NCBI RefSeq assembly: GCF_002252755.1
Contig: NZ_NHOY01000053.1
Span: 1 to 64,000, forward strand
Source: Halorubrum sp. Hd13
GTDB lineage: Archaea; Halobacteriota; Halobacteria; Halobacteriales; Haloferacaceae
Direction: 5' to 3'
Length of the DNA: 64,000 nucleotides
The position numbers were made by a program, and so were the translations under genes. Under the pieces are notes generated by a model. That model was not told the origin of the DNA. It saw nothing but the letters and a program-made list of their open reading frames with translations, and searched no databases. Below are positions 1 through 64,000 of this stretch, one piece after another (positions within the stretch are counted from its first letter, which is position 1; each line of letters starts with the position of its first letter).

Positions 1-455
1 GACGCCGCCGCGGCGGCGTCACGCGCCCGGGTCCTGCTCCGCCAGTACCCCTGGAGGTACGCGCCGACGAACATGCCGCCGAGCGCCCAGAGGATGGTGA
101 CGTTGCCGACGCCGAGGCTGGCGTACGCCGCGCCGGGACAGATGCCCGACAGGCCCCAGCCGACGCCGAAGACGGCGCCGCCGATCACGACGTTGCGGTC
201 GAAGGGCTTCAGCCGCCGTTCGTACCGGTCGCCGGTCAGCGGCGCGGCGTCGCGGATCCGCGGCATCACCGCGAAGGCGACGCCGGAGACGACGGCCGCG
301 CCGAACATCACGAACAGCAGCCCGAAGTCCTCGAACCTGAGGAAGTTCAGCACGACCTCCGGCCGCGCCATGTGGCTGAAGCCGAGCCCGAACCCGAAGA
401 TCAGGCCGCCGACGAGGATCAGCGGCATGAACAGGGGATGTCTCTCGTCGCTCAC
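1..455 (-). CDS. YeeE/YedE-family transporter, C-terminal half (partial)
   Basis: This is the second half of a YeeE/YedE (DUF395) inner-membrane transporter, a family that imports thiosulfate or related sulfur species. The frame opens with GTG at 455 and runs off the left window edge without a stop. Three or four hydrophobic stretches are visible, and Cys106 sits in the motif SGICPGA, which matches the conserved CPG cysteine of the family. In haloarchaea the transporter is commonly made as two proteins, and the partner half lies just upstream at 577-1131. The GTG start is the best available; no ribosome site supports it. The substrate is inferred from the family and the sulfur neighbours. Confidence 0.8.
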   Translation of the reverse strand, partial: MSDERHPLFMPLILVGGLIFGFGLGFSHMARPEVVLNFLRFEDFGLLFVMFGAAVVSGVAFAVMPRIRDAAPLTGDRYERRLKPFDRNVVIGGAVFGVGWGLSGICPGAAYASLGVGNVTILWALGGMFVGAYLQGYWRSRTRARDAAAAA

Positions 456-491
456 GCGTCGCTCCCTCCGGTCGCTCCCGTTCGCGCGGTT

Positions 492-509
492 CGAGACGCG
501 AGCGTCTCG
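492..509. repeat. Perfect inverted repeat between the two YeeE halves
   Basis: The 121-bp gap between the YeeE genes (456-576) is rich in short GC palindromes. The clearest is CGAGACGC-GA-GCGTCTCG, an 8-bp perfect stem with a two-base loop. A further GCGTCTCGC lies near 565-575. It could be a transcript hairpin that tunes expression of the second half, or a degenerate intergenic repeat. Confidence 0.45.
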
Positions 510-576
510 CGGCTCACGTCCGTTCGCCGTTCGCCCTCCGAGGCGCTCACTCCGTTCGCGCCTCGCGTCTCGCACA

Positions 577-1131
577 TCACGGACTCACCCCCAGCGCGGC
601 GACGAGCTGTGCGGTCAGGATCGCGACCGCGAGGAACGTCGCCACGCCGACGAGCGACGTCTTCGACGCCGACCCGACGCCGCAGACGCCGTGCCCCGAG
701 GTGCACCCCTTCCCGATTCGGGTTCCGATGCCGACGAGTATCCCGCCGAAGAACAGTCGCCACGGCTGGACGTCGGTCAGCCACAGGGTCACGCCCGCGA
801 GCTCGTACGTCCGCCCGGTGGTTCCGGGCTGGTAGAGCGACGTCGTGATGACGCCCGACTGGACCGTCGCCGCGAACGCCGCGCCGCCGAGGACGATCCC
901 GAGCGTGAACACGACGCGCCAGTCGCGAGAGCTCACGTACCGCCGGAACCGCGACTGCCCCGACACGTACGACAGCGTCGACTCGAGGAAGGTGCTCGCG
1001 CCGGCCGCGATCCCCGTCCCGACGTATATCACGACCGCGCCGAGGCCGACGAGCAGTCCGCCGACGGCGTACCGGCCGATCCCGTTCGGGAAGAGGTCGG
1101 CGGCCGCCTGTGCGACGAGTGGGTCAGGCAT
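577..1131 (-). CDS. YeeE/YedE-family transporter, N-terminal half
   Basis: A 184-residue membrane protein with about four hydrophobic helices, matching the first half of a YeeE/YedE (DUF395) sulfur-compound transporter. Cys143 and Cys150 lie in the motif GKGCTSGHGVCG, which in this family lines the thiosulfate path. It starts with ATG 11 bases after the stop of the rhodanese/metallo-beta-lactamase gene, so the two are very likely cotranscribed, with the other transporter half following. Together they would bring reduced sulfur into the cell for the sulfurtransferases encoded alongside. Family assignment is firm; the exact substrate is inferred. Confidence 0.85.
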   Translation of the reverse strand: MPDPLVAQAAADLFPNGIGRYAVGGLLVGLGAVVIYVGTGIAAGASTFLESTLSYVSGQSRFRRYVSSRDWRVVFTLGIVLGGAAFAATVQSGVITTSLYQPGTTGRTYELAGVTLWLTDVQPWRLFFGGILVGIGTRIGKGCTSGHGVCGVGSASKTSLVGVATFLAVAILTAQLVAALGVSP

Positions 1132-1142
1132 CGATGGCGGTC

Positions 1143-2336
1143 TCAGTCATCCGCGAGCGATTCCTGGCTCGCGGCGCAGTTGTTCGGGCCGAGTTCGAGG
1201 GTGAACGCCTCGTCGTCGTCGACGGCCTTCTGCCCGAGGTTCGTCGCGATGATGTCCTCGTAGTTGGCCGGCCGCGGCGGCATGTCCGAGAGGATGAGTT
1301 CGACGAACGCGTCCTCCTCCATCGTGAGCGCGTCCATCTCCTCGACGAGATCGCCGATCGGCGCGGTGTACGTGCCGTCGTCGGCCGGCACCGCGGCGTC
1401 GCTGAAGTGGGCGCCCCCGATCAGCGTGTCGTCGGGGAGCGGCAGGACGCGCTCCTGAAGCGATTCGTAGAGCGTCCGTGCCGCGTCCGGCGCGCCGTCG
1501 TCGCCCTCTTCGAGGTCCGGGCGAGCGACGCTCTCGATGAACAGCCCGTCGCCGGTCGCGAGCAGGCTCTCGTCGACGAGGTACGAGGTCATCCCGGTCG
1601 TGTGGCCGGGCGTGGCGACGGTCTCGATCACCGCGTCGCCGACCGCGAAGGTGTCGCCGTCCTCGGCCTGGGTCAGCTCGTCGGCGTAGGTGACGCCGCG
1701 GTCGACCGCGGCCGCGGGGATGACGCCCTCGACGCCCGCCTCGTCGAGGTCACGCACGCCCGAGATGTGGTCGGCGTGGACGTGGGTGTCGAACGCGTAC
1801 CGCAGCTCGACGCCGAGGTCGTCGGCGTCGTCGAGGTAGCGGTCGGTGAACGCGCGGAGCGGGTCGATGACCGCCGCCTCGCCGTCGTCGTAGAGCAGGT
1901 ACCCGAGACAGCCGGACGAGGGGCGCTGGTACTGCAGGAGCGTGCCGGCGCCGTCGTAGCCGGTGACTTCGACGGTCTCGTAGATACCGGCCCAGCCGTT
2001 CATGCCGTCTTCGAGGTGGTTCACGTCGTAGCCGCGCTCCGCGAGCTCCCCCGCGACGTACTCGCTGGCGCCGCCCTTCGCGCACAGGACGGTCACCTCG
2101 CGGTCCTCGGGGATCCGGTCGAGGACGTCCTCGTCGATCTCGTCGTCGAGGAACTCGTAGTACGGGACGTTGATGGAGGTGACGTTCTCGCCGTCGATGC
2201 GCCACTCCTCGTAGTCGGAGCCCATCCGCGTGTCGAGCAGCGTCAGGTCTTCGCCCGCGTCGATGCGTCCTTTCAGCGCTTCCGGTTCGATCGTCTCGAC
2301 TTCGACATCCGGGGTCGGGAAATCGTCTGCGTCCAT
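1143..2336 (-). CDS. Rhodanese / metallo-beta-lactamase fusion (persulfide dioxygenase-like)
   Basis: A 397-residue cytoplasmic protein with a rhodanese domain first (about residues 15-120, active cysteine Cys85 in LCAKGGAS) and a metallo-beta-lactamase domain second (about 125-340). The metal ligands HVHADH (His185, His187, Asp189, His190), His245 and Asp263 are present, and the C-terminus has the PPRPANYEDI motif of ETHE1-like persulfide dioxygenases. Such proteins oxidise persulfide sulfur to sulfite, with the rhodanese domain moving sulfur between acceptors. The frame stays open upstream to about 3035, but ATG at 2336 gives the expected domain start and leaves an AT-rich promoter. It heads the operon with the two YeeE halves. 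Confidence 0.9.
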   Translation of the reverse strand: MDADDFPTPDVEVETIEPEALKGRIDAGEDLTLLDTRMGSDYEEWRIDGENVTSINVPYYEFLDDEIDEDVLDRIPEDREVTVLCAKGGASEYVAGELAERGYDVNHLEDGMNGWAGIYETVEVTGYDGAGTLLQYQRPSSGCLGYLLYDDGEAAVIDPLRAFTDRYLDDADDLGVELRYAFDTHVHADHISGVRDLDEAGVEGVIPAAAVDRGVTYADELTQAEDGDTFAVGDAVIETVATPGHTTGMTSYLVDESLLATGDGLFIESVARPDLEEGDDGAPDAARTLYESLQERVLPLPDDTLIGGAHFSDAAVPADDGTYTAPIGDLVEEMDALTMEEDAFVELILSDMPPRPANYEDIIATNLGQKAVDDDEAFTLELGPNNCAASQESLADD

Positions 2337-2584
2337 GTTGTACACCTCACTGTACCGGACGGGAATACAAAAGAGTTCGCATAGTAATTCAACAACCACA
2401 CAATATAGAGTCGGGAGACAAACCGAAATAATGCGCTTCACACGTTTAGGAAGCGGCTCATGTGTCACCGCGGAATTATCGGCGTAACTGGTTGTTCGCG
2501 TCAAACACAAAAAACAACATTCTTTTAACGGTGGCGGGGGTATTGTGCAATAGCTCCAATACAGACCAACGGAGCAGATAACCA
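2337..2584. promoter_or_regulatory. Divergent promoter region of the sulfur cluster
   Basis: An AT-rich 248-bp gap between the divergent rhodanese/lactamase and TusA genes. It contains the 7-mer CACAATA at 2399-2405 (read as TATTGTG toward the left gene) and TATTGTG at 2541-2547, the second inside TATTG-TG-CAATA. Each copy points toward its own gene. The same 7-mer recurs before the thioredoxin gene. It may be a regulator site or a TATA variant; no regulator gene is adjacent. Confidence 0.4.
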
Positions 2585-2830
2585 ATGAGTGCCGAATACG
2601 ATATCGCGGAGACGTTAGACGTGAAAGGCGCATCGTGTCCCATGCCGGTCGTGAAGACGAAGGGCGCGATCGACGAACTGGCCGAAGAGCAGGTCCTCGA
2701 AGTGCTGGCGACCGACCCGGGAAGCATGAGCGACATCGACGGCTGGGCCTCGGGTACCGCCGGCGTCGAACTCGTCGGTCAGGAGGAAGGCGACGACGTG
2801 TACAAACACTACGTCCGCAAGACGGAGTGA
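2585..2830 (+). CDS. TusA/SirA-like sulfurtransferase
   Basis: An 81-residue cytoplasmic sulfur carrier of the TusA/SirA family. Cys18 in the motif SCPMP is the expected persulfide-carrying residue, followed by the helix and strand layout of the family. It begins with ATG after an AT-rich leader, and the DsrE-like gene follows two bases after its stop, so they form an operon. In such pairs TusA hands sulfane sulfur to or from the DsrE partner. A second TusA gene is present at 5366-5602. Confidence 0.9.
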   Translation: MSAEYDIAETLDVKGASCPMPVVKTKGAIDELAEEQVLEVLATDPGSMSDIDGWASGTAGVELVGQEEGDDVYKHYVRKTE

Positions 2831-2832
2831 CG

Positions 2833-3420
2833 ATGAGTACCGACACATCGTCCCCGGACGGCGCGGACGCGGCGGCGGACGACGCCCCCTCCCGCGCCGA
2901 ACTCGCCGCGCGCGTCGACGAACTGGAGGCGTCGCTCGCCGAGGCCACGGCCGAGGACGACGCGAAGAAGATGAGCATCATCGCCACGAAGGGGAGCCTC
3001 GACATGGCGTACCCGCCGCTGATCCTCGCCAGCACCGCCGCCGCCTTCGGCTACGACGTGACCGTCTTCCACACGTTCTGGGGGCTCGACATCCTGCATG
3101 AGGAGCGGTCGAAGAGCCTCAAGATGAGTTCCGTCGGCAACCCCAACATGCCGGTCCCGAACGTCGTCGGCGCGCTCCCCGGGATGGACCGCGTGACGAC
3201 GCGGATGATGGAAAAGCGGATCGAGGACAACGACACCGCCTCGGTCCAGGAGCTCTTGGAGACGAGCCTCGACATGGGCGTCGAGTTCCAGGCCTGTCAG
3301 ATGACCATCGAGTTGATGGGCTACGACGAGGACGACTTCTACGACGGCGTCACCACCGGCGTCGGCGCCGCGACGGCCCTGCAGGACATGGTCGAGGCCG
3401 ACATCCAACTGCTCGTCTGA
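2833..3420 (+). CDS. DsrE/DsrF/DrsH-like sulfur-relay protein
   Basis: A 195-residue protein of the DsrE/F family. A predicted coiled-coil helix (about residues 18-42) precedes the DsrE domain (about 45-195). Cys155 in FQACQMTIELMG is the conserved persulfide-bearing cysteine. The start ATG lies two bases after the TusA stop. Family members without DsrF and DsrH partners serve as sulfur carriers between TusA and rhodanese-type enzymes, which fits this cluster. The acceptor enzyme is not evident in the window. The next 180 bases hold no gene, only a pyrimidine-rich stretch. Confidence 0.85.
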   Translation: MSTDTSSPDGADAAADDAPSRAELAARVDELEASLAEATAEDDAKKMSIIATKGSLDMAYPPLILASTAAAFGYDVTVFHTFWGLDILHEERSKSLKMSSVGNPNMPVPNVVGALPGMDRVTTRMMEKRIEDNDTASVQELLETSLDMGVEFQACQMTIELMGYDEDDFYDGVTTGVGAATALQDMVEADIQLLV

Positions 3421-3600
3421 TCTGCTCTCCGGACCGGCGTTCCGTCCCCCGATACCCGTCGTCCCCCTTTTGCGTCCCGCTCCCGCGTTCCGGTAGGCTC
3501 CGCTGAACCGAGTCGTCCGAATCGAGTTCGATCAGTCGGAGCCGAACCCGTACGCGGCCGGGTCGTGCATACGAGAACTGTCGCCGGAGCCTGCGCCCCC

Positions 3601-4224
3601 TCAGCGCTCTCCGTCGGCGCGCTCCCGACCGATCGCCTTGGAGACGGCGAGCACGTAGCCCAGCCCGTACTGGATCTCGGGGTCGCGGATGCTCCGTGCC
3701 AGTCCGAGCGCGCCGACCGGCTCGGGATCGCTCCGGTGGGCGGCGCCGACTCCGTCGAGCATCGTCTTCACGCCGTCGCGGGCGTCGTCGTCCGCGGCCG
3801 TCTGCGCGACCTCGCCGAGCGCGGCCCCGGTGCCGGCCAGCGAAGTCACCATCTCGTCGTCGAGGGCGGCCGTCGCGAGCGACCCGACCTGCGCCAGCTC
3901 CGCCAGCTCGTCCAACGCGCCGCTCCGCTGGAGCTCGGTCAGCGTCTCGAGCGCCTCGCGCAGTTCGTCGCCGTTCTCGCCGACCGCCGCGGCCAGCCCG
4001 ACCGTCTCGTCGGTCGCGATCCCGTCCGCGGACTCCGCGAGGGTCGCGCCCGTCGCCGACAGCTCGCGGACCATCTCGTCGTCGAGCGCGTTCTCCCCGA
4101 GCGAGAGCACGTCGAGCAGCTCGTTGACGGCGTCGAGCCGCTCGACGAACTCGGCGACGGCCTCCGGGTTCTCCTCGATCGCCGCCTCGAGGTCGCTCCG
4201 CTCGGAGAACTGCTCTTCGGACAT
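3601..4224 (-). CDS. DUF1641 protein
   Basis: A 207-residue mostly helical protein of the DUF1641 family, of unknown function, common in archaea and bacteria next to sulfide:quinone oxidoreductase or formate dehydrogenase genes. It shows an internal repeat of the type ALDDEMV-x-ELSATGATL and ALDDEMVTSLAGTGAAL (around residues 45-60 and 125-140), suggesting two similar helical hairpins. The ATG at 4224 lies two bases beyond the stop of the upstream sulfide:quinone oxidoreductase gene, so the two are translationally linked. No membrane segment is seen. It may be an accessory or membrane-docking subunit of that enzyme. Confidence 0.8.
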   Translation of the reverse strand: MSEEQFSERSDLEAAIEENPEAVAEFVERLDAVNELLDVLSLGENALDDEMVRELSATGATLAESADGIATDETVGLAAAVGENGDELREALETLTELQRSGALDELAELAQVGSLATAALDDEMVTSLAGTGAALGEVAQTAADDDARDGVKTMLDGVGAAHRSDPEPVGALGLARSIRDPEIQYGLGYVLAVSKAIGRERADGER

Positions 4225-4226
4225 GG

Positions 4227-5369
4227 TCAGAGCAACCCCCGTGCGGTGAGCCAGTACGACTCGTTGTACGCCAGCTTCGACCAGTGGAGCTTCTGCGAGG
4301 GCGGCGCCGGCGACGGCGGGTTCTCGTAGTCGAACTCGACGAACGAGGCCGCGTCCATGCCCGTCTCGATGAAGCACAGCGTCTTGCCGTCGTAGGTGGC
4401 GGTCGCCGGCCGCCCGCGGACGTCGCTGGCGAGCCGCTCCCCGACGACCCCGGCCTGGTAGTGCGCCACGCTGCCGGCGTTCGGAACGCCGGTGGCCGCG
4501 GTGTCGCCGAGCGCGTAGACGTCGTCCGCGGCCTCGGCCTCGAGCGTGTGTTTATTCACGTCGACCCAGCCGTCGTCGCCGAGCCCAGCCTCCTCGATCA
4601 GGTCGACGCCGGCGTGCGGCGGGATCGACACGAGGAGGTCGTAGCCGAGCTCGGTCCCCTCCATCGAGGTGATCGTCCCCGCGTCGGGGTCGACCGACTC
4701 GGCGTTGAAGAACGTCTCCACGTCGATGCCGCGCTCGTCCATGATCGGCCTCGCCCACTCCGCGATGTGGGGGTTGCCGTGGACGCGCTGGATCGGGTAC
4801 GTGTAGGTGACCTCGACGTCCTCGCGGAGCCCGCGCTTCCGGAACCAGTCGTCGATCATGAAGACGAACTCGAGGGGCGCCGCGGGGCACATGTGGGGCG
4901 TGCCGACGACGCTCAACACGATCTCGCCCTCGGTGAACGACAGCAGCTCGTCCCGGAGCTCGGTCGCGCCCGACTCGCTGTAGTAGTCGTGTCCGCCCTC
5001 CGCGAGGCCGGGGATCCGTTCGGGCTCCAGCGTCGACCCCGTCGCTAACACGAGGTAGTCGTACTCCATCGACGGGCCGTCGTCGAACCGGAGCCGCTTG
5101 GCGTCGGTGTCGACGTCGCTCACGCGGTCGATCCGGAGGTCGACCGCGTCGTCGACCAGCTCGTCGAGGCGCCGGCGGCCGTCCGCCGGCTCGCGCTGAC
5201 CGAAGGGGACGTACAGCCACACCGGCTTATACACCTGCTCGGGGCCGTCGTTGACGAGGGTGACCTCCACGTCGCCGGCGTCGAGCTCCGGTTCGAGGCG
5301 GTCGGCGAGGTCGTTCGCGAGGACCGAACCGCCGGTCCCGCCGCCGACGATGACGATGCGTTCCGTCAT
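4227..5369 (-). CDS. sqr: Sulfide:quinone oxidoreductase / FAD-dependent oxidoreductase
   Basis: A 380-residue flavoprotein that would oxidise sulfide to sulfane sulfur and reduce membrane quinone. The FAD-binding motif VIVGGGTGGS opens the protein, a second nucleotide-binding element with ATGS lies near residue 110, and YALGDTAATG near 285-294 is the C-terminal FAD motif. Cys161 (HMCPAAP) and Cys332 (TLCFIETG) match the two redox cysteines retained in the family; I do not see the third one found in some members. Its start overlaps the upstream TusA stop by four bases and DUF1641 follows, giving the operon TusA-SQR-DUF1641. The TusA could accept the sulfur produced. Confidence 0.88.
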   Translation of the reverse strand: MTERIVIVGGGTGGSVLANDLADRLEPELDAGDVEVTLVNDGPEQVYKPVWLYVPFGQREPADGRRRLDELVDDAVDLRIDRVSDVDTDAKRLRFDDGPSMEYDYLVLATGSTLEPERIPGLAEGGHDYYSESGATELRDELLSFTEGEIVLSVVGTPHMCPAAPLEFVFMIDDWFRKRGLREDVEVTYTYPIQRVHGNPHIAEWARPIMDERGIDVETFFNAESVDPDAGTITSMEGTELGYDLLVSIPPHAGVDLIEEAGLGDDGWVDVNKHTLEAEAADDVYALGDTAATGVPNAGSVAHYQAGVVGERLASDVRGRPATATYDGKTLCFIETGMDAASFVEFDYENPPSPAPPSQKLHWSKLAYNESYWLTARGLL

Positions 5370-5602
5370 GCTTTCTCCACGTAGAACGCGGCGTGGTCGT
5401 CGCGCTCTTCGACGGCGAGCAGCTCGTTCCCGGACTCCTCGGCCCACTCCGGGACGTCGGTGTGCGACTGCTCGTTGTCGCTCAAGAGCCGTATCACCGC
5501 GCCGGAGTCGACGCCCCGGATCGCGCCGATGAGGTCCATCAGAGGACCGGGGCAGGCGGCGCCTCTGGAATCGACGGTCTCGTCTGGTTCTATCTCCGTC
5601 AT
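5366..5602 (-). CDS. TusA-like sulfurtransferase (second copy)
   Basis: A 78-residue sulfur carrier of the TusA family with Cys17 in ACPGP. It is the first gene of the operon leading into sulfide:quinone oxidoreductase, and its stop overlaps the next start as ATGA. ATG at 5602 is preferred over an upstream in-frame extension, because a longer form would add residues unlike the family. The sequence differs clearly from the copy at 2585-2830 (CPGP rather than CPMP), so the two probably serve different partners. An AT-rich stretch around 5625-5645 probably holds the promoter. Confidence 0.88.
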   Translation of the reverse strand: MTEIEPDETVDSRGAACPGPLMDLIGAIRGVDSGAVIRLLSDNEQSHTDVPEWAEESGNELLAVEERDDHAAFYVEKA

Positions 5603-5752
5603 AGATGTGAGTTGGAGCCGGTTGGCATTAGTATTGCGCTTCAATTCCAAGTCCGTGAAAAACCGGTCGACAAGGCGCGCCGCGGACGACTCGTACGACG
5701 CGGACGCCCGCGTCAGATCACCTCGTGTCACCCGGCTTCACCCCGATTCGCC

Positions 5753-7003
5753 TCACCGCTCCGACGCCGCCGCCCACGCCGACGGGAGCCGCGCGTAGAC
5801 GACGGCGTTGCCGACGAGCGCGTCGACGGGCACGTACTCGTCTGCGGCGTGGACGGTGTCGGTTCCGAGCGCGAACTCGACGGTCGGAATCCCGGCGTTT
5901 CGGAGCGTCTTCGCGTCCCCGCCGCCCGTCGCGCTCCGCCGGAAGACGGGCTCGCCCGTGACGTCGGCCGCCGTCGACGCCACCGCCTCGACCAGCGGGC
6001 TGCCGGAGGGCTCCGCGGTGCCGACGCTCCACGAGACGTCGGTGATCGTTATGCCCTCGCAGCCGGCGACGCAGGCCCGGATCCGGGAGAGCACGTCGGG
6101 CGTCGAGACGCCCGCGGTCAGGCGCACGTCGACCTCGGCCCGAGCCGACTCCGGGACGCTGTTTATCCCGTCGCCGCCCTCGAGGACGCCGAGGTTGATC
6201 GAGGGGTAGCGGAACAGCTCTCGGGCGGCCTCCTCGCCCATCGCCGGGGCGTAGTAGTCGACAGACTCCTCGACGATCGGCTCGACGTCGGCGCCGACGT
6301 CCAGCCGCTCGGAGCCGAAGCGGTCGCGCAGTTTCTCTACGGCGCCGTAGAGGCGGTCGATCGCGTTGACACCGAGGGTCGGCCGGGAGCCGTGAGCCCC
6401 CTCGCCGCTCGCCGCGAGCGTCAGCCAGATGCTGCCGCGGTCGGCGACCGTGACCGAGTGCCGGCCCGCCTCGCAGGTGGGCTCGCCGATCACGCAGGCG
6501 TCCGCGTCGAGGCGCCCGGCCTCCAACAACGCCGGCAGTCCCGCGTCGCCGCCGACCTCCTCGTCGCTCACGAGCGCGAACAGCAGGTCGACCGGCGGCT
6601 CGGCGTCGGTCACCGCGAACGCCCGGACCGCGAACAGCATCGACGCCACGGCGCCCTTCATATCGGTCGCGCCGCGGCCGTAGACGCGGTCGTCCGCGAG
6701 CTCGCCGAGCGGGTCGCGGGTCCACGCGCCGGCGTCGAACGGCACCGTGTCGAGGTGGCCGTTGTACAGCAGGGTCCGGTCGGACTCCCCGGCGACGCGA
6801 ACGAGGAGGTTCGGCTTCGCCGGGTCGACCGCGAAGCGCTCGACATCGACCGGAAGGGGGTCGAGGAATCGCTCGATCGCGTCGACCACCGCTCGCGTGT
6901 CGCCCGGCGGGTTCGAACTGTCGACCGCGAGGAGGTCGAGCGCGAGGTCGGTCAGCTCGGCGCGGTCGTCTCGGACGTGCGCGACCGGCGGCGCGTCGCT
7001 CAT
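5753..7003 (-). CDS. M20-family metallopeptidase (ArgE/DapE type)
   Basis: A 416-residue zinc hydrolase of the ArgE/DapE/ACY1 family, acting in the cytoplasm on N-acyl amino acids or small peptides. Metal-binding signatures are present: YNGHLDTVP, RGATDMKG, and SDEEVGG with the catalytic glutamate, followed by a dimerisation domain and a final HAADEYV histidine. Length is normal. The substrate cannot be fixed; succinyl-diaminopimelate, acetyl-ornithine or a peptide are all possible, and no amino-acid biosynthesis genes surround it. It lies downstream of and in the same direction as the thioredoxin gene, with a 51-bp gap. Confidence 0.85.
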   Translation of the reverse strand: MSDAPPVAHVRDDRAELTDLALDLLAVDSSNPPGDTRAVVDAIERFLDPLPVDVERFAVDPAKPNLLVRVAGESDRTLLYNGHLDTVPFDAGAWTRDPLGELADDRVYGRGATDMKGAVASMLFAVRAFAVTDAEPPVDLLFALVSDEEVGGDAGLPALLEAGRLDADACVIGEPTCEAGRHSVTVADRGSIWLTLAASGEGAHGSRPTLGVNAIDRLYGAVEKLRDRFGSERLDVGADVEPIVEESVDYYAPAMGEEAARELFRYPSINLGVLEGGDGINSVPESARAEVDVRLTAGVSTPDVLSRIRACVAGCEGITITDVSWSVGTAEPSGSPLVEAVASTAADVTGEPVFRRSATGGGDAKTLRNAGIPTVEFALGTDTVHAADEYVPVDALVGNAVVYARLPSAWAAASER

Positions 7004-7054
7004 CGGCGACCGAGCCCCCGACTCGGTTCGGATCCGTTCATCGGTCCGGACTGC

Positions 7055-7477
7055 TCACGCGTGCTCCTCGATCGCGGAGCGGAGGCGCGACTCGTCCTGC
7101 ATTCCGACGAGGCGCTCGACCTGCTCCCCGTCGGCGAACAGCAGGAGCGTCGGGACGCCGCGGACGCCGTACTCGGCGGCGAGCCCCTGGTTCGCGTCGA
7201 CGTCCACCTTCGCCACGGTCGCGTCGGTCTCGGCGGCGATCGACTCGACGACCGGTTCGAGCATCTGGCACGGGCCGCACCAGTCGGCGTAGAAGTCGAC
7301 CAACACGACCGACCGCTCGGAGACGGTCTCGCTCAGTTCCGCCTTCCCGGCGACCGGAACGGGCTCGGAGGGACTCGTCGACTCCGTCTCGTCGGTCGCT
7401 TCCGTCCCGTCTCGGTTCCGAAGCTCCTCGAGCTTCCGTCGTCGGATCTCCTCGATCTCTTCGGCCATCGGCGCCAC
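7055..7477 (-). CDS. Thioredoxin with N-terminal charged helix
   Basis: A 140-residue thioredoxin: an N-terminal charged extension of about 45 residues, then the thioredoxin fold with the redox motif WCGPC and the cis-proline motif GVPTLLLF. It would reduce protein disulfides in the cytoplasm. The first 24 residues form a basic and acidic helix (EEIEEIRRRKLEELRNR) that closely resembles the start of the PDCD5 protein at 55342-55695. Translation may start at ATG 7477 or at the second ATG, 7468. A CACAATA element lies 37 bases upstream of the first ATG. It could serve the sulfur cluster nearby, but that is only inference from position. Confidence 0.92.
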   Translation of the reverse strand: MAPMAEEIEEIRRRKLEELRNRDGTEATDETESTSPSEPVPVAGKAELSETVSERSVVLVDFYADWCGPCQMLEPVVESIAAETDATVAKVDVDANQGLAAEYGVRGVPTLLLFADGEQVERLVGMQDESRLRSAIEEHA

Positions 7478-7514
7478 GTACGGTCCGTGCCGACTTAGAT
7501 GTTTGCGTGATTAA

Positions 7515-7521
7515 CACAATA
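7515..7521 (-). promoter_or_regulatory. TATTGTG element upstream of thioredoxin
   Basis: The 7-mer CACAATA (TATTGTG on the gene strand), inside the palindrome CAATATTG, lies exactly 37 bases before the thioredoxin ATG. The same 7-mer lies exactly 37 bases before the TusA gene at 2585. It may be a shared regulator site or a nonstandard TATA box. Confidence 0.35.
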
Positions 7522-7597
7522 TTGGTCCGCTCGACCGAACCGCGCGCCGCGACGCTGCCGCGACGCCGCCCTTGCCGCCGGTCGGGGGCGGAGTCGG

Positions 7598-8662
7598 TCA
7601 GGCCTCCTCCGCGGTCGGCAGCGTGATCCGGAGGACGGTCCCGGTCGGCTCGTTCTCCAGCAGTTCGAACGTCCCGTCCGACGTCTCGACGGTCCAGTAG
7701 ATTATCCAGAGCCCGAGCCCCTGCGTGTGGACGAGCGCCGTCTCCGCCGAGCCCTCGATCGCGTCCACCTCGTACCCCGGGATCCCCGCTCCGGTGTCGG
7801 CGACCTCCACGACCGCCGCTCCCGTCCGGTCGGTGCGGAGCGTGACGGTGACCGCGACGTCGGTCGGCGTGTGCTCGGCCGCGTTGCGGAGCGCCTCCTC
7901 GATCGCCGTCGGAAGCGCCGGGTGCGACGACACGCGCGGGTCGCCGTCGAACTCGGTCCCGATCGACACGTCCGGATACGCCGCCGCGACCGCGTCGATC
8001 CGCTCCTCCAAGAGCTCCCGGAGGCGGAACGTCTCGCGCTGGTCGGTGTTCCAGATCGAGACGATCTCCCGCGTGCGGTCGGTCGTCTCGAGGAGACCGT
8101 TCAGGTGCGTCCGCGCGGTTCGCACGTCCTCGGCCGTCTCCGGGCCGTGGTCGCGCCGTTCGATCCTGTCCAAGTTGCCGAGCGCGACGCAGAGCTCGTT
8201 GCGGAGGTTGTGCCGCAGCACGCGCTGGTTGATCGTCAGCAGCTTCGTCAGGTCGCGGGCCTCGCTGAGCCGCTCGTCGGCCTCGACCGCGTACAGCCCG
8301 CCCCGGATCCCGACCGCGGAGCCGAGCGCGGTCGCGAACGCGAGGAGGAAGGAGAGCTCCCCCTCCTGTCCCTCCACCGCCCATATCAGCCAGACGGCGA
8401 ACGCGAGGAGGGCGAACGACCCGGCCACGGTGACCGCCAACCGCAGCGCCCGCCACTTCCCCGAGCGGGATATCGGCCGGTTCGGAAGCTTGTACGCCGT
8501 CGCGACCACCAAGAGGGCGATACCGCAGATCACGAACGCCTCCAGTCCCGTCCCGAGCCCCTCGCCCTCGGTCGCGAGGTGAGCGAGGCCAAGCCCGAAA
8601 CAGAGCGCCCCCAGCGCGCAGACTCCGTGCTGCGGACGGATCCGAAGACGTGGGAGCGACAC
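7598..8662 (-). CDS. Membrane histidine kinase
   Basis: A 354-residue sensor kinase. Four hydrophobic segments fill residues 12-125 and form the membrane sensor. A dimerisation helix follows with the phosphoacceptor His151 in LRHNLRNEL, then an ATPase domain with the N-box EEALRNAAEH, DTGAGIP and GLGLWIIYW. No receiver domain or partner regulator is adjacent, which is usual for haloarchaeal orphan kinases. The signal is unknown; with so short a loop structure, sensing within the membrane is likely. The promoter would lie in the AT-rich stretch 8663-8700. Confidence 0.85.
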   Translation of the reverse strand: MSLPRLRIRPQHGVCALGALCFGLGLAHLATEGEGLGTGLEAFVICGIALLVVATAYKLPNRPISRSGKWRALRLAVTVAGSFALLAFAVWLIWAVEGQEGELSFLLAFATALGSAVGIRGGLYAVEADERLSEARDLTKLLTINQRVLRHNLRNELCVALGNLDRIERRDHGPETAEDVRTARTHLNGLLETTDRTREIVSIWNTDQRETFRLRELLEERIDAVAAAYPDVSIGTEFDGDPRVSSHPALPTAIEEALRNAAEHTPTDVAVTVTLRTDRTGAAVVEVADTGAGIPGYEVDAIEGSAETALVHTQGLGLWIIYWTVETSDGTFELLENEPTGTVLRITLPTAEEA

Positions 8663-8821
8663 GGGTGGGTATACGAACAGTGGTATAAAGAATTTGGCCT
8701 GTCGGGCGGCGTACCCGCGAGCGACAGCGGATGAGTAAAAATCAGTCTAACGACACGTATCGGGCCAGACGCCACCGGGCCCCGGTGATCGGATCCCCGT
8801 CGTAGGCCGCCCGGGTCGCGC

Positions 8822-9613
8822 CTACCGGTCGGTCTCGTAGCCGTCGAGCCAGCCCGTCACGGCTCCCTTGAGCGCTCCGGTCGTACTCCCGAGATTCAGC
8901 AGCTGGTAGCCGTTCGCCGCCTTCTCGTCGACGTCGTCCGCGTCGAACCCGAGCCCGCCGAGGGGCACGTCCGCGGCGACGGCCTTCGACCGGACCGTCT
9001 CGACAGCCTCCCGGACCTCCGGATGGCCGATCTCGCCGGGATGGCCGAGCGAGACCGACAGGTCGAACGGCCCGACGAAGACGAAGCCGAGCTCCGGGAC
9101 CGCGAGGATGTCGTCGAGGTTCGCGACGGCCGCCTCGGTCTCGATCGTCGCGCCGACGAGCGCCTCCGCGTCCTCGGTCGCGATGTAGCCGTCGGCGAGC
9201 CCCCAGCGGCGGGCCCGCGGCGAGCCCAGCCCGCGGTCCCCCGGCTCGCCGCCGTACTCGAACCGCGCCGACTTGACCGCCGCCCGCACCTCCTCCGGAC
9301 CCTCGACGCGCGGGAGGAACACGTTCCGCACGCCCGGGTCGAGCGCCTTCCGGACGAGGGCCGGGTCGGTGCTCGGGAGCCGCACGAGCAGCTCCGTGTC
9401 GGTCGCCTCGGCCGCGCGGAGCAGGTCCTCGATCCGGCCCGCGTCCCACGGATCGGGGCCGCCGTGTTCGAGGTCCAGTCAGACGACGTCGAGGTCGAGG
9501 TCGCCGTCGAGCTCCACGAGCCGCGGGCTGTACGCGTTCTCGAGCGCGGCGAGCGCGACGTCGCCCTCGTCGAAGGCGGTCGCCAGATCGTTTGTCGACG
9601 GTGAGTCCGTCAT
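8822..9613 (-). pseudogene. HpcH/HpaI aldolase, interrupted by an in-frame TGA
   Basis: The frame from ATG 9613 to the stop at 8822 encodes a 263-codon class II aldolase of the HpcH/HpaI family (cleavage of 2-keto-3-deoxy acids), but codon 45 is TGA (bases 9479-9481 on the plus strand read TCA). The expected residue is tryptophan in VV(W)LDLEHGG, one base from TGG. Everything else is intact: LRLPSTDPALVRKALDPG, the metal-site region FVFVGPFDLSVSLG, and a normal C-terminus. A restart at the ATG/ATC codons after the stop would lack the first strand and the catalytic histidine region. It is either a recent nonsense mutation or a sequencing error. Confidence 0.85.
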
Positions 9614-9722
9614 CGCCCGTCGGTTCGCCTCGATTCGGCATACGTCTACCGACCGGGACGACTCCCGAACCGCACCCGCCGCGGCCGTGCCGTCCGATTG
9701 ATTCTATCGCTCAGGTGAGTAA

Positions 9723-9730
9723 TTTTATAA
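9723..9730 (+). promoter_or_regulatory. TATA box for the 101-aa protein
   Basis: TTTTATAA lies 27-34 bases before the GTG at 9757, the expected distance for a haloarchaeal TATA box. It supports leaderless translation from 9757. Confidence 0.55.
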
Positions 9731-9756
9731 TGACCCCTGACATGTAGTACTGTATC

Positions 9757-10062
9757 GTGTGTCGGGAGATGAAGCGCGAGCCGGCGTGGGTATCGGCGAT
9801 CCGGTTGGCGATGTTAGAGGGGCGCGTCACCGTCGACGCCGTGATCGAGGAGGCGAACCTGATCGAGGGCCGCGAGCGCACCGTCAGCGACGTGTTGGAG
9901 ACGATGTGTGAGCGCGACCTGCTCGCCGCCGTCGACGTCGGCGCGGACGCCGAGACCGACCTCTACGTCCCGGGGCCGGTACTGATCGAATCGGACCGGT
10001 TCGACTTGGACTTCGACCGGGCCTCCGAGGGGGGCGCCCACCGCTGGAACTCCGCCGTCTGA
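9757..10062 (+). CDS. Small haloarchaeal protein, winged-helix-like
   Basis: A 101-residue acidic protein I do not recognise. Its middle (about residues 20-70) reads like a winged helix: a helix, a turn with a second helix (RTVSDVLETMCERDLL), and a strand pair ending in LYVPGPVL. It may therefore be a small DNA-binding or antitoxin-type protein. The GTG at 9757 fits the TATA box; ATG at 9769 is the alternative. An AbrB-type gene follows in the same direction after about 100 bases. Confidence 0.6.
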   Translation: MCREMKREPAWVSAIRLAMLEGRVTVDAVIEEANLIEGRERTVSDVLETMCERDLLAAVDVGADAETDLYVPGPVLIESDRFDLDFDRASEGGAHRWNSAV

Positions 10063-10108
10063 CTTCCGAGCGCGTTCCGGAGGCCGCCACCCGATCTCCG
10101 CTCGTCGC

Positions 10109-10128
10109 CGCTACGCGCTACCGTAGCG
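10109..10128. promoter_or_regulatory. Inverted repeat before the AbrB gene
   Basis: CGCTAC and GTAGCG form a 6-bp inverted repeat with an eight-base spacer (10109-10128), and a third copy of CGCTACG follows near 10143. The cluster lies 15-55 bases before the AbrB-type gene and could be its own operator. Confidence 0.4.
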
Positions 10129-10165
10129 TAAACTATGTCCCCGCTACGCCGTAAGGTGGAGATCG

Positions 10166-10321
10166 ATGGGTAACCTCACGGACACCAAAGTGTCGGAAAA
10201 GAACCTGACGACGGTCCCGAAGCCCGTTCGAAACTTCCTCGACGTCGGCGCCGGCGACCGCGTGGAGTGGCACGTCGAGGACGGGAACATCGTGGTCAAG
10301 AAATCGACGCCCGAGGAGTAG
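10166..10321 (+). CDS. AbrB/MazE/SpoVT-domain protein
   Basis: A 51-residue protein that is almost entirely one swapped-hairpin AbrB domain: KVSEKNLTTVPKPVRNFLDVGAGDRV followed by a WHVEDGNIVVKK strand pair (two motifs quoted separately, residues 8-33 and 35-46). Such proteins bind DNA as dimers and act as transcription regulators or as the antitoxin of a toxin pair. ATG at 10166 is preceded by GGTGGAG. No PIN or MazF-like toxin gene follows, so a stand-alone regulator is more likely. It is too short for many gene finders. Confidence 0.8.
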   Translation: MGNLTDTKVSEKNLTTVPKPVRNFLDVGAGDRVEWHVEDGNIVVKKSTPEE

Positions 10322-10414
10322 ACGCCGGCCGGTCGAACCGCGCTCGGAACCCGGGCGAGTCGCGGCCGTCGCCCGTCCCTCGGTCGGTCGATCAGCCGCC
10401 TCCCGCTCGGTCGA

Positions 10415-11092
10415 TCAGCCGTCCCCCGAACCGCCCTCCGGGAGGTCGGTCGGCCGGTCCACGTCTCGGCGGACCCCCGGGTCGTCGACGGCGACGAGCG
10501 CGCTCGCGTCGTCCGCGAGCAGGATCTCGCGGCCCCCCACGTCCCCGTCGACGTCGGCGAGCCGGTCGAAGAACCGCCGGTCGAACAGCACGGGGTTCCC
10601 CCGGTCCCCCTCGTGGGCGGCCGCGAGGGCGTCGCCGGCGCCCGCGGCGTGCGCCGCGACGAGCGTCTCGACGGTCTCCGGGTCGACGAACGGCATGTCG
10701 CCGAGCGCGATGACCGCGGCGTCGACGTCCGCCCCTCCTCCGGTGCCGTCTTCTCCCTCCCGAAGCGCGTCGATCCCGGCTCGGACCGAGGTCGACTGCC
10801 CCGCCTCGTACGCGTCGTTGTCGACGGTTTCCACGGGGAGATCGGCGACGGCCGCCCGGACTCGACCGGCCTCGTGTCCGACGACGACGACCACCGGGTC
10901 CAGCCCGGCGTCGACCAGCGTCCGAGCGGCGCGTCGGACCACCGGCTCGCCGTCGACGGTCGCGAGGAGCTTGTTGGCGTCGCCGAAGCGGCTGCTCGTC
11001 CCCGCGGCGAGCAGCACGCCGGCGACTCGGGCCCGAGCGGTGCCCTCCCCCTGGAACGGCGGCGTCGCGAGCGGGAGCCCCTCGTCGGTCAT
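10415..11092 (-). CDS. MobA-like nucleotidyltransferase (molybdopterin cytidylyltransferase type)
   Basis: A 225-residue NTP transferase of the MobA/MocA type. The nucleotide-binding loop GVLLAAGTSSRFGDANKLL lies near residues 24-42, the metal aspartate is in ALGDMPF, and NPVLF follows. Enzymes of this type attach CMP to molybdopterin for the xanthine oxidase family, which includes CO dehydrogenase. Its start overlaps the MoeA stop (ATGA, 11089-11092), and the cox operon lies divergently next door. The pairing strongly suggests it makes the cytosine dinucleotide cofactor for CoxL. Confidence 0.88.
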   Translation of the reverse strand: MTDEGLPLATPPFQGEGTARARVAGVLLAAGTSSRFGDANKLLATVDGEPVVRRAARTLVDAGLDPVVVVVGHEAGRVRAAVADLPVETVDNDAYEAGQSTSVRAGIDALREGEDGTGGGADVDAAVIALGDMPFVDPETVETLVAAHAAGAGDALAAAHEGDRGNPVLFDRRFFDRLADVDGDVGGREILLADDASALVAVDDPGVRRDVDRPTDLPEGGSGDG

Positions 11093-12399
11093 CGCTCGAC
11101 GACGGGGTACGGGACGACGTCGACCGCCTCGCCGGCCGACAGCGCCGACTCGGTGAGCACGAACCCGTCGGCGCGCGTCGCCCGCGTGCTCGACGAGAGC
11201 ACGCTCGGGTCGAACGTCTCGTCGTAGACGGCGAGCGGCGAGTCGACGTGGCCGAGCGGCGTCGCCTCGCCCCCGTCGAGCGTCACCGGGACGGCGTAGG
11301 TGAACCCCGGGACGGAGATGCCGACGTCGCTCGTCACCGCGGCGTCGACGGTCGGGAGCGCGGTGTTCCCGGTGAAGAAGGGGCGCGCGACCAGCGAGGT
11401 CACGGCGTGCGCGCCGACCGGCTTGCCGGGGATCGCGAAGACGACGGCGTCGCGGTCGTCGAGCGTCGCGACCGCGATCGGCTTGCCCGGTCGCAGCGCG
11501 ACCCGGTGGAAGTGCACGGTGCCGAGTTCGCGGAGCGCCCGGACGACGTAATCCTTGTCGCCGACGCTCGTGCCCCCGGTCGTCATCACGACGTCGTGGC
11601 CGGCGGCGAGCCCGGCGATCCGGTCCCTGACGCGCTCGTACTCGTCGGGGACGGTGCCCTCGTACGTCGCCTCCGCGCCCCACCCGCGGACGAGCCCCGC
11701 GAGCATCGGCGAGTCGAGGTCCGTGTGGCGCCCCTCGTGGATCTCCGTGCCTGTCGCCAGCAGGCCGACCGAGAGCCGCTCGACGACCGGGACCTCGTCG
11801 ATCCCGAGGTCGCCGAGCAGGACCGCGTCCTTCGCGCCGAGCCGCTCGCCGGCCGCGAACAGCCGCTCGCCGGCCGCGACGTTGCTGCCGCGCTCGTAGA
11901 CGTACGTGCCGGGCTCGGTCGGCGAGCCGTCGAGCCGGCCGTCCTCCACGGTCGCCTGCTCCTGCTTGAGGACGGCGTCGGCCCCGGCGGGAAGCGGCGC
12001 GCCCGTGAAGATACGGACGGCCTCGCCGTCGCCGAGCGCGGACGGGTCGGACTCCGGGAACACCTCCCGGTCGACCAGCTCGTACGGGTACCCCTCGGTC
12101 GCGTCGAAGGCGTAGCCGTCCATCGTGGCGTGGCTCCGGGCCGGCACGTCGTCGGGGGCGTCGACGGGCTCCGCGAGGGTGCGACCGGAGACCCGATCGA
12201 GCGAGACCGACTCGACGTCCCACCGGTCGAGCCACTCCTCGCGGAGGTCGCGGACGCGCTCCGCGGCGGCTCTCAGCGGGGTGATCTCGCCGTGACCGTG
12301 GCCGTTGTCCCCGTCGCCCCCGTCGTCGACACGCCCGTCTCCGTCGCCCTCGTCGTCGACACGCCCGTCGCCGTCAGGTTCGTCGTCGGTACCGTTCAT
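11089..12399 (-). CDS. moeA: Molybdopterin molybdenumtransferase MoeA
   Basis: A 436-residue enzyme that inserts molybdate into adenylylated molybdopterin. Domains of MoeA are in order: domain III/I with RSHATMDGYAF and FTGAPLPAGADAV, the MoCF-binding domain with TTGGTSVGDKDYV, and a C-terminal beta domain. The first 40 residues are a low-complexity acidic leader with two copies of DGDGRVDD, probably species-specific. ATG at 12399 is preferred over an upstream start at 12438. It forms a two-gene operon with the MobA-like gene and is divergent from coxG, so molybdenum cofactor supply and CO dehydrogenase share a promoter region. Confidence 0.92.
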   Translation of the reverse strand: MNGTDDEPDGDGRVDDEGDGDGRVDDGGDGDNGHGHGEITPLRAAAERVRDLREEWLDRWDVESVSLDRVSGRTLAEPVDAPDDVPARSHATMDGYAFDATEGYPYELVDREVFPESDPSALGDGEAVRIFTGAPLPAGADAVLKQEQATVEDGRLDGSPTEPGTYVYERGSNVAAGERLFAAGERLGAKDAVLLGDLGIDEVPVVERLSVGLLATGTEIHEGRHTDLDSPMLAGLVRGWGAEATYEGTVPDEYERVRDRIAGLAAGHDVVMTTGGTSVGDKDYVVRALRELGTVHFHRVALRPGKPIAVATLDDRDAVVFAIPGKPVGAHAVTSLVARPFFTGNTALPTVDAAVTSDVGISVPGFTYAVPVTLDGGEATPLGHVDSPLAVYDETFDPSVLSSSTRATRADGFVLTESALSAGEAVDVVPYPVVER

Positions 12400-12471
12400 C
12401 CGCTTCCTCCGCGTCGTTCGCGGTCGATATCGGCGCATCCGGGCGATCCTTCATGGTCAATAAGGTTTATT

Positions 12472-12531
12472 ATGATGGTACAGAGTATCATTGCCGTGGT
12501 AATAGTATGCTCATAGTAGGGGGGTATAAAA
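12472..12531. promoter_or_regulatory. Divergent moeA/cox promoter with inverted repeat
   Basis: The AT-rich centre of the moeA-coxG gap contains ATGAT (12472-12476) and ATCAT (12487-12491), an inverted repeat with a ten-base spacer. TATAAAA at 12525-12531 is a good TATA box for the cox operon, about 58 bases before coxG. The repeat sits where a regulator could control both directions. Confidence 0.45.
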
Positions 12532-12588
12532 GATGACGGTGACGGACGGTCGAACGACGGCGGAAGCGGCGACCGGGGGGTGTCGCTG

Positions 12589-13185
12589 ATGGAGTTCGAC
12601 GGCGAGTTCGAGCTCGACGGCGTCCCGCCGGAGAAGGCGTGGGTCGTCCTCTCGGACCCGGTCGCGGTGCGCGACTCGCTGAAGGGGTGTAAGTACATCA
12701 CCCCGATGGACGACTCGTTCGAGTGGGACTCCTACGAGGCGGAGGAGGACGTCCCGACGCTGCCGGAGGCGGAGGCCGACGACGTCGCCGCCCGGGCGTT
12801 CCGGGCCGGGCAGGACTACGCGGCGCTGATGCAGGTCGGCGTCGGCAGCGTGAAGCCGAAGTTCGAGACGACGGTGACGATCGAGGACCGCGACGAGGAG
12901 ACCTTCGAGATGACGGCCACCGGCTCCGGCTCCGCGAGCGGGAGCAGCTTCAGCATGAACTCCGGGATGCACATCCATCCCCAAGAGGACGGCGACGGCT
13001 CCCAAATCGAGTGGTGGACCGAGGCCGACATCTCCGGTCGGATCGCGCAGCTCGGCGGCCGCGTCATCAACCCGGTCGCCAACAAGATCGTGAACAACTT
13101 CTTCACCTCGATCGAGTCGCAGATGACCGACGTCGAGGAGACGGACTCGGGGGTCACGGACAAGATCCGGGGGATGTTCGGATGA
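12589..13185 (+). CDS. coxG: CoxG-family protein, CO dehydrogenase subunit G
   Basis: A 198-residue SRPBCC/START-fold protein of the CoxG family, which in bacteria helps to recruit CO dehydrogenase to the membrane and binds lipophilic quinone. The typical pattern is seen: MEFDGEFEL at the start, ppEKAWVVLSDP, then a C-terminal segment with NKIVNNFF. ATG at 12589 is used; an in-frame GTG at 12580 is possible. It is the first cox gene and its stop overlaps the coxM start as ATGA. Confidence 0.9.
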   Translation: MEFDGEFELDGVPPEKAWVVLSDPVAVRDSLKGCKYITPMDDSFEWDSYEAEEDVPTLPEAEADDVAARAFRAGQDYAALMQVGVGSVKPKFETTVTIEDRDEETFEMTATGSGSASGSSFSMNSGMHIHPQEDGDGSQIEWWTEADISGRIAQLGGRVINPVANKIVNNFFTSIESQMTDVEETDSGVTDKIRGMFG

Positions 13186-14075
13186 AGTCCGCACCGTTCG
13201 AGCACCACGAACCCGAGACGGTCGACGAGGCGGTCAGCCTGTTGGAGAGCCTCGACGACCCGACGATCCTCGCCGGGGGACAGAGCCTCGTACCGATGCT
13301 GCGGTTCCGGCTCGCGAACCCCGACGTGGTCGTCGACATCAACGGCATCGACTCGCTCGACTACCTCCGCGAGGAGGACGGCTCCCTCCGGCTCGGCGCG
13401 CTCGCGCGCCACGCCGACGTCGAGGACTCGGACCTGATCGACGAGAAGTACGGCAGCTTCGCCGACGCCGCGCCGCTGGTCGCCGACCCGCAGATCCGGA
13501 ACCGCGGCACGGTCGTCGGCTCCGTCGCGCAGGCCGACCCGAAGGGCGACTGGGGGAGCATCCTCCTCGCCCACGAGGGCGAGGTGATCGCCACCGGTCC
13601 GGACGGAGACCGGGCGGTCCCGGCGGACGAGTTCTTCCTGCTCCCGTACGACACGACGCTCGGCGAGCAGGAGCTGATCACCGAGATCCGCGTCCCCGAG
13701 CCCGGGCCGAACGAGGGGAGCGCGTACCACAAGCTGAAGCGCAAGACCGGCGACTACGCGATGGCGGGCGTCGGCGTCCGGCTCGTCTTCGACGACGACG
13801 GCGTCATCGAGTCGGCCGGGATCGGAATGACCGCCGTCGACATCACGAACGCGCGGGCGACGGACGCCGAGGAGCACCTCGAAGGCGAGCGGCCCAGCCC
13901 CGACCTGTTCGCGACGGCGGGCGAACTGGCCGCCGAGCAGTCGAATCCGGAGTCTGACGAACACGGCGGCGCCGACTACAAGGAGCGGATGGTCGACGTC
14001 CTCACCCAGCGCGCGCTGGGCGACGCCGCCGAGCGCGCTGGCACGGTGACGGTCGAACGGAGGGTCACACAGTGA
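13182..14075 (+). CDS. coxM: CO dehydrogenase FAD subunit CoxM
   Basis: A 297-residue medium subunit with the FAD domain of the xanthine oxidase family. [10 protein letters not shown] (from residue 31) and [14 protein letters not shown] match the two FAD-contacting loops, and a CO_deh_flav_C domain closes the protein. It passes electrons from the iron-sulfur subunit to the respiratory quinone. Overlapping starts and stops tie it to coxG and coxS (ATGA and GTGA). Confidence 0.94.
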
Positions 14076-14833
14076 CTGACGAACGCGAGATCACGCTGAC
14101 GGTCAACGGCACCGAGCACACGGTCGAGGTCGAGCCGCGGCGCCTGCTCGTCCACGCGATCCGAGAGGACCTGGACATGACGGGCACGCACATCGGCTGT
14201 GACACGGGCAACTGCGGCGCCTGCACCGTGCTGAAGGACGGCGAGCCGATCAAGTCCTGTCTGATGTTCGCCGCGCAGGCCGACGGGGCGGAGATCCTCA
14301 CCGTCGAGGGGATGGAGGACCTCCCCGAGGCCGACGACATCCACCCGCTCCAGGAGGGGTTCCGGGAGGAGCACGGCCTGCAGTGCGGCTACTGCACCCC
14401 GGGGATGCTGATGGCGGGCAAGGCGCTGCTCGACGAGCATCCGGACCCGGACGAGGAGACGATCCGCGACGCGATCAGCGGCAACCTCTGTCGCTGTACC
14501 GGCTACCAGAACATCGTCCGCTCGATCGAGTACGCGGCCGCGGAGCTGGAGAACCGGGCCGCCGCCGACGGCGGCGCGGTCGCGGTCGACGGAGCGACGG
14601 ACGGGGGGCCCGCGGCGTCGCCCGAGGGCGGCCACGCGGCCCCCGAGTTCGGCGGCGACGCGGACACGTTCTGCGGCCGCGAGGACTGCTGCGGCGGCCC
14701 CGACGAGGCGGACCCGTTCGACCGCGACGCGCTCCTCGATGACGCGGACGACGCGGACGGCACTGGCGACGCGGACGTCACGGGCGACGCCGACGCGGGC
14801 GCCGATGCGACCGACCGAGGTGACACCAAATGA
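14072..14833 (+). CDS. coxS: CO dehydrogenase iron-sulfur subunit CoxS with Cys-rich tail
   Basis: The small subunit holding two [2Fe-2S] clusters. The plant-type cluster uses Cys43, Cys48, Cys51 and Cys63 and the second uses Cys105, Cys108, Cys140 and Cys142, all present. The normal protein ends near residue 165. Here it continues to 253 with an acidic, Gly/Ala/Asp-rich tail containing [10 protein letters not shown] (Cys201, Cys206, Cys207). The start is GTG at 14072, overlapping the coxM stop, and the stop overlaps coxL. The tail is unusual; it could be a metal-binding or docking element, or simply a halophilic extension. Confidence 0.94.
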
Positions 14834-17325
14834 GTAGCGAACCAGACACGCCGGACGCGGAAACGGAGTATCAGCACGACGAGGACGGCGGACCCGACCC
14901 GGAGAAACACTGCGGCCACGGCCGCGGCGGCATGGGCGAGGAGGTGACGCGCAAGGAGGACAAGCGCTTCATCACCGGCCGCGGCAACTACGTCGACGAC
15001 ATCAAGAAGCCGGGCATGCTCCACTGCGAGATCGTCCGGAGCCCACACGCCCACGCCCGGATCGAGGAGATCGACGGCTCCCGCGCCGAGGCGATGGACG
15101 ACGTCGTCGCCGTGCTGACGGCCGAGGACTTACTGGAGCACGACCTCGCGACGATGCCGACGCTGATGGACGACACGCAGGACGTGCTCGTCAACGACAA
15201 GGTGAAGTTCCAGTCGCAGGAGGTCGCGGCCGTCATCGCGAAGGACCGCTACGCGGCGAAGGACGGGGCCGAGAAGGTCGAGGTCGACTACGACGTGCTC
15301 GACCCCGTCGTCGACGCCGAGGAGGCGCTCGAAGCGGACGCGCCGCTGGTCCGCGACGAGCTCGACGACCAGGAGGACAACCACATCTTCGACTGGGACA
15401 CGGGCGACGAGGAGGCCACCGACGAGGTGTTCGACCAGGCCGACGTCACCGTCGAGGAGGACATGCTGTACCAGCGGCTTCACCCCGCGCCGATCGAGAC
15501 GTGCGGCGCGGTCGCCGACTGGGACCCCGGGATGGACAAGATGACCGTCCACATGACGTCGCAGGCGCCCCACGCCCACCGCACCCTGTTCTCGCAGGTG
15601 TCGGGGATCCCGGAGCATAAGGTCCGGATCGTGAGCCCCGACGTCGGCGGCGGGTTCGGCAACAAGGTACCGATCTACCCGGGGTACGTCGTCGCCGCGG
15701 CGGCGTCGTACGTCCTCGAACAGCCGGTGAAGTGGATCGAAGAGCGCTCCGAGAACATCCAGACGACCGGGTTCGCCCGCGACTACGACATGACCGGCGA
15801 GCTCGCCGCCACCGAGGACGGCGTCATCGAGGGCGTCAAGGTCGACGTGCTCGCCAACCACGGCGCGTACAACGCGGCGGCCCAGCCGTCGAAGTTCCCG
15901 GCCGGCTTCTTCAACATCTTCACCGGCTCGTACGATATCGAGGCCGCGTACGGGTCGCTGACGGCCGCGTTCACCAACACCGCGCCCGGCGGCGTCGCCT
16001 ACCGGTGCTCGTTCCGCGTCACGGAGGCGGTGTACCTCATCGAGCGCATGGTGAAGGTGCTCGCCGACGAGCTCGACCTGGACCCGGCGGAGATACGCCG
16101 GCGGAACTTCATCCCCTCGGACGCGTTCCCGTACGAGTCGGCGACGGGCTGGAACTACGACTCCGGGAACTACGAGAAGGCGCTCGACAAGGCCCTGGAG
16201 ATGGCCGACTACGAGCACTACCGCGAGGAGCAGCAGCGACGGATCGACGAGGACGCGGACAAGCTCATCGGCATCGGCATCTCCTCGTTCACGGAGGTCG
16301 TCGGCGCCGGGCCCGGCAAGCAGTGCGACATCGCCGGCATCGAGATGTTCGACTCCGCGGACCTGCGCGTGAACCCGACCGGCAACGCCGTGTTGCGGGT
16401 CGGCGTCCAGACGCAGGGGCAGGGCCACGAGACCACCTTCGCGCAGATCGTCGCCGAGGAGCTCGGGATGGACGTGGACTCGATTACGGTCGAGCACGGC
16501 GACACCGACACCGAGCCGTACGGGCTCGGGACGTACGGCTCGCGGTCGACGCCCGTCGCGGGCGCGGCCGCCGCCGTCGCCGCGCGCAAGGTGCGCGACA
16601 AGGCGAAGTCGATCGCCGCCAACGAGCTGGAGGCCGCCGAGGAGGACATCGAGTGGGACCGCGAGTCCGGCGAGTTCCACGTCGCCGGCGCGCCCGACCG
16701 CTCGATCACCATCACGGAGATCGCGGCCGGCGCCTACATGAACCACCCCGGCGACGAGGAGCCCGGGCTGGAGGCCGTGAACTACTACGACCCGCCGGAG
16801 ATGACGTACCCGTTCGGCTCGTACATCGTCGTCGTCGAGGTCGACCGCGAGACCGGCGAGGTCGACTTCGAGAAGTTCGTCGCGGTCGACGACTGCGGGA
16901 ACCGCATCAACCCGATGATCATCGAGGGGCAGATCCACGGCGGACTCGCGCAGGGGATCGGCACCGCGATGTTAGAGAAGGTCACCTACGACGACAACGG
17001 CAACGTCACCGGCGGCGACTTCATGAACTACCTGCTGCCGACGGCCAACGAGATCCCGAACTTCGAGACGGGACACACCGTCACGCCGTCGCCGCACCAC
17101 CCGATCGGCGCGAAGGGCGTCGGCGAGTCGCCCACGGTCGGGTCGCCGCCGGCGATCGTCAACGCCGTCGTCGACGCGATGAGCCACGCCGGCGTCTCCC
17201 ACGTGGAGATGCCGATGACGCCGGACGTCGTCTGGGAGACGCTCGACGAGGCGGGACTGGCACACCAGCCCGCCCACAACGTCGAGTTCGACCTCGGCGA
17301 CGGCGCCGAACCGGCCGACGACTGA
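14830..17325 (+). CDS. coxL: CO dehydrogenase large subunit CoxL, form I
   Basis: The 831-residue catalytic subunit that oxidises CO to CO2 at a Mo-S-Cu centre with molybdopterin cytosine dinucleotide. The active-site loop AYRCSFR is the form I signature, with the copper-binding cysteine at residue 393; form II enzymes have AYRGAGR. The glycine-rich cofactor loop VGGGFGNK and the C-terminal catalytic glutamate motif [10 protein letters not shown] are present. The N-terminus carries an extra 30-40 residues with [11 protein letters not shown]. It is bound to coxS by an ATGA overlap. A genuine aerobic CO oxidiser is expected. Confidence 0.95.
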
Positions 17326-17439
17326 GCCGCACGCAGCCAGCCGCGCGTCGCCCTCGGTCGCGCCGGCCCACCGACCGGCCGCGACGGCCGCCCGTTCGGC
17401 CGACTCGCCCGGGGGCGGCGGGACCGCTTCCACCAACTG

Positions 17440-18660
17440 ATGACACACGACGAGACCGAACACGACGAGACCGAGCACGGCGAGGCCGACGAGCCCGCGA
17501 TCGACGGGGGCGAGCGGCCCGAACGCGACGAACCGAGCGGGACCGCGACGGGGACCGACGACGGCGACGTCTCCGACCTGGAGGCGGCGCTCGCCGAGCG
17601 CGGCGAGCCGTACGCGCGGGCGACGATCGTCCGGCGCGAGCCGCCGGTGTCGGCCAACGTCGGCGACCGCGCGGTCGTCACCGCCGACGGCGAGATCCAC
17701 GGGTGGGTCGGCGGCGCGGCCTGCGCGCAGTCGATCGTGGCGACGCAGGGCGCGGCGGCGATCGAGGAGGGGAGCCCCCGGCTCGTCGGGATCGCGCCCG
17801 ACCCCGACACCGTCGACCGACCCGGGCTCGACGCCTTCCCGATGACGTGTCACAGCGAGGGCGTGCTGGAGCTGTTCATCGAGCCCGTGACGCCGACGAC
17901 CGAACTCGTCGCAGTCGGCGACTCGCCGGTGACCCGGTCGCTCGCGCGGCTGGCCGACGAGCTCGCCGTCGACGTGACGCTCGTCGTCGCCGACGCCGAC
18001 GCCGACCGCGACGTGCCGGCGTCGACGCGGGTGCTCGACACGGTCGACCACGAGGCGATCGCCGACGCCGTCGGCCCCGGGCCGCTCGTCGTCGTCGCCT
18101 CGATGGGCGAGTACGACGCGCGCGGCGTCGCCGCCGGGATCCTCGCGGACGCGCCCTACGTCGGTCTCGTCGCCAGCGACGAGCGGGCGGCCGAGGTGAC
18201 CGAGCGCGCCGCGGGGCTGCTCGACAGCGACGTGGGTGACGTCGTCGCGGCGGTGACGAACCCCGCCGGCGTCGACGTGGCGGCCTACACCCCGGCGGCG
18301 ATCGCGGCGAGCCTGCTCGCCGAGGTCGTCGGCGAGCGGTCGAAGGCGAGCTCGGTGCGGGCAGGCGGGGCGCGCGGCACGGGCGGCGCTGTCGGCACGG
18401 GCGATACCGCTGCAGTCGATTCGGCTGACGACGACGGAAGTGACGACAGGACCGCCGAGATGGATGACGGAAGCGACGACGAGACCGCCGCGGCCGACGA
18501 CGCGACCGCGATCGACCCGGTCTGCGGCATGACCGTCGACCCGGCGACGGCGGACGCCTCGGTCGAGCACGACGGCGAGACGTACCACTTCTGCTGTCAC
18601 GGCTGCGCCGACTCGTTCGCGAACGACCCGGCGTCGTACCTCGAGGGGGCAGAGGCGTGA
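17440..18660 (+). CDS. XdhC/CoxI-family maturation protein fused to a YHS metal-binding domain
   Basis: A 406-residue protein with an acidic N-terminal leader (1-45), an XdhC_CoxI domain (about 46-135, GWVGGAACAQS), an XdhC Rossmann domain (about 150-300, VAVGDSPVT), an acidic linker (about 300-355) and a YHS domain (358-404). The YHS ligands are Cys362 (IDPVCGM), and Cys385, Cys386 and Cys389 (FCCHGC), closing with FANDPASYLEG. XdhC/CoxI proteins bind molybdenum cofactor and help build the active site; YHS domains bind soft metals including copper. A copper hand-over role is therefore attractive but inferred. It follows coxL after 114 bases and overlaps the CoxD start. Confidence 0.88.
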   Translation: MTHDETEHDETEHGEADEPAIDGGERPERDEPSGTATGTDDGDVSDLEAALAERGEPYARATIVRREPPVSANVGDRAVVTADGEIHGWVGGAACAQSIVATQGAAAIEEGSPRLVGIAPDPDTVDRPGLDAFPMTCHSEGVLELFIEPVTPTTELVAVGDSPVTRSLARLADELAVDVTLVVADADADRDVPASTRVLDTVDHEAIADAVGPGPLVVVASMGEYDARGVAAGILADAPYVGLVASDERAAEVTERAAGLLDSDVGDVVAAVTNPAGVDVAAYTPAAIAASLLAEVVGERSKASSVRAGGARGTGGAVGTGDTAAVDSADDDGSDDRTAEMDDGSDDETAAADDATAIDPVCGMTVDPATADASVEHDGETYHFCCHGCADSFANDPASYLEGAEA

Positions 18661-19673
18661 GCGGGGAGCTCGACGCGGGCCCCTTCGACTCGCTCACCGA
18701 GGAGGAACTGCGCGAGCGATTCGAGGCGACCGACTACGTCGCCGACGACCGCACTGTGACGACGGTCGATCTGGCGCTCCGCTTGGGGCGCCCGCTCCTC
18801 GTCGAGGGGCCGCCCGGAAGCGGGAAGACGGAGCTCGGCAAGACGCTCGCGGAGGGGTTCGACACGGAGCTGATCCGCCTCCAGTGTTACGAGGGGCTCA
18901 CCGCCGAGAACGCCCTCTACGAGTGGAACTACACCAAACAGCTGCTCGCCGTGCAGGCCGACGAGGGCACGGTCGCCGGCGGCGCCGCGACGAACGGCGA
19001 CGCCGGAGCTGTCGGCGAGCGCGACGGGGGCGGCGTCGCCGACGCGGTCAGCGGCGGCGACGCCGCCGGCTCGGTGTTCGGCGAGGAGTACCTCCTCGAA
19101 CGCCCCCTGTTGCGCGCGCTCCGCAGTTCGGAGGGGCGCCCGCCGGTGCTGCTGATCGACGAGATCGACCGCGCGGACGAGGAGTTCGAGGCGTTCCTCC
19201 TTGAGCTGCTCTCGGACTTCCAGGTGTCGATCCCGGAGTACGGAACCGTGAGCGCGTCGACGCCGCCGATCGTGATCCTCACGTCGAACCGGACGCGGGG
19301 GCTGAGCGACGCGCTGAAGCGGCGGTGCCTCTACCTCCACGTCGAGCCGCCGTCGTTCGAGACGGAGTACGAGATCGTCCGCCGGAAGGTGCCCGAGCTC
19401 GACGCCGCGGTCGCCGCCGAGGTGTGCTCGGTGGTCGAGCGCCTGCGCGAGGAGTCGTTCCTCAAGCGCCCGGGCGTCGCCGAGACGCTGGACTGGGCGC
19501 GCGCGGTCGCCGCGCTGCGCCACGACGACGCCGACGAGCCGCTCGCGCCGGACGAGATCGAGCGGACGATCGGCTGCCTGCTGAAGGAGGCGGAGGACGT
19601 CGGTCGCGTCGACGCGGAACTGCTCGAACGGCTCCACGACGCCGCGAGCGCGGCGGCCGAGCGGACCGAGTGA
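18657..19673 (+). CDS. coxD: CoxD-type MoxR AAA+ ATPase
   Basis: A 338-residue MoxR-family AAA+ ATPase. Walker A is GPPGSGKT, Walker B is LLIDEIDRAD, and a sensor motif ILTSNRTRGLSD follows. An insertion of about 35 Gly/Ala-rich residues (roughly 103-138) sits between them. In bacteria CoxD is needed to add sulfur to the CoxL molybdenum site, working with the VWA protein CoxE. It starts with GTG overlapping the stop of the XdhC-YHS gene, and coxE follows two bases after its stop. Confidence 0.92.
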   Translation: MSGELDAGPFDSLTEEELRERFEATDYVADDRTVTTVDLALRLGRPLLVEGPPGSGKTELGKTLAEGFDTELIRLQCYEGLTAENALYEWNYTKQLLAVQADEGTVAGGAATNGDAGAVGERDGGGVADAVSGGDAAGSVFGEEYLLERPLLRALRSSEGRPPVLLIDEIDRADEEFEAFLLELLSDFQVSIPEYGTVSASTPPIVILTSNRTRGLSDALKRRCLYLHVEPPSFETEYEIVRRKVPELDAAVAAEVCSVVERLREESFLKRPGVAETLDWARAVAALRHDDADEPLAPDEIERTIGCLLKEAEDVGRVDAELLERLHDAASAAAERTE

Positions 19674-19675
19674 CC

Positions 19676-21106
19676 ATGGCGCGCTCCGACGGCACCGCGA
19701 CGGAGACGCCCGACTTCCCGGCGGCGAGGGAGCACCTGCTCACGGAGCTGATCCGGTTCGTCGCCGTGCTTCGGCGCGACGGCGTCGCCGTGCCGGCCTC
19801 CGGCGCCCTCGACGCCGCCCGCGCGATCGCGGCGGTCGGCCTGACAGACGAGCGTCGGGTCGAGGCGGCGCTGCGAGCGAGCCTGCTCTCCGAGACCGCC
19901 GACGGCGACCCCTTCGCCGAGGCGTTCCCGACGTTCTGGCACCGCCTCCGGAGCGGCCTCGACCGGATCGCCACCGCCCACGACGGTCCGTCGCCGGAGT
20001 CCGAGGAGGGGGACGACGGCGAGGACCGAACGGGGGACGAGGCGGGGCCGACCGCCGGCTCCGACGCCGACGACGCGGAGGAGCCCGGCCTGCTCGACGG
20101 CGCGGAGCCGCCGGAGATGGACGCCGACGGCGACGGCGACCCCACCGTCCGGATCCCGACCGACCGCCGCCACGCCGCCGGCGATCGGCCGACCGGCGAG
20201 CCGCGCGAGGAGACGGACGGGCGCCGGTACAGCGCGGTCGGCGAGAGCGCGCTCGTCGAGGCGGACGTGCCGGCGCCGTCGAGCGCGGACCGCGCGGCCG
20301 CGGAGCGGTTCGTCGACGCGCTCTCGTCGCTGCCCGGGCGGCGCCGCCGGCGCTCCCCGACCGGACCGAACGTCGACGCGCGCGGCGCGCTGCGGGCGAG
20401 CCTGCAGACCGGCGGCGCGCCGATCGACCTCCCGCGCGACGCGCCGACGCCGAGCGAACTGCGGTGCTGTCTGCTGGTCGACGTCAGCGGGTCGGTGCTC
20501 GACACGATCGACCGGAGCGCGCTGCTCGGGCTCGGTGAGCGGGTCGCGGCGAGCGCCCGCGACGCCCGCGTCTTCCTCTTCGACACCGACCTCGCGGAGG
20601 CGACGGCGGCGTTCGCGGACCCGGGCGGCGAGCCGGCCGAGGCGCTCCGCGCCGCGCAGATCGAGTGGGGCGGCGGCACCAAGATCGGGGGCGCGTTCGA
20701 CGCGCTGCGGCGGACCGCGCCGCACGCCGTCGACCGGCGGACGGTCGTCGTCGTCGTGAGCGACGGGCTCGACGTCGGCGACCCCGACCTGCTCACGGAC
20801 GGGATCACGTGGCTCGCGGACCGCGCCGACGGCGTCGTCTGGCTCAACCCGCTCGCCGTCTCCCCGTCGTTCGAGCCGGCGTCCCGCGGGATGAGCGACG
20901 CGGCCCCGTACGTCGACGGACTGTTCGGCTTCGCCGAGGGCGCGGACCTCGCGGAGGCCGCCCGCCAGATCGAGCGGCGCGGGCTCGGCGGCCCGGTCGG
21001 CTACGAGCACGACCCGCGTCGGACCGGCGGCGCGCCCGGAGGCGGACGCGGTCGCACCGACGACGAGGCCCGGACCGGCGACGCCGGCGAGGAGGGCGTC
21101 GTATGA
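19676..21106 (+). CDS. coxE: CoxE-type VWA-domain protein
   Basis: A 476-residue VWA_CoxE protein. The N-terminal 100 residues are helical, a long acidic linker follows, and the VWA domain begins near 260 with the metal-ion site DVSGS at Asp269 and continues with GGGTKIGGAFDAL and VVVVSDGLD. CoxE partners the MoxR ATPase CoxD as a chaperone for CO dehydrogenase and is needed for copper insertion in the bacterial system. ATG at 19676 is the start; a longer open frame upstream overlaps coxD and is not coding. The stop overlaps the DUF364 gene. Confidence 0.92.
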   Translation: MARSDGTATETPDFPAAREHLLTELIRFVAVLRRDGVAVPASGALDAARAIAAVGLTDERRVEAALRASLLSETADGDPFAEAFPTFWHRLRSGLDRIATAHDGPSPESEEGDDGEDRTGDEAGPTAGSDADDAEEPGLLDGAEPPEMDADGDGDPTVRIPTDRRHAAGDRPTGEPREETDGRRYSAVGESALVEADVPAPSSADRAAAERFVDALSSLPGRRRRRSPTGPNVDARGALRASLQTGGAPIDLPRDAPTPSELRCCLLVDVSGSVLDTIDRSALLGLGERVAASARDARVFLFDTDLAEATAAFADPGGEPAEALRAAQIEWGGGTKIGGAFDALRRTAPHAVDRRTVVVVVSDGLDVGDPDLLTDGITWLADRADGVVWLNPLAVSPSFEPASRGMSDAAPYVDGLFGFAEGADLAEAARQIERRGLGGPVGYEHDPRRTGGAPGGGRGRTDDEARTGDAGEEGVV

Positions 21107-21993
21107 CGCGCCGAAGCGAGGGAGCCGACGGGACCGCCGGCGTCGGCGCCGACGGCACCGACGCCGACGAGGAGTGGCCCGGTCCGGTCCTCCGGGCGAC
21201 GCGCGACGCGCTCCGCGACCGCGGCGCGCTCTCGGGGGGTCGCCTCGACCGCGTCACGGTCGGCGACTCGGCCGTGCTGGTGGAGCTCACGGAGCGAGAC
21301 GGGGGATACCGGCGGCCCCCGGCCGGACTCGCGCACCTCCCAGCGGGATCCGCGCCGACGGTCCCGGACGACGTCGAGGGACTGCTGGCGCCGGTCCGAG
21401 CGGGGGAGACTGCGACCGGCGCCGCGACCGTCGCCCTCGGCGACCGCGCGCTCGCGGTGGCGACGCTGAACGCCTGCGCGGCGCCGCTGCTCGACTGGCG
21501 GGACGGCGACCCGATGGCGCTGCTCGACCCCTCGGTCGAGACGGTCGTCACGGTCGGTCTGTTCCGGCCGGCGTTCCGGAAGTTCGACGGCGTGGAGGTC
21601 CGCGCGATCGAGCGCGAGCCCGTCGACTCGGATGCGGTGTCGACCCCCGCGGGCGTGTCGCTGCGGTCGTTCGCCCCGGCGGAGACGGCGGGCGCGATGG
21701 AGGGGGCGGACGTGGTGTTCGTCACCGGCTCGACGCTCGTGTACGGCGGGACCGAGCGGTACCTGGAGGCGGCCCCGGGCTCGGCGACCGTCGTCGTGGT
21801 CGGCGCGACCGCCTCGTCGCTTCCGAGTCCGCTGTTCGAGCGCGGCGTCGACGTCGTCGCCGGCGCGGCGGTGGACGACCCCGCTCGGACGCGGGACGCG
21901 GTGGCGGGCGGCGCCTGCGGCACGGACCTGCACGACCGCGGCGTTCGGAAGGTGTACGCGGCGCGCGACGCGCCGGCGACCATCGACCTGTGA
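21103..21993 (+). CDS. DUF364 (heavy-metal chelation-type) Rossmann protein in the cox operon
   Basis: A 296-residue protein of the DUF364 family, annotated in databases as putative heavy-metal chelation and resembling a radical/nitrogenase-cofactor related Rossmann fold. An N-terminal domain (about 20-110) leads to the core with ALAVATLNACAAPLLDWRDGDP and a second half with VVFVTGSTLVYGGTERYL. Such proteins often occur with molybdenum or tungsten enzymes. It sits by ATGA overlap directly behind coxE and six bases before the XdhC gene, so it is part of the operon. A metal-handling role is probable; direct evidence is lacking. Confidence 0.72.
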   Translation: MTRRSEGADGTAGVGADGTDADEEWPGPVLRATRDALRDRGALSGGRLDRVTVGDSAVLVELTERDGGYRRPPAGLAHLPAGSAPTVPDDVEGLLAPVRAGETATGAATVALGDRALAVATLNACAAPLLDWRDGDPMALLDPSVETVVTVGLFRPAFRKFDGVEVRAIEREPVDSDAVSTPAGVSLRSFAPAETAGAMEGADVVFVTGSTLVYGGTERYLEAAPGSATVVVVGATASSLPSPLFERGVDVVAGAAVDDPARTRDAVAGGACGTDLHDRGVRKVYAARDAPATIDL

Positions 21994-21999
21994 CCTGAC

Positions 22000-23238
22000 A
22001 TGACAGCAAGCAACTGGAGCGTACCGGAGACCGAAGTGGTACAGCGCGTTCGCGACCGACTCGACGCCGACGGCACCGACGTGCTCGCGACGATCGTCGA
22101 CGTCGAGGGGAACGCCTACCGTCGCCCGGGGGCGAAGATGCTCCTCGACGACGACGGCTCGGGCGTCGGCTCGATCACGGCGGGCTGTATCGAGGACGAC
22201 CTGCTCGCCGCCGCCGAGGCGGTCCGAGAGACCGGTCGCCCCGACCGGGTCACGTACGACCTGATGGAGGACGAGGACGACGTCTGGGGGCTCGGCGTCG
22301 GCTGTAACGGCGTGATCGACGTCCTCTTGGAACCGTTGACGGAGACGTACCGGCCGGCCGTCGAGGCGTTCGGCGCCGGCCGCGACGTCGCGGTGCTCAC
22401 GGTGCTCTCCGCCGGCGGCGAGGGGGGCGAGGGGGGCGACGGCGGCGCGGGAGCCGGCGGCGACGGTGCGCACGCCGACCGAGACCGCCTCGGCGAGCGC
22501 GCCTACTACCGGCCCGACGAGGACCGGCTGACGCTCCCCGACGGGTCGCCCGCCGACGGGTGGCCGGTCGAGGCGCTCGCGGGGCCGGCGGCGGACCTCG
22601 CCGCGCGCGGCGCCGCCGACGTCGTCGCGGTCGAGGACGAGACGGGCGCGACGGTGGAGGTGTTCGTCGACGGGCTCGCGGCCCCGGACGACCTCGTGGT
22701 CTTCGGGACCGGCCACGACGTGGGGCCGGTGGTCGAACTCGGCGAGCGGAACGACTTCCGCGTCACCGTCGTCGGCTTCCGCGGCGGGGTCGACCTCGAC
22801 GCGCGGTTCCCCGACGCCCACCGGACCGTGACGACGTCGCCGGCGGGGCTCGGCGACGCGCTCGACCTCGACGACCGGACGCACGCGGTCGTGATGACGC
22901 ACAACTTCGTCGACGACCGGATCGCGGTGGAGGAGCTGCTCCGGTCGCAGGCGCCGTACGTCGGCCTGATGGGCCCGCGGGAGCGGTTCGAGGAGATGCT
23001 GGAGGCGTACGACGACGAGGGGACGACGTTCGGCGAGTCGGAGCTCGCGTCGCTGTACACGCCCGTCGGGCTCGACCTCGGCGGCGGAACGCCGTACCAG
23101 ATCGCCCACAGCATCGTCGGAGAGGTCCTCGCGGTCAGCAACGACCGGACCCCGCGGCACCTGCGCGAGCGCGAGGGGCACATCCACGACCGCGTCGACG
23201 TCGAGACGCGCTCGGAGCCGGAGCCGCCGAGTCGGTGA
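22000..23238 (+). CDS. CoxF-type XdhC-family maturation factor
   Basis: A 412-residue XdhC/CoxF protein: an XdhC_CoxI domain (ATIVDVEGNAYRRPGAKML, GSITAGCIEDDL) followed by an XdhC Rossmann domain (VVFGTGHDVGPVVEL, HAVVMTHNFVDDRIAVEELL). A Gly-rich insert lies near residue 140-155. CoxF-type proteins guide insertion of molybdenum cofactor and copper into CoxL. This is the second XdhC-family member of the operon, and unlike the one at 17440 it has no YHS domain. It is the last gene of the cox set; the following gene is convergent. Confidence 0.9.
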   Translation: MTASNWSVPETEVVQRVRDRLDADGTDVLATIVDVEGNAYRRPGAKMLLDDDGSGVGSITAGCIEDDLLAAAEAVRETGRPDRVTYDLMEDEDDVWGLGVGCNGVIDVLLEPLTETYRPAVEAFGAGRDVAVLTVLSAGGEGGEGGDGGAGAGGDGAHADRDRLGERAYYRPDEDRLTLPDGSPADGWPVEALAGPAADLAARGAADVVAVEDETGATVEVFVDGLAAPDDLVVFGTGHDVGPVVELGERNDFRVTVVGFRGGVDLDARFPDAHRTVTTSPAGLGDALDLDDRTHAVVMTHNFVDDRIAVEELLRSQAPYVGLMGPRERFEEMLEAYDDEGTTFGESELASLYTPVGLDLGGGTPYQIAHSIVGEVLAVSNDRTPRHLREREGHIHDRVDVETRSEPEPPSR

Positions 23239-23285
23239 CGGCGGGCCCGAAGGCCGAAGGGCGGGCCGGCGGAGCGGCGACGCGG

Positions 23286-24395
23286 TCAGCGCTCGTCGGC
23301 CGACTCCCGAGCGATGACGAAGAACTGCTCCGGCCCGCGGAGGTCGACCCGCGCCACGTGCACCTCGACGGGGAGCGTCGATCCGTCGCGGCGGCGGTAG
23401 CGTCCGTCGAGCTCCCACATCTCGCCCGGATCCATCTCGCCCCAGACGCGCTTCGCCTCCTCCGGGTCGACCGCCTCGTCGATGTCCCAGACGCGCTTGC
23501 CGACGAGCTCCTCCTCCGAGTAGCCCAACTCGTCGCACAGCCGGCGGTTCACGTCCACGATCCGTCCGTCCGCGTCGTGGAGGTCGATGAGGTCCGGCGA
23601 CTGCTCGAAGAGGATGTCCAGCTTGGCGGCCTTCTCCGCTAACTCCGCCTCGCGCTCCTTCCGGTCCGAGATGTCCCGGATGACGCAGACGTGTCCGCCG
23701 TCGTTGAGGGCGGCGAGCGAGAGCAGCTTCGGGTAGACGCTGTCGTCGACGCGCCGGCCGATCGACTCGTCTGACCACGGCTCCTCGGTGAGCGTGGGGA
23801 TCACCTCCTGCTTGAGGCGTTCGACCTCCTCCTCCGGGACGGTCGTGACCCACGGTTCGCCGATCAGTGCCGCGGGCTCGACACCGTACAGGGCGGCGTA
23901 CGCCTCGTTCATCTCCGTGTAGCGACCGTCTCTGTCGATGATTGCGATCCCCTCGTTGGAGGCCTCGATGGCCTTCGCCCAGAGGTCGGCCTCGCGCTCG
24001 GCGCGCCGCCGCTCGACCGCGTTGACGACGCGGTTCGCGAGGAGCTCGAAGCGGTCGGGGCCGCCGCCTTTCTGGAGGTAGTCGGTGACGCCCGCGGAGA
24101 TGGCGCTGCTTGCGACGCCCTCCGACCCCTTTCCGGTAAAGAGGATAAAGGGTAGATTCGGTCGATCCGCACGGACGGTTTCGAGGAACTCGATCCCGTT
24201 CCGTCCCGGCATGTCGTAGTCCGACACGACGCAGTCGAACTCGGCGGCCGCGAGGGCGTCGAGCCCCTCGTCTACGTCCGCGGCCGTCTCCGCGACGATC
24301 CGGTCCTCGATGCGCGCGAGGTACGTGGCGGTGAGTTCCGAGAACTCCTCGTCGTCCTCCACGTGAAGCACCCGGATCGGAGCCTCCGTCTCCAT
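23286..24395 (-). CDS. Receiver-PAS-PAS signalling protein without kinase domain
   Basis: A 369-residue protein with a receiver domain (phosphoacceptor Asp59 in VSDYDMPG, Lys in FTGKGSE) and two PAS domains (about residues 140-250 and 255-365). There is no histidine kinase or DNA-binding output. Haloarchaea have many such phosphorelay sensors whose kinase partner is encoded elsewhere. The receiver is closely similar in style to that of the large kinase at 42183-44765 (both have VTDYLQKGGG), suggesting paralogues. It ends 47 bases from the cox operon, facing it. Confidence 0.85.
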   Translation of the reverse strand: METEAPIRVLHVEDDEEFSELTATYLARIEDRIVAETAADVDEGLDALAAAEFDCVVSDYDMPGRNGIEFLETVRADRPNLPFILFTGKGSEGVASSAISAGVTDYLQKGGGPDRFELLANRVVNAVERRRAEREADLWAKAIEASNEGIAIIDRDGRYTEMNEAYAALYGVEPAALIGEPWVTTVPEEEVERLKQEVIPTLTEEPWSDESIGRRVDDSVYPKLLSLAALNDGGHVCVIRDISDRKEREAELAEKAAKLDILFEQSPDLIDLHDADGRIVDVNRRLCDELGYSEEELVGKRVWDIDEAVDPEEAKRVWGEMDPGEMWELDGRYRRRDGSTLPVEVHVARVDLRGPEQFFVIARESADER

Positions 24396-24493
24396 GGATC
24401 CGGCGACTGGCTCGAACGACTTAGTTCACTTCCCATTCGCCTGCGGGGATCCGGCCCCGCCGACCCGTGCGGTCGGGACGCGGCCCGCGTCGA

Positions 24494-24907
24494 TCAGAGC
24501 GAGAGGTGCGAGGTCGACCCGGGATCGTCGTCGTCGGTCCCGCCCTCGTGCCGGAACGAGTAGTCGCCGTCGGTCAGGTAGACGGCGCCCTCCTCGACGG
24601 CGACCTCGACCTCGCGGAGCGTCGTCCCGGCCGCCGGGCCGTTGTCGCACTCGCCGGAGCAGGCGTCGAACAGCGAGCCGTGGCGCGGGCAGATCACCTC
24701 GCCGTCCCGCATCGGGACGCCGTCGCCCGTGTCGAACCGCTGGTTCTCGTGCGGGCAGGTGTTGACCCACGCCCGCACCCCGGGCGGCTCGTCGCAGGGC
24801 ACGAGGACGACCTCTCTGTCGTTCGTGAACGGGTCCGCCGCCGTGAAGCGGTGGGACCCGCGCTCGATGAGGGTCTCGACGTCGGCGAGCTTCGTCCCGT
24901 CCGGCAT
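24494..24907 (-). CDS. Rieske [2Fe-2S] protein
   Basis: A 137-residue soluble Rieske ferredoxin. The cluster ligands are in TCPHENQRFD and ICPRHGSLFD (Cys-x-His and Cys-x2-His pairs). The fold is complete, with an acidic C-terminal tail, and there is no membrane helix. It could be a ferredoxin of a ring-hydroxylating or nitrite-reductase type system, but no partner oxygenase is adjacent, so its electron partner is unknown. Confidence 0.88.
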   Translation of the reverse strand: MPDGTKLADVETLIERGSHRFTAADPFTNDREVVLVPCDEPPGVRAWVNTCPHENQRFDTGDGVPMRDGEVICPRHGSLFDACSGECDNGPAAGTTLREVEVAVEEGAVYLTDGDYSFRHEGGTDDDDPGSTSHLSL

Positions 24908-25002
24908 CGGCCGAGTCCACGATTTCCCGGGTGAAAAGCGTCGCGGCGAACTCGCGGTCGCGCTCCACCAAGACTTAGCCCCCGGTCGTCACACGTTCGG
25001 CC

Positions 25003-25947
25003 ATGCACGCCGACGAGATCGACCCGCAAGCGAAGGCGGCCGTCGAGCGTCAGGAGCGGTTGCCGCTGCCGCACAGCAGGTGGGGGCTGAAGCTCGCCCG
25101 GCTCCTCACCCGGCCGGTGATGCGGATCCGGAACCGGAACCCCCCGCCGGTCGGGCGGACGGTCGACGGGACGGTCCCCGGCCCCGACGGCGCGCTCGAC
25201 GCGCGGCTCTACCTCCCGGACGCCGAGGGGCCGTTCCCGACGGTCGTCTTCTTCCACGGCGGCGGGTTCGTGCTCGGGAGCGTCGCCACCCACGACTGGC
25301 TCTGTCGGGGGCTCACGCGGGAGAGCCGCTGCGCCGTCCTCTCGGTCGGCTACCGGCTCGCTCCCGAACACCCGTTCCCCGCGGCGGTCGCGGACGCGTA
25401 CGCCGCCGTCGAGTGGGCCGCGGACAACCCGGACTCGCTCGCCGGGACCGGGGAGGTGGCGGTCGCCGGCGACTCGGCCGGCGGGGCGCTCGCCGCGGTC
25501 GCCGCGCTCATGGCGGCCGAGCGCGACGGCCCCGAGATCACGTACCAAGCGCTGTTGTACCCGAGCGTCGGCGTCCGGCCCGGACAGCCGTCGCTCCGGG
25601 AGCACGCCGGGACCGTCCTCGACGAGGCCGACATCGAGTGGTTCTCCGACTGCTACTACGACGACGAGATTCACCGGCGGAACCCGTACGCCGACCCGAC
25701 GAACGCCGGTGACCTCGGCGGCGTCGCGCCCGCGACGGTGGTCACGGCGGGGTTCGACCCCCTCCGCGACGGCGGCCGGGCGTACGCCGAGCAACTGGTC
25801 CGGGACGGCGTCCCGACGCGGTACGAGAACTACGAGGCGATGGTCCACGGCTTCATGACGCTCCGCGAGGTCGACCGCGCCGAGGAGGCGATCGCGACCG
25901 TCGCCGACGACCTCGCCGGCGCGTTCGAGCGCGGCGCCAATCGATAG
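25003..25947 (+). CDS. Alpha/beta hydrolase, hormone-sensitive lipase family
   Basis: A 314-residue esterase of the HSL (family IV) type. The oxyanion motif HGGGF and the nucleophile motif GDSAGG are present, with the acid in GFDPLRDGG and the histidine in MVHGFMTL. It would hydrolyse short-chain esters in the cytoplasm. It is divergent from the Rieske gene with a 95-bp gap. The natural substrate is unknown. Confidence 0.88.
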   Translation: MHADEIDPQAKAAVERQERLPLPHSRWGLKLARLLTRPVMRIRNRNPPPVGRTVDGTVPGPDGALDARLYLPDAEGPFPTVVFFHGGGFVLGSVATHDWLCRGLTRESRCAVLSVGYRLAPEHPFPAAVADAYAAVEWAADNPDSLAGTGEVAVAGDSAGGALAAVAALMAAERDGPEITYQALLYPSVGVRPGQPSLREHAGTVLDEADIEWFSDCYYDDEIHRRNPYADPTNAGDLGGVAPATVVTAGFDPLRDGGRAYAEQLVRDGVPTRYENYEAMVHGFMTLREVDRAEEAIATVADDLAGAFERGANR

Positions 25948-26038
25948 CGACCCGCGGGCGTCCGGCCGGTCGTCCGAGCGACGCTCGCCCGTCGAGAAGA
26001 CGAAACGCGGCTGACCGATCGGGACGGCTCCGGACCGT

Positions 26039-26410
26039 TCAGGGTCGGTCGCGCTTTGTCGGCGAACGGTCGGCGGGCGCGTCGAAGCGCACGACGATCC
26101 GCTCGACGGTGGGCGCGTAGACGGTCATCTCTTTTCCCTTCTCGGAGTACCACGTGTTGACCGGCGCGATCAGGTCGGCGTCGCAGAGCCGATTGAGGTG
26201 GTAGGTGACGTTCTGGAGCGACGCGTCGACGTCGGCGGCGACGTCGGAGGCCGTGCCGGGACCGTCCGCGAGCGCGGCGAGGATCCGCTGAGCGGTGTCA
26301 CACGAGAGGACGCGCAGCGCGTCGGTCGGCTCGTCGCGCCCGAGCACGACGTCCGTCTGTTCTCGGGGGGCGTGGTCGACTGTCGGTCGGTGTGGTAACG
26401 CGCTTGCCAT
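26039..26410 (-). CDS. ArsR-like winged-helix regulator
   Basis: A 123-residue DNA-binding protein. A winged helix fills residues 30-95 (SCDTAQRILAALADGP, ASDVAADVDASLQNVTYHLNRL), followed by a wing and the haloarchaeal tail YSEKGKEMTVYAP. The recognition helix is QNVTYHLNRL. ATG at 26410 is preferred to an upstream start at 26470, because the longer form would overlap the half-site cluster between this gene and the divergent GbsR-type gene. It probably autoregulates from that shared region. Confidence 0.85.
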   Translation of the reverse strand: MASALPHRPTVDHAPREQTDVVLGRDEPTDALRVLSCDTAQRILAALADGPGTASDVAADVDASLQNVTYHLNRLCDADLIAPVNTWYSEKGKEMTVYAPTVERIVVRFDAPADRSPTKRDRP

Positions 26411-26423
26411 GAGGTCTGGAGGG

Positions 26424-26515
26424 CGAACAACGGTTCTGTTTGTTCGGTTCGAGTCGAACAAGCGAATCAAACAGTTTAATACTTACGGAATGCCTACCTC
26501 TGGTATGGCTGTTCG
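26424..26515. promoter_or_regulatory. Cluster of TGTTCG/CGAACA half-sites between two regulators
   Basis: Four half-sites lie in the divergent promoter: CGAACAA (26424-26430), TTGTTCG (26440-26446), CGAACA (26455-26460) and TGTTCG (26510-26515). The first and second form one inverted repeat and the second and third another (TGTTCG-N8-CGAACA). A TTTAATA-like element near 26475-26481 is a possible TATA box for the right-hand gene. The layout is that of an operator shared by the two adjacent regulator genes. Confidence 0.5.
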
Positions 26516-26550
26516 ACACGTTCATGCGTCGGAGCGACGAGGTCGCCCGT

Positions 26551-27054
26551 ATGAGTGAGAACGCCGAGGCCGCCCGCGAGCGCGTCATCGAATCGCTCGA
26601 GCAGTCGGCCGAGGTGTACGGGCTGAGCCGCAGCGCCGGCCGGATATACGGCGTTCTCTACTTCGCGGACGCCCCGCTGTCGATCCCCGAGCTCGTCGAC
26701 CGGACCGGGTACGCGAAGTCGACCGTCAGCAACGTCACTCGGACGCTCACGCGCGTGGGCCTGATCCACCGTCGGTCGTCCGACGGCGGCGGGCGGCGGG
26801 TTCGGTTCGCCGCCGAGCGGGAGATCTGGTACATCCTGCAGGACGTGTTCCAACAGTACGTGCAACGAGAGCTCCAGACCACCCACCGGACGATCAGACG
26901 CGCGGAACGCGGGCTGGACGACGGAGACGGCGTCGAGGCCGAGCGGATCCGCGAGCTCCGAGAGACGTACGAGGACCTCCAAGAGATCGTCGAACTCGCG
27001 TCGGAGCTCTCTGCCGCGGAGCTGCGCGACGCCCTGGACTCGTACGAGGGATAG
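26551..27054 (+). CDS. GbsR/MarR-family regulator
   Basis: A 167-residue transcription regulator of the GbsR type. The winged helix (about residues 20-85: GRIYGVLYFADAPLSIPELVDRTGYAKSTVS in pieces) is followed by two long helices for dimerisation. GbsR relatives in haloarchaea respond to osmolytes or drugs. ATG at 26551 fits the conserved family start; ATG at 26524 is possible. It is divergent from the ArsR-like gene and shares its half-site region. Confidence 0.85.
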   Translation: MSENAEAARERVIESLEQSAEVYGLSRSAGRIYGVLYFADAPLSIPELVDRTGYAKSTVSNVTRTLTRVGLIHRRSSDGGGRRVRFAAEREIWYILQDVFQQYVQRELQTTHRTIRRAERGLDDGDGVEAERIRELRETYEDLQEIVELASELSAAELRDALDSYEG

Positions 27055-27093
27055 CGCTCACCGAGCCGTCGGGGGCGCGAGCGAGCCCGTCCG

Positions 27094-27197
27094 CCGATCG
27101 AAGCCTCTTCTCCTCCTGCTTACCGATCGAAGCCTCTTCCCCTCCTGCTTACCGATCGAAGCCTCTTCCCCTCCTGCTTACCGACCGAAGCCTCCTA
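27094..27197. repeat. 29-bp tandem repeat, 3.6 units
   Basis: Three full 29-bp units begin at 27094, 27123 and 27152 with CCGATCGAAGCCTCTTC and end CTCCTGCTTA. A fourth diverging unit starts at 27181. Units 2 and 3 are identical, and unit 1 differs by one base. The array lies between two convergent genes and its fourth unit supplies the stop codon of the leftward gene (27195-27197). There are no spacers, so this is not CRISPR. Confidence 0.9.
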
Positions 27198-27746
27198 CCA
27201 GTACACCGTGTACGTACACGCGTCGCCGCCCTCGCGTCGGCAGTCCGGCCCGGTCTCCTCGATGAACACGAACGCGTCGACCGGCGCGTGTTCCTTCGCC
27301 ACGCCGCGGATCAGCCCGCGGTCGAACGGGCACGGATACGGCGTGTGACACGTCACTTCGCCGGCCCGGTCGTCCGTCCGCTCGAAGCGGTACTCGCCTA
27401 TCTCTCCGCCGCGATGGTTCCGCCGGTACGCCTCGTCGATACCGCGAAGCCCGCCCGCGACGGTCGCGGACTCGCTCGGCCAGTCCGCGACGTCGGGAAG
27501 CTGCTCGCCGAGGCGGTCGAGGACGTGCGGCTGGAGGTCCGTCGCGATGGTCTCGAAGGCGTCTAGCCACGCCTGCTGCGGGTACCACTCGTCGGGAGAG
27601 GGGTCCCGGATCCCCTCCTCCGCGAGCGCCGCGAGCGCCCGTTCGCGGTACGCGTCGGAGAACCGTCCCATCCCCTCCTCGACGATAGAACGGACAGTTC
27701 GACCGTTCACTTCCACGTCGCGGTCGAACGGCTCGTACGGTGTCAT
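27195..27746 (-). CDS. Cys-rich haloarchaeal protein, V4R-like tail
   Basis: A 183-residue acidic protein I cannot assign firmly. The first 110 residues are helical. The last 70 hold a conserved-looking cysteine set, TCHTPYPCPFDRGL and DCRREGGDACTYTVYW (four or five cysteines), in the style of V4R or heme/zinc-binding sensory domains. It may bind a metal or small molecule. The stop codon lies inside the 29-bp repeat array, so the end of the protein may have been set by repeat expansion. An AT-rich gap of 160 bases separates it from the next gene. Confidence 0.65.
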   Translation of the reverse strand: MTPYEPFDRDVEVNGRTVRSIVEEGMGRFSDAYRERALAALAEEGIRDPSPDEWYPQQAWLDAFETIATDLQPHVLDRLGEQLPDVADWPSESATVAGGLRGIDEAYRRNHRGGEIGEYRFERTDDRAGEVTCHTPYPCPFDRGLIRGVAKEHAPVDAFVFIEETGPDCRREGGDACTYTVYW

Positions 27747-27906
27747 GATAACTGTCTAACGAATTCGGAGTGATAAACCCAGCACATCGGACGACCGGGC
27801 GGCCGACGCCGGGCCGCGGCGCGGCGTTCGAGGTGACCCTCGCCCGCGGACATGTTTCAGATTATTTGACAAAAACATAATACTGGTGGGGGCGCCTCGT
27901 GGACGC

Positions 27907-28359
27907 ATGGTGAAGAGCACGGTCCGGTTTCCCGAGTCGGTGGTCGGCGAGATCGAGTCGCTGGTCGAGAGCGGCCAGTTCGAGAGCAAGTCCGAGTTCT
28001 ACCGTTTTTCGACCGACAACGTGCTGAATCAGGTGCTCGACGACTACGAACCGGAGACCATCGACTACGAGCAGATCAGGGAGGAGGTGATGCCGCAGGC
28101 GGAGCGCGAGCTGGGCGCCGACGCCGACGCGGATCACCCGCCGTTCTTCGAGTCGGTCGCGTTCGTCAGGAAGTTGGCCCTCCGCGGGAACGTCAGCGAC
28201 GCCGAGGACTTCATCGACCACCAGTACGTCCCGGGCGACCGGCACGCGGTCCTCCTCGAGGAACTGCTCCGGCTGTACCGAGACGAGACGGCCCCCGCTC
28301 CGCGACAGGCCCCCCCGGACCGCGAGCCGCGCGCCGCGCCGGAGGAGCGACAGCACTGA
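27907..28359 (+). CDS. Ribbon-helix-helix (CopG-type) regulator
   Basis: A 150-residue protein with an N-terminal ribbon-helix-helix domain (STVRFPESVVGEIESLV, residues 4-45), a helical middle and a Pro/Arg-rich tail from about 130. The domain pattern matches CopG/NikR-type DNA-binding proteins common in haloarchaea. ATG at 27907 is about 35 bases after an AT-rich stretch (around 27865-27885) that probably holds the promoter. No toxin gene follows, so it is likely a stand-alone regulator. Confidence 0.8.
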   Translation: MVKSTVRFPESVVGEIESLVESGQFESKSEFYRFSTDNVLNQVLDDYEPETIDYEQIREEVMPQAERELGADADADHPPFFESVAFVRKLALRGNVSDAEDFIDHQYVPGDRHAVLLEELLRLYRDETAPAPRQAPPDREPRAAPEERQH

Positions 28360-28377
28360 CCGGGAATCGCCGCCGCC

Positions 28378-28608
28378 TCACCGGTTCAACCGCCATCGGA
28401 TCGCCGCGGCCGCGACCAGCACCGTCGCGAACGTGACGCCCCCGGATATCAGCGCCCCTCGGGCCCCCGTCGTTCCCGTGGTGATGACGCTCACCGACGC
28501 CCCACCGCCCGCGACGGCGGCGCCGCCGGCCACCCCGCCGAATCCGATACAACAGAGGCTCAACAGCCCAACGAGCGACAGCGACCCCAAGAGGCCGTCG
28601 TCGCTCAC
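28378..28608 (-). CDS. Small two-helix membrane protein
   Basis: A 76-residue protein with hydrophobic segments at about 8-40 (SLCCIGFGGVAGG) and 50-70, ending in WRLNR. The double cysteine and Gly-rich first helix resemble small metal or mercuric transport-like proteins, but the match is weak. It ends 18 bases from the convergent ribbon-helix-helix gene. The function is unknown. Confidence 0.55.
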   Translation of the reverse strand: MSDDGLLGSLSLVGLLSLCCIGFGGVAGGAAVAGGGASVSVITTGTTGARGALISGGVTFATVLVAAAAIRWRLNR

Positions 28609-28751
28609 GGCTCGCTCACCCGCCGTCCGACCGCGTCGAACGCGGCCGAGGGCGACGCGTCGGTCGCAGTCGATGCGAACGCGATCACGGTCGCTCTCGT
28701 CGGCCCGCGTGTGAATAGCTGACGGGATCGGGCGCGGGGCGCGCCGGACCG

Positions 28752-29186
28752 CTACCTCGACGCGGGGACGGAGACGACCGTCGTCGACGCGTCGCGGAGG
28801 ACGCGCTCGGTCGTGCTGCCGAGCAGGTCCCCCGCGGCGTCGCGGGCGCCGCGGGTCCCCATGACGATCGCGTCGGCGCCGATCTCGTCCGCGTACGCGA
28901 CGATCTCCCGCGACGGGACGCCCTCCCCGATCGCGGTCTCGCAGTCCATCCCCGCCGCCGTCGCCTCGGACTCGATCCGCTCGACGGCCGCCTCGAGACG
29001 GACCCGCTGCTCCGGGTCGTCGTCGTCGAACGCGCCCGGCTTCCCGGACCGCTCGTAGGTCGGGAGGTCCTCCAGCACGCCGAGGACGTGGACCGTCCCG
29101 TCGGGCGCCGTGATCTCGACCGCGTCCTCTACGGCCGCGAACGCGGCGTCGCTACCGCCGGTCGGGATCAGGGTCGTGCCGTACAT
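28752..29186 (-). CDS. Universal stress protein A family protein
   Basis: A 144-residue single-domain UspA protein. The nucleotide-binding motif GTRGARDAAGDLLGSTTERVL matches the ATP-binding G-x2-G-x9-G-S type. The N-terminal strand TTLIPTGGS is typical. Such proteins act in stress response in the cytoplasm. It stands alone, and a TATA-like element is expected upstream of 29186. A second family member lies at 58801-59265. Confidence 0.9.
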   Translation of the reverse strand: MYGTTLIPTGGSDAAFAAVEDAVEITAPDGTVHVLGVLEDLPTYERSGKPGAFDDDDPEQRVRLEAAVERIESEATAAGMDCETAIGEGVPSREIVAYADEIGADAIVMGTRGARDAAGDLLGSTTERVLRDASTTVVSVPASR

Positions 29187-29357
29187 GCGGTCGGTGGTAC
29201 GGGCGCGTTTCTGAAGAGGATTACCGTCGGGCGGGATCCGCTCTCGACCGTCGCCGCGATCGCGGCCCGGATCTCTCCCGGCGAACTCGCCGCGAACGGG
29301 CCGTTGAACGCTCAGTAAGATACTTTAGCGTTCGGAGCTTAACCGTTACCAAGTGTC

Positions 29358-29795
29358 ATGGAGGCCGTGGACGACGTGTCGGATCGGATCCGATCCGACG
29401 GCGACTCGGAGGGGCGTCACGCGTATCGGACGGACCGGGCCGCCCGCGAGGGCGGTCGGTTCCTCGGCGAGGTCGACGACGAGCGCTTCCGCGAGGTGCT
29501 CGCGCGCCACCCCGAGGCGTGCGAGGCGTTCAGGATGATATCCGGGGCCGGATACCGGGACCCGGCGGAGGCGATGGGCACCTACTCCGCGGCGGAACAC
29601 GCCGGGCGGGTCAGGACCGACGTCGAGTCGATCGCGGCGGTCCTGAGCGACGCGGACCACACCTGCGTCGTCAGGCTCGACACCGCCGACCCGCAGCTCG
29701 CGACGGTTCGGAACGGGGTCGAGCGGGCGCAGATCGAGTTCGACACCGCGCGGGTCCGCTGGGTCCCGCCGGACGCGGGAGAGCCCGGCGGCTGA
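29358..29795 (+). CDS. Conserved-looking haloarchaeal protein of unknown function
   Basis: A 145-residue acidic protein without recognisable domain. It has a charged N-terminal half (HAYRTDRAAREGGRFLGEVDDERF) and a C-terminal half with strands (HTCVVRLDTADPQLATV, TARVRWVPP). There is no membrane segment or signal peptide. The start ATG lies about 25 bases behind an AT-rich TTAACCG region. I would expect homologues in many haloarchaea but cannot test it. Confidence 0.6.
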   Translation: MEAVDDVSDRIRSDGDSEGRHAYRTDRAAREGGRFLGEVDDERFREVLARHPEACEAFRMISGAGYRDPAEAMGTYSAAEHAGRVRTDVESIAAVLSDADHTCVVRLDTADPQLATVRNGVERAQIEFDTARVRWVPPDAGEPGG

Positions 29796-29887
29796 CTCGA
29801 CGGTCGGATCGCGCGTCCGACCACCGTGACTACAGTCGCTGTTTGGGTAACGGACAGCCCTTTGCGAGCGGTGGCCCGTCTCTCCGT

Positions 29888-30886
29888 ATGGACGACACTC
29901 CGATCTCTCGGCGTCGGTTCGCCGCGAGCGGGATCGCCGCCGCGGCGGTCGCCGCCGCGGGCTGTCTCGGCGGGACGTCCGGTGACGGCGAACCGGGATC
30001 GAACGGCGCGGACGGCGACCGCGTGCTCAGGCTGTCGCTCTCGGGACTCGGCGACGCCCTCCGTGACAGGTACGTCACCGATCCCGAGGAGGCCGATCCG
30101 AACTGGGCGGACGGGGCCTTCGAGGCCGTCAGGAACGGAACGACGCTGACGACGCAGTACCGGAAACCGTTCTTCTCGGACGCGGACGATCCGACGTACG
30201 CCCGACACGACGGGACGTACTACTGGCTCGACTCGGTCGTCGTCGACGAGGTCGCCGTCTCGCGTCCCGTGCTCAGACTGTTCGAGCCCGCGGAGACGAG
30301 CGACGGAGCCGCCGAGCCGACGAGCGCTGATGCGCTTCCGGCGATCGACCGGCGGGCCGTCGAGATCGCGCACCACGCGGCGCGGGCGCGGGGGAACGAG
30401 GGCGGGATGCCGGTGGGGCTGGTCCGGCGCGGCGGCTACGTGTACCGCCGGGACGACGCCGCGGCGGAGAGCGACCTGCTCGCGGCGGACGGCCCCGACC
30501 GCGTCACCGTTCGCGACACGGAGTATGTCGTCGAGATCACCGAGGAGGAGTTCCACGAACCGGTGTACCGAGCGACCGGTGAACGGGTGGCCGACACGCC
30601 GGAGCGGATGGAGGCGATACTCCGCGCCGAGTTCGTCGGCGCCCGGATCTCCCGCGACGACCTCTCCGCCGACGCGAGAGACCTCCTGCTGGAGGCCGAG
30701 GCCGACGAGTACCGCGAGTCGCACCCGTACTCGGAGGCGTACCGGGAGGTGCTCCGAGCGCTCCACGAGCGACCGTACATCGACGGGAACGTCCGGAAGG
30801 ACGCCGGGGTGGACTCGAACCGGGCCGACCTGTGCCGGTACGACGACGTGTACTACGACTACCAACTCCGGTTCGTCTCCCTCTGA
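29888..30886 (+). CDS. Tat-exported lipoprotein of unknown function
   Basis: A 332-residue secreted protein. The signal has the twin-arginine motif SRRRF (7-11), a short Ala-rich core and a lipobox AAGC with Cys26 as the anchor. This is the usual route for haloarchaeal lipoproteins. The mature part has Tyr-rich segments (YARHDGTYYWLD, YEYREL-type acidic helices, CRYDDVYYDYQLRF) and no family I recognise. It probably acts on the outer membrane face. Confidence 0.78.
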   Translation: MDDTPISRRRFAASGIAAAAVAAAGCLGGTSGDGEPGSNGADGDRVLRLSLSGLGDALRDRYVTDPEEADPNWADGAFEAVRNGTTLTTQYRKPFFSDADDPTYARHDGTYYWLDSVVVDEVAVSRPVLRLFEPAETSDGAAEPTSADALPAIDRRAVEIAHHAARARGNEGGMPVGLVRRGGYVYRRDDAAAESDLLAADGPDRVTVRDTEYVVEITEEEFHEPVYRATGERVADTPERMEAILRAEFVGARISRDDLSADARDLLLEAEADEYRESHPYSEAYREVLRALHERPYIDGNVRKDAGVDSNRADLCRYDDVYYDYQLRFVSL

Positions 30887-30977
30887 CCGTCGATCGGCCG
30901 GTTCGATTCGTCGTTCTGATCGTATCGGCCGTTATTTCGGAGTTAGCCGATCTTTCTTTTGCCGTTCTGCGCCAGAC

Positions 30978-31008
30978 TTATGATATCGTGGGCGATGTCG
31001 TATCATAA
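30978..31008. promoter_or_regulatory. 31-bp palindromic operator-like site
   Basis: TTATGATA (30978-30985) and TATCATAA (31001-31008) form a perfect 8-bp inverted repeat with a 15-base spacer, ending six bases before the ATG of the interrupted aminotransferase. The arms also look like TATA elements. The position right at the expected transcript start fits a repressor site. Confidence 0.55.
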
Positions 31009-31014
31009 CTGACG

Positions 31015-32253
31015 ATGACACAACAGGATCCGTCGGACGGGATCGAACACCTCTTCGCCGATACCGTTCGCGACACGATGGGAAGCGCCGTGTACGGCGA
31101 CTGGCGATCGATCCATAACGCGGACGCGGTGCCGCTCGCCTTCGGGTTCCCGTACCCGGAGTCGTTCCCGAACGAGGAGCTGGCCGCCGCCACCGATTCG
31201 CTGCTGTCGAGCGAGCCGGAGCGCGCGCTCCAGTACGGCGGCGGCGACCACGCCGACGGACTCCGCGACCTCGTCGTCGACCGGGCGCGGGACCGCGGCA
31301 TCGACTGCGCCGCGGAGACGGTCCACGTCACGAACGGTGCGACGCGGGCGATCGACACGGTCTGTCGGACGTTCCTCGAACCGGGCGACGAGGTCGTCGT
31401 CGAGGCGCCGACGTTCATGGGCGCGCTGGGCATCTTCCGGAACCACGGCGCGGCGGTGACCGGCGTGACCGTGGACGAGGAGGGGCTCGACGTCGACGCG
31501 CTCGCGGACGACCTCGCCTCGCGCGCGCGGTGCGGCGCGGCCCAGCCGAAGCTCGTCTACACGATCCCCGACTTCCAGAACCCCACCGGGGTCACGATGG
31601 CGACGGACCGACGCGAGCGGCTCCTCGACCTCGCCGAGCGGTACGACTTCGTCGTGCTCGAGGACGACCCGTAAGGCCGGCTGCGGTACGAGGGCTCCGA
31701 GCGACCGCCCCTCAAGGCCCTCGACGTCGACGACCGCGTGGTCCGTGTAAACACCGTCTCGAAGACGATCGCGCCCGGGGTCCGAACGGGATGGATCGTG
31801 GCCGACGAGACGGCGACGGCGCAGTTCGATCGGATCGACGCTGGCGGCGAGCCGAGCTTCACCCGCGGGCTGATCGATCGCTACTGCACGGACGGGCGGC
31901 TCGACCGAGCCGTCGCTCGGCTGTGCGAGGGGTACGAGCGGCGACGGGACCGGATGCTCGCGAGCCTCGAAACGCACATGCCGCCGAGCGCGACGTGGAG
32001 CGAGCCGAGCGGCGGGTTCTTCGTCTGGGTCGAGTTCCCGGAGGGGACCGACGCCGAGGCGATGCTGCCCGACGCCATCGACGCCGGTGTCACATATCTC
32101 CCCGGGACGTTCTTCTACCCCGACGACGGCGGCCGGCGATTCGCTCGCCTCTCCTTCAGTTACGCGTCGCCGTCAGCAATCGACGACGGTATCGAGTCGC
32201 TGGCCCGGACCGTCCGCGACCGCGTCTCGGTGACCGGCGGGAAGAACGGGTAG
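31015..32253 (+). pseudogene. PLP aminotransferase (MocR/LysN type), interrupted by in-frame TAA
   Basis: A 413-codon class I/II aminotransferase in one frame with a TAA at codon 220 (31672-31674). The motif reads EDDP-stop-GRLRYEG where the family has EDDPYG. This tyrosine hydrogen-bonds the cofactor phenol oxygen, and Asp217 three residues earlier pairs with the cofactor ring nitrogen. TAC or TAT to TAA is a single change. The catalytic lysine Lys250 (VSKTIAPGVRTGW) and the rest are intact past the stop. Amino acid or 2-aminoadipate transamination would be the normal activity. It is a recent nonsense mutation or a sequencing error. Confidence 0.88.
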
Positions 32254-32355
32254 ACCGGCGGCGGCCAGCGAGTCGGACGCGGACCAGCGAACTGGTCGCT
32301 GTCTGGTGGGGATCGCCACCGAGCGACGAGCCGCATCACCGACCGCGAGACGCCG

Positions 32356-32474
32356 CTTAATATTGTATTAATAACTGGTAGTGTTGGTCACGCCCCCATG
32401 CAACAGCCTTATTATACACAAACAGCCAGTGCGGTCCGAGATGGTATCAGATTACTCCAACGATTCCGGAGTAA
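32356..32474. promoter_or_regulatory. AT-rich leader of nhaC with two inverted repeats
   Basis: The 275-bp gap before nhaC (32254-32528) holds TTAATA-TTG-TATTAA (32356-32370) and TTACTCC-N9-GGAGTAA (32452-32474). The first is a possible promoter palindrome and the second a possible operator or transcript hairpin. No small gene is seen here. Confidence 0.4.
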
Positions 32475-32528
32475 ACTCGACGAGTATCGGGTTTCAATCC
32501 AGTATCGGTTCCGTTTGTGAGGTGAGTC

Positions 32529-34157
32529 ATGACGGTTGAGACCTACGGGGCGATATCGCTGTTCCCGCCGCTGTTCGCGATCGTGCTCGCGATGGTCACC
32601 CGGAAGCCGGTCCTCTCGCTGTTCCTCGGCATCTGGTCGGGCGCGGTGATTTTCACCGCGAACGTCGGCGTGGTGCAGTCGCTCGACTGGGTGGTCTCCT
32701 CGATTGGGGAGAGCACGTTCAACGCGAAGATCATGCTGATCGTGCTGTTCCTCGGCGCCGGCGTCGCGCTCATCTGGCGGCTCGGCGGGGCCTCCGCGAT
32801 CGCGAACGCCGCGACCTCGCGGCTCGACTCACAGCGGAAGGTCGGGCTCGCGACGTGGGTCTTCGGCATGCTGTGGTTCTTCGGCGACTACTCGAACACG
32901 GCGATCGTCGGCACGACGATGCGGGAGATGGCCGACGAGCTGCGCATGTCCCGCGAGAAGCTCGCGTACATCATCGACTCGACGGCCGCGCCGGTCGCCA
33001 CGTTCGGGATCTCCAGTTGGGTCGTCTACCAGCTGAGCATGATCCGGGAGGGGTACTCGGCGGCGGGCATCTCGCCCGAATCGGAAGCGGTGCCCGGCGC
33101 GTTCGCGCTGTTCATCCAGAGCGTCCCGTTCAACGTCTACTGCATCCTCGCGGTGGCGATGGTCGGGATCATCGTGCTCAGCCAGCGCGACTTCGGCGAG
33201 ATGCTCACGGCCGAGACCCGCTCGTGGACGGAGGGGAAGCTGCTCCGCGACAACGCGGTTCCCATGCAGAGCGCGGAGGACAGCCTCGGCGACCTCCTGA
33301 CCGACTCGCCGCAGCTTCGGTTCTTCCTGGTCCCGGTCGGGGCGCTCATCACGGTCGTCATCGGCGGGGCCTTCTTCACCGGACTCTCGGCGTCCGACCC
33401 CGGCGCCTCGACGCTCGACGTCGTCGGGAACGCGCAGTTCGTCGACGCGCTGCTCTGGGGGACGTTCGCGATGGTCTCGGTCGCGATCGTGCTCGGCGTG
33501 GGCAGCGGCGTCGCCTCGCTCGACGAGGCGATGGAAACGGTCATCGACGGGTTCGGTATGATGCTGACCGCGCTGTCCATCCTCGTGATGGCGTGGACGA
33601 TCGGGACGGTCACGACCGCGCTCGGGACCGGCGTGTACGTCACCAACGTCGCCGAGGCGTTCGTCACTCCGACCCTGCTCCCCCTCGTCGTGCTGTTCGC
33701 GGCCGCGGTCGTCGCGTTCTCCACCGGCACGTCGTGGGGCACGATGGCGATCGTGACGCCGATCGCGATCCCGCTGGCGTACAGCGTCGGCGGCGGCACC
33801 GCGGCGCTGTTGCCGGTGGCCGTCGGAACGATCTTCAGCGGGGCGATCTTCGGCGACCACTGCTCGCCCATCTCCGACACCACAATCCTGGCGTCGACGT
33901 TCACGGGATCGGACCACATCGACCACGTCCGGACGCAGATGTACTACGCGGTGACCGTCCTCGGCGTCTCAGCGCTGCTCCTGCTGACGTGGGGCGTCAC
34001 CGGGATCACGCCGGTGATCCTGCTGCCGGTCGGCGCGGCCCTGCTGTACGGGATCGTCTACGTCCTCTCCGAGCTGGACGCCGGCCGGAAGGACGTCCTC
34101 GCGAAGCCGGTCGAGTCCGCACAGCAGACGCCGGCGTCGGCCCCGTCCGACGACTGA
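32529..34157 (+). CDS. nhaC: Na+/H+ antiporter NhaC
   Basis: A 542-residue integral membrane antiporter of the NhaC family with about 11 hydrophobic helices. The family motifs GDYSNTAIVGTTMREMADELRMSREKLAYI in pieces and GAIFGDHCSPISDTT are present. It exchanges sodium for protons across the cytoplasmic membrane, a key task in salt-in halophiles. ATG at 32529 follows GAGGTGAG, a possible ribosome site. It stands alone with its own long leader. Substrate preference within the family (Na+/H+ or malate/lactate exchange) cannot be settled. Confidence 0.9.
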   Translation: MTVETYGAISLFPPLFAIVLAMVTRKPVLSLFLGIWSGAVIFTANVGVVQSLDWVVSSIGESTFNAKIMLIVLFLGAGVALIWRLGGASAIANAATSRLDSQRKVGLATWVFGMLWFFGDYSNTAIVGTTMREMADELRMSREKLAYIIDSTAAPVATFGISSWVVYQLSMIREGYSAAGISPESEAVPGAFALFIQSVPFNVYCILAVAMVGIIVLSQRDFGEMLTAETRSWTEGKLLRDNAVPMQSAEDSLGDLLTDSPQLRFFLVPVGALITVVIGGAFFTGLSASDPGASTLDVVGNAQFVDALLWGTFAMVSVAIVLGVGSGVASLDEAMETVIDGFGMMLTALSILVMAWTIGTVTTALGTGVYVTNVAEAFVTPTLLPLVVLFAAAVVAFSTGTSWGTMAIVTPIAIPLAYSVGGGTAALLPVAVGTIFSGAIFGDHCSPISDTTILASTFTGSDHIDHVRTQMYYAVTVLGVSALLLLTWGVTGITPVILLPVGAALLYGIVYVLSELDAGRKDVLAKPVESAQQTPASAPSDD

Positions 34158-34269
34158 CTCGTCCGGACGGCGTTCGCGGCGTCGCGACGCGTGACGGCTC
34201 GTCGACGCCGCGGCCCGTTCCTGTCGTCTCAGGGGTACTTTCATATTCGGCTCCGAACTATGCGTGTGT

Positions 34270-35820
34270 ATGACTGGCAAAGGTAGCGATCCGGTCGAAC
34301 GACTGAAACGCGTCGCCGATATCGACGTCGATGCGTTCGACTCCCGGGTCCGCGAGGAGGCCGACGCGATCCGGGCCCACGTCGAGGCGGGGACGTTCGA
34401 CAACGAGCAGGTGACGACGGGGCTCGAGTACGAGTTCTACGCCGTCGACCGCGAGACGGACAACCTCCGTCGGATCCCGCGGTCGCTTCTGGGCTGCGTG
34501 GGGTTCGACCGGGAGCTCGGGCTCCACAACGCGGAGCTGAACTCGGCTGTCCACCCGTTCACCGGCCGCGGCATCGACGCCGTCCGGGCGGACGTGACCG
34601 GGAAGCTCGACGCGCTCCAGCGGCGCGCCGCCGCGGACGGGATCCGCGTGGTGAGCGACGGGATGTGGACGATCGGCCCGGCGGAGAGCGCGACGGACGA
34701 CTACCTGACCGAGGCCACGCACGAGGAGGGGTTGACGCTGGGGATCAACGTCAGCAACGGGGTCCGATATCACGGGTTCGCCAGCGTCGGCGCGGACCGG
34801 TTGATCGGGAGCGAGATCGACGTCCCCGGCGCGAGGATCGACGCGGACAGCGCGGGACCGGTCAGTCTCACCACGTCGATCCAGCCCCACTACCAGCCCC
34901 GCCGCGCCGCGGACCTCCCGAGGTATCACCGGATCGCGACGCGGCTCGCCGGGCCGCTGCTCGCGCTCGCCGTCAACTCGCCGTTCCTGCCGCCCGCGCT
35001 CTACGACGACCCCGGCCCCGACCGCGAACTGCTCGTGGCGGACGGGTACGCCGAACACCGGATCCCGGTGTACGAGCAGATGATGAATCCGCCGGGACGC
35101 GATCGAAAGGTGAAGTTCCCCCGCGACATCGACAGCGTGGGGGCGGCCATCGACCGCATCGCGGCCGACCCGGTGCTCGTCCCGGCGGAGATCGAGGCGG
35201 AGGGCCGGTTCGACGACGAGTTCGTCCACTTCCGACACAAACACGGGAGCTACTGGCGGTGGGTCCGGCCGGTGTTCGACGGCGCGACCGAGGGGAGCGC
35301 GAGCGCCCGGATCGAGTTCCGCCCGCTCCCCGGCCAGCCGACGATCCCCGACGCGGTGGCGATCCTCGCCGCGTTCGGCGGGGCGATGCGGGGGATCGCG
35401 GAGCGCGGCCACCCGGTCGTCGACCTCCCCTGGGAGCGGGCGGAATCGAACTTCTACGCGGCCGCCCGCGACGGGCTCGACGCCGAAATGGAGTGGATCA
35501 CGGCCGACGGTGCGACGACGACGGAGACCGCGGGACTGTACCGCGACCTGTTCGCCGCCGCGAAGGACGGACTTGAGGAGCACGGCTGTACGACCGACCA
35601 GATCGCCGCGGCGCTCTCCCCGCTCCGGAGCCGAGTCGAGACCGGCCGGACGCCCGCGGACTGGAAGCGGTCGGCCGTCGCCGTCGCCCTCGACGACGGG
35701 GCGACCCCCGCCGAGGCGATCCGGTCGACGCAGCGCGCCTATATCCGGCTCCAAGCGCGAACGCTCTACGACGAGTCGCTCGCCGACTGGCCGGGGCCCG
35801 AGTCCGTTCTCCTCGGGTGA
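34270..35820 (+). CDS. GCS2-type glutamate-cysteine ligase-like protein
   Basis: A 516-residue protein of the carboxylate-amine ligase (GCS2) type. An N-terminal GLEYEFYAVD motif with acidic metal-binding residues, LHNAELNSAVHPF, and a late RIEFRPLPGQPT motif match the fold. It may make gamma-glutamylcysteine, the main low-mass thiol of haloarchaea, or a related gamma-glutamyl compound. ATG at 34270 is preferred; a GTG at 34264 is in frame. It stands alone. The family is sound, the amino acceptor is not certain. Confidence 0.75.
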   Translation: MTGKGSDPVERLKRVADIDVDAFDSRVREEADAIRAHVEAGTFDNEQVTTGLEYEFYAVDRETDNLRRIPRSLLGCVGFDRELGLHNAELNSAVHPFTGRGIDAVRADVTGKLDALQRRAAADGIRVVSDGMWTIGPAESATDDYLTEATHEEGLTLGINVSNGVRYHGFASVGADRLIGSEIDVPGARIDADSAGPVSLTTSIQPHYQPRRAADLPRYHRIATRLAGPLLALAVNSPFLPPALYDDPGPDRELLVADGYAEHRIPVYEQMMNPPGRDRKVKFPRDIDSVGAAIDRIAADPVLVPAEIEAEGRFDDEFVHFRHKHGSYWRWVRPVFDGATEGSASARIEFRPLPGQPTIPDAVAILAAFGGAMRGIAERGHPVVDLPWERAESNFYAAARDGLDAEMEWITADGATTTETAGLYRDLFAAAKDGLEEHGCTTDQIAAALSPLRSRVETGRTPADWKRSAVAVALDDGATPAEAIRSTQRAYIRLQARTLYDESLADWPGPESVLLG

Positions 35821-35915
35821 CTCGGGGGCGGCGCGTCGGCCGAGAGCGAGTCCGTCACAGAAGGGCAGCCGAGAGCGAGTCCGTCACGGCGGGGCGGTCC
35901 GGCCCGCGAGACGGG

Positions 35916-36818
35916 TCACTCGCGCCGCATCGATATCCCGGAGTAGCCGCAGGCGTCGCAGGAGAGCGTCTCGCGGGCGCCGAACCGGTACGTTACCAGC
36001 GGATCGCCACAGCGGGGGCAGGGGTCGCCGGCGGCCGGCGGCGGGGCGTGGCGGACCCCGGCGACGACGAGTCGGACGGCGAGCTCGTGGGCGGCGTCCT
36101 CGTCGACCGCGCCGCCCCAGATCACGTTGGCGTCGGCGCCGATCCGCTCTCTGACCGCCGCGATGACGTCGGTCGCGGCGGCGATGCTGGTCTCGGGGTC
36201 GACGACGACGTCCACGAGCACCGCGCTCGCGTCGGTCGCGTCGACCCCCTCGGGGAGCCCGTCGAACGCCGCCGCGACCGCGGCACCCGGGGCGTCGCGG
36301 TCGGCGGTCCCGGTTCCCAGCGCGGCGACGCCGGCCGAGAGCACCGTCTCGGCGTCGGTGAGGTCGAGGTTGACGAAGCCGGGCTCCTGGACCGTCGCGA
36401 GGAACGCGCGGATCGCCGCCTCGACGGCGTCGCCCTCCGCGAGCAGCACCGCGTCGACGGCGTCGCGGACCGCGGACAGCGCGTCGTCGTCGGCCGCGTT
36501 CGCGGGGACGACCGCGACCGCGAACGCGTCGAGCCCGCCGAGCGCCCGGAGCGACTCGACCGCCTCGTGGCCCTCGCCCACCTCGTCGGGATCGAGCGCG
36601 ACGACGACCGCCGCGGGGGGCGACGCGTCTGCCGGCGCCGGCGCGGCGCCACGCTCGGTCGCGGTCGTCGCCTCCGCGAGGAGGGCCGCGACCGACGCGT
36701 ACCGGGCGTTGCGGAACGCCGAGCCCGCGAGCCGGTCGCCGTGGGCGCCGAGGCCGCAGACGACGACGGAACCGCCGAGGGCGTCGGCCGCCTCGCGCAG
36801 GTCGTCCCGGTGAGACAT
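35916..36818 (-). CDS. Degenerate FtsZ-like protein with C-terminal zinc ribbon
   Basis: A 300-residue protein. Residues 17-35 (VVVCGLGAHGDRL) resemble the first FtsZ strand and loop. Residues 147-170 (GFVNLDLTDAETVLSAG) and 228-254 (ANVIWGGAVDE) match the FtsZ C-terminal domain closely. The tubulin signature GGGTGTG and the T-loops are gone, and the nucleotide domain is shortened, so GTP binding is unlikely. The last 35 residues form a zinc ribbon (Cys267, Cys270, Cys287, Cys290). It might bind FtsZ or act as a scaffold. ATG at 36818 is the start; the upstream extension is unlike FtsZ. Confidence 0.7.
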   Translation of the reverse strand: MSHRDDLREAADALGGSVVVCGLGAHGDRLAGSAFRNARYASVAALLAEATTATERGAAPAPADASPPAAVVVALDPDEVGEGHEAVESLRALGGLDAFAVAVVPANAADDDALSAVRDAVDAVLLAEGDAVEAAIRAFLATVQEPGFVNLDLTDAETVLSAGVAALGTGTADRDAPGAAVAAAFDGLPEGVDATDASAVLVDVVVDPETSIAAATDVIAAVRERIGADANVIWGGAVDEDAAHELAVRLVVAGVRHAPPPAAGDPCPRCGDPLVTYRFGARETLSCDACGYSGISMRRE

Positions 36819-36977
36819 CTGGAAGGGCCGTTTCGGCTCCGTCGACAAACCCCTTCCCACTCGCGGGCCGGACGGGCGACCGATCGCGGCCGGCGATCGA
36901 TCGCTTCGGACGACCCCTCCCGAGGCGCCGCGGGTCGGATCCAAACCGCTAACCGAGCCCGATCACAACCGCTTCGC

Positions 36978-37571
36978 ATGGACCGCTTCCGGAACACGGG
37001 ACAGCCGGACTGGGACTGGTGGGGACGGATCTGGCCGACGCCGGGCGAGACGCTCCGGCGGCTCGGCGTGGCGCCGGGCGACCGCGTCGCCGAGATCGGC
37101 TGCGGCAACGGCTACTTCGCCCTCCCGGCCGCGCGGGTCGCCGACCCGGCGTCGGTGTACGCCGTCGACCTCGACGGGTCGCTGCTCGCGGAGCTCGAGG
37201 GGCTCGCGGCGGAGCAGGGGATCGAGAACGTCGTGCCGGTCCGCGGCGACGCGCGCGACCTCGCCGCGCTCCTCCCCGAGCCGGTCGACGTCGCGCTGCT
37301 GGCGAACGCCTTCCACGGGATCGACGACCGGGCCGGCTTCGTCTCGGGCGTCGCCGGCGCGCTCGCCGTCGACGGGCGGTTCGTCGTCGTCAACTGGCGC
37401 GACCGGCCGCGGGAGGAGACGACGCTCGCCGGCGAGCCGCGCGGCCCGCCGACCGAACTGCGAGTGGGTCCGGCGGAGACGCGGCGCGCGGTCGAGGACG
37501 CCAGCGACCTGCGGCTCGCCCGCGAGGTCGACCTCCCGCCGTTCCACTACGGGCTCGTCTTCGAGCGGTGA
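36978..37571 (+). CDS. Class I SAM-dependent methyltransferase
   Basis: A 197-residue methyltransferase. The SAM motif VAEIGCGNGYFALPAA lies near residues 38-53, VYAVDLDGSLL is motif II and VRGDARDLAAL motif III. It would methylate a small molecule in the cytoplasm. The start ATG is at 36978, divergent from the FtsZ-like gene with a 159-bp gap. The substrate is unknown. Confidence 0.85.
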   Translation: MDRFRNTGQPDWDWWGRIWPTPGETLRRLGVAPGDRVAEIGCGNGYFALPAARVADPASVYAVDLDGSLLAELEGLAAEQGIENVVPVRGDARDLAALLPEPVDVALLANAFHGIDDRAGFVSGVAGALAVDGRFVVVNWRDRPREETTLAGEPRGPPTELRVGPAETRRAVEDASDLRLAREVDLPPFHYGLVFER

Positions 37572-37679
37572 GGCGGGTCGCGGCGCGGCTCCCCGCGCGA
37601 GCCCTCCCGTCGCCTGCCCCCGGCGGCTTCCCCGGCGCGTATGCGGTCGATTTTTGACGAGGCGGCCCCGAACCGGGGT

Positions 37680-38003
37680 ATGACCATCGAACCGGCCGAG
37701 ATCGAGGAGCTCATCCAGGCGGGGATCCCGGACGCCGTCGCCCGCGTGACGAACCCCCGGATCCACGACGACGAGGACGAGGACGCGCACTTCGCGGCCG
37801 TCGTCGTCTCCCCCGCCTTCGAGGGCGAGTCGCTCGTCGACCAGCACCAGCGCGTGTACGACGCCGTCGGCGACCACATGACCCGGTCGGTCCACGCGCT
37901 GGAGATCAAGACGTACACGCCCGCCGACTACGCCGAGCACGGGAGCGGCAGCCTCGCGCCGGAGCTCCGCGACGCGGGGCTGTTCCCGGTCGACGAGGCG
38001 TAG
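37680..38003 (+). CDS. BolA-family protein
   Basis: A 107-residue BolA-like protein. The signature FEGESLVDQHQRVYDAV and the conserved histidine in VHALEIKTYTP are present. BolA proteins partner monothiol glutaredoxins in iron-sulfur cluster handling or regulate transcription. ATG at 37680 gives the family length; an upstream start at 37641 is less likely. Fumarase lies 140 bases downstream. Confidence 0.85.
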   Translation: MTIEPAEIEELIQAGIPDAVARVTNPRIHDDEDEDAHFAAVVVSPAFEGESLVDQHQRVYDAVGDHMTRSVHALEIKTYTPADYAEHGSGSLAPELRDAGLFPVDEA

Positions 38004-38142
38004 ACCCCGGCCGCGACGCGTAGACACCGACCCCGGTCCCGACCCCGGCCGCGACGCGCACCGCGCCGGTTCGGCTCCCCGCGTCCGCGTTCGACTGAGC
38101 GCTTTCAGTAGCTTTTACCCGGTCTCGCGGGAAGCGTCGCGC

Positions 38143-39552
38143 ATGGGTGACGACTACCGCACGGAGGAGGACAGCCTCGGCGAGATGCAGGTGCCGGCCG
38201 ACGCCTACTGGGGCGCGCAGACCCAGCGCGCGGTCGAGAACTTCCCGATATCCGGGATCCCGATGAGCCGGCGGTTCATCCGCGCGCTCGGCGTCGTGAA
38301 GAAGGCGGCCGCGCAGGCGAACCGCGACCTGGGCCTGATCGAGGACGACACCGCGGAGGCGATCGTCGCCGCCGCCGACGAGGTGATCGCCGGCGAGCAC
38401 GACGACCAGTTCCCGGTCGACGTGTTCCAGACCGGCTCGGGGACCTCCTCGAACATGAACGCCAACGAGGTGATCGCCAACCGCGCCGCCGAGATCGCCG
38501 GCGCGGAGATCGGCGACCGCGTCGTCCACCCGAACGACCACGTCAACTACGGGCAGTCGTCCAACGACGTGATCCCCACGGCGATGCACGTCGCGTCCCT
38601 GGAGGCCGTCGAGAAGGACCTCGTGCCCGCTTTGGAGACGCTCCACGCCGAGCTGGAGGCGAAGGAGACCGCGTTCGACGGCGTCGTCAAGACCGGCCGC
38701 ACGCACCTCCAGGACGCGACGCCGATCCGCCTCGGCCAGGAGTTCGGCGGCTACCGGACCCAAGTCGCGAAGGGGATCGAGCGGGCCGAGACCGTCCAGT
38801 CGAACCTGCGCGAGCTCGCCCTCGGCGGCACCGCGGTCGGCACCGGGCTCAACACCCATCCCGACTTCCCGGAGCTCGCCGCGGAGTACATCTCCGACGA
38901 GACGAACACGACGTTCCGCGAGGCCGACAACCACTTCGAGGCGCAGGCGGCCCACGACGCGATGGCGGAGGCGCACGGCGCGCTCCGGACCATCGCCGGG
39001 AGCATGAACAAGATGGCGAACGACCTGCGGCTGCTCGCCTCCGGCCCGCGCAACGGGCTCGGCGAGGTCGAGCAGCCGGAGAACCAGCCCGGCTCCTCGA
39101 TCATGCCCGGGAAGATCAACCCCGTCGTCGCCGAGTCGGTCAATCAGGTCCACAAGCAGGTCGTCGGCAACGACGCCGCGATCTCGGCCGGCGCCGCCCG
39201 CGGCGAGATCGACCTGAACCTTTATAAGCCGGTCATCGCGCACAACTTCCTCGAATCGGCCGAGCTGCTCTCGAACGCCGCCGAGACGTTCGGCGAGCGT
39301 TTCGTCGCGAAGCTGGAGGCCAACGAGGAGCACTGCGAGACCCGCGTCGAGCAGTCGATGGCTCTGGCGACCGCACTGAACCCCGCGATCGGCTACGACA
39401 AGGCGTCGAAGGTCGCGAAGACGGCTTTAAAAGAGGGGAAAAGCGTCCGCGAGGCCGCGGTCGAGGCCGGCTACCTCACCGAGGCGGAGGCGGACGAGGT
39501 GCTCGACCCCGAGGCGATGACCCACCGCGTCATCCTCGGCGACGAGGACTGA
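38143..39552 (+). CDS. fumC: Fumarate hydratase class II
   Basis: A 469-residue class II fumarase that hydrates fumarate to malate in the citric acid cycle. The aspartase/fumarase signature GSSIMPGKINPV and the catalytic-serine loop within it are intact, with TGSGTSSNMN and GRTHLQDATP also present. It is preceded by TTTTACCC, a likely promoter element about 25-30 bases before the ATG. Succinyl-CoA synthetase lies 500 bases downstream, so two adjoining cycle steps sit close together. Confidence 0.95.
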   Translation: MGDDYRTEEDSLGEMQVPADAYWGAQTQRAVENFPISGIPMSRRFIRALGVVKKAAAQANRDLGLIEDDTAEAIVAAADEVIAGEHDDQFPVDVFQTGSGTSSNMNANEVIANRAAEIAGAEIGDRVVHPNDHVNYGQSSNDVIPTAMHVASLEAVEKDLVPALETLHAELEAKETAFDGVVKTGRTHLQDATPIRLGQEFGGYRTQVAKGIERAETVQSNLRELALGGTAVGTGLNTHPDFPELAAEYISDETNTTFREADNHFEAQAAHDAMAEAHGALRTIAGSMNKMANDLRLLASGPRNGLGEVEQPENQPGSSIMPGKINPVVAESVNQVHKQVVGNDAAISAGAARGEIDLNLYKPVIAHNFLESAELLSNAAETFGERFVAKLEANEEHCETRVEQSMALATALNPAIGYDKASKVAKTALKEGKSVREAAVEAGYLTEAEADEVLDPEAMTHRVILGDED

Positions 39553-39573
39553 GACCCGGGATCGTCGGGGGCG

Positions 39574-39957
39574 TCAGTCGACGACCTCACAGCCCAGTTC
39601 TTCGAGCCGCCGGACCGCGGCGGGGCGGTCGGTCTCTTTGATCAACACGTGGTCCGTCGCGTACGACGAGAGGACGAACACCGAGACTTCGACCTCGGCG
39701 AGCGCCGTGGCCACCGCCGCCAGGAACCCGACGAGCTCGAACGGGAGTTCCATCTCGAAGGTGAGGCGCTTCCATCCGGGCTCGACCGCGTCGGCGTCGA
39801 CCGCGTCGACCTCGTCCTCCTCGACGACCACCGTCGTCTCGCCCGCCTCTCTGATCGTCGCGAACGCGGCGGAATGATCGCGGTCGGTCCGGCAAACCGC
39901 GTACGTCTCGTCCGACACGCTGACCGTTCCGCCGTCGAGGAACTCGGTCGGGTCCAT
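39574..39957 (-). CDS. ACT-domain protein
   Basis: A 127-residue protein that folds as two ACT-like halves: [15 protein letters not shown] and [41 protein letters not shown] (in pieces). ACT domains bind amino acids to regulate enzymes. There is no catalytic domain. It is convergent with fumC and divergent from sucC. ATG at 39957 fits the family; longer frames upstream are not supported. Confidence 0.8.
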
Positions 39958-40069
39958 GCCGACCGCAGTTGTTCGGCTGATAAAAATGCCCGTCGCCGTC
40001 TCCCACCGTCCCCGCCGCTCGCGCGGAATCGGCACCATTTAAGCCGCTCTCGGTCCCCCTTCGAGACGG

Positions 40070-41215
40070 ATGAAACTACACGAATATCAGGCGAAGACTA
40101 TCTTCGCGGACGCCGGGATCCCGGTCCCGGATTCCCGGCTCGCGACGACCGTCGACGAGGCGCTCGACGCCGTCGACGAGATCGGCTACCCGGCCGCGAT
40201 CAAGGCGCAGGTCCACGTGGGCGGCCGCGGCAAGGCCGGCGGCATCAAGATCGCGACCGACCGCGACGAGGCCGAGGCGTACGCCGAGGAGATCCTCGGG
40301 ATGGACCTGAAGGGGTACACCGTCGACTCGGTGCTCGTCGAGGCCGGCGTCGACTTCGTGGACGAGCTGTACGTCGGCGTCACGATGGACCGCGGCGAGG
40401 GGAAGCCCGTCCTGATGGTGTCGACCGAGGGCGGCGTGAACATCGAGGAAGTCGCCGAGGAGAACCCCGACGCGATCGCGCGCGAGCACGTCGACCCCGC
40501 GTTCGGGCTCCACCCGTACCAGGCCCGCAAGGTCGTGTACGAGGCGGGCGTCGACGCCGACGTCGCGCTCGACGTGGCGTCGATCCTCTCGACGCTGTAC
40601 GACCTCTACGAGGGGAACGACGCCTCCGAGATCGAGGTCAACCCCGTCATGATCACGGGCGACCGCGAGGTCGTCGCGGCCGACGCCGTGATGAACATCG
40701 ACGAGGACGCGCTGTTCCGCCAGCCGGAGCTGGCCGAGATGGCCGAGGCGTCCTACGAGGACGACCTCGAACGGAAGGCCGGCGAGTACGGCTTCGACTA
40801 CGTCCGCCTCTCGGGCAACGTCGGCATCATCGGCAACGGCGCCGGGCTCGTGATGACGACGCTCGACCTGGTCGACTACTACGGCGGCAAGCCCGCCAAC
40901 TTCCTCGACATCGGCGGCGGCGCGAAGGCCGAGCGCGTCACGAAGGCGCTCGACATGGTGTTCTCCGACCCCAACGTCGACAGCGTCGTGTTCAACATCT
41001 TCGGCGGGATCACCCGGGGCGACGAGGTCGCGAAGGGGATCAACGAGGCGCTCGCGGAGTTCGACGAGATCCCGAAGCCGGTCGTCGTCCGGCTCGCCGG
41101 GACCAACGCCGAGGAGGGGATGGAGATCCTGAACACAGACCTGATCGAGGTCGAGGAGACGCTGGAGGAAGCGGTCCAGCGCGCGGTGAAGAACGCGGAG
41201 GAGGTGACCCAATGA
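40070..41215 (+). CDS. sucC: Succinyl-CoA synthetase beta subunit
   Basis: A 381-residue ADP-forming beta subunit. The ATP-grasp domain (1-240) begins [18 protein letters not shown] and has [13 protein letters not shown], and the CoA-ligase domain ends with [13 protein letters not shown]. With SucD it converts succinyl-CoA to succinate and makes ATP. Its stop overlaps the sucD start as ATGA, so the two are coupled. Confidence 0.96.
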
Positions 41216-42081
41216 GCATTTTCGTCGACGACGACACCAGAGTGGTAGTCCAGGGGATCACCGGCGGGGAGGGGAAGTTCCACGCCGGCCAGATGATCGA
41301 GTACGGCACGAACGTCGTCGCCGGCGCGGTGCCCGGCAAGGGCGGCCAGGAGGTCACCGGCGTCCCCGTCTACGACACCGTGGACGAGGCCGTCGAGGCG
41401 GAGGACGCCGACGCGTCCGTCGTCTTCGTCCCGCCGGCGTTCGCGGGCGACGCCATCTTCGAGGCGCTCGACACGGACCTCGACCTCGCGGTCGCGATCA
41501 CCGAGGGGATCCCGACCCAGGACATGGCGAAGGTGAACAAGCGGCTGGGCGAGACCGACACGCGCCTGCTCGGCCCGAACTGCCCCGGGATCATCACGCC
41601 GGGCGAGGCGAAACTCGGCATCCTGCCCGGAAACATCTTCGCCGAGGGCAACGTCGGGCTCGTCTCCCGCTCCGGCACCCTGACGTACCAGGTGGTCGAT
41701 AACCTCACCGAGCGCGGGATCGGTCAGACGACCGCGATCGGCATCGGCGGGGACCCGATCATCGGCACCTCCTTCATCGACGCCCTGGAGGCGTTCGAGG
41801 CCGACACCGAGACCGACGCGGTCGTGATGTGCGGCGAGATCGGCGGGGAGGACGAGGAGCAGGCCGCGCGGTTCATCGGCGAACACATGGACACGCCGGT
41901 CGCCGGCTTCATCGCCGGACGGACGGCGCCGCCGGGCAAGCGGATGGGCCACGCGGGCGCCATCGTCTCCGGCTCCGGGACCGGCACCGCGCAGTCGAAG
42001 ATCGACGCGCTCAACAACGCGGGCGTCCCCGTCGGCGACACCCCCGAAGAGGTCGCCGACCACGTCGAGGACTTCCTGTAA
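41212..42081 (+). CDS. sucD: Succinyl-CoA synthetase alpha subunit
   Basis: A 289-residue alpha subunit. The CoA-binding Rossmann domain has [14 protein letters not shown], and the phosphorylated histidine lies in GHAGAIVSG near residue 246. [14 protein letters not shown] is conserved. Length is normal for the family. ATG overlaps the sucC stop. Confidence 0.96.
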
Positions 42082-42182
42082 GCGACGACGGGGTGGGCCC
42101 CCGACTCGATTTCAGCCGTTCCGGTTCTCAGTCCTGACCATCGGAGCGAAAGCTAAACTTACCGGTAGTGTGACGGCCACCT

Positions 42183-44765
42183 ATGGATACCGCTCCCGGG
42201 AACGACGGCGACGATCCCACCGCCGACGCCTTCCGCGGAGGGGAGCCGGCCGGCGGCGGGCCGCGACGGGTGCTCATCGTCGACGACGAGCCCGGCGCCG
42301 CGGACCTCGCGGCGACCCACGTCGAGCGACTGGTCGACGGGATCGAGACGGTGACGTACACCGCCCCGGACGACGCGCTCGCGGCGGTCGAGTCGGAGCG
42401 TATCGACTGCGTCGTCAGCGACTTCGACATGCCCGGCAGCGACGGGCTCGAACTGCTCACCGCGGTCCGCGAGGTCGATCCCGGGATCCCGTTCGTGCTG
42501 TTCACGGGGAAGGGGTCCGAAGAGATCGCCAGCGAGGCGATCTCCGCCGGGGTGACGGACTACCTCCAGAAGGGCGGCGGGAGAGACCGGTACGAGATGC
42601 TCGCGAACAGCGTCGCGAACGCGCTGGAACGGCGACAGGTCGAGCGGAACCTCCGGGAGGTGAACGCGAAGGTGACCGCGCTCCACCGGTTCGCGACGGA
42701 GGTCGCCGCCTGCGAGCGCGTCGACGAGGTGTTCGAACGGACCGTCGACGCCGCGGAGGGCATACTGGAGTTCGACCGGTGCGTCACGGCCCGCCGCCGC
42801 GGCGACACCCTCGTCCCCGCGGCGCTCTCGGAGAGCGTCACCGACGAGGAGGTCCGCTCGTTCGAGGTCGGCGAGGGGGTCGTCGGGACCACCGCCGCCG
42901 AGGAGCGGACGATGGTCGTCGACAACGTCAGCGTCGACCCCGCCGACCCGGACCAGCTGGAGGACCCGGAGAACTGCGACCCGCCGGGCGCCGGAGGAGC
43001 CGACGACCGCGAACGAGCCGACGATCACGGCCGGGCCGACGGCGCCGCGGTCGCCGACCCGGTCGCCGACGACATCCGCTCGGCGATCAGCGTCCCGATC
43101 GGTCCGTACGGCGTGTTGCAGGCCGTCTCTGACGGATACGCCGCGTTCGACGAGGGCGACGTCGAGTTCGCGGAGCTGCTGGCCGCCCACACCGCCGACG
43201 CGATCGAGCAGATCGAGACGGAGAACGCGCTGCGGGCCGAACGCGACCGACTGACGGCGCTGTTCGACGATCTCCCGCTGCCGGGAGTCAGAACGGTCGC
43301 GCTCGGCGGCGGCGAACGCCGTCTCGACGCCACGAACGAGGCGTTCGAGCGGACGTTCGGCTACTCGGCGGCCGACCACGGCTACCGCGAGATACGCGAC
43401 GCCATCATCCCGGAGGGCGCCGCCCGGTTCGACCCCGAGACGGTCCTCGATCGGGACGGGACGCCGCGGCTCGAAGTGCGCCGCCGGTCGACCGACGGGC
43501 TCAGGGACTTCATCCTGCACGTGATTCCCGTGCGTCAGCACGACGAGACGGTCATCTACAGCGTCTACGCCGACATCGGCGAGCAGAAACGGGTCGAGCG
43601 GACCCTGCGGAACCTCCACGAGACGACCCGCGAGATGTTCCGCGGCGAGGACCGCGAGGAGATCGCGGCGCTCGCGGCGCGCGCGGCCATCGACATCCTG
43701 GAGTTCCCGAGCAGCGGGGTCCGCCTGTACGACCCCGAGAGCGGGACGCTGCTCCCCACGGCGATCAGCGAGGAGGCGACGGCGGCGCTCGGGGACCGCC
43801 CGGCGTTCGGCCCCGGCGACGGTCGCGTCTGGGAGGCGTTCGAGACGGGAGAACCGATCGTCGTCGGCGATCTCGACGCGGTCGACACCGCCGTCACCTA
43901 CGGCGAGCACCGGAGCCTGCTCGTCGTCCCGCTCGGCGACCACGGCGTGATGCCGCTCGGCTCCCGCGAGCCGGACTTCTTCGACGACACGGCGATCCAG
44001 CTGGCGCGGGTGCTCGCGGCCAACGTCACCGTCGCGCTCGACGGGGCCGAGCGCACGGCGCAGCTGCGGAACCGCGACGCCGCGCTCCAGCGCGAGATCG
44101 ACCGACTGGAGAAGTTCGCCGGGCTCGTCTCGCACGACCTCCGGAACCCGCTCAACGTCGCGGCCGGGCGGCTCGATCTCGCGCGGGGGCTCGTGGACGA
44201 CGACGGCGCCCTCCACGAGCTCGACCGGATCGACGACGCTCACGAGCGGATGGAGGAACTCATTGACGACCTCCTCACGCTGGCGCGACAGGGCCGGACG
44301 GTCGACGAGTCGGAGCCGGTCTCGCTCGCCGAGGCGGCGGCAGAGGCGTGGCGCACCGTGGACACCCCCGCTGCGACGCTGGACGCGCCCGACGATGGGG
44401 TCGCGGTGGAGGCCGACCCGGAGCGCCTCCGGACGCTCTTAGAGAACCTGTTTACGAACAGCGTGGTGCACGGCACCGGTGGCAGTCGGGCGGAGCCCGA
44501 CGACGTCGTCGAGCACGGCTCGACCGAGGCGGACCCCGGCGTCACCGTCACATTCGGCGGGCTCTCGGACGGGTTCTACGTCGCCGACGACGGCGCGGGA
44601 TTCGACGTCGACCCCGACGAGGCGATCGAGTACGGCGTCTCGAGCGACCCGCACGGGACCGGCTTCGGACTCGCGATCGTCCGCGAGATCGCGGCCGCGC
44701 ACGGGTGGACGGTCTCTATCGACGACGACGACGGGGCGCGGTTCGAGTTCCGTACGCGCGAGTAG
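42183..44765 (+). CDS. Multi-domain hybrid sensor kinase (REC-GAF-PAS-GAF-HisKA-ATPase)
   Basis: An 860-residue soluble sensor. A receiver (Asp80 in VVSDFDMPG) comes first, then a GAF domain (about 170-345), a PAS domain (about 360-470), a second GAF (about 480-625), the dimerisation helix with His651 in VSHDLRNPL, and an ATPase domain with NLFTNSVVHG, DDGAGFDVD and GTGFGLAIVREI. Such kinases receive phosphate from or pass it to other relays. The acidic insert in the first GAF is low complexity. The first 30 residues are unstructured. It stands alone; the signal is unknown. Confidence 0.88.
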   Translation: MDTAPGNDGDDPTADAFRGGEPAGGGPRRVLIVDDEPGAADLAATHVERLVDGIETVTYTAPDDALAAVESERIDCVVSDFDMPGSDGLELLTAVREVDPGIPFVLFTGKGSEEIASEAISAGVTDYLQKGGGRDRYEMLANSVANALERRQVERNLREVNAKVTALHRFATEVAACERVDEVFERTVDAAEGILEFDRCVTARRRGDTLVPAALSESVTDEEVRSFEVGEGVVGTTAAEERTMVVDNVSVDPADPDQLEDPENCDPPGAGGADDRERADDHGRADGAAVADPVADDIRSAISVPIGPYGVLQAVSDGYAAFDEGDVEFAELLAAHTADAIEQIETENALRAERDRLTALFDDLPLPGVRTVALGGGERRLDATNEAFERTFGYSAADHGYREIRDAIIPEGAARFDPETVLDRDGTPRLEVRRRSTDGLRDFILHVIPVRQHDETVIYSVYADIGEQKRVERTLRNLHETTREMFRGEDREEIAALAARAAIDILEFPSSGVRLYDPESGTLLPTAISEEATAALGDRPAFGPGDGRVWEAFETGEPIVVGDLDAVDTAVTYGEHRSLLVVPLGDHGVMPLGSREPDFFDDTAIQLARVLAANVTVALDGAERTAQLRNRDAALQREIDRLEKFAGLVSHDLRNPLNVAAGRLDLARGLVDDDGALHELDRIDDAHERMEELIDDLLTLARQGRTVDESEPVSLAEAAAEAWRTVDTPAATLDAPDDGVAVEADPERLRTLLENLFTNSVVHGTGGSRAEPDDVVEHGSTEADPGVTVTFGGLSDGFYVADDGAGFDVDPDEAIEYGVSSDPHGTGFGLAIVREIAAAHGWTVSIDDDDGARFEFRTRE

Positions 44766-44919
44766 AGGCGGACGAATCGAAGAGCGCCCCGCCGGCGACC
44801 GGACACGCTCTCGTTCCGTCGCGCCCGCGCGCTCATAATATATAAATCAATGGGGAGCTGTGCGACGGTGATACACACCCGAGCCACGGTTATGCACGGC
44901 TCGCCCGTATACGCTTTAT

Positions 44920-45237
44920 ATGGACGACAGTGCCCGCGAGCTGCTCGCGCCGCTCCCCCCGAGCGCCAAACTGGTCTACTACGTTCTCGACGAGGAGGGC
45001 CGGTTCGACCAGACCGGGCTCGCCGAGGAGACCCGCCTTTCGACCCGAACCGTCCGGTTCGCGGTCGAGAAGCTCACCGAGGTCGGACTCGTCGAGGAAG
45101 GCCTGTGTCCCCGCGACGCTCGTCGGTCGGTGTACGCGCCCGTCCCCGAGTCGGAGCGCTCGGGAGAGGCCGAGCCGGAGGCCGTCTCCGAGCCCGACGC
45201 CGAGACGCCCACGGCGACCGCGGTCGCCGAGGACTGA
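44920..45237 (+). CDS. Winged-helix (MarR-type) regulator
   Basis: A 105-residue protein. A winged helix occupies residues 12-75 (AKLVYYVLDEEG, LAEETRLSTRTVRFAVEKLTEVGLVEEG), followed by an acidic tail from about 80. Such small HTH proteins are numerous in haloarchaea. Upstream, ATATATAAA (near 44837-44845) and GAGCC-N12-GGCTC lie in the leader. A deoC gene follows after 113 bases in the same direction. Confidence 0.8.
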   Translation: MDDSARELLAPLPPSAKLVYYVLDEEGRFDQTGLAEETRLSTRTVRFAVEKLTEVGLVEEGLCPRDARRSVYAPVPESERSGEAEPEAVSEPDAETPTATAVAED

Positions 45238-45350
45238 GACCGAGCGGCCGCACTCCCGCGTGCGTTCGTCGCTCCGCCGGAAAAACGGCGGCGGGTCGAT
45301 GCGCTTCGAGCGGCCGACACACTTAGGCCCTCGGACGCGAGGGAGCAGAC

Positions 45351-46022
45351 ATGTCACTGGAGAACACACTGCGAGACGATCCGGGGCGGGTCGCGTCGAT
45401 AATCGACCACACGAACGTCGACCCGACCGCGAGCGAGGCGGCGGTCCGGACCCTCTGTAACGAGGTCCTCGAATACGGATTCCGCTCGGCGGTCGTCGTT
45501 CCGTACCACGCGCCGCTCGCGAGCGAACTGCTCGGCGGGGAAGCCGACGTCGTCGCGGTGATCGGGTTCCCCTACGGGATACAGAACTCGGCGGCCAAAC
45601 GGAGCGAGGTCGAAGCGCTCCGCGACCACGTCGACGAGTTCGACATGGTGATGAACAGGACCGCGTTCGCGAACGGCGATCACGACCTCGTCGTCGACGA
45701 CGTCGAAGCGGTGAAGGACGCGGTCGGGGAGAAGACGCTGAAATGTATCATCGAGTCGCCGGCCTTGACGCCGCCCGAGATACGGCGGGCCGCCGAGCTC
45801 GTCGAGGCCGGCGGCGCCGACTTCGTCAAGACCGCCGTCGGATACGACGGGCCGACGGATCCAGCGGAGATCGCGGCGATCCGAGAGGCGGTCGCCCCGG
45901 AGACCGAAATAAAAGCGTCGGGCGGGATATCGACCTTCGACGAAGCCCTCGAAATGGTGGCCGCAGGTGCGACCCGGATCGGCGCCTCCTCGGGCGTGGC
46001 GATCTACGAGACGACGCAGTAG
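45351..46022 (+). CDS. deoC: Deoxyribose-phosphate aldolase
   Basis: A 223-residue class I aldolase that splits 2-deoxyribose-5-phosphate into glyceraldehyde-3-phosphate and acetaldehyde. The Schiff-base lysine lies in FVKTAVGY and the second lysine in IKASGGIST. IDHTNVDP opens the barrel. It works in deoxynucleoside breakdown. A hairpin (CCCTCG-GACG-CGAGGG, 45328-45343) sits just before the start ATG. Confidence 0.93.
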   Translation: MSLENTLRDDPGRVASIIDHTNVDPTASEAAVRTLCNEVLEYGFRSAVVVPYHAPLASELLGGEADVVAVIGFPYGIQNSAAKRSEVEALRDHVDEFDMVMNRTAFANGDHDLVVDDVEAVKDAVGEKTLKCIIESPALTPPEIRRAAELVEAGGADFVKTAVGYDGPTDPAEIAAIREAVAPETEIKASGGISTFDEALEMVAAGATRIGASSGVAIYETTQ

Positions 46023-46133
46023 TGCGGCGGGAGCCGGTCGGAGGCCCCGCCGACGAGAGCGGGCCGGTCGTTCGTTTCCAGACGGTGAGAACCTTCTGCC
46101 CTATTGACATTCCCTCGGCGAGTACGCTCACGC

Positions 46134-46541
46134 ATGAACTTCGACGAATTCACCGGCGACGTACAGCACCGACTCGAACTGCCCGGGACGGGCGAGACGG
46201 TACGGGCCATCCGGGCGACGCTCATGACCCTCGGCGAGCGCCTCCCCGAGGGGAACGCGGCGGACCTCGCCGCGTCGCTTCCGATCGAGATCAAGTGGTA
46301 CCTGACCGGCGCGGTCCACGAACACGGCCAGCGCTTCGACTGGCAGGAGTTCGTCGAGCGGGTGAGCGAGATCGAGCGAACGGACCCGGCCGACGCGGCT
46401 TATCACGCCCGGGTCATCGTGGACGTCGTTCGGTCGCAGGTCCCCGAATCGGACTTCCAACAGCTCCGGGACATGCTCCCCGAAAGCGGCGACTCCGAGG
46501 ACTGGGGGAGCCTCTTCGAGCTCGTCGACGCCGAGAACTGA
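46134..46541 (+). CDS. DUF2267 protein
   Basis: A 135-residue helical protein of the DUF2267 family (MNFDEFTGDVQHRLELP, then RAIRATLMTLGERLPEGNAADLAASLP, in pieces). The role is unknown; relatives are seen in stress and lipid contexts. ATG at 46134 is well placed. tRNA-Ser follows 77 bases behind. Confidence 0.8.
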   Translation: MNFDEFTGDVQHRLELPGTGETVRAIRATLMTLGERLPEGNAADLAASLPIEIKWYLTGAVHEHGQRFDWQEFVERVSEIERTDPADAAYHARVIVDVVRSQVPESDFQQLRDMLPESGDSEDWGSLFELVDAEN

Positions 46542-46618
46542 GGCGAGCCGGCCGGCGGGTCGACCGGTGACGCCCCCGTCCGCGCTCGCGGCCCGTTCTC
46601 CGATCGGAGCGGCCAACT

Positions 46619-46702
46619 GGTGGGATGACGGAGCGGACGAACGTGCCTGCTTGGAACGCAGGTGGCCGGAAGGCCTCGTGGGTTCGAATCCCACTCCCAC
46701 CG
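46619..46702 (+). tRNA. tRNA-Ser(GGA)
   Basis: A class II tRNA of 84 bases. The acceptor arms GGTGGGA (46619-46625) and TCCCACC (46695-46701) pair perfectly, with G46702 as discriminator. The anticodon stem CCTGC/GCAGG holds the loop TTGGAAC, anticodon GGA, reading UCC and UCU. A long variable arm (GGCC/GGCC pairs) fits serine, and the T-arm is GTGGG-TTCGAAT-CCCAC. No intron is seen and CCA is not encoded. Two decayed copies of its 3' end lie just downstream. Confidence 0.92.
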
Positions 46703-46737
46703 TACGCCCGGTGCGCACGCCGCGCCGCGCACCCCCG

Positions 46738-46804
46738 GTTCGGGCTTCGAATTCCACTCCCGCCGCCTCCCGTTCGGGCTTCGAATTTCACTCCCACAGC
46801 CTCC
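46738..46804 (+). repeat. Two decayed copies of the tRNA-Ser 3' end
   Basis: Two 33-bp copies (46738-46770 and 46772-46804) begin GTTCGGGCTTCGAATT and run into CACTCCC and GCCTCC. They match GGGTTCGAATCCCACTCCCAC of the tRNA T-arm and acceptor with a few changes and an inserted base. They could be scars of past site-specific integration at the tRNA, or unit duplications. No integrase gene is present. Confidence 0.7.
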
Positions 46805-46864
46805 GGCGCGCTCGGCTCCGATCCGTCGCGTTTTTGGCCGCGGGACCGGTAGTGAGCACACTCG

Positions 46865-48172
46865 ATGGCGACGTATCACATCGAAACCTACGGCTGCAGT
46901 TCCAACCGGGGTGAGAGCCGGGAGATCGAGCGCGCGCTCCGCGACGGCGGTCACCGCCCGGCCGACGGGCCCGAGGACGCCGACGTCGCCATCCTCAACA
47001 CCTGTACGGTCGTCGAGAAGACGGAACGGAACATGCTCCGCCGCGCCGAGGAGCTCCAAGAGACGACCGCCGACCTCGTCGTCACCGGCTGCATGGCGCT
47101 CGCGCAGGGCGAGACGTTCGAGGAGGCCGGCATCGACGCCGAGATCCTCCACTGGGACGAGGTGCCGACGTACGCGCTCAACGGCGAGTGCCCGACGACC
47201 ACGCCGGACGCCGATCCGGTCCTGGACGGCGTCGTCGGCCTCCTCCCCATCGCGCGCGGTTGTATGAGCAACTGCTCGTACTGCATCACGAAGTTCGCGA
47301 CCGGCCGGGTCGACTCCCCGTCGGTCGAGGAGAACGTCGAGAAGGCCCGAGCGCTGGTCCACGCCGGCGCGAAGGAGATTCGCGTCACGGGACAGGACAC
47401 CGGCGTCTACGGTTGGGATAACGGCGAGCGCAAGCTCCCGGAGCTGCTCGACCGCATCTGCGACATCGACGGCGAGTTCCGCGTCCGGCTCGGGATGGCG
47501 AACCCCGGCGGCATCCACGGGATCCACGAGGAGCTCGCGGAGGTGTTCGCCGAGAACGAGGAGCTGTACGACTTCATCCACGCGCCGGTCCAGTCCGGCT
47601 CCGACGAGGTGCTCGAAGAGATGCGCCGGCAGCACCGGGTCGACAAGTTCCGCGAGGTCGTCGAGACGTTCGACGACCGGCTCGACCACTGGACGCTCTC
47701 GACCGACTTCATCGTCGGCTTCCCCACGGAGACGGAGGCCGACCACGAGCTGTCGATGGACCTCCTCGCCGAGGTCCGCCCCGAGAAGATCAACGTCACC
47801 CGCTTCTCGAAGCGCCCCGGCACGGACGCCGCCGAGATGAAGGGGCTCGGCGGGACCCTCAAGAAGGAGCGCTCGAAGGCGATGTCGGCGCTGAAGATGG
47901 ACGTCGTCGGCGAGGCGTACGAGTCGATGGTGGGCGAAGCGTTCGAGGTGCTCGTCGTCGAGGAGGGGACCGGCGACTCGGTGAAGTGCCGCGACTCCGC
48001 GTACCGCCAGATCATCGTGCAGAGCGCGACCGAGCGCGGCGTCGAAGTCGGGGACTTCCTGACGGTCGAGGTGACCGGCCACAACACCGTCTACGCGTTC
48101 GGCGAGCCGACCGACGAGGGTCACCGCATCGACGGCTCCAGGTCGCCGGCTGTGGGAAGCTCCCAGCCGTAG
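46865..48172 (+). CDS. tRNA (t6A37) methylthiotransferase, MtaB/CDKAL1 type
   Basis: A 435-residue radical SAM enzyme that adds a methylthio group to t6A at position 37 of tRNA. The N-terminal UPF0004 domain has ETYGCSSNRGES, NTCTVVEKTE and VTGCMAL (three cluster cysteines), the radical SAM motif is RGCMSNCSYC, and a TRAM domain closes the protein. Its 3' end overlaps the convergent UPF0126/TRIC gene by 52 bases. Gene position next to a tRNA gene is probably chance. Confidence 0.93.
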   Translation: MATYHIETYGCSSNRGESREIERALRDGGHRPADGPEDADVAILNTCTVVEKTERNMLRRAEELQETTADLVVTGCMALAQGETFEEAGIDAEILHWDEVPTYALNGECPTTTPDADPVLDGVVGLLPIARGCMSNCSYCITKFATGRVDSPSVEENVEKARALVHAGAKEIRVTGQDTGVYGWDNGERKLPELLDRICDIDGEFRVRLGMANPGGIHGIHEELAEVFAENEELYDFIHAPVQSGSDEVLEEMRRQHRVDKFREVVETFDDRLDHWTLSTDFIVGFPTETEADHELSMDLLAEVRPEKINVTRFSKRPGTDAAEMKGLGGTLKKERSKAMSALKMDVVGEAYESMVGEAFEVLVVEEGTGDSVKCRDSAYRQIIVQSATERGVEVGDFLTVEVTGHNTVYAFGEPTDEGHRIDGSRSPAVGSSQP

Positions 48173-48776
48173 GCGACGGCCGCGAGCCGCGTGATGACGG
48201 TGACGGCCGCACAGAGCGCCGCGGCGGTGCTTCCGACGAACCCGACGGTTCCGGCGACGACGTAAGCCAGCCCGCCCAACACGGCACAGTTGGCGTAGAA
48301 GTCCTCGAAGAGGATGAACGGCGCGCGGTCGAGCAGCAGGTCGGCGAACGCGCCGCCGCCGACCGCGTTTATCATCGCGACCGCGACGACGCCGAACGCG
48401 GAGACGCCCGCGTCGGTGGCGACGATCGCCCCCGTCGTGGCGAACGCGGCGAGCCCGATCGCGTCCGAAACGATCGTGATCGGGTGGGTGTCCGGCGCGG
48501 CGAGCACGATCCGCACCCCATCGCCAGAGCGACGCCGAACAGTCCGAGCGCGATCTCGACCGGCGACTGGAGCGCCAGCGGCGTTCGCAACACGAGGAGG
48601 TCCCGCGTCGCCCCGCCGGCGAACGCCATCGCCAGCCCGACGATGGTGATCCCGAACAGGTCGAACTCCTCGCGGATCGCCTTCGTCGACCCGACGAGCG
48701 CGAACGCGACGAGCCCGATCGTGTTCATCACCGCGAAGGGGTCGCTGAACAGCGCTACGAGGAGTCCCCGCCTCAC
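48121..48776 (-). pseudogene. UPF0126/TRIC-type cation channel gene with frameshift
   Basis: Two frames together encode one UPF0126 (TRIC) channel of about 218 residues: an N-terminal half (48776 to about 48520, MNTIGLVAFALVGSTKAIREE) and a C-terminal half (about 48516 to 48121, DAIGLAAFATTGA, NAVGGGAFADLLLDR). They join at a run of four C on the plus strand (48516-48519). One extra base there restores a single frame reading ALAMGVRIVLAAPD. Each half has the three-helix repeat of the family. This may be a true one-base deletion or a homopolymer sequencing error. The 3' end overlaps the convergent methylthiotransferase. Confidence 0.85.
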
Positions 48777-48897
48777 TGGCGGGTGCCCCGCGAGCCGAAC
48801 GCTTGAATCTGCCGTCGACGGATCCGACGGCCGGGGGGACGCGCCGGCGTCGGCGTCGTCTCCGCTCGCGCCGTCGGATCCCGCCCTCGCGGGGGCG

Positions 48898-49194
48898 TCA
48901 GCTCTCGACCACGTTCACGTCGATCCGCGTCGGCACCAGGTCGGCGTCGAGCGACCGGGCGACGTACCACAGGACGGCCCCGATCGCGGGGAGGACGAAG
49001 ACGGTCGTCGTGAACGCCGCGGAGACGAGATCGCCCTGGGCGTAGTGCATCCGACCGACCCGCGACCAGAACAGCGACCAACCGGCGAGGACGAGGCCCG
49101 CAAACAGCGTGGTCGCCACCCCGACGACGCGGGTCGTCACTGTCGACACGGTGCGCCGGATCGAATCGACGGTTTTTCGTATCGCAGGCATCAT
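48898..49194 (-). CDS. Small membrane protein
   Basis: A 98-residue protein with an N-terminal amphipathic helix and two hydrophobic helices (about 27-43 and 60-80) joined by a loop WSRVGRMHYAQGD. There is no family I recognise. The second ATG (49191) is an alternative start. It stands alone, and the AT-rich 49220-49270 region upstream may hold its promoter. Confidence 0.65.
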   Translation of the reverse strand: MMPAIRKTVDSIRRTVSTVTTRVVGVATTLFAGLVLAGWSLFWSRVGRMHYAQGDLVSAAFTTTVFVLPAIGAVLWYVARSLDADLVPTRIDVNVVES

Positions 49195-49344
49195 CGGCGC
49201 GGTAGCGGTTTGAGCCTTTTGAAAGTGTGATAAATTTAGGTATGTATACTAAGAATAAACTATAGAATTGATGCGAAAAACTTGCTCGCTGACGGGACGA
49301 ACGGCTCGGAACCGCGGGCGTTCACGCCCGAGGCGGTCGGATAC

Positions 49345-51414
49345 CTACGCGTCGGCGTAGATCAGCTCGACCTCGTCGGCGAAGCGGTCCAAGATGTTGC
49401 GCCGCTTCTTTTTCATCGTCGGCGTGAGCAGGTCGTTCTCCTCGGAGAACTCCTCCTCGACGAGCCGGAACTGCTTGATCCGCTCGTACGGCTCGAACTC
49501 CTCGTTCACGCGGTCGACCTCCGCTTGGATCCGCTCGCGGACCCGGTCGTCCCGGCAGACCGCACTGCGCGCGTGGGGCAGATCGATCCCGCGCGTGTCC
49601 GCCCACGACTCCACTTTCTCGAAGTTCGGGACGATGAGCGCCGAGACGAACTTCCGCCCGTCGCCGAGCACGACGCACTGCTCGACGAACTCGTTCGCGG
49701 CGAACCGGTCCTCGATCGGACCCGGCGCGACGTTCTTTCCGGTCGAGAGCACGAGCAGCTGCTTCGCGCGTTCGCGGAAGGCGACGTACCCGTCCGGCCG
49801 GAGCTGGACGATGTCTCCGGTGCGGAACCACGGCTCGTCCGGGTCGCCGTCGCGCTCCTCGGGAGGCGTCCCGGCCACGACGACGTCCTCGGGGAGCCGG
49901 TCCGGTTCGGTGAACGCCTCAACGGTCGCGTCCGGGCGGTTCCAGTAGCCGTCGGTCACCTGCGGGCCGCGAACGAGCAGTTCGCCCACGTCGCCCGCCA
50001 GACCGGCGACCTCTTCGCCGACGACCGTGCCGTCGATCGCGATCTCGGTGTCGACGACCGGCGGACCGATGGTGCCGACCTTCGGCTCCTCCGGCGGGTT
50101 CACGCTGATCACCGGCGACGTCTCCGTGAGCCCGTACCCCTCCAGGATCGGGAGGTCCATCGCGTGGTACAGCGCGCACAGCTCGGCCGACAGCGACCCG
50201 CCGCCGGAGATGAAGAAGTCGATGTTACCGCCGATCGCCTCTCGGACCGACGAGAAGACGAGCCGGTCGGCGACCGCGCGCTTCGCGTCGAGCAGGGCGC
50301 CGGGATTGTCGGCCTCGTGGTGGGACCGACCCACGTCGACCGCCCACTCGAAGATCCGCTCTTTCACCGGCGACTCACCGGCCTGATCGCGGATCGCGTC
50401 GTACAGCTTCTCGTAGACGCGTGGGACGCTCGTGGTCGTCGTCGGCCGCACGAGCCCGAAGTCGTCGCGGAGCGTGTCCGGGCTCTCGGCGTACGCGACC
50501 GTCGCGCCCGCCGCGAACATCATGTAGTGGCCCGCCATGCGCTCGAAGACGTGCGCGAGCGGGAGGAAGGACAGCGTCGTCGACTCGGCCGATATCCCCG
50601 GCGCGTCGGGGTCGCGGTCCGGTCGGTCCGCGAAGCGGCGGTAACACTGCGAGACGTTGTCCCGGAAGTTCGCGTGGGTGAGCCGGACCCCTTTCGGCTT
50701 CCCCGTCGTCCCGGAGGTGTAGATGAGGCTGGCGAGGTCGCCGACGCCGGTCGCGTCGAGCCACCCCTCATAGGCGTCGGGGTCGAACGCGTCGGCGCCC
50801 AGCGCGTGGAGCTCGCCGAGGGTGTACACGTCGTCGGCGGAGAGGGCGGGACCGTCGCCGTCGCCCCCGGTGTCGCCGCCGAAGTCGAGCTCGGCCGCGT
50901 CCACGTCATCGAACGAGACGATCGCGTCGAGGTCCCGCGAGAGGTCGTCGGCGACGGCGAGCAATTCGTCCAAGAGGTCGCGGTTCTCGACGACGGCGAC
51001 CGTCGCGCCGGGGTCCTCCAGCAGGTACCGCACTTGGTCCGGCGAGGAGGAGGCGTAGACGGTCGTCACCACTCCGCCCGCGGCCAGCGCGGCGAAGTCC
51101 GTCTGCGCCCACTCCATCCGCGTCTCCGCGTAGAGGGCGACGCGGGTGTCGTCGTCGACCCCGAGTTCGCGGAACCCCGCGGCGAGGCGCCGAACGACGT
51201 CGCGCATCTCGGCGTAGGTGACGCCGGCGTACTCGCCGTCGGGCGCGGGCGGGAGGACGCCCTCCGTCACCAGCGACCGGTCGTATATCCCGCCCTTGTA
51301 CCGCTGGGCGGTCCGGTCGGCGTTGCGCTCGGCGGACCGCTCGAAGGTTCGCGGGAGCGTCTCCCGAGCCACGACGTCGTCCGCGAACTCCCGTTCCGCC
51401 TCCTGCCAGTGCAT
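49345..51414 (-). CDS. Long-chain acyl-CoA synthetase (AMP-forming)
   Basis: A 689-residue AMP-binding ligase that activates fatty acids with ATP and CoA. The P-loop motif YTSGTTGKPKG, the A5 motif GYGLTETSP, the A7 motif RTGDI and the hinge RAKQLLVLSTGKN are present. An acidic insert lies near residues 175-195. Haloarchaeal copies are thought to feed beta-oxidation, as their membrane lipids lack fatty acids. ATG at 51414 is divergent from the helicase gene, 105 bases away. Confidence 0.92.
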   Translation of the reverse strand: MHWQEAEREFADDVVARETLPRTFERSAERNADRTAQRYKGGIYDRSLVTEGVLPPAPDGEYAGVTYAEMRDVVRRLAAGFRELGVDDDTRVALYAETRMEWAQTDFAALAAGGVVTTVYASSSPDQVRYLLEDPGATVAVVENRDLLDELLAVADDLSRDLDAIVSFDDVDAAELDFGGDTGGDGDGPALSADDVYTLGELHALGADAFDPDAYEGWLDATGVGDLASLIYTSGTTGKPKGVRLTHANFRDNVSQCYRRFADRPDRDPDAPGISAESTTLSFLPLAHVFERMAGHYMMFAAGATVAYAESPDTLRDDFGLVRPTTTTSVPRVYEKLYDAIRDQAGESPVKERIFEWAVDVGRSHHEADNPGALLDAKRAVADRLVFSSVREAIGGNIDFFISGGGSLSAELCALYHAMDLPILEGYGLTETSPVISVNPPEEPKVGTIGPPVVDTEIAIDGTVVGEEVAGLAGDVGELLVRGPQVTDGYWNRPDATVEAFTEPDRLPEDVVVAGTPPEERDGDPDEPWFRTGDIVQLRPDGYVAFRERAKQLLVLSTGKNVAPGPIEDRFAANEFVEQCVVLGDGRKFVSALIVPNFEKVESWADTRGIDLPHARSAVCRDDRVRERIQAEVDRVNEEFEPYERIKQFRLVEEEFSEENDLLTPTMKKKRRNILDRFADEVELIYADA

Positions 51415-51489
51415 ACCCCCTTCGACCCGCCCGAACGATATAAACGATTGGGTAGTTTTGAGTTCACTCGACCGGTCGGAACGCGAGGG

Positions 51490-51495
51490 TTTAAT
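51490..51495 (+). promoter_or_regulatory. TATA box of the helicase gene
   Basis: TTTAAT lies 25-30 bases before the GTG at 51520. This fits a leaderless transcript and supports the GTG start. Confidence 0.5.
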
Positions 51496-51519
51496 CCCGG
51501 GAGGGAGCGAGGGACCCCT

Positions 51520-53433
51520 GTGGACCCCGACCGGATCCCCGCCGAGTTCCCCGCCCCGAGCTTCCGCGGCGCGCAGGAGCGGGCCCTCTCCGACATCCGC
51601 GACGCGTTCGCCGCCGGCAACGAGGTCGTCCTCGTGCGCGCGCCGACGGGCAGCGGGAAGTCGCTGCTCGCGCGGGCGGTGATGGGCGCGGCGGCGACGG
51701 TGGACGAGACGGCGCCGAGCGAGGCGACGGGCGCCTACTACACCACCCCGCAGGTGTCGCAGATCGACGACGTCGAGGCGGACGACTTACTCGACGACAT
51801 AGCGGTGATCCGCGGGAAATCGAACTACGACTGCATCCTCCCCGGCGAGCACGACACGCCTGTCAACCGCGCTCCCTGCGTCCGGCAGCAGGGGTTCGAC
51901 TGCTCCGTGAAACACCGGTGTCCGTACTTCTCGGACCGCGCGATCGCTTCGGGTAACCGGTACGCCGCGATGACGTTAGCGTACTTCATGCGCACCGCGG
52001 GCTCCGAGGTGTTCCGCAAGCGCGACGTCGTCGTGATCGACGAGGCGCACGGGCTCGCCGAGTGGGCGGAGATGTACGCGACGATCGAGCTCTCGCCCGA
52101 GCGCGTCCCCGTCTGGGACGACGTGCGCGTCCCGGACGTGGAGGCCGACGCCGGCCCCGAGGAGGACGCGCTCGACCGCACCGCCCGCTTCGTCGCCTCC
52201 CTTCGCGACGTCGCGAAGCGCGCGAAAGACGAGCTGACGGGCCGGGCCGAACTCGACCGCGAGGAGGTCGCGCGCCGCGACCGCCTCCAGGAGCTGAGTA
52301 GCGAGCTGGGTTGGTTCCTCGAGGACTACCGCGACCTCGACTCGCCGACGACGTGGGTCGTCGACCAGTCCGGCGGGGAGGGCTCGCCGCTCGCGATCAA
52401 GCCGCTGGACCCCGCCCGCTACCTCCGGCACACCGTGTGGGACCGCGGGAACCGGTTCGCGCTCCTCTCCGCCACCATCCTCTCGAAGGAGGCGTTCTGC
52501 CGCGGTATCGGCCTCGACCCGTCGAACGTCGCGCTCGTCGACGTCGAACACACCTTCCCGCTGGAGCACCGCCCGCTGTACGACGTGACGCGCGGGTCGA
52601 TGACCTACGAGCACCGCGACGAGACGGTCCCGGAGATCGCCCGCCTGATCGTCCGGCTCATGGCCGAACACCCGAACGAGAAGGGGCTGATCCACGCGCA
52701 CTCGTACGACATCGCCGGGCGGATCACCGAGCTGCTGGGCGAGTTCGGCGTCGCCGCGCGGGTCCGACGCCACGGCCGCGAGAATCGGGACGCGGAGCTC
52801 TCGGCGTGGAAGGCGAGCGACGACCCCGAGGTGTTCGTCTCGGTGAAGATGGAGGAGGCGCTGGACCTGAAAGGCGACCTCTGCCGCTGGCAGGTGGTGT
52901 GTAAGGCGCCGTACCGCAACACGAACGACTCCCGCGTCGCCCGCCGGCTCGCGGACGACCAGTGGGCGTGGTACCACCGGACCGCGCTGCGGACCGTGAT
53001 CCAGGCGTGCGGTCGCGTCGTCCGCGCGCCCGACGACTACGGCGCGACGTACCTCGCGGACGACTCCCTGCTGGACCTCTTCGAGCGCGCGCAGGCCGAC
53101 ACCCCGCCGTGGTTCGGAGACCAGATCGACGCGATGACGACGCCCGACCTCTCCGACTTCGATCCCGCGGCCGCGCTCGCCGGGATCGACGCCGACCCCT
53201 CCGGACCGTCCCGTGCGAGGCGGAACCGGACGGTCGGTTCCGGCGGCGCGTCGGACCGCGGCGGCTCCGGCGCGGGCGGCTCAGGGAACGCCGCGGGCGA
53301 CGCGGCCGACGCCGACGGGTCGGGCGGCGACACCGGGAGCGCCGGCGACGCGGGCGCGACGCGAACCCGCTCTGAGACCGACGCCGAGCGGCGAAGCGAC
53401 CACCCGCTCTCCGACGTCTGGGGCGACGGCTGA
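51520..53433 (+). CDS. XPD/Rad3-like iron-sulfur DNA helicase
   Basis: A 637-residue superfamily 2 helicase. Walker A APTGSGKS is at 41-48 and the DEAH box at 174-177. Four cysteines (105, 120, 128, 134) occur in the spacing of the XPD/DinG [4Fe-4S] domain. Motif VI is QACGRVVRAPDD. It would unwind DNA during repair. The last 80 residues are a low-complexity Gly/Asp/Ser tail. The GTG start fits the TATA box; the open frame continues far upstream only because it is antisense to the acyl-CoA ligase. Confidence 0.9.
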   Translation: MDPDRIPAEFPAPSFRGAQERALSDIRDAFAAGNEVVLVRAPTGSGKSLLARAVMGAAATVDETAPSEATGAYYTTPQVSQIDDVEADDLLDDIAVIRGKSNYDCILPGEHDTPVNRAPCVRQQGFDCSVKHRCPYFSDRAIASGNRYAAMTLAYFMRTAGSEVFRKRDVVVIDEAHGLAEWAEMYATIELSPERVPVWDDVRVPDVEADAGPEEDALDRTARFVASLRDVAKRAKDELTGRAELDREEVARRDRLQELSSELGWFLEDYRDLDSPTTWVVDQSGGEGSPLAIKPLDPARYLRHTVWDRGNRFALLSATILSKEAFCRGIGLDPSNVALVDVEHTFPLEHRPLYDVTRGSMTYEHRDETVPEIARLIVRLMAEHPNEKGLIHAHSYDIAGRITELLGEFGVAARVRRHGRENRDAELSAWKASDDPEVFVSVKMEEALDLKGDLCRWQVVCKAPYRNTNDSRVARRLADDQWAWYHRTALRTVIQACGRVVRAPDDYGATYLADDSLLDLFERAQADTPPWFGDQIDAMTTPDLSDFDPAAALAGIDADPSGPSRARRNRTVGSGGASDRGGSGAGGSGNAAGDAADADGSGGDTGSAGDAGATRTRSETDAERRSDHPLSDVWGDG

Positions 53434-53506
53434 GGCGGGAGCCGACGCTGCGACGAACCGCGGTCCGGGGCCGTACCGCGGTGTCGTCGGACCGCGCGAC
53501 CGCCGC

Positions 53507-53590
53507 TTACAGCAGCGAGACGCCCCAGGCGGCCATGGAGCTCACCATGAGGAACGCGAAAAACAGCGCGAAGATCTGTTGTCTGTTCAT
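53507..53590 (-). CDS. 27-residue membrane microprotein
   Basis: A 27-residue ORF, MNRQQIFALFF followed by AFLMVSSMAAWGVSLL, mostly one hydrophobic helix. GGAGGT sits directly before the ATG, an unusual strong ribosome site here, and a TGCCGC-AGA-GCGGCA hairpin (53601-53615) lies just upstream. A TATA-like GTATAAT (about 53645) on the gene strand would fit. It may be a single-helix subunit or regulator. Too short for most gene finders. Confidence 0.7.
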   Translation of the reverse strand: MNRQQIFALFFAFLMVSSMAAWGVSLL

Positions 53591-53750
53591 ACCTCCCCTG
53601 TGCCGCAGAGCGGCATAATTCCTGCGGGCCGCCCTCGGTAGTGATTATACGCCGCCGGACTGATCGAACGTCAATATATATCGTATAAGGTGTATCATGG
53701 CCCTCAATCAATTAGTAACCTTCATAAACCTACACGGGTCTACAGTAGGT

Positions 53751-53942
53751 ATGGCAACGAAGGGCCTCTCGAGTGCGCTGACGCTGTACGGTGCGCGAAC
53801 GTTGACACTCTCTCAGGCGGCCGCACAGGCGGGCCTCAGCGAGGCCGAGTTCGTCGAACAGCTCGAGCGCCGCGGCATCGACGTGACCGAGTCCGAGCGC
53901 GCAGCCGCTCTCGGAAACGAGTCGACCGCCCGCGCCGACTGA
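53751..53942 (+). CDS. UPF0175-like small HTH protein
   Basis: A 63-residue helical protein with the pattern ALTLYGARTLTLSQAAAQAGLS...FVEQLERRGI, typical of UPF0175-type HTH proteins often encoded beside toxins. ATG at 53751 lies 22-30 bases after the TTCATAAA box (53721-53728), so it is likely leaderless. An in-frame ATG at 53697 would overlap the promoter. No toxin gene follows. Confidence 0.75.
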   Translation: MATKGLSSALTLYGARTLTLSQAAAQAGLSEAEFVEQLERRGIDVTESERAAALGNESTARAD

Positions 53943-54088
53943 AGAATTCGACCGTTCGCGCCGACTGAACGCGCCAGCGCCCCTCCTTCCCGGCGGCGGA
54001 GTCTGTCTGCCGCCGTCTCCCCGTTCACCTCTCACACGCAGCGTCGCGCTCTTCGACGCCCGGTGTCAGTACTCGCCGCGGCGACGTC

Positions 54089-55195
54089 CTACTCCTCCGG
54101 GACGAGGTGCACGTCGCCCTCGTGTTCGAACGCCAGCACGCTGTCGGCGTCGTCGTCGACGAACTCGGGGTTCGGGACCGTCTTCGCCTCGTAGGTGACC
54201 GGGTCGAGCACCTGGATCGCGTTCTCGTCTTCCACCGTCACCACCGTCGTCTCCGCGGCGTCGCCGCGCGTTCCGAGGCGGGCCGCGTCCGGCGCCTCCG
54301 CGTCCTCGAACTCCGAGACGTACTGCTCGCCGGTCGCGAGCCGGACGCCCTGTAGCCGGCCGGAGACGCCCGTGACGAGCACGGGGCCGTCGCCGTCCTC
54401 CGGATCGATGACCTCGCCCTCGGCGTACCGGGGGAGCCGGACCGCGAACGTCACCCGGTACACCTCGTTGCCGTCGCCGTCCTCCGTGACGAGCGTCGGG
54501 TACGACTCGAAGCTCCCGCCGAGCGCGTCGGTGATCCGAGTCGCGACGTTCTGCGCGAGGCGGTTCGAGGAGAGCTTGACGTCCGGTCCGTCGTCGGTCT
54601 CTTTCACCTCCGTGATGAACGCCTCGCGGTCGCCGTCGGCCTCCTGGGCCGCGACGTACGACTCGGCGATGTCGAGCGCCTCGGCGCGCTCCTCCGGCGT
54701 CAGGTCGCGCTCGTCCGCGCGCACCTGCACGGTGCCGGCGTAGTAGCCGCCGGCGATCCGGCCGCAGCGGTCGCAGGTGCCCCGCGAGATCTTGACCGGA
54801 ACGGTGACCTCCGCGGAGCGGAGCGTTCCGCGGACGACGCCCGAGAAGCGGCAGTGCATCCGGACGTTGTTCTCGTCGACCTGCTCGGGCTCGACGCCCC
54901 ACTCGACGTCGGTCGCGTCGACGTGGACCCCGAGCGCCTCCGCGACCTCGTCGACGGCGACGTCGGTGTAGTCGCGCGCGCCGACGTCGCGCCACGACTC
55001 GCCGCGTCGGACCGCGCCGCAGCCGGAACAGACCAACACCTCGATCCGGTCGGGCGCGTCGACGAGATCGAAGTCCTCGAAGTAGCAGTCGTCACACAGC
55101 AGCGCGTCCCGCCCGCGCGGCTCGCCGGGGAGCGGCTCGCGCCGCTCCGGGACCGGATCGCCGCACCGCGGACAGAACTCCCGCGACTCGCTCAT
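54089..55195 (-). CDS. NMD3-family 60S-export-like protein
   Basis: A 368-residue archaeal homologue of the ribosome export adaptor NMD3, probably acting in large-subunit maturation. Zinc-binding pairs are CPRCGDP, CDDCYF, CSGCGAV and CDRCGRI. The rest is beta-rich. It is divergent from PDCD5, 146 bases away, and both belong to translation-linked archaeal gene groups. Confidence 0.92.
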
Positions 55196-55341
55196 TGCAA
55201 GCCGCTACGCCGAGGAGGCGTTTAAGCGACGCGGACCGCCGGTGTCCCCCGACCGCCGCGGCCGTACGGGTCGTCCGGCGCCCGGCGATCGCCACCGCGG
55301 CCTCCGAAATCGTTTTTCGCGCGGACCGTGAAGGCCCTCGT

Positions 55342-55695
55342 ATGAGCGAGAACCCCGACGACGAACGACTGGAGGAACTGCGAGAGAAGAAGATGGAGGA
55401 GCTCCGCGAGCGCCAGCAGGGCGGCGGCGGCGACGCCGAGGCCCAGCGCGAGGCCCAAGAGCGCGCCGACGCCCAGCAGGAGGCCGTCCTCAAGCAGTAC
55501 CTGACCGACGGCGCGCGCCAGCGGCTCAACGCGGTCGAGATGTCGAAACCGGAGTTCGGCGAGAAGGTGAAACAGCAGGTCGCGGCGCTCGCCCAGAGCG
55601 GCCGGATTCAGGGACGTATCGACGAGGACCAGATGCGCGACCTCCTGAAGGAACTCCAGCCCGACCAGCAGAGCTTCGACATCCGGCGGCGATAG
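55342..55695 (+). CDS. PDCD5-family DNA-binding protein
   Basis: A 117-residue archaeal PDCD5 (TFAR19) homologue. The N-terminal helix [18 protein letters not shown] leads to a three-helix core with [18 protein letters not shown] and a tail RQSFDIRRR-like end. It binds nucleic acid and is often near ribosomal genes. ATG at 55342 gives the usual length. The PP-loop gene begins right after its stop. Confidence 0.92.
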
Positions 55696-56289
55696 ATGGA
55701 GCTCGCGCTCCTGTACAGCGGGGGGAAAGACTCCTCGCTCGCCGCCCACCTGCTCGACCGGTTCTACGATGTCCGTTGCGTCACCGGGAGCTTCGGGCTC
55801 ACCGACGACTGGGAGCACGCCGAGCGGGCGGCCGCGGAGCTCGGGTTCCCCTTCGAACGCGTCGAGCTGGACCGCGCGGTCGCCGAGGAGGCGGCCGCGA
55901 CGATGCTCGACGACGGCTACCCCCGCAACGGGATCCAGCGCGTCCACGAGCACGCCTTGGAGGCGATCGCGAGCCGCGACGTCGACGCGATCGCCGACGG
56001 TACCCGGCGGGACGACCGGGTGCCGACGGTCTCTCGCGCGCAGGCGCAGAGCCTGGAGGACCGCCACGGCGTCGACTACATCTCCCCGCTGTCCGGGTTC
56101 GGTCGCCACGCGGTCGACCGGCTCGTCGAGGAGACGTTCGACGTCCAGCAGGGACCGAGCGAGGAGGTGCCGAAGGCCGACTACGAGGACGAGCTCCGGA
56201 CCCTCATCGCCGAGGACCACGGCGAGGCGACCGTCGACGAGGTGTTTCCGGACCACGACCAGACGTACGTCCACGGTCGGACCGATTAG
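55696..56289 (+). CDS. PP-loop ATPase (DUF7411-like)
   Basis: A 197-residue ATP pyrophosphatase of the asparagine-synthase/TilS-like PP-loop group. The loop YSGGKDSS is at 8-15, and IADGTRRDDRVPT and ISPLSGFGRHAVD are later conserved segments. It begins in the base directly after the PDCD5 stop, so it is in that operon. The modified substrate, possibly a tRNA, is unknown. Confidence 0.8.
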   Translation: MELALLYSGGKDSSLAAHLLDRFYDVRCVTGSFGLTDDWEHAERAAAELGFPFERVELDRAVAEEAAATMLDDGYPRNGIQRVHEHALEAIASRDVDAIADGTRRDDRVPTVSRAQAQSLEDRHGVDYISPLSGFGRHAVDRLVEETFDVQQGPSEEVPKADYEDELRTLIAEDHGEATVDEVFPDHDQTYVHGRTD

Positions 56290-56336
56290 CTCGGCGGCGA
56301 GTCGTCGCCGCCCGTCTGCCGACGCCGATCGAGCCC

Positions 56337-57311
56337 CTACCGCCGCTCGTCGAGGAACGACTCCACGCCCTCCCTCGAGGGGAGCGCCGTCATCCCGCCC
56401 CGTTCCCGGACCGAGAGCGCGGCCGTCGCGTTGGCGAACGCGACCGCGTCGTCGAGGTCGGGCGCGGCGGCCGCGTCGTCCGCGGCGAGCCGAGCGATCA
56501 GCCCGGCGGTGAACGCGTCGCCGGCGCCGGTGGCGTCGACGGCCTCGACCGCGAAGCCGCCGTGGCGGGCGGTCCGCTCTCCCCACGGCGCCGCCGCCGA
56601 GCTCGCGACGACCGCGCCCGACTCCCCGAGCGTGACGACGGCGGTGTGGGGGCCGAGCTCCAGCAGATCGCGCCCGAGCGCCTCGCCCTCCTTCGACGAG
56701 AGCCCCGTCGCCGCCACGTCCTCGTCGCTGGCGAAGACGACGTCGCTGTCGGCGACGATCTCGCGGACTGCGTCGACGACGCTCTCCCGCTCCCCGTCCA
56801 GGACGAGGTCCTCGCGGTAGTTGATGTCGAACGATACCGCGCAGTTGCGCTCGGCGGCGGCCGCGGCCAGTTCGCGCATCGCCGCCCTCCCGTCCGGGTG
56901 GGTCAGGGCGACGCCGCCGAGGTGGACCCACGAGACGGCGGCCACCTCGTCCGCCGGCACCGAACCGGGCTCGAAGCCGAACGCGACGTCCCGGGAGCCG
57001 TAGAAGCGGAACCGCCTCCCGTCGACGCCGGGCGGCGAGACGACCGCGAGCGTGGTGTTGCCGTCGGCCCGCTCGAACGCCGCCGTCGGCACCCCCTCGT
57101 CGACGAGCGTCTCGCGTAGGAGGTCACCGAACGGGTCGCCGCCGAGCCGCGTCCAGAACGCCGGCGCCGCGCCGAGCCGGGAGAGCCCGACCGCGACGTT
57201 GGCCGGCGCGCCGCCCGGTCGGTGAGAGAAGCCGTCGACGTCGCGGAGCGTCTCCCCCGGTCCGGGGAGGAAGTCGATCAGCGTTTCGCCGGCCACGAGG
57301 ATCTCCGCCAT
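56337..57311 (-). CDS. PfkB-family carbohydrate kinase
   Basis: A 324-residue ribokinase-like sugar kinase. RPGGAPANVAVGLSRLG is the first signature and DATGAGDAFTAGL the second, with the catalytic aspartate. It phosphorylates a sugar such as fructose or 2-keto-3-deoxygluconate with ATP. The frame extends a little upstream, but ATG at 57311 gives the family start MAEILVAGE. Confidence 0.88.
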   Translation of the reverse strand: MAEILVAGETLIDFLPGPGETLRDVDGFSHRPGGAPANVAVGLSRLGAAPAFWTRLGGDPFGDLLRETLVDEGVPTAAFERADGNTTLAVVSPPGVDGRRFRFYGSRDVAFGFEPGSVPADEVAAVSWVHLGGVALTHPDGRAAMRELAAAAAERNCAVSFDINYREDLVLDGERESVVDAVREIVADSDVVFASDEDVAATGLSSKEGEALGRDLLELGPHTAVVTLGESGAVVASSAAAPWGERTARHGGFAVEAVDATGAGDAFTAGLIARLAADDAAAAPDLDDAVAFANATAALSVRERGGMTALPSREGVESFLDERR

Positions 57312-57362
57312 GCGAGAGACGGGGCCGCCCGACGACATGAAAGTGGGCGGTTCTCCGACGCC

Positions 57363-58664
57363 CTACTTCCCGTTCTCCTCGCCCGTCTCCGCCGCCGCGA
57401 CTTCCTCGGCGACCGCCTCGAACGCGGCGAGGATCACTCGCTTGCAGGCCTGCCCCTCGGTCGTCCAGTGCTGGGCGTAATCGAGCATGTCGTCGTAGAT
57501 GTCCGGCTTGCAGCCGGCGGCCTGCGGGTGGCCGCCGCCGTTCACCCGCCCGGCGACCTCGTGAGCGTGCTGAAACTCCTCGGAGCCGCGGATCGACGCG
57601 GAGCCGGCTGGCTTGACGATCACCGCCGCGTCGGCGCCCGCCTCGCGGAGCGTCTCCGCGACCTCGTTCTGCGAGCACCGGCCGTACGTCACCGCGACGC
57701 TCCACTCGCCGACCTCGTGGGTGACCGCGCGGTCGACGGCGGCGTCGATCCGGGCCTCCTTCTCGACCCGGCGGTCGGCGACGAACGCCTCGACGGTCCC
57801 GGGGAGGTCGGCGCCGTACGCGCCCACGACCGTGGCGTACTCCTCGCTGCCGGCCCAGTAGGAGTAGTCGGCGAGGTCGTCCGAGCGCGGGTCCTCCTTG
57901 ATCCAGAGGTCGTGGTCGCGCGTCACCGTCGCCAGCTCGGCCCACCGGTCGCCGAACGCGTGGTCGAGCGAGCGCAGCGCCACGTCGGCGGTGCACTCCT
58001 CGTCGGACTCGCCGATCACGAGGTCGACGCCGAGGTCCCGGACCGCCGCGGCCGTCTCCTCGTCCCACTGGTGGTGGTCGAACCACCGGACCGAGGCGGC
58101 CTCCTCCGCGAGCGCCTCCAGCGGCTCCGCGATCCACTCGTAGTCGTCGGGACAGAGGTCACAGACGAACAGGTCGACGTCGTCGTCGGCGTACGCGAGC
58201 ACGCGTTCGAGCGAGGTGTCGAGCGAGTACGGTCCCGCCGCGACCAGCCCGACCGGCGACCGCGTGTGAGCGTCGTCGGTGGGGTCGTCGCTCTCGTCCT
58301 CCTCGTGCGTATCCCCCGCGAGCGCGTCGTCATCGCCGCGGTCCGCCGCTTCCTCGTCCTCGTCGTGGTCCGTCGCTTCCTCGTCCTCGTCGTCGTCGCC
58401 CTCCGCGAGCCGAGCCGCGATGGCCGCCTCGAAGTCGGCGACGTCGAGCGCGGCGTCGTACGCCTCGCGGACCATCGCCGCGCAGGCGAGCCCGTCGGCG
58501 TCGCCGTCGGCGATCACGACCGCCTCGCTCCCCTCGATCGCCTCCTTCGCTCGGCGCTCGGAGCGCTCCTCGTCCAGCGAGTCCGGGTAGAAGAAGCCCT
58601 TGCCGGGCAGCCGCGTGTACCGCGAGCGGGGTATCCCCGCCTCGTCGATGAGCTCGTCGTCCAT
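57363..58664 (-). CDS. DHH-family phosphoesterase
   Basis: A 433-residue DHH/DHHA1 protein. ADGDADGLAC and WFDHHQ are the metal motifs, and RVNGGGHPQAAGCKP is the DHHA1 glycine motif. A long acidic insert of about 45 residues (DDDEDEEATDHDED) lies near 95-140. Haloarchaeal relatives act as nanoRNase, RecJ-like or cyclic dinucleotide enzymes. It stands beside the PfkB gene with about 50 bases between them. Confidence 0.85.
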   Translation of the reverse strand: MDDELIDEAGIPRSRYTRLPGKGFFYPDSLDEERSERRAKEAIEGSEAVVIADGDADGLACAAMVREAYDAALDVADFEAAIAARLAEGDDDEDEEATDHDEDEEAADRGDDDALAGDTHEEDESDDPTDDAHTRSPVGLVAAGPYSLDTSLERVLAYADDDVDLFVCDLCPDDYEWIAEPLEALAEEAASVRWFDHHQWDEETAAAVRDLGVDLVIGESDEECTADVALRSLDHAFGDRWAELATVTRDHDLWIKEDPRSDDLADYSYWAGSEEYATVVGAYGADLPGTVEAFVADRRVEKEARIDAAVDRAVTHEVGEWSVAVTYGRCSQNEVAETLREAGADAAVIVKPAGSASIRGSEEFQHAHEVAGRVNGGGHPQAAGCKPDIYDDMLDYAQHWTTEGQACKRVILAAFEAVAEEVAAAETGEENGK

Positions 58665-58800
58665 ACCGTCGAGCCGGGCGGGAGCGGGAAAACTCCGCCG
58701 TTCTCGGGGTGACCGCGCCCCGCCGTCTCGACCGCGTCCCGCCGTCTCGACCGCGCCACCTCGTCGCCTCACCGCCTCGCCGCCCCGCCGCGATCGGCCC

Positions 58801-59265
58801 TCAGACCGTCGTCCGGCGCGGGTCCTCGTCGGTGAGCTGGCGGACGGTGAGCACGGGGATCGGACAGGTCCGCACGACGCGCTCCGCGACGGAGCCGATC
58901 AGGAACCGGTTCTCCCCGTGGCGGCCGCGGGTGCCCATCGCGACGACGTCGGCGTCGACGTCGCGCGCGTATCCCGATATCTCCGCGGCCGGCCGCCCCT
59001 CGCGCACCTCGACCGTCACGTCCAGTTCGGGGTCGCGCTCCGCCGCGGCGGCGGTGACCTGTTCGAGCGCCGACTCGCCGTGGTCGTCGAGCGCGTCGCG
59101 GAGGTCGTCGCGGACCTCGTCGGGCGTGGACTCGACCTCGCCGCTGTCGACGACGTAGACGGCGTGGACTTCGGCGTCGAAGCGGGCGGCGACGTCGACG
59201 GCGACGTCGACGGCCCGACGCACGCTGTCGGAGCCGTCGGTCGCGACCACGATCGTGTCGAACAT
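58801..59265 (-). CDS. Universal stress protein A family protein
   Basis: A 154-residue UspA protein with VVATDGSDSVRRAV at the start and the ATP motif GTRGRHGENRFLIGSVAERV. ATG at 59265 is the family start. A TTTTTAAC-like box at about 59291-59297 on the gene strand is a likely TATA element. A second member is at 28752-29186. Confidence 0.92.
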   Translation of the reverse strand: MFDTIVVATDGSDSVRRAVDVAVDVAARFDAEVHAVYVVDSGEVESTPDEVRDDLRDALDDHGESALEQVTAAAAERDPELDVTVEVREGRPAAEISGYARDVDADVVAMGTRGRHGENRFLIGSVAERVVRTCPIPVLTVRQLTDEDPRRTTV

Positions 59266-59354
59266 ACGCCCTCGTTCGCCGAGCCGGTAGTTAAAAACAG
59301 GCGGTCGACTCCGGCACCACATCGATCGACACCGTGAGCGCAGCGACGGTACAT

Positions 59355-59694
59355 TATATAAGCCACTGAACCGATGCGGCGGCGTGCCTCCGAGCGGTCG
59401 CCATCGGCGACCGCGAGGAGCCCGCGAGGGAGTCAGTCGTCCGGAGCGAAGCGGAGGACGACTGACGAGGCTGGGGAGGTGTGAGGCGCGGTTGCGGTGC
59501 CGTGCGGGTGGGACTCAAAGGGGCAGCCGGGAGGCGGGCGCAGGCGACGCAAGCACTGCAAGGAGCGAGTGCAACGAGCGACTGAAGCGCGCAGCGAGCG
59601 TGCGCCCGCCTCCCGGCTGGGGCTTCGGAGGTGGTGACCGCAACGTAGTCGGACACGTACCGCCTCCCGGCTGGGGCTTTGGAGGTGGTGACCG
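59355..59694 (+). ncRNA. Multi-hairpin element, probable structured RNA or mobile repeat
   Basis: A TATATA box (59355-59360) is followed by three perfect stems: GCGGTCGCC/GGCGACCGC (59394-59402, 59406-59414), GTCAGTCGTCC/GGACGACTGAC (59432-59442, 59456-59466) and a 19-bp stem with arms 59524-59542 and 59601-59619. The right arm and what follows, ending GGAGGTGGTGACCG, occur twice (59606-59640 and 59660-59694, one base different), so the left arm could pair with either copy. I recall similar sequence as a recurrent intergenic element of haloarchaea, unverified. No ORF here is convincing. Confidence 0.55.
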
Positions 59695-59869
59695 TCGATC
59701 CGTCAGCAACGACCTATAAATAAACGACGGGGACTTCGGAGGTAATCGTTCCGTTTTCAGGAGTCATTTATAAGTAATCATATAGAAATTAACCGACCGA
59801 CAGCAACGAATTATAACCGGCCACCACTTGGGCGATCAATTATAAATCGCGATCCGCGCACCGCCTCGC
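59695..59869. other. AT-rich intergenic tail with repeated ATTATAA boxes
   Basis: This stretch between the structured element and the stop of the PitA-type gene has no gene. It contains CTATAAATAAA, TTTATAAG, ATTATAACC and ATTATAAATC, plus a near-repeat of CAGCAACGA at about 59704 and 59801. It could hold promoters for the RNA element on the opposite strand, or be a decayed insertion. Confidence 0.4.
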
Positions 59870-61480
59870 TTACGCCAAGAAGACGTGCCGCGGCCGGTCG
59901 GCCAGCACCTCGCGGCCCCACTGGACCGTCTCGCGGAACTCGTCGGAGCCGAAGAACGTCATCGCGTCCTCCTTCGCCTCCCACTGGCTGGCGATGAACA
60001 TGTCGTTCTCGTCCTCGACGTTGGTCATGAGGTCGGTCTCGACGTGGCCGTCCATCTCCGCGAGGATGTCGCCGACCTCGTCGAACGTGTCGCCGAACTC
60101 CTCGCGGTAGTCGGGCTTGACCGTGTAGAACATCCCCATCGTCCCGAATCCGGACTCCTCGCCGGCCCGGGCGACGACGTCCGGCAGCTCCGAGAGGAAC
60201 CCGGCCGCGGTCTCGGCGGCGGAGGCCGTGTCCCAGATGGAGACGACCGCGGACCGGTCGGTGTGTCGGCCCTCGTACACCGCCGTCTTCACGTGCGTGC
60301 CGTAGTGGTCGAAGTTGCCGCGGAGCCCCTCGACCTCGTCGAACAGCGCCTCGACGTCGGCCTCGCTGTACAGCACGGTGGCGTACACGTCCTCGCCGTG
60401 CGGCTTCCCGGCGTAGATGTCGAGGTCGGCGAGCTCGCCGCGGATCTCCTCGTCGGAGACCTCGTCGCCCTCGCCGCTCGCCCCCTCCTCGCCGTGCGGA
60501 TGGTCGCCCTCACCGCTCGCCTCCTCGTCGCCGTGCGGGTGGTCCCCGTGCGCTGAGCCGCCGCCCGCGCTCGCGTGGTCGTGGCCCCCGCCGCGGCCCC
60601 CGTGGCCCTCGTCGCCGTGGTGGTCGCCCTCGCCGTGAGCGCCGCCGCTTCCCCCTTCGCCGTGGGCGTGCCCCCGCTCGCCGTCCCCGCCGGCGTCGCC
60701 GGTCGGCACCGTTTCGCCCGCGAGGTACGCGCCGAGGTCGCCCGGCGGGAACCGCCGCCCGATGTAGAAGTCGCCGAACTCGCCGTAGCGCGAGGAGGCC
60801 GGATCGAAGCGCATCTCGTACACGATGTCCTTGATGTCAGTCGGGTCCGCCCCGAACAGCGTGACGCCCCACTCGTGGTCGTCGAGGCCGACCGAGGAGG
60901 CGATCACCTGCTTGATCTTCCCGGCGTACTCCTTGCCGACCTCGCCGTGGCCGGCCATGAGATCGGCGCGGTCCGAAAAGGAGAGGTCGTACCAGTTGTA
61001 CTCCTCGCCGCGGCGCTTGCTCATCGGGTAGAAGCAGACGTACTCGTCGTCCGGGATCTCCGGCGTCAGCTTCCCCTCGATGTATCCGCGGAGGCCGGCG
61101 TCGACCTCCTCCGGCCCCTCCTCGAAGTACGCGTCGGAGACGTAGCCGGACACCTCGGTGACCGAGACGTACGAGGTGGTCCGTTCGGTAAACCGGGCGA
61201 GCGCGGTGTCCTCGAACCGGCGCTCGATCGACGAGAGGTCGTCGAGCGAGGGTCGGAAGTGGACGAACAGGAGGTCCGCCTTGTGCCCGAGCACGGAGAA
61301 CAGGCCGGAGTCGCCCTCGTCGGCGTCGGCGACCAGCTCCCGGTGTTTCAGGAAGGCCTCGCCCTCCTCGATCGCCCGTCGTCGCTCCCGCTCGGGGGCG
61401 TCGCGCCACGCGTCCCAGTCGATGGACCGGAAGTCGTGCAGCGCGAACCACCCCTCCTCGGTCTGTGGTGCCTCGACCAT
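59870..61480 (-). CDS. pitA: HemQ/chlorite dismutase-like plus ABM-domain fusion (PitA type)
   Basis: A 536-residue fusion known in haloarchaea as PitA. The HemQ-type coproheme decarboxylase domain (about 1-255) has the catalytic tyrosine in YPMSKRR (Tyr151) and the proximal heme histidine His178 in GHGEVGKEY. A His-rich linker (about 260-340) with 13 histidines follows, then an antibiotic-biosynthesis-monooxygenase domain (about 350-536) of the heme-degrading type. It could finish heme synthesis and turn heme over in one protein. ATG at 61480 is the family start. It is divergent from the UbiA gene, 139 bases away. Confidence 0.92.
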   Translation of the reverse strand: MVEAPQTEEGWFALHDFRSIDWDAWRDAPERERRRAIEEGEAFLKHRELVADADEGDSGLFSVLGHKADLLFVHFRPSLDDLSSIERRFEDTALARFTERTTSYVSVTEVSGYVSDAYFEEGPEEVDAGLRGYIEGKLTPEIPDDEYVCFYPMSKRRGEEYNWYDLSFSDRADLMAGHGEVGKEYAGKIKQVIASSVGLDDHEWGVTLFGADPTDIKDIVYEMRFDPASSRYGEFGDFYIGRRFPPGDLGAYLAGETVPTGDAGGDGERGHAHGEGGSGGAHGEGDHHGDEGHGGRGGGHDHASAGGGSAHGDHPHGDEEASGEGDHPHGEEGASGEGDEVSDEEIRGELADLDIYAGKPHGEDVYATVLYSEADVEALFDEVEGLRGNFDHYGTHVKTAVYEGRHTDRSAVVSIWDTASAAETAAGFLSELPDVVARAGEESGFGTMGMFYTVKPDYREEFGDTFDEVGDILAEMDGHVETDLMTNVEDENDMFIASQWEAKEDAMTFFGSDEFRETVQWGREVLADRPRHVFLA

Positions 61481-61619
61481 ACCCGTCGTTCGAGCGCCGG
61501 GACTTAGGAGTTTGCGAGTCGTCGTCGCCCCTCCCACGTCGAAGCCGTCTCAGCGAGTCGCTCGAGCGTAACTGTGAATCCCCCGACAAGATTAATCGTG
61601 ATCAGCGCGTTGAGGGCGC

Positions 61620-62816
61620 ATGGCCATCGCTCGGCACGATCGCGGGGTACGGGCGGACCTGCGGGCGTTGCTCTCGCAGGTCCATCCGGTGTTCATGTTG
61701 CCGCCGCTCGCGGCCTCGTGGTTCGGTGCGGCCGTCGCCGGCGAGTTCGGCCTCACGGTGGGCGCGGTCCACATGAGCGCGATCTTCTTCGCGGTGTACA
61801 CGGCGCACGTGAAGGACGGCTACGTCGACTTCCACCGGCGCGGCGAGGACGACGACCACCCCATGACCGTCCGCGGCTGTCGGCTCTCACTCCTCGCGGC
61901 CGGCGTCGGCTTCGCCGCCTGTACGTTCGCACTCGGCGCGCTCGTCGGGCCGGGCGCCGCGCTCGTCACCCTCCCGACCTGGTTCATCGGGTATCTCCAC
62001 GCGCCGCAGCTCGACACGAATCCGCTCACCACCACGCTGGGGTACCCGACCGGCATCGCGCTCGCGCTGCTCGGTGGGTTCTACGTCCAGACGACCGTGG
62101 TGACCGCGACGATACTCGGATTCGCGCTCGTCTTCCTCGTGACGCTCGCCGGGGTGAAGATCATCGACGACGAGCAGGACTACGCGTACGACCGGTCGAT
62201 CGACAAGCGGACGGTCTCGGTGCTGCTCGGCCGACCGCGGGCCCGGACGCTGGCGTTCTCCCTGTTGATGACCGGGCTCATCGGCGTCCTCTGGGGCACG
62301 GTCGACGGGCTGTTCCCCCCGTCGGCGCCGGCCGCGGCGCTCGCCTTCGGCTCGGTGGCGGTGGTGGCCAGACCGGCCCGCCCGACGATCGCGACGATGC
62401 TCCTGATCCGCGGCGCCTATGTCTTCCTGGCGCTCCTGATCGTGGCCGTCTGGTTCCGGCCGCTGTCCGGCACCCCGCTTCCCGACATCACCGTGTTCGG
62501 ACCGTACACGTACCTCGCCACCGAGGTCGTCTTCGGCGGGGCCGCGTTCGCCCTGCTCCGCTACGCCGGCGCGCTCCGTCGGTCGGCCCGGACGATCGCC
62601 GCCCTGTACCCGATCGCGTACCTCTGGGACTGGTACACGCTGGAGGTCGGCGTCTTCGAGGTCACGATGCGCACCGGGTACGACCTGTTCGGGATCCCGA
62701 TCGAAGAGCACCTCTTCATGATCGTCGTGCCGGCGCTCGTCCTCGGCATTCACGAGACCATCCGGACGCTCTCGGTCGACTCAGACGAGTCGCCCCGGAG
62801 CGAGTCGCAGGCGTGA
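61620..62816 (+). CDS. UbiA prenyltransferase fused to a lycopene-cyclase domain
   Basis: A 398-residue membrane protein with about eight or nine helices. The N-terminal UbiA part has DGYVDFHRRGEDDDHP and IIDDEQDYAYDRSIDK, which mark the Mg-prenyl-pyrophosphate sites. The last 100 residues match a CrtY/CarR-type lycopene cyclase domain (YLWDWYTLEVGVF, GIPIEEHLFMIVVP). The mix suggests a role in C50 carotenoid or related isoprenoid building. No other carotenoid gene is near. A PadR regulator follows. Confidence 0.82.
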   Translation: MAIARHDRGVRADLRALLSQVHPVFMLPPLAASWFGAAVAGEFGLTVGAVHMSAIFFAVYTAHVKDGYVDFHRRGEDDDHPMTVRGCRLSLLAAGVGFAACTFALGALVGPGAALVTLPTWFIGYLHAPQLDTNPLTTTLGYPTGIALALLGGFYVQTTVVTATILGFALVFLVTLAGVKIIDDEQDYAYDRSIDKRTVSVLLGRPRARTLAFSLLMTGLIGVLWGTVDGLFPPSAPAAALAFGSVAVVARPARPTIATMLLIRGAYVFLALLIVAVWFRPLSGTPLPDITVFGPYTYLATEVVFGGAAFALLRYAGALRRSARTIAALYPIAYLWDWYTLEVGVFEVTMRTGYDLFGIPIEEHLFMIVVPALVLGIHETIRTLSVDSDESPRSESQA

Positions 62817-62907
62817 GCGCACTCGCGGTTCGACGGCCGGCCCGGGTCCGACGGCCGATTCCGGCCCGACCGAAACGCTTTCCGAGCCTCCCGGAAAGGG
62901 ACTGACG

Positions 62908-63483
62908 ATGCGGAAGAGCGGACCGCCGAAGGGACTGATCTCGTATCTCGTGTTGGAGCTGCTCGACGAGCGGCCCCGGTACGGATACGAGCTGCTCGGC
63001 GAGATAACCGAGATCAGCGGCGGCCACTGGGAGCCGTCGTACGGCTCCGTCTATCCGATCCTCTACAAGTTCGAGGAGGAGGGCCTCGCCGAGCGCGTCG
63101 AGCGCGCCGACGAGCCGGACCGGAAGTACTTCGGGCTCACGGACGCGGGCCGCGACGAACTGGCCGAGAAGCGGAGCGAGATCGGCGGGGAGGCGAAGGA
63201 GTTCGGGGACGTCGTCCTCGGCTTCTACCACCTCTACTCGGCGCTCGCCACCGACGACCGGTTCGAGGTCGACGACGCCGACGGCGACTGGGAGTACTCC
63301 GAGCGCTACAGCGCGTGGATCGTCGAGCAGACGATCCGTCACCACGAGCGCGACTTCGGCGAGTTCGAGCGGATCGACGCCGCGCCGGAGGAGTTCCACG
63401 CGGCGAGCGCCACCGAGGGCGGCGACGAGGAAGAGAACGGCGAGAGCGACGCGGCACCCGACGGCGTCGACCGGGACGACTGA
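62908..63483 (+). CDS. PadR-family regulator
   Basis: A 191-residue PadR-type regulator: a winged helix (SYLVLELLDERPRYGYELLGEI, GSVYPILYKFEEEGL) at about 10-75, helices for dimerisation to about 145, and an acidic tail. ATG at 62908 follows CCGGAAAGGGACTG. Its targets are unknown; it could control the adjoining UbiA or SDR gene. Confidence 0.88.
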   Translation: MRKSGPPKGLISYLVLELLDERPRYGYELLGEITEISGGHWEPSYGSVYPILYKFEEEGLAERVERADEPDRKYFGLTDAGRDELAEKRSEIGGEAKEFGDVVLGFYHLYSALATDDRFEVDDADGDWEYSERYSAWIVEQTIRHHERDFGEFERIDAAPEEFHAASATEGGDEEENGESDAAPDGVDRDD

Positions 63484-63525
63484 CCGGATCGCGGGGCGCC
63501 TGCTACGTCGCCGCCGCGGTCGCGG

Positions 63526-64000
63526 CTACCGGTCGATGAGCCGTCCGAGGACGCCGCCGGGGAGCCCGGCGCGGACCAGGCGGTCGTACAGCCGGTCGGG
63601 GAGCAGCGCGGCCGCCCGCGGGAGCCAGCGCGCGCGGCGGCTCACCCGGTAGACGGTCCGCGGTCGGTCGGTCGTGGCCGCGACGACGACGCGCTCGACG
63701 GCGGTCTCGACGTCGGTCGCGACGGGCGAGTACCCTTCGAACGCCCGGTAGGCGTCGGCGTACGGGCCCTCGGGGTCAGCCTCCGCGCTCCGCTCTGCGA
63801 GCCCCGCGGCGGCGCGCTCGTTGAACCCGGTCGGGACCGGGCCGGGCTCGACGAACGCGACCGTCGCGCCGTGGGGCTCGATCTCCCGGCGGAGGGCGTC
63901 GGCGTACCCGCGGAGGCCGGCCTTCGCGGCGCTGTAGGCGCCGTGGTACGGCAGGGCCGTCGACCCGACCATCGACCCGACGACGACGATCCGACCGTCG
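63526..64000 (-). CDS. Short-chain dehydrogenase (partial)
   Basis: The C-terminal 158 codons of an SDR oxidoreductase, cut by the right window edge and lacking the N-terminal cofactor motif. The catalytic YSAAK is seen, followed by PGPVPTGF. It runs toward the PadR gene and the two are convergent. The substrate is unknown. Confidence 0.85.
   Translation of the reverse strand, partial: DGRIVVVGSMVGSTALPYHGAYSAAKAGLRGYADALRREIEPHGATVAFVEPGPVPTGFNERAAAGLAERSAEADPEGPYADAYRAFEGYSPVATDVETAVERVVVAATTDRPRTVYRVSRRARWLPRAAALLPDRLYDRLVRAGLPGGVLGRLIDR

Follow-up and report, generated by a model that had tools for sequence, protein, structure and literature searches.

CoxF and the copper step of CO dehydrogenase maturation

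Aerobic CO dehydrogenase is the main biological sink of atmospheric CO, and gene-level work on how copper enters its Mo-Cu site has been done mainly in Oligotropha (Afipia) carboxidovorans, whose CoxF protein lacks a clear metal site. In this organism the step that requires CoxF is copper insertion, which follows sulfuration and takes place on enzyme that already contains molybdenum (PMC4240915). CO dehydrogenase from a coxF mutant contained 1.85 Mo and 0.043 Cu per mol, and its activity was 0.136 versus 8.5 (PMC4240915). The mutant enzyme retained its sulfane sulfur, CoxD being the protein that serves sulfuration, and both sulfur and copper join a cofactor that is already inside the folded enzyme (PMC4240915). 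Since each of the coxE and coxF mutants is devoid of CoxE as well as CoxF (PMC4240915), the copper defect cannot be assigned to CoxF alone. CoxF was proposed to be a copper escort on the basis of short motifs, namely MCPSHGTM, a phytase-like motif and RGD (PMC4240915); in a review it figures as an uncharacterised XdhC relative (PMC2997495). Rhodobacter capsulatus XdhC and its relatives, which are molybdenum cofactor chaperones, serve copper-free molybdenum hydroxylases and have no YHS domain.

YHS/TRASH domains bind metal through an Asp or Cys plus three Cys (PMC4626032). The YHS domain of a Mycobacterium phlei adenylyl cyclase, a C-terminal tethered module, confers a response to copper and none to Zn, Fe, Cr, Co or Ni (PMC4626032). 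The gene described below places such a domain on an XdhC-family maturation factor, whereas in M. phlei it is carried by a cyclase and in heavy-metal P-type ATPases by a transporter.

The coxF-YHS gene and its operon

The window analysed is a stretch of 64,000 nucleotides from Halorubrum sp. Hd13. It holds a cox operon on the plus strand with the order coxG (12580-13185; Pfam COXG), coxM for the FAD subunit (13182-14075; FAD_binding_5, CO_deh_flav_C), coxS for the [2Fe-2S] subunit (14072-14833; Fer2, Fer2_2), coxL for the large subunit (14830-17325), coxF-YHS (17440-18660), coxD for a MoxR-type AAA+ ATPase (18657-19673; AAA_5, AAA), coxE for a VWA protein (19676-21106; VWA_CoxE), a DUF364 gene (21103-21993; 82.8 bits) and a second XdhC gene without YHS (22000-23238; XdhC_CoxI, XdhC_C). 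The end of coxF-YHS thus overlaps coxD by 4 bases. Divergently upstream on the minus strand are a moeA-like molybdenum cofactor gene (11089-12438; MoeA_N, MoCF_biosynth) and a mobA/mocA-like nucleotidyltransferase gene (10415-11086, the 5' end being approximate; NTP_transf_3). The CoxL protein is of form I (TIGR02416, 1206 bits versus a cut-off of 991), and its AYRCSFR motif includes Cys393, the expected copper ligand. Natronorubrum bangense has the identical gene order. In O. carboxidovorans, too, coxD and coxE belong to a form I cox operon, but there the order is coxL-D-E-F and in Halorubrum coxL-F-D-E. The DUF364 gene, whose family is labelled 'putative heavy-metal chelation', follows coxE in N. 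bangense as well and may also take part in metal handling. A small Rieske [2Fe-2S] protein is encoded nearby (24494-24907, minus strand).

The coxF-YHS gene (plus strand) is a single open reading frame that runs from ATG to stop without internal stops and encodes 406 residues. Its product comprises an XdhC_CoxI domain (residues 52-116; 46.2 bits, cut-off 24.3), a Rossmann-type XdhC_C domain (156-296; 53.4 bits, cut-off 29.7) and a YHS domain (PF04945; 358-402; 51.3 bits, cut-off 30.3), part of which (361-395) also matches TRASH_HVO_1752_C (28.4 bits, cut-off 27). The linker at 300-357 is acidic, with 15 Asp/Glu and 5 Lys/Arg, and residues 311-350 are predicted to be disordered (block-mean pLDDT 41-52, versus 95-97 for most of the YHS domain). 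The solved structures closest to the predicted model are the XdhC-family entries 2we8/2we7 and 3on5; the M. smegmatis protein (2we8/2we7) has the XdhC_CoxI plus XdhC_C fold in common with it (Foldseek E 6.7e-15). When the YHS part alone was compared with plasmids, the top matches were heavy-metal ATPases. The first-pass annotation, made from the letters of the window, had described two XdhC domains joined by an acidic linker to a YHS domain with Cys362, Cys385, Cys386 and Cys389, beside a form I CoxL with Cys393; Pfam, TIGR02416 and the sequence itself bear this out in full.

A counterpart is found in Thermomicrobium roseum, in which a protein of 336 residues, encoded directly after coxL, has the same three domains (YHS 58.2 bits, with the motif FCC..C). 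It differs from the Halorubrum protein in its shorter linker and in having no acidic N-terminal extension, and it is annotated only as an XdhC family protein.

Assignment to CoxF

Which XdhC-family protein is this? In a quick tree of 148 XdhC-domain sequences, built with the YHS part excluded and with SH-aLRT as the only support measure, the coxF-YHS protein and O. carboxidovorans CoxF share one clade (122 rows, SH-aLRT 97). This clade contains every YHS-bearing protein, and CoxI, including that of O. carboxidovorans, lies outside it with the other XdhC proteins, among them the second XdhC of the Halorubrum operon. The product of 17440-18660 is accordingly an orthologue of CoxF. Pairwise identities agree (30% to O. 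carboxidovorans CoxF versus 20% to its CoxI), and the XdhC_CoxI and XdhC_C domains and the form I operon with coxMSL, coxD and coxE are as expected of CoxF. The xanthine dehydrogenase XdhC model TIGR02964 did not match the protein; NF045664 did so at 54.9 bits, below its cut-off of 350, and the protein falls below the cut-offs of all curated XdhC models. The CoxF of O. carboxidovorans OM5 (plasmid pHCG3, 280 residues) shares the clade, both XdhC domains and the position of a C-x-S-x-G motif with the Halorubrum protein but has neither YHS domain nor linker.

A second type of XdhC protein without YHS, encoded near form I coxL, branches just outside the CoxF clade. It occurs in Thermoplasmata, SAR324, Gammaproteobacteria and one deltaproteobacterial MAG (L064:3340-4320, L093:4752-5687, L100:7361-8752, L103:15610-16977, L116:16692-17741, L117:16962-17825 and L065:14487-15458). 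The L065 copy was considered as a CoxF without YHS and rejected, since the tree places it outside the CoxF clade.

A candidate metal site in the YHS domain

The YHS part is encoded at 18511-18645 (plus strand). The protein has six cysteines (95, 137, 362, 385, 386 and 389), of which three are spaced Cys362-x22-Cys385-x3-Cys389 with Asp359 ahead, fitting the pattern C-x19-25-C-x3-C; the YHS domains of the M. phlei cyclase (PMC4626032) and of heavy-metal P-type ATPases share the arrangement D-x2-C-x22-C-x3-C. By analogy, Asp359, Cys362, Cys385 and Cys389 are likely to be the ligands, and Cys386 is optional. The cysteine triad is kept in 125 of 128 fused relatives, a count that takes one of them (L106), read by eye, as intact. 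The position of Asp359 is Asp or Asn in nearly all of them, and that of Cys386 varies, 88 of the 128 having Cys there. Three relatives without Cys362 and Cys385 retain the YHS domain, Cys386 and Cys389 (S/T-C-x2-C). These come from Deinococcus, Meiothermus and one MAG (L037:6944-8062, L101:13026-14180 and L107:5960-6955); the form I CoxL next to them is intact, and the metal site of the YHS domain is altered or absent. The contig of the last, L107, is a MAG contig labelled Bifidobacterium breve; it is probably misbinned because an anaerobe is an unlikely owner of a form I cox locus.

Of the proposed copper motif MCPSHGTM (residues 107-114 in O. carboxidovorans), the Cys, Ser and Gly are kept as Cys137, Ser139 and Gly141 in coxF-YHS, and this Cys is invariant in an alignment of 61 fused proteins. 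The Met and His are not kept across the family, nor even within the Alphaproteobacteria, so the motif does not define the CoxF family. We rejected MCPSHGTM and RGD, which are not conserved in the family, as general copper machinery.

The fusion is specific to form I CO dehydrogenase

All XdhC genes of 25 genomes that had been found by way of their form I loci, 63 in number, were read individually. The YHS domain is present on 23 of them, and all 23 are in form I loci (in one genome, G412, about 5.5 kb from coxL). It is on none of the 28 XdhC genes outside form I loci, many of which lie beside other molybdenum hydroxylases, and on none of the 12 additional XdhC genes inside form I loci. Fisher's test gives p 1.7e-8, a value that serves only as a guide because related genomes are not independent. 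The fusion thus does not occur equally with copper-free molybdenum enzymes, so the first of the two refutations named in the first-pass annotation does not apply. Together with the orthology to CoxF, whose mutant loses Cu and not Mo (PMC4240915), this sustains the link to the Mo-Cu site drawn there. In sequence data, the XdhC-YHS architecture can also be used to tell form I CO dehydrogenase operons from molybdenum hydroxylases that resemble them. In many haloarchaea, a stretch resembling XdhC, about 33-39% identical to residues 50-308, lies in open reading frames of some 530-690 residues without a YHS match (for example G102:C3:195114-195866 and G342:C6:54118-54873). These are possibly another XdhC fusion; their Haloarcula relatives are annotated yqeB.

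Distribution among genomes gives a similar picture. Form I CoxL (81-100% identical across the query stretch, versus at most 46% for other CoxL-like enzymes) is encoded in 41 of 392 Halobacteria genomes, and exactly the same 41 encode CoxF. The YHS domain is kept in 40 of these, the exception (G020) having the linker and no YHS, and the fusion is absent from 62 further Halobacteria genomes with only CoxL-like proteins that are not of form I. Among Actinomycetes, form I CoxL is found in 36 of 198 genomes and complete CoxF in 33, counting one (G500) whose contig has just a fragment of CoxL. Thirty of the 33 have the YHS domain, four of them (G482, G555, G575 and G585) judged from match coordinates alone; G498, G565 and G471 lack it. 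The third sample, of many phyla, consisted of 80 form I loci chosen by CoxL alone with one genome per species, and was ranked by likeness to Thermomicrobium CoxL, with Alphaproteobacteria under-represented; 68 of these loci have the fusion. Among the others, two have CoxF without YHS (L111 and L118), one has no XdhC gene nearby (L115), one has only the second-type copy described above (L065), and the remainder are truncated at the ends of their contigs. Since the fusion is present in all but one of the 41 haloarchaeal genomes with form I and recurs in numerous bacterial and archaeal phyla, it is neither a chance event nor an assembly artefact.

On plasmids, CoxF with YHS was found in Thermomicrobium roseum, Natronorubrum, Paraburkholderia and Caballeronia, and in Deinococcus the YHS domain is degenerate. 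It is absent from nine of nine sampled alphaproteobacterial CoxF proteins, that of O. carboxidovorans included, and from Nonomuraea. No free-standing YHS gene that would replace the fusion was seen in the fetched loci. A restriction of the fusion to haloarchaea was considered and rejected, since translations of bacterial CoxF genes show the YHS domain; tblastn of plasmids had missed it there because this short piece fell below the E limit.

A proposed role in copper insertion, and the alternatives

We propose that CoxF hands copper to the Mo-SH site, that the YHS domain on its acidic tether holds this copper, and that the fusion is original and was lost repeatedly; we put the probability of this reading at about 0.7. 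The XdhC part would dock on apo-CO dehydrogenase whose molybdenum site is already in place and sulfurated. The YHS/TRASH domain on its flexible acidic tether would hold one copper through Asp359, Cys362, Cys385 and Cys389, and Cu(I) would then pass to Mo-SH and to Cys393 of CoxL, completing the Mo-S-Cu-S-Cys centre. CoxD and CoxE would work in the same pathway.

O. carboxidovorans makes an active copper-containing CO dehydrogenase with a CoxF that naturally has no YHS domain, so the domain is not strictly required and another copper site or source must serve in that organism. Active enzyme after loss of YHS was the outcome that the first-pass annotation had named as contrary to a copper-delivery role, and this natural case matches it only in part. 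With YHS on the CoxF of most other lineages, the model organism is atypical. We regard it as an even bet that form I CO dehydrogenase has in XdhC-YHS its ancestral, near-universal copper metallochaperone, a new kind of copper donor that would load Cu(I) onto a Mo-SH group buried in the enzyme, and that the copper route described for O. carboxidovorans (phytate, RGD contact, MCPSHGTM), an organism that would have lost the copper-holding domain, is accordingly not general. A separable conserved domain of about 45 residues on the CoxF of these other lineages offers a concrete copper-donor candidate that can be mutated.

Might the domain instead sense copper, acting as a gate on CoxF while copper reaches the molybdenum site by another route? 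Direct copper data are available for just one YHS domain, that of the adenylyl cyclase, a sensor in which it is also C-terminal and tethered (PMC4626032), and the losses of YHS from operons that are otherwise kept would suit a regulatory add-on. A core step nevertheless fits better with the strict tie to the sole copper enzyme of the family and with presence across phyla, and what the coxF mutant lacks is copper, not its control (PMC4240915). We consider a sensor or gate unlikely.

The domain could also have nothing to do with copper. It might be held together by zinc and provide structure or a docking surface for CoxL, CoxD or CoxE, or it might carry a thiol or persulfide for sulfuration; specificity for form I would then stem from that of its partner. 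Some TRASH/YHS folds have a structural role or lack metal: in a crystal, L24e has Cd bound, and the YHS domain of toluene-4-monooxygenase has no metal (PMC4626032). Sequence searches with coxF-YHS also match phenol hydroxylase and L24e, and, as noted above, some relatives keep the domain after loss of two of the three cysteines. Retention of the ligand triad in almost all relatives speaks against such a role, as does the fact that CoxD serves sulfuration and the coxF-mutant enzyme keeps its sulfane sulfur (PMC4240915), which makes it quite improbable in our judgement.

The suggestion of the first-pass annotation that molybdenum cofactor (on the XdhC part) and copper (on the YHS part) travel on a single protein draws on the sharing of one chain by the two domains and on the binding of the cofactor by XdhC proteins of other enzymes (PMC2997495), but it is very improbable given the full Mo content of the coxF-mutant enzyme, the addition of sulfur and copper to a cofactor already in place (PMC4240915) and the separate XdhC gene at 22000-23238, which together disfavour carriage of the cofactor by CoxF.

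The open literature (subscription journals being outside the scope of the search) yielded no paper that treats XdhC and YHS together, although domain databases display the architecture, and none that joins CO dehydrogenase or CoxF with YHS. CoxF being a known maturation factor, it is the YHS-fused form that seems to be undescribed, with a plausible gain in mechanism.

History of the fusion

When presence or absence of YHS is mapped on the tree, five changes are needed, versus 36 in shuffles. This suggests that the YHS domain was joined to CoxF once, at the root of the form I CoxF clade, and lost several times afterwards, a history read from the quick SH-aLRT tree, in which several deep forks lack resolution. 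On the simplest reading one haloarchaeon, the Alphaproteobacteria and the Streptosporangiaceae would each have lost the domain, with one or two further losses among actinomycetes. Halorubrum coxF-YHS thus has what looks like the original full-length form of CoxF. One of the actinomycete proteins without YHS (G565; L224:4972-5961) ends in HCAAHGH, possibly a small Cys/His tail that replaces the domain.
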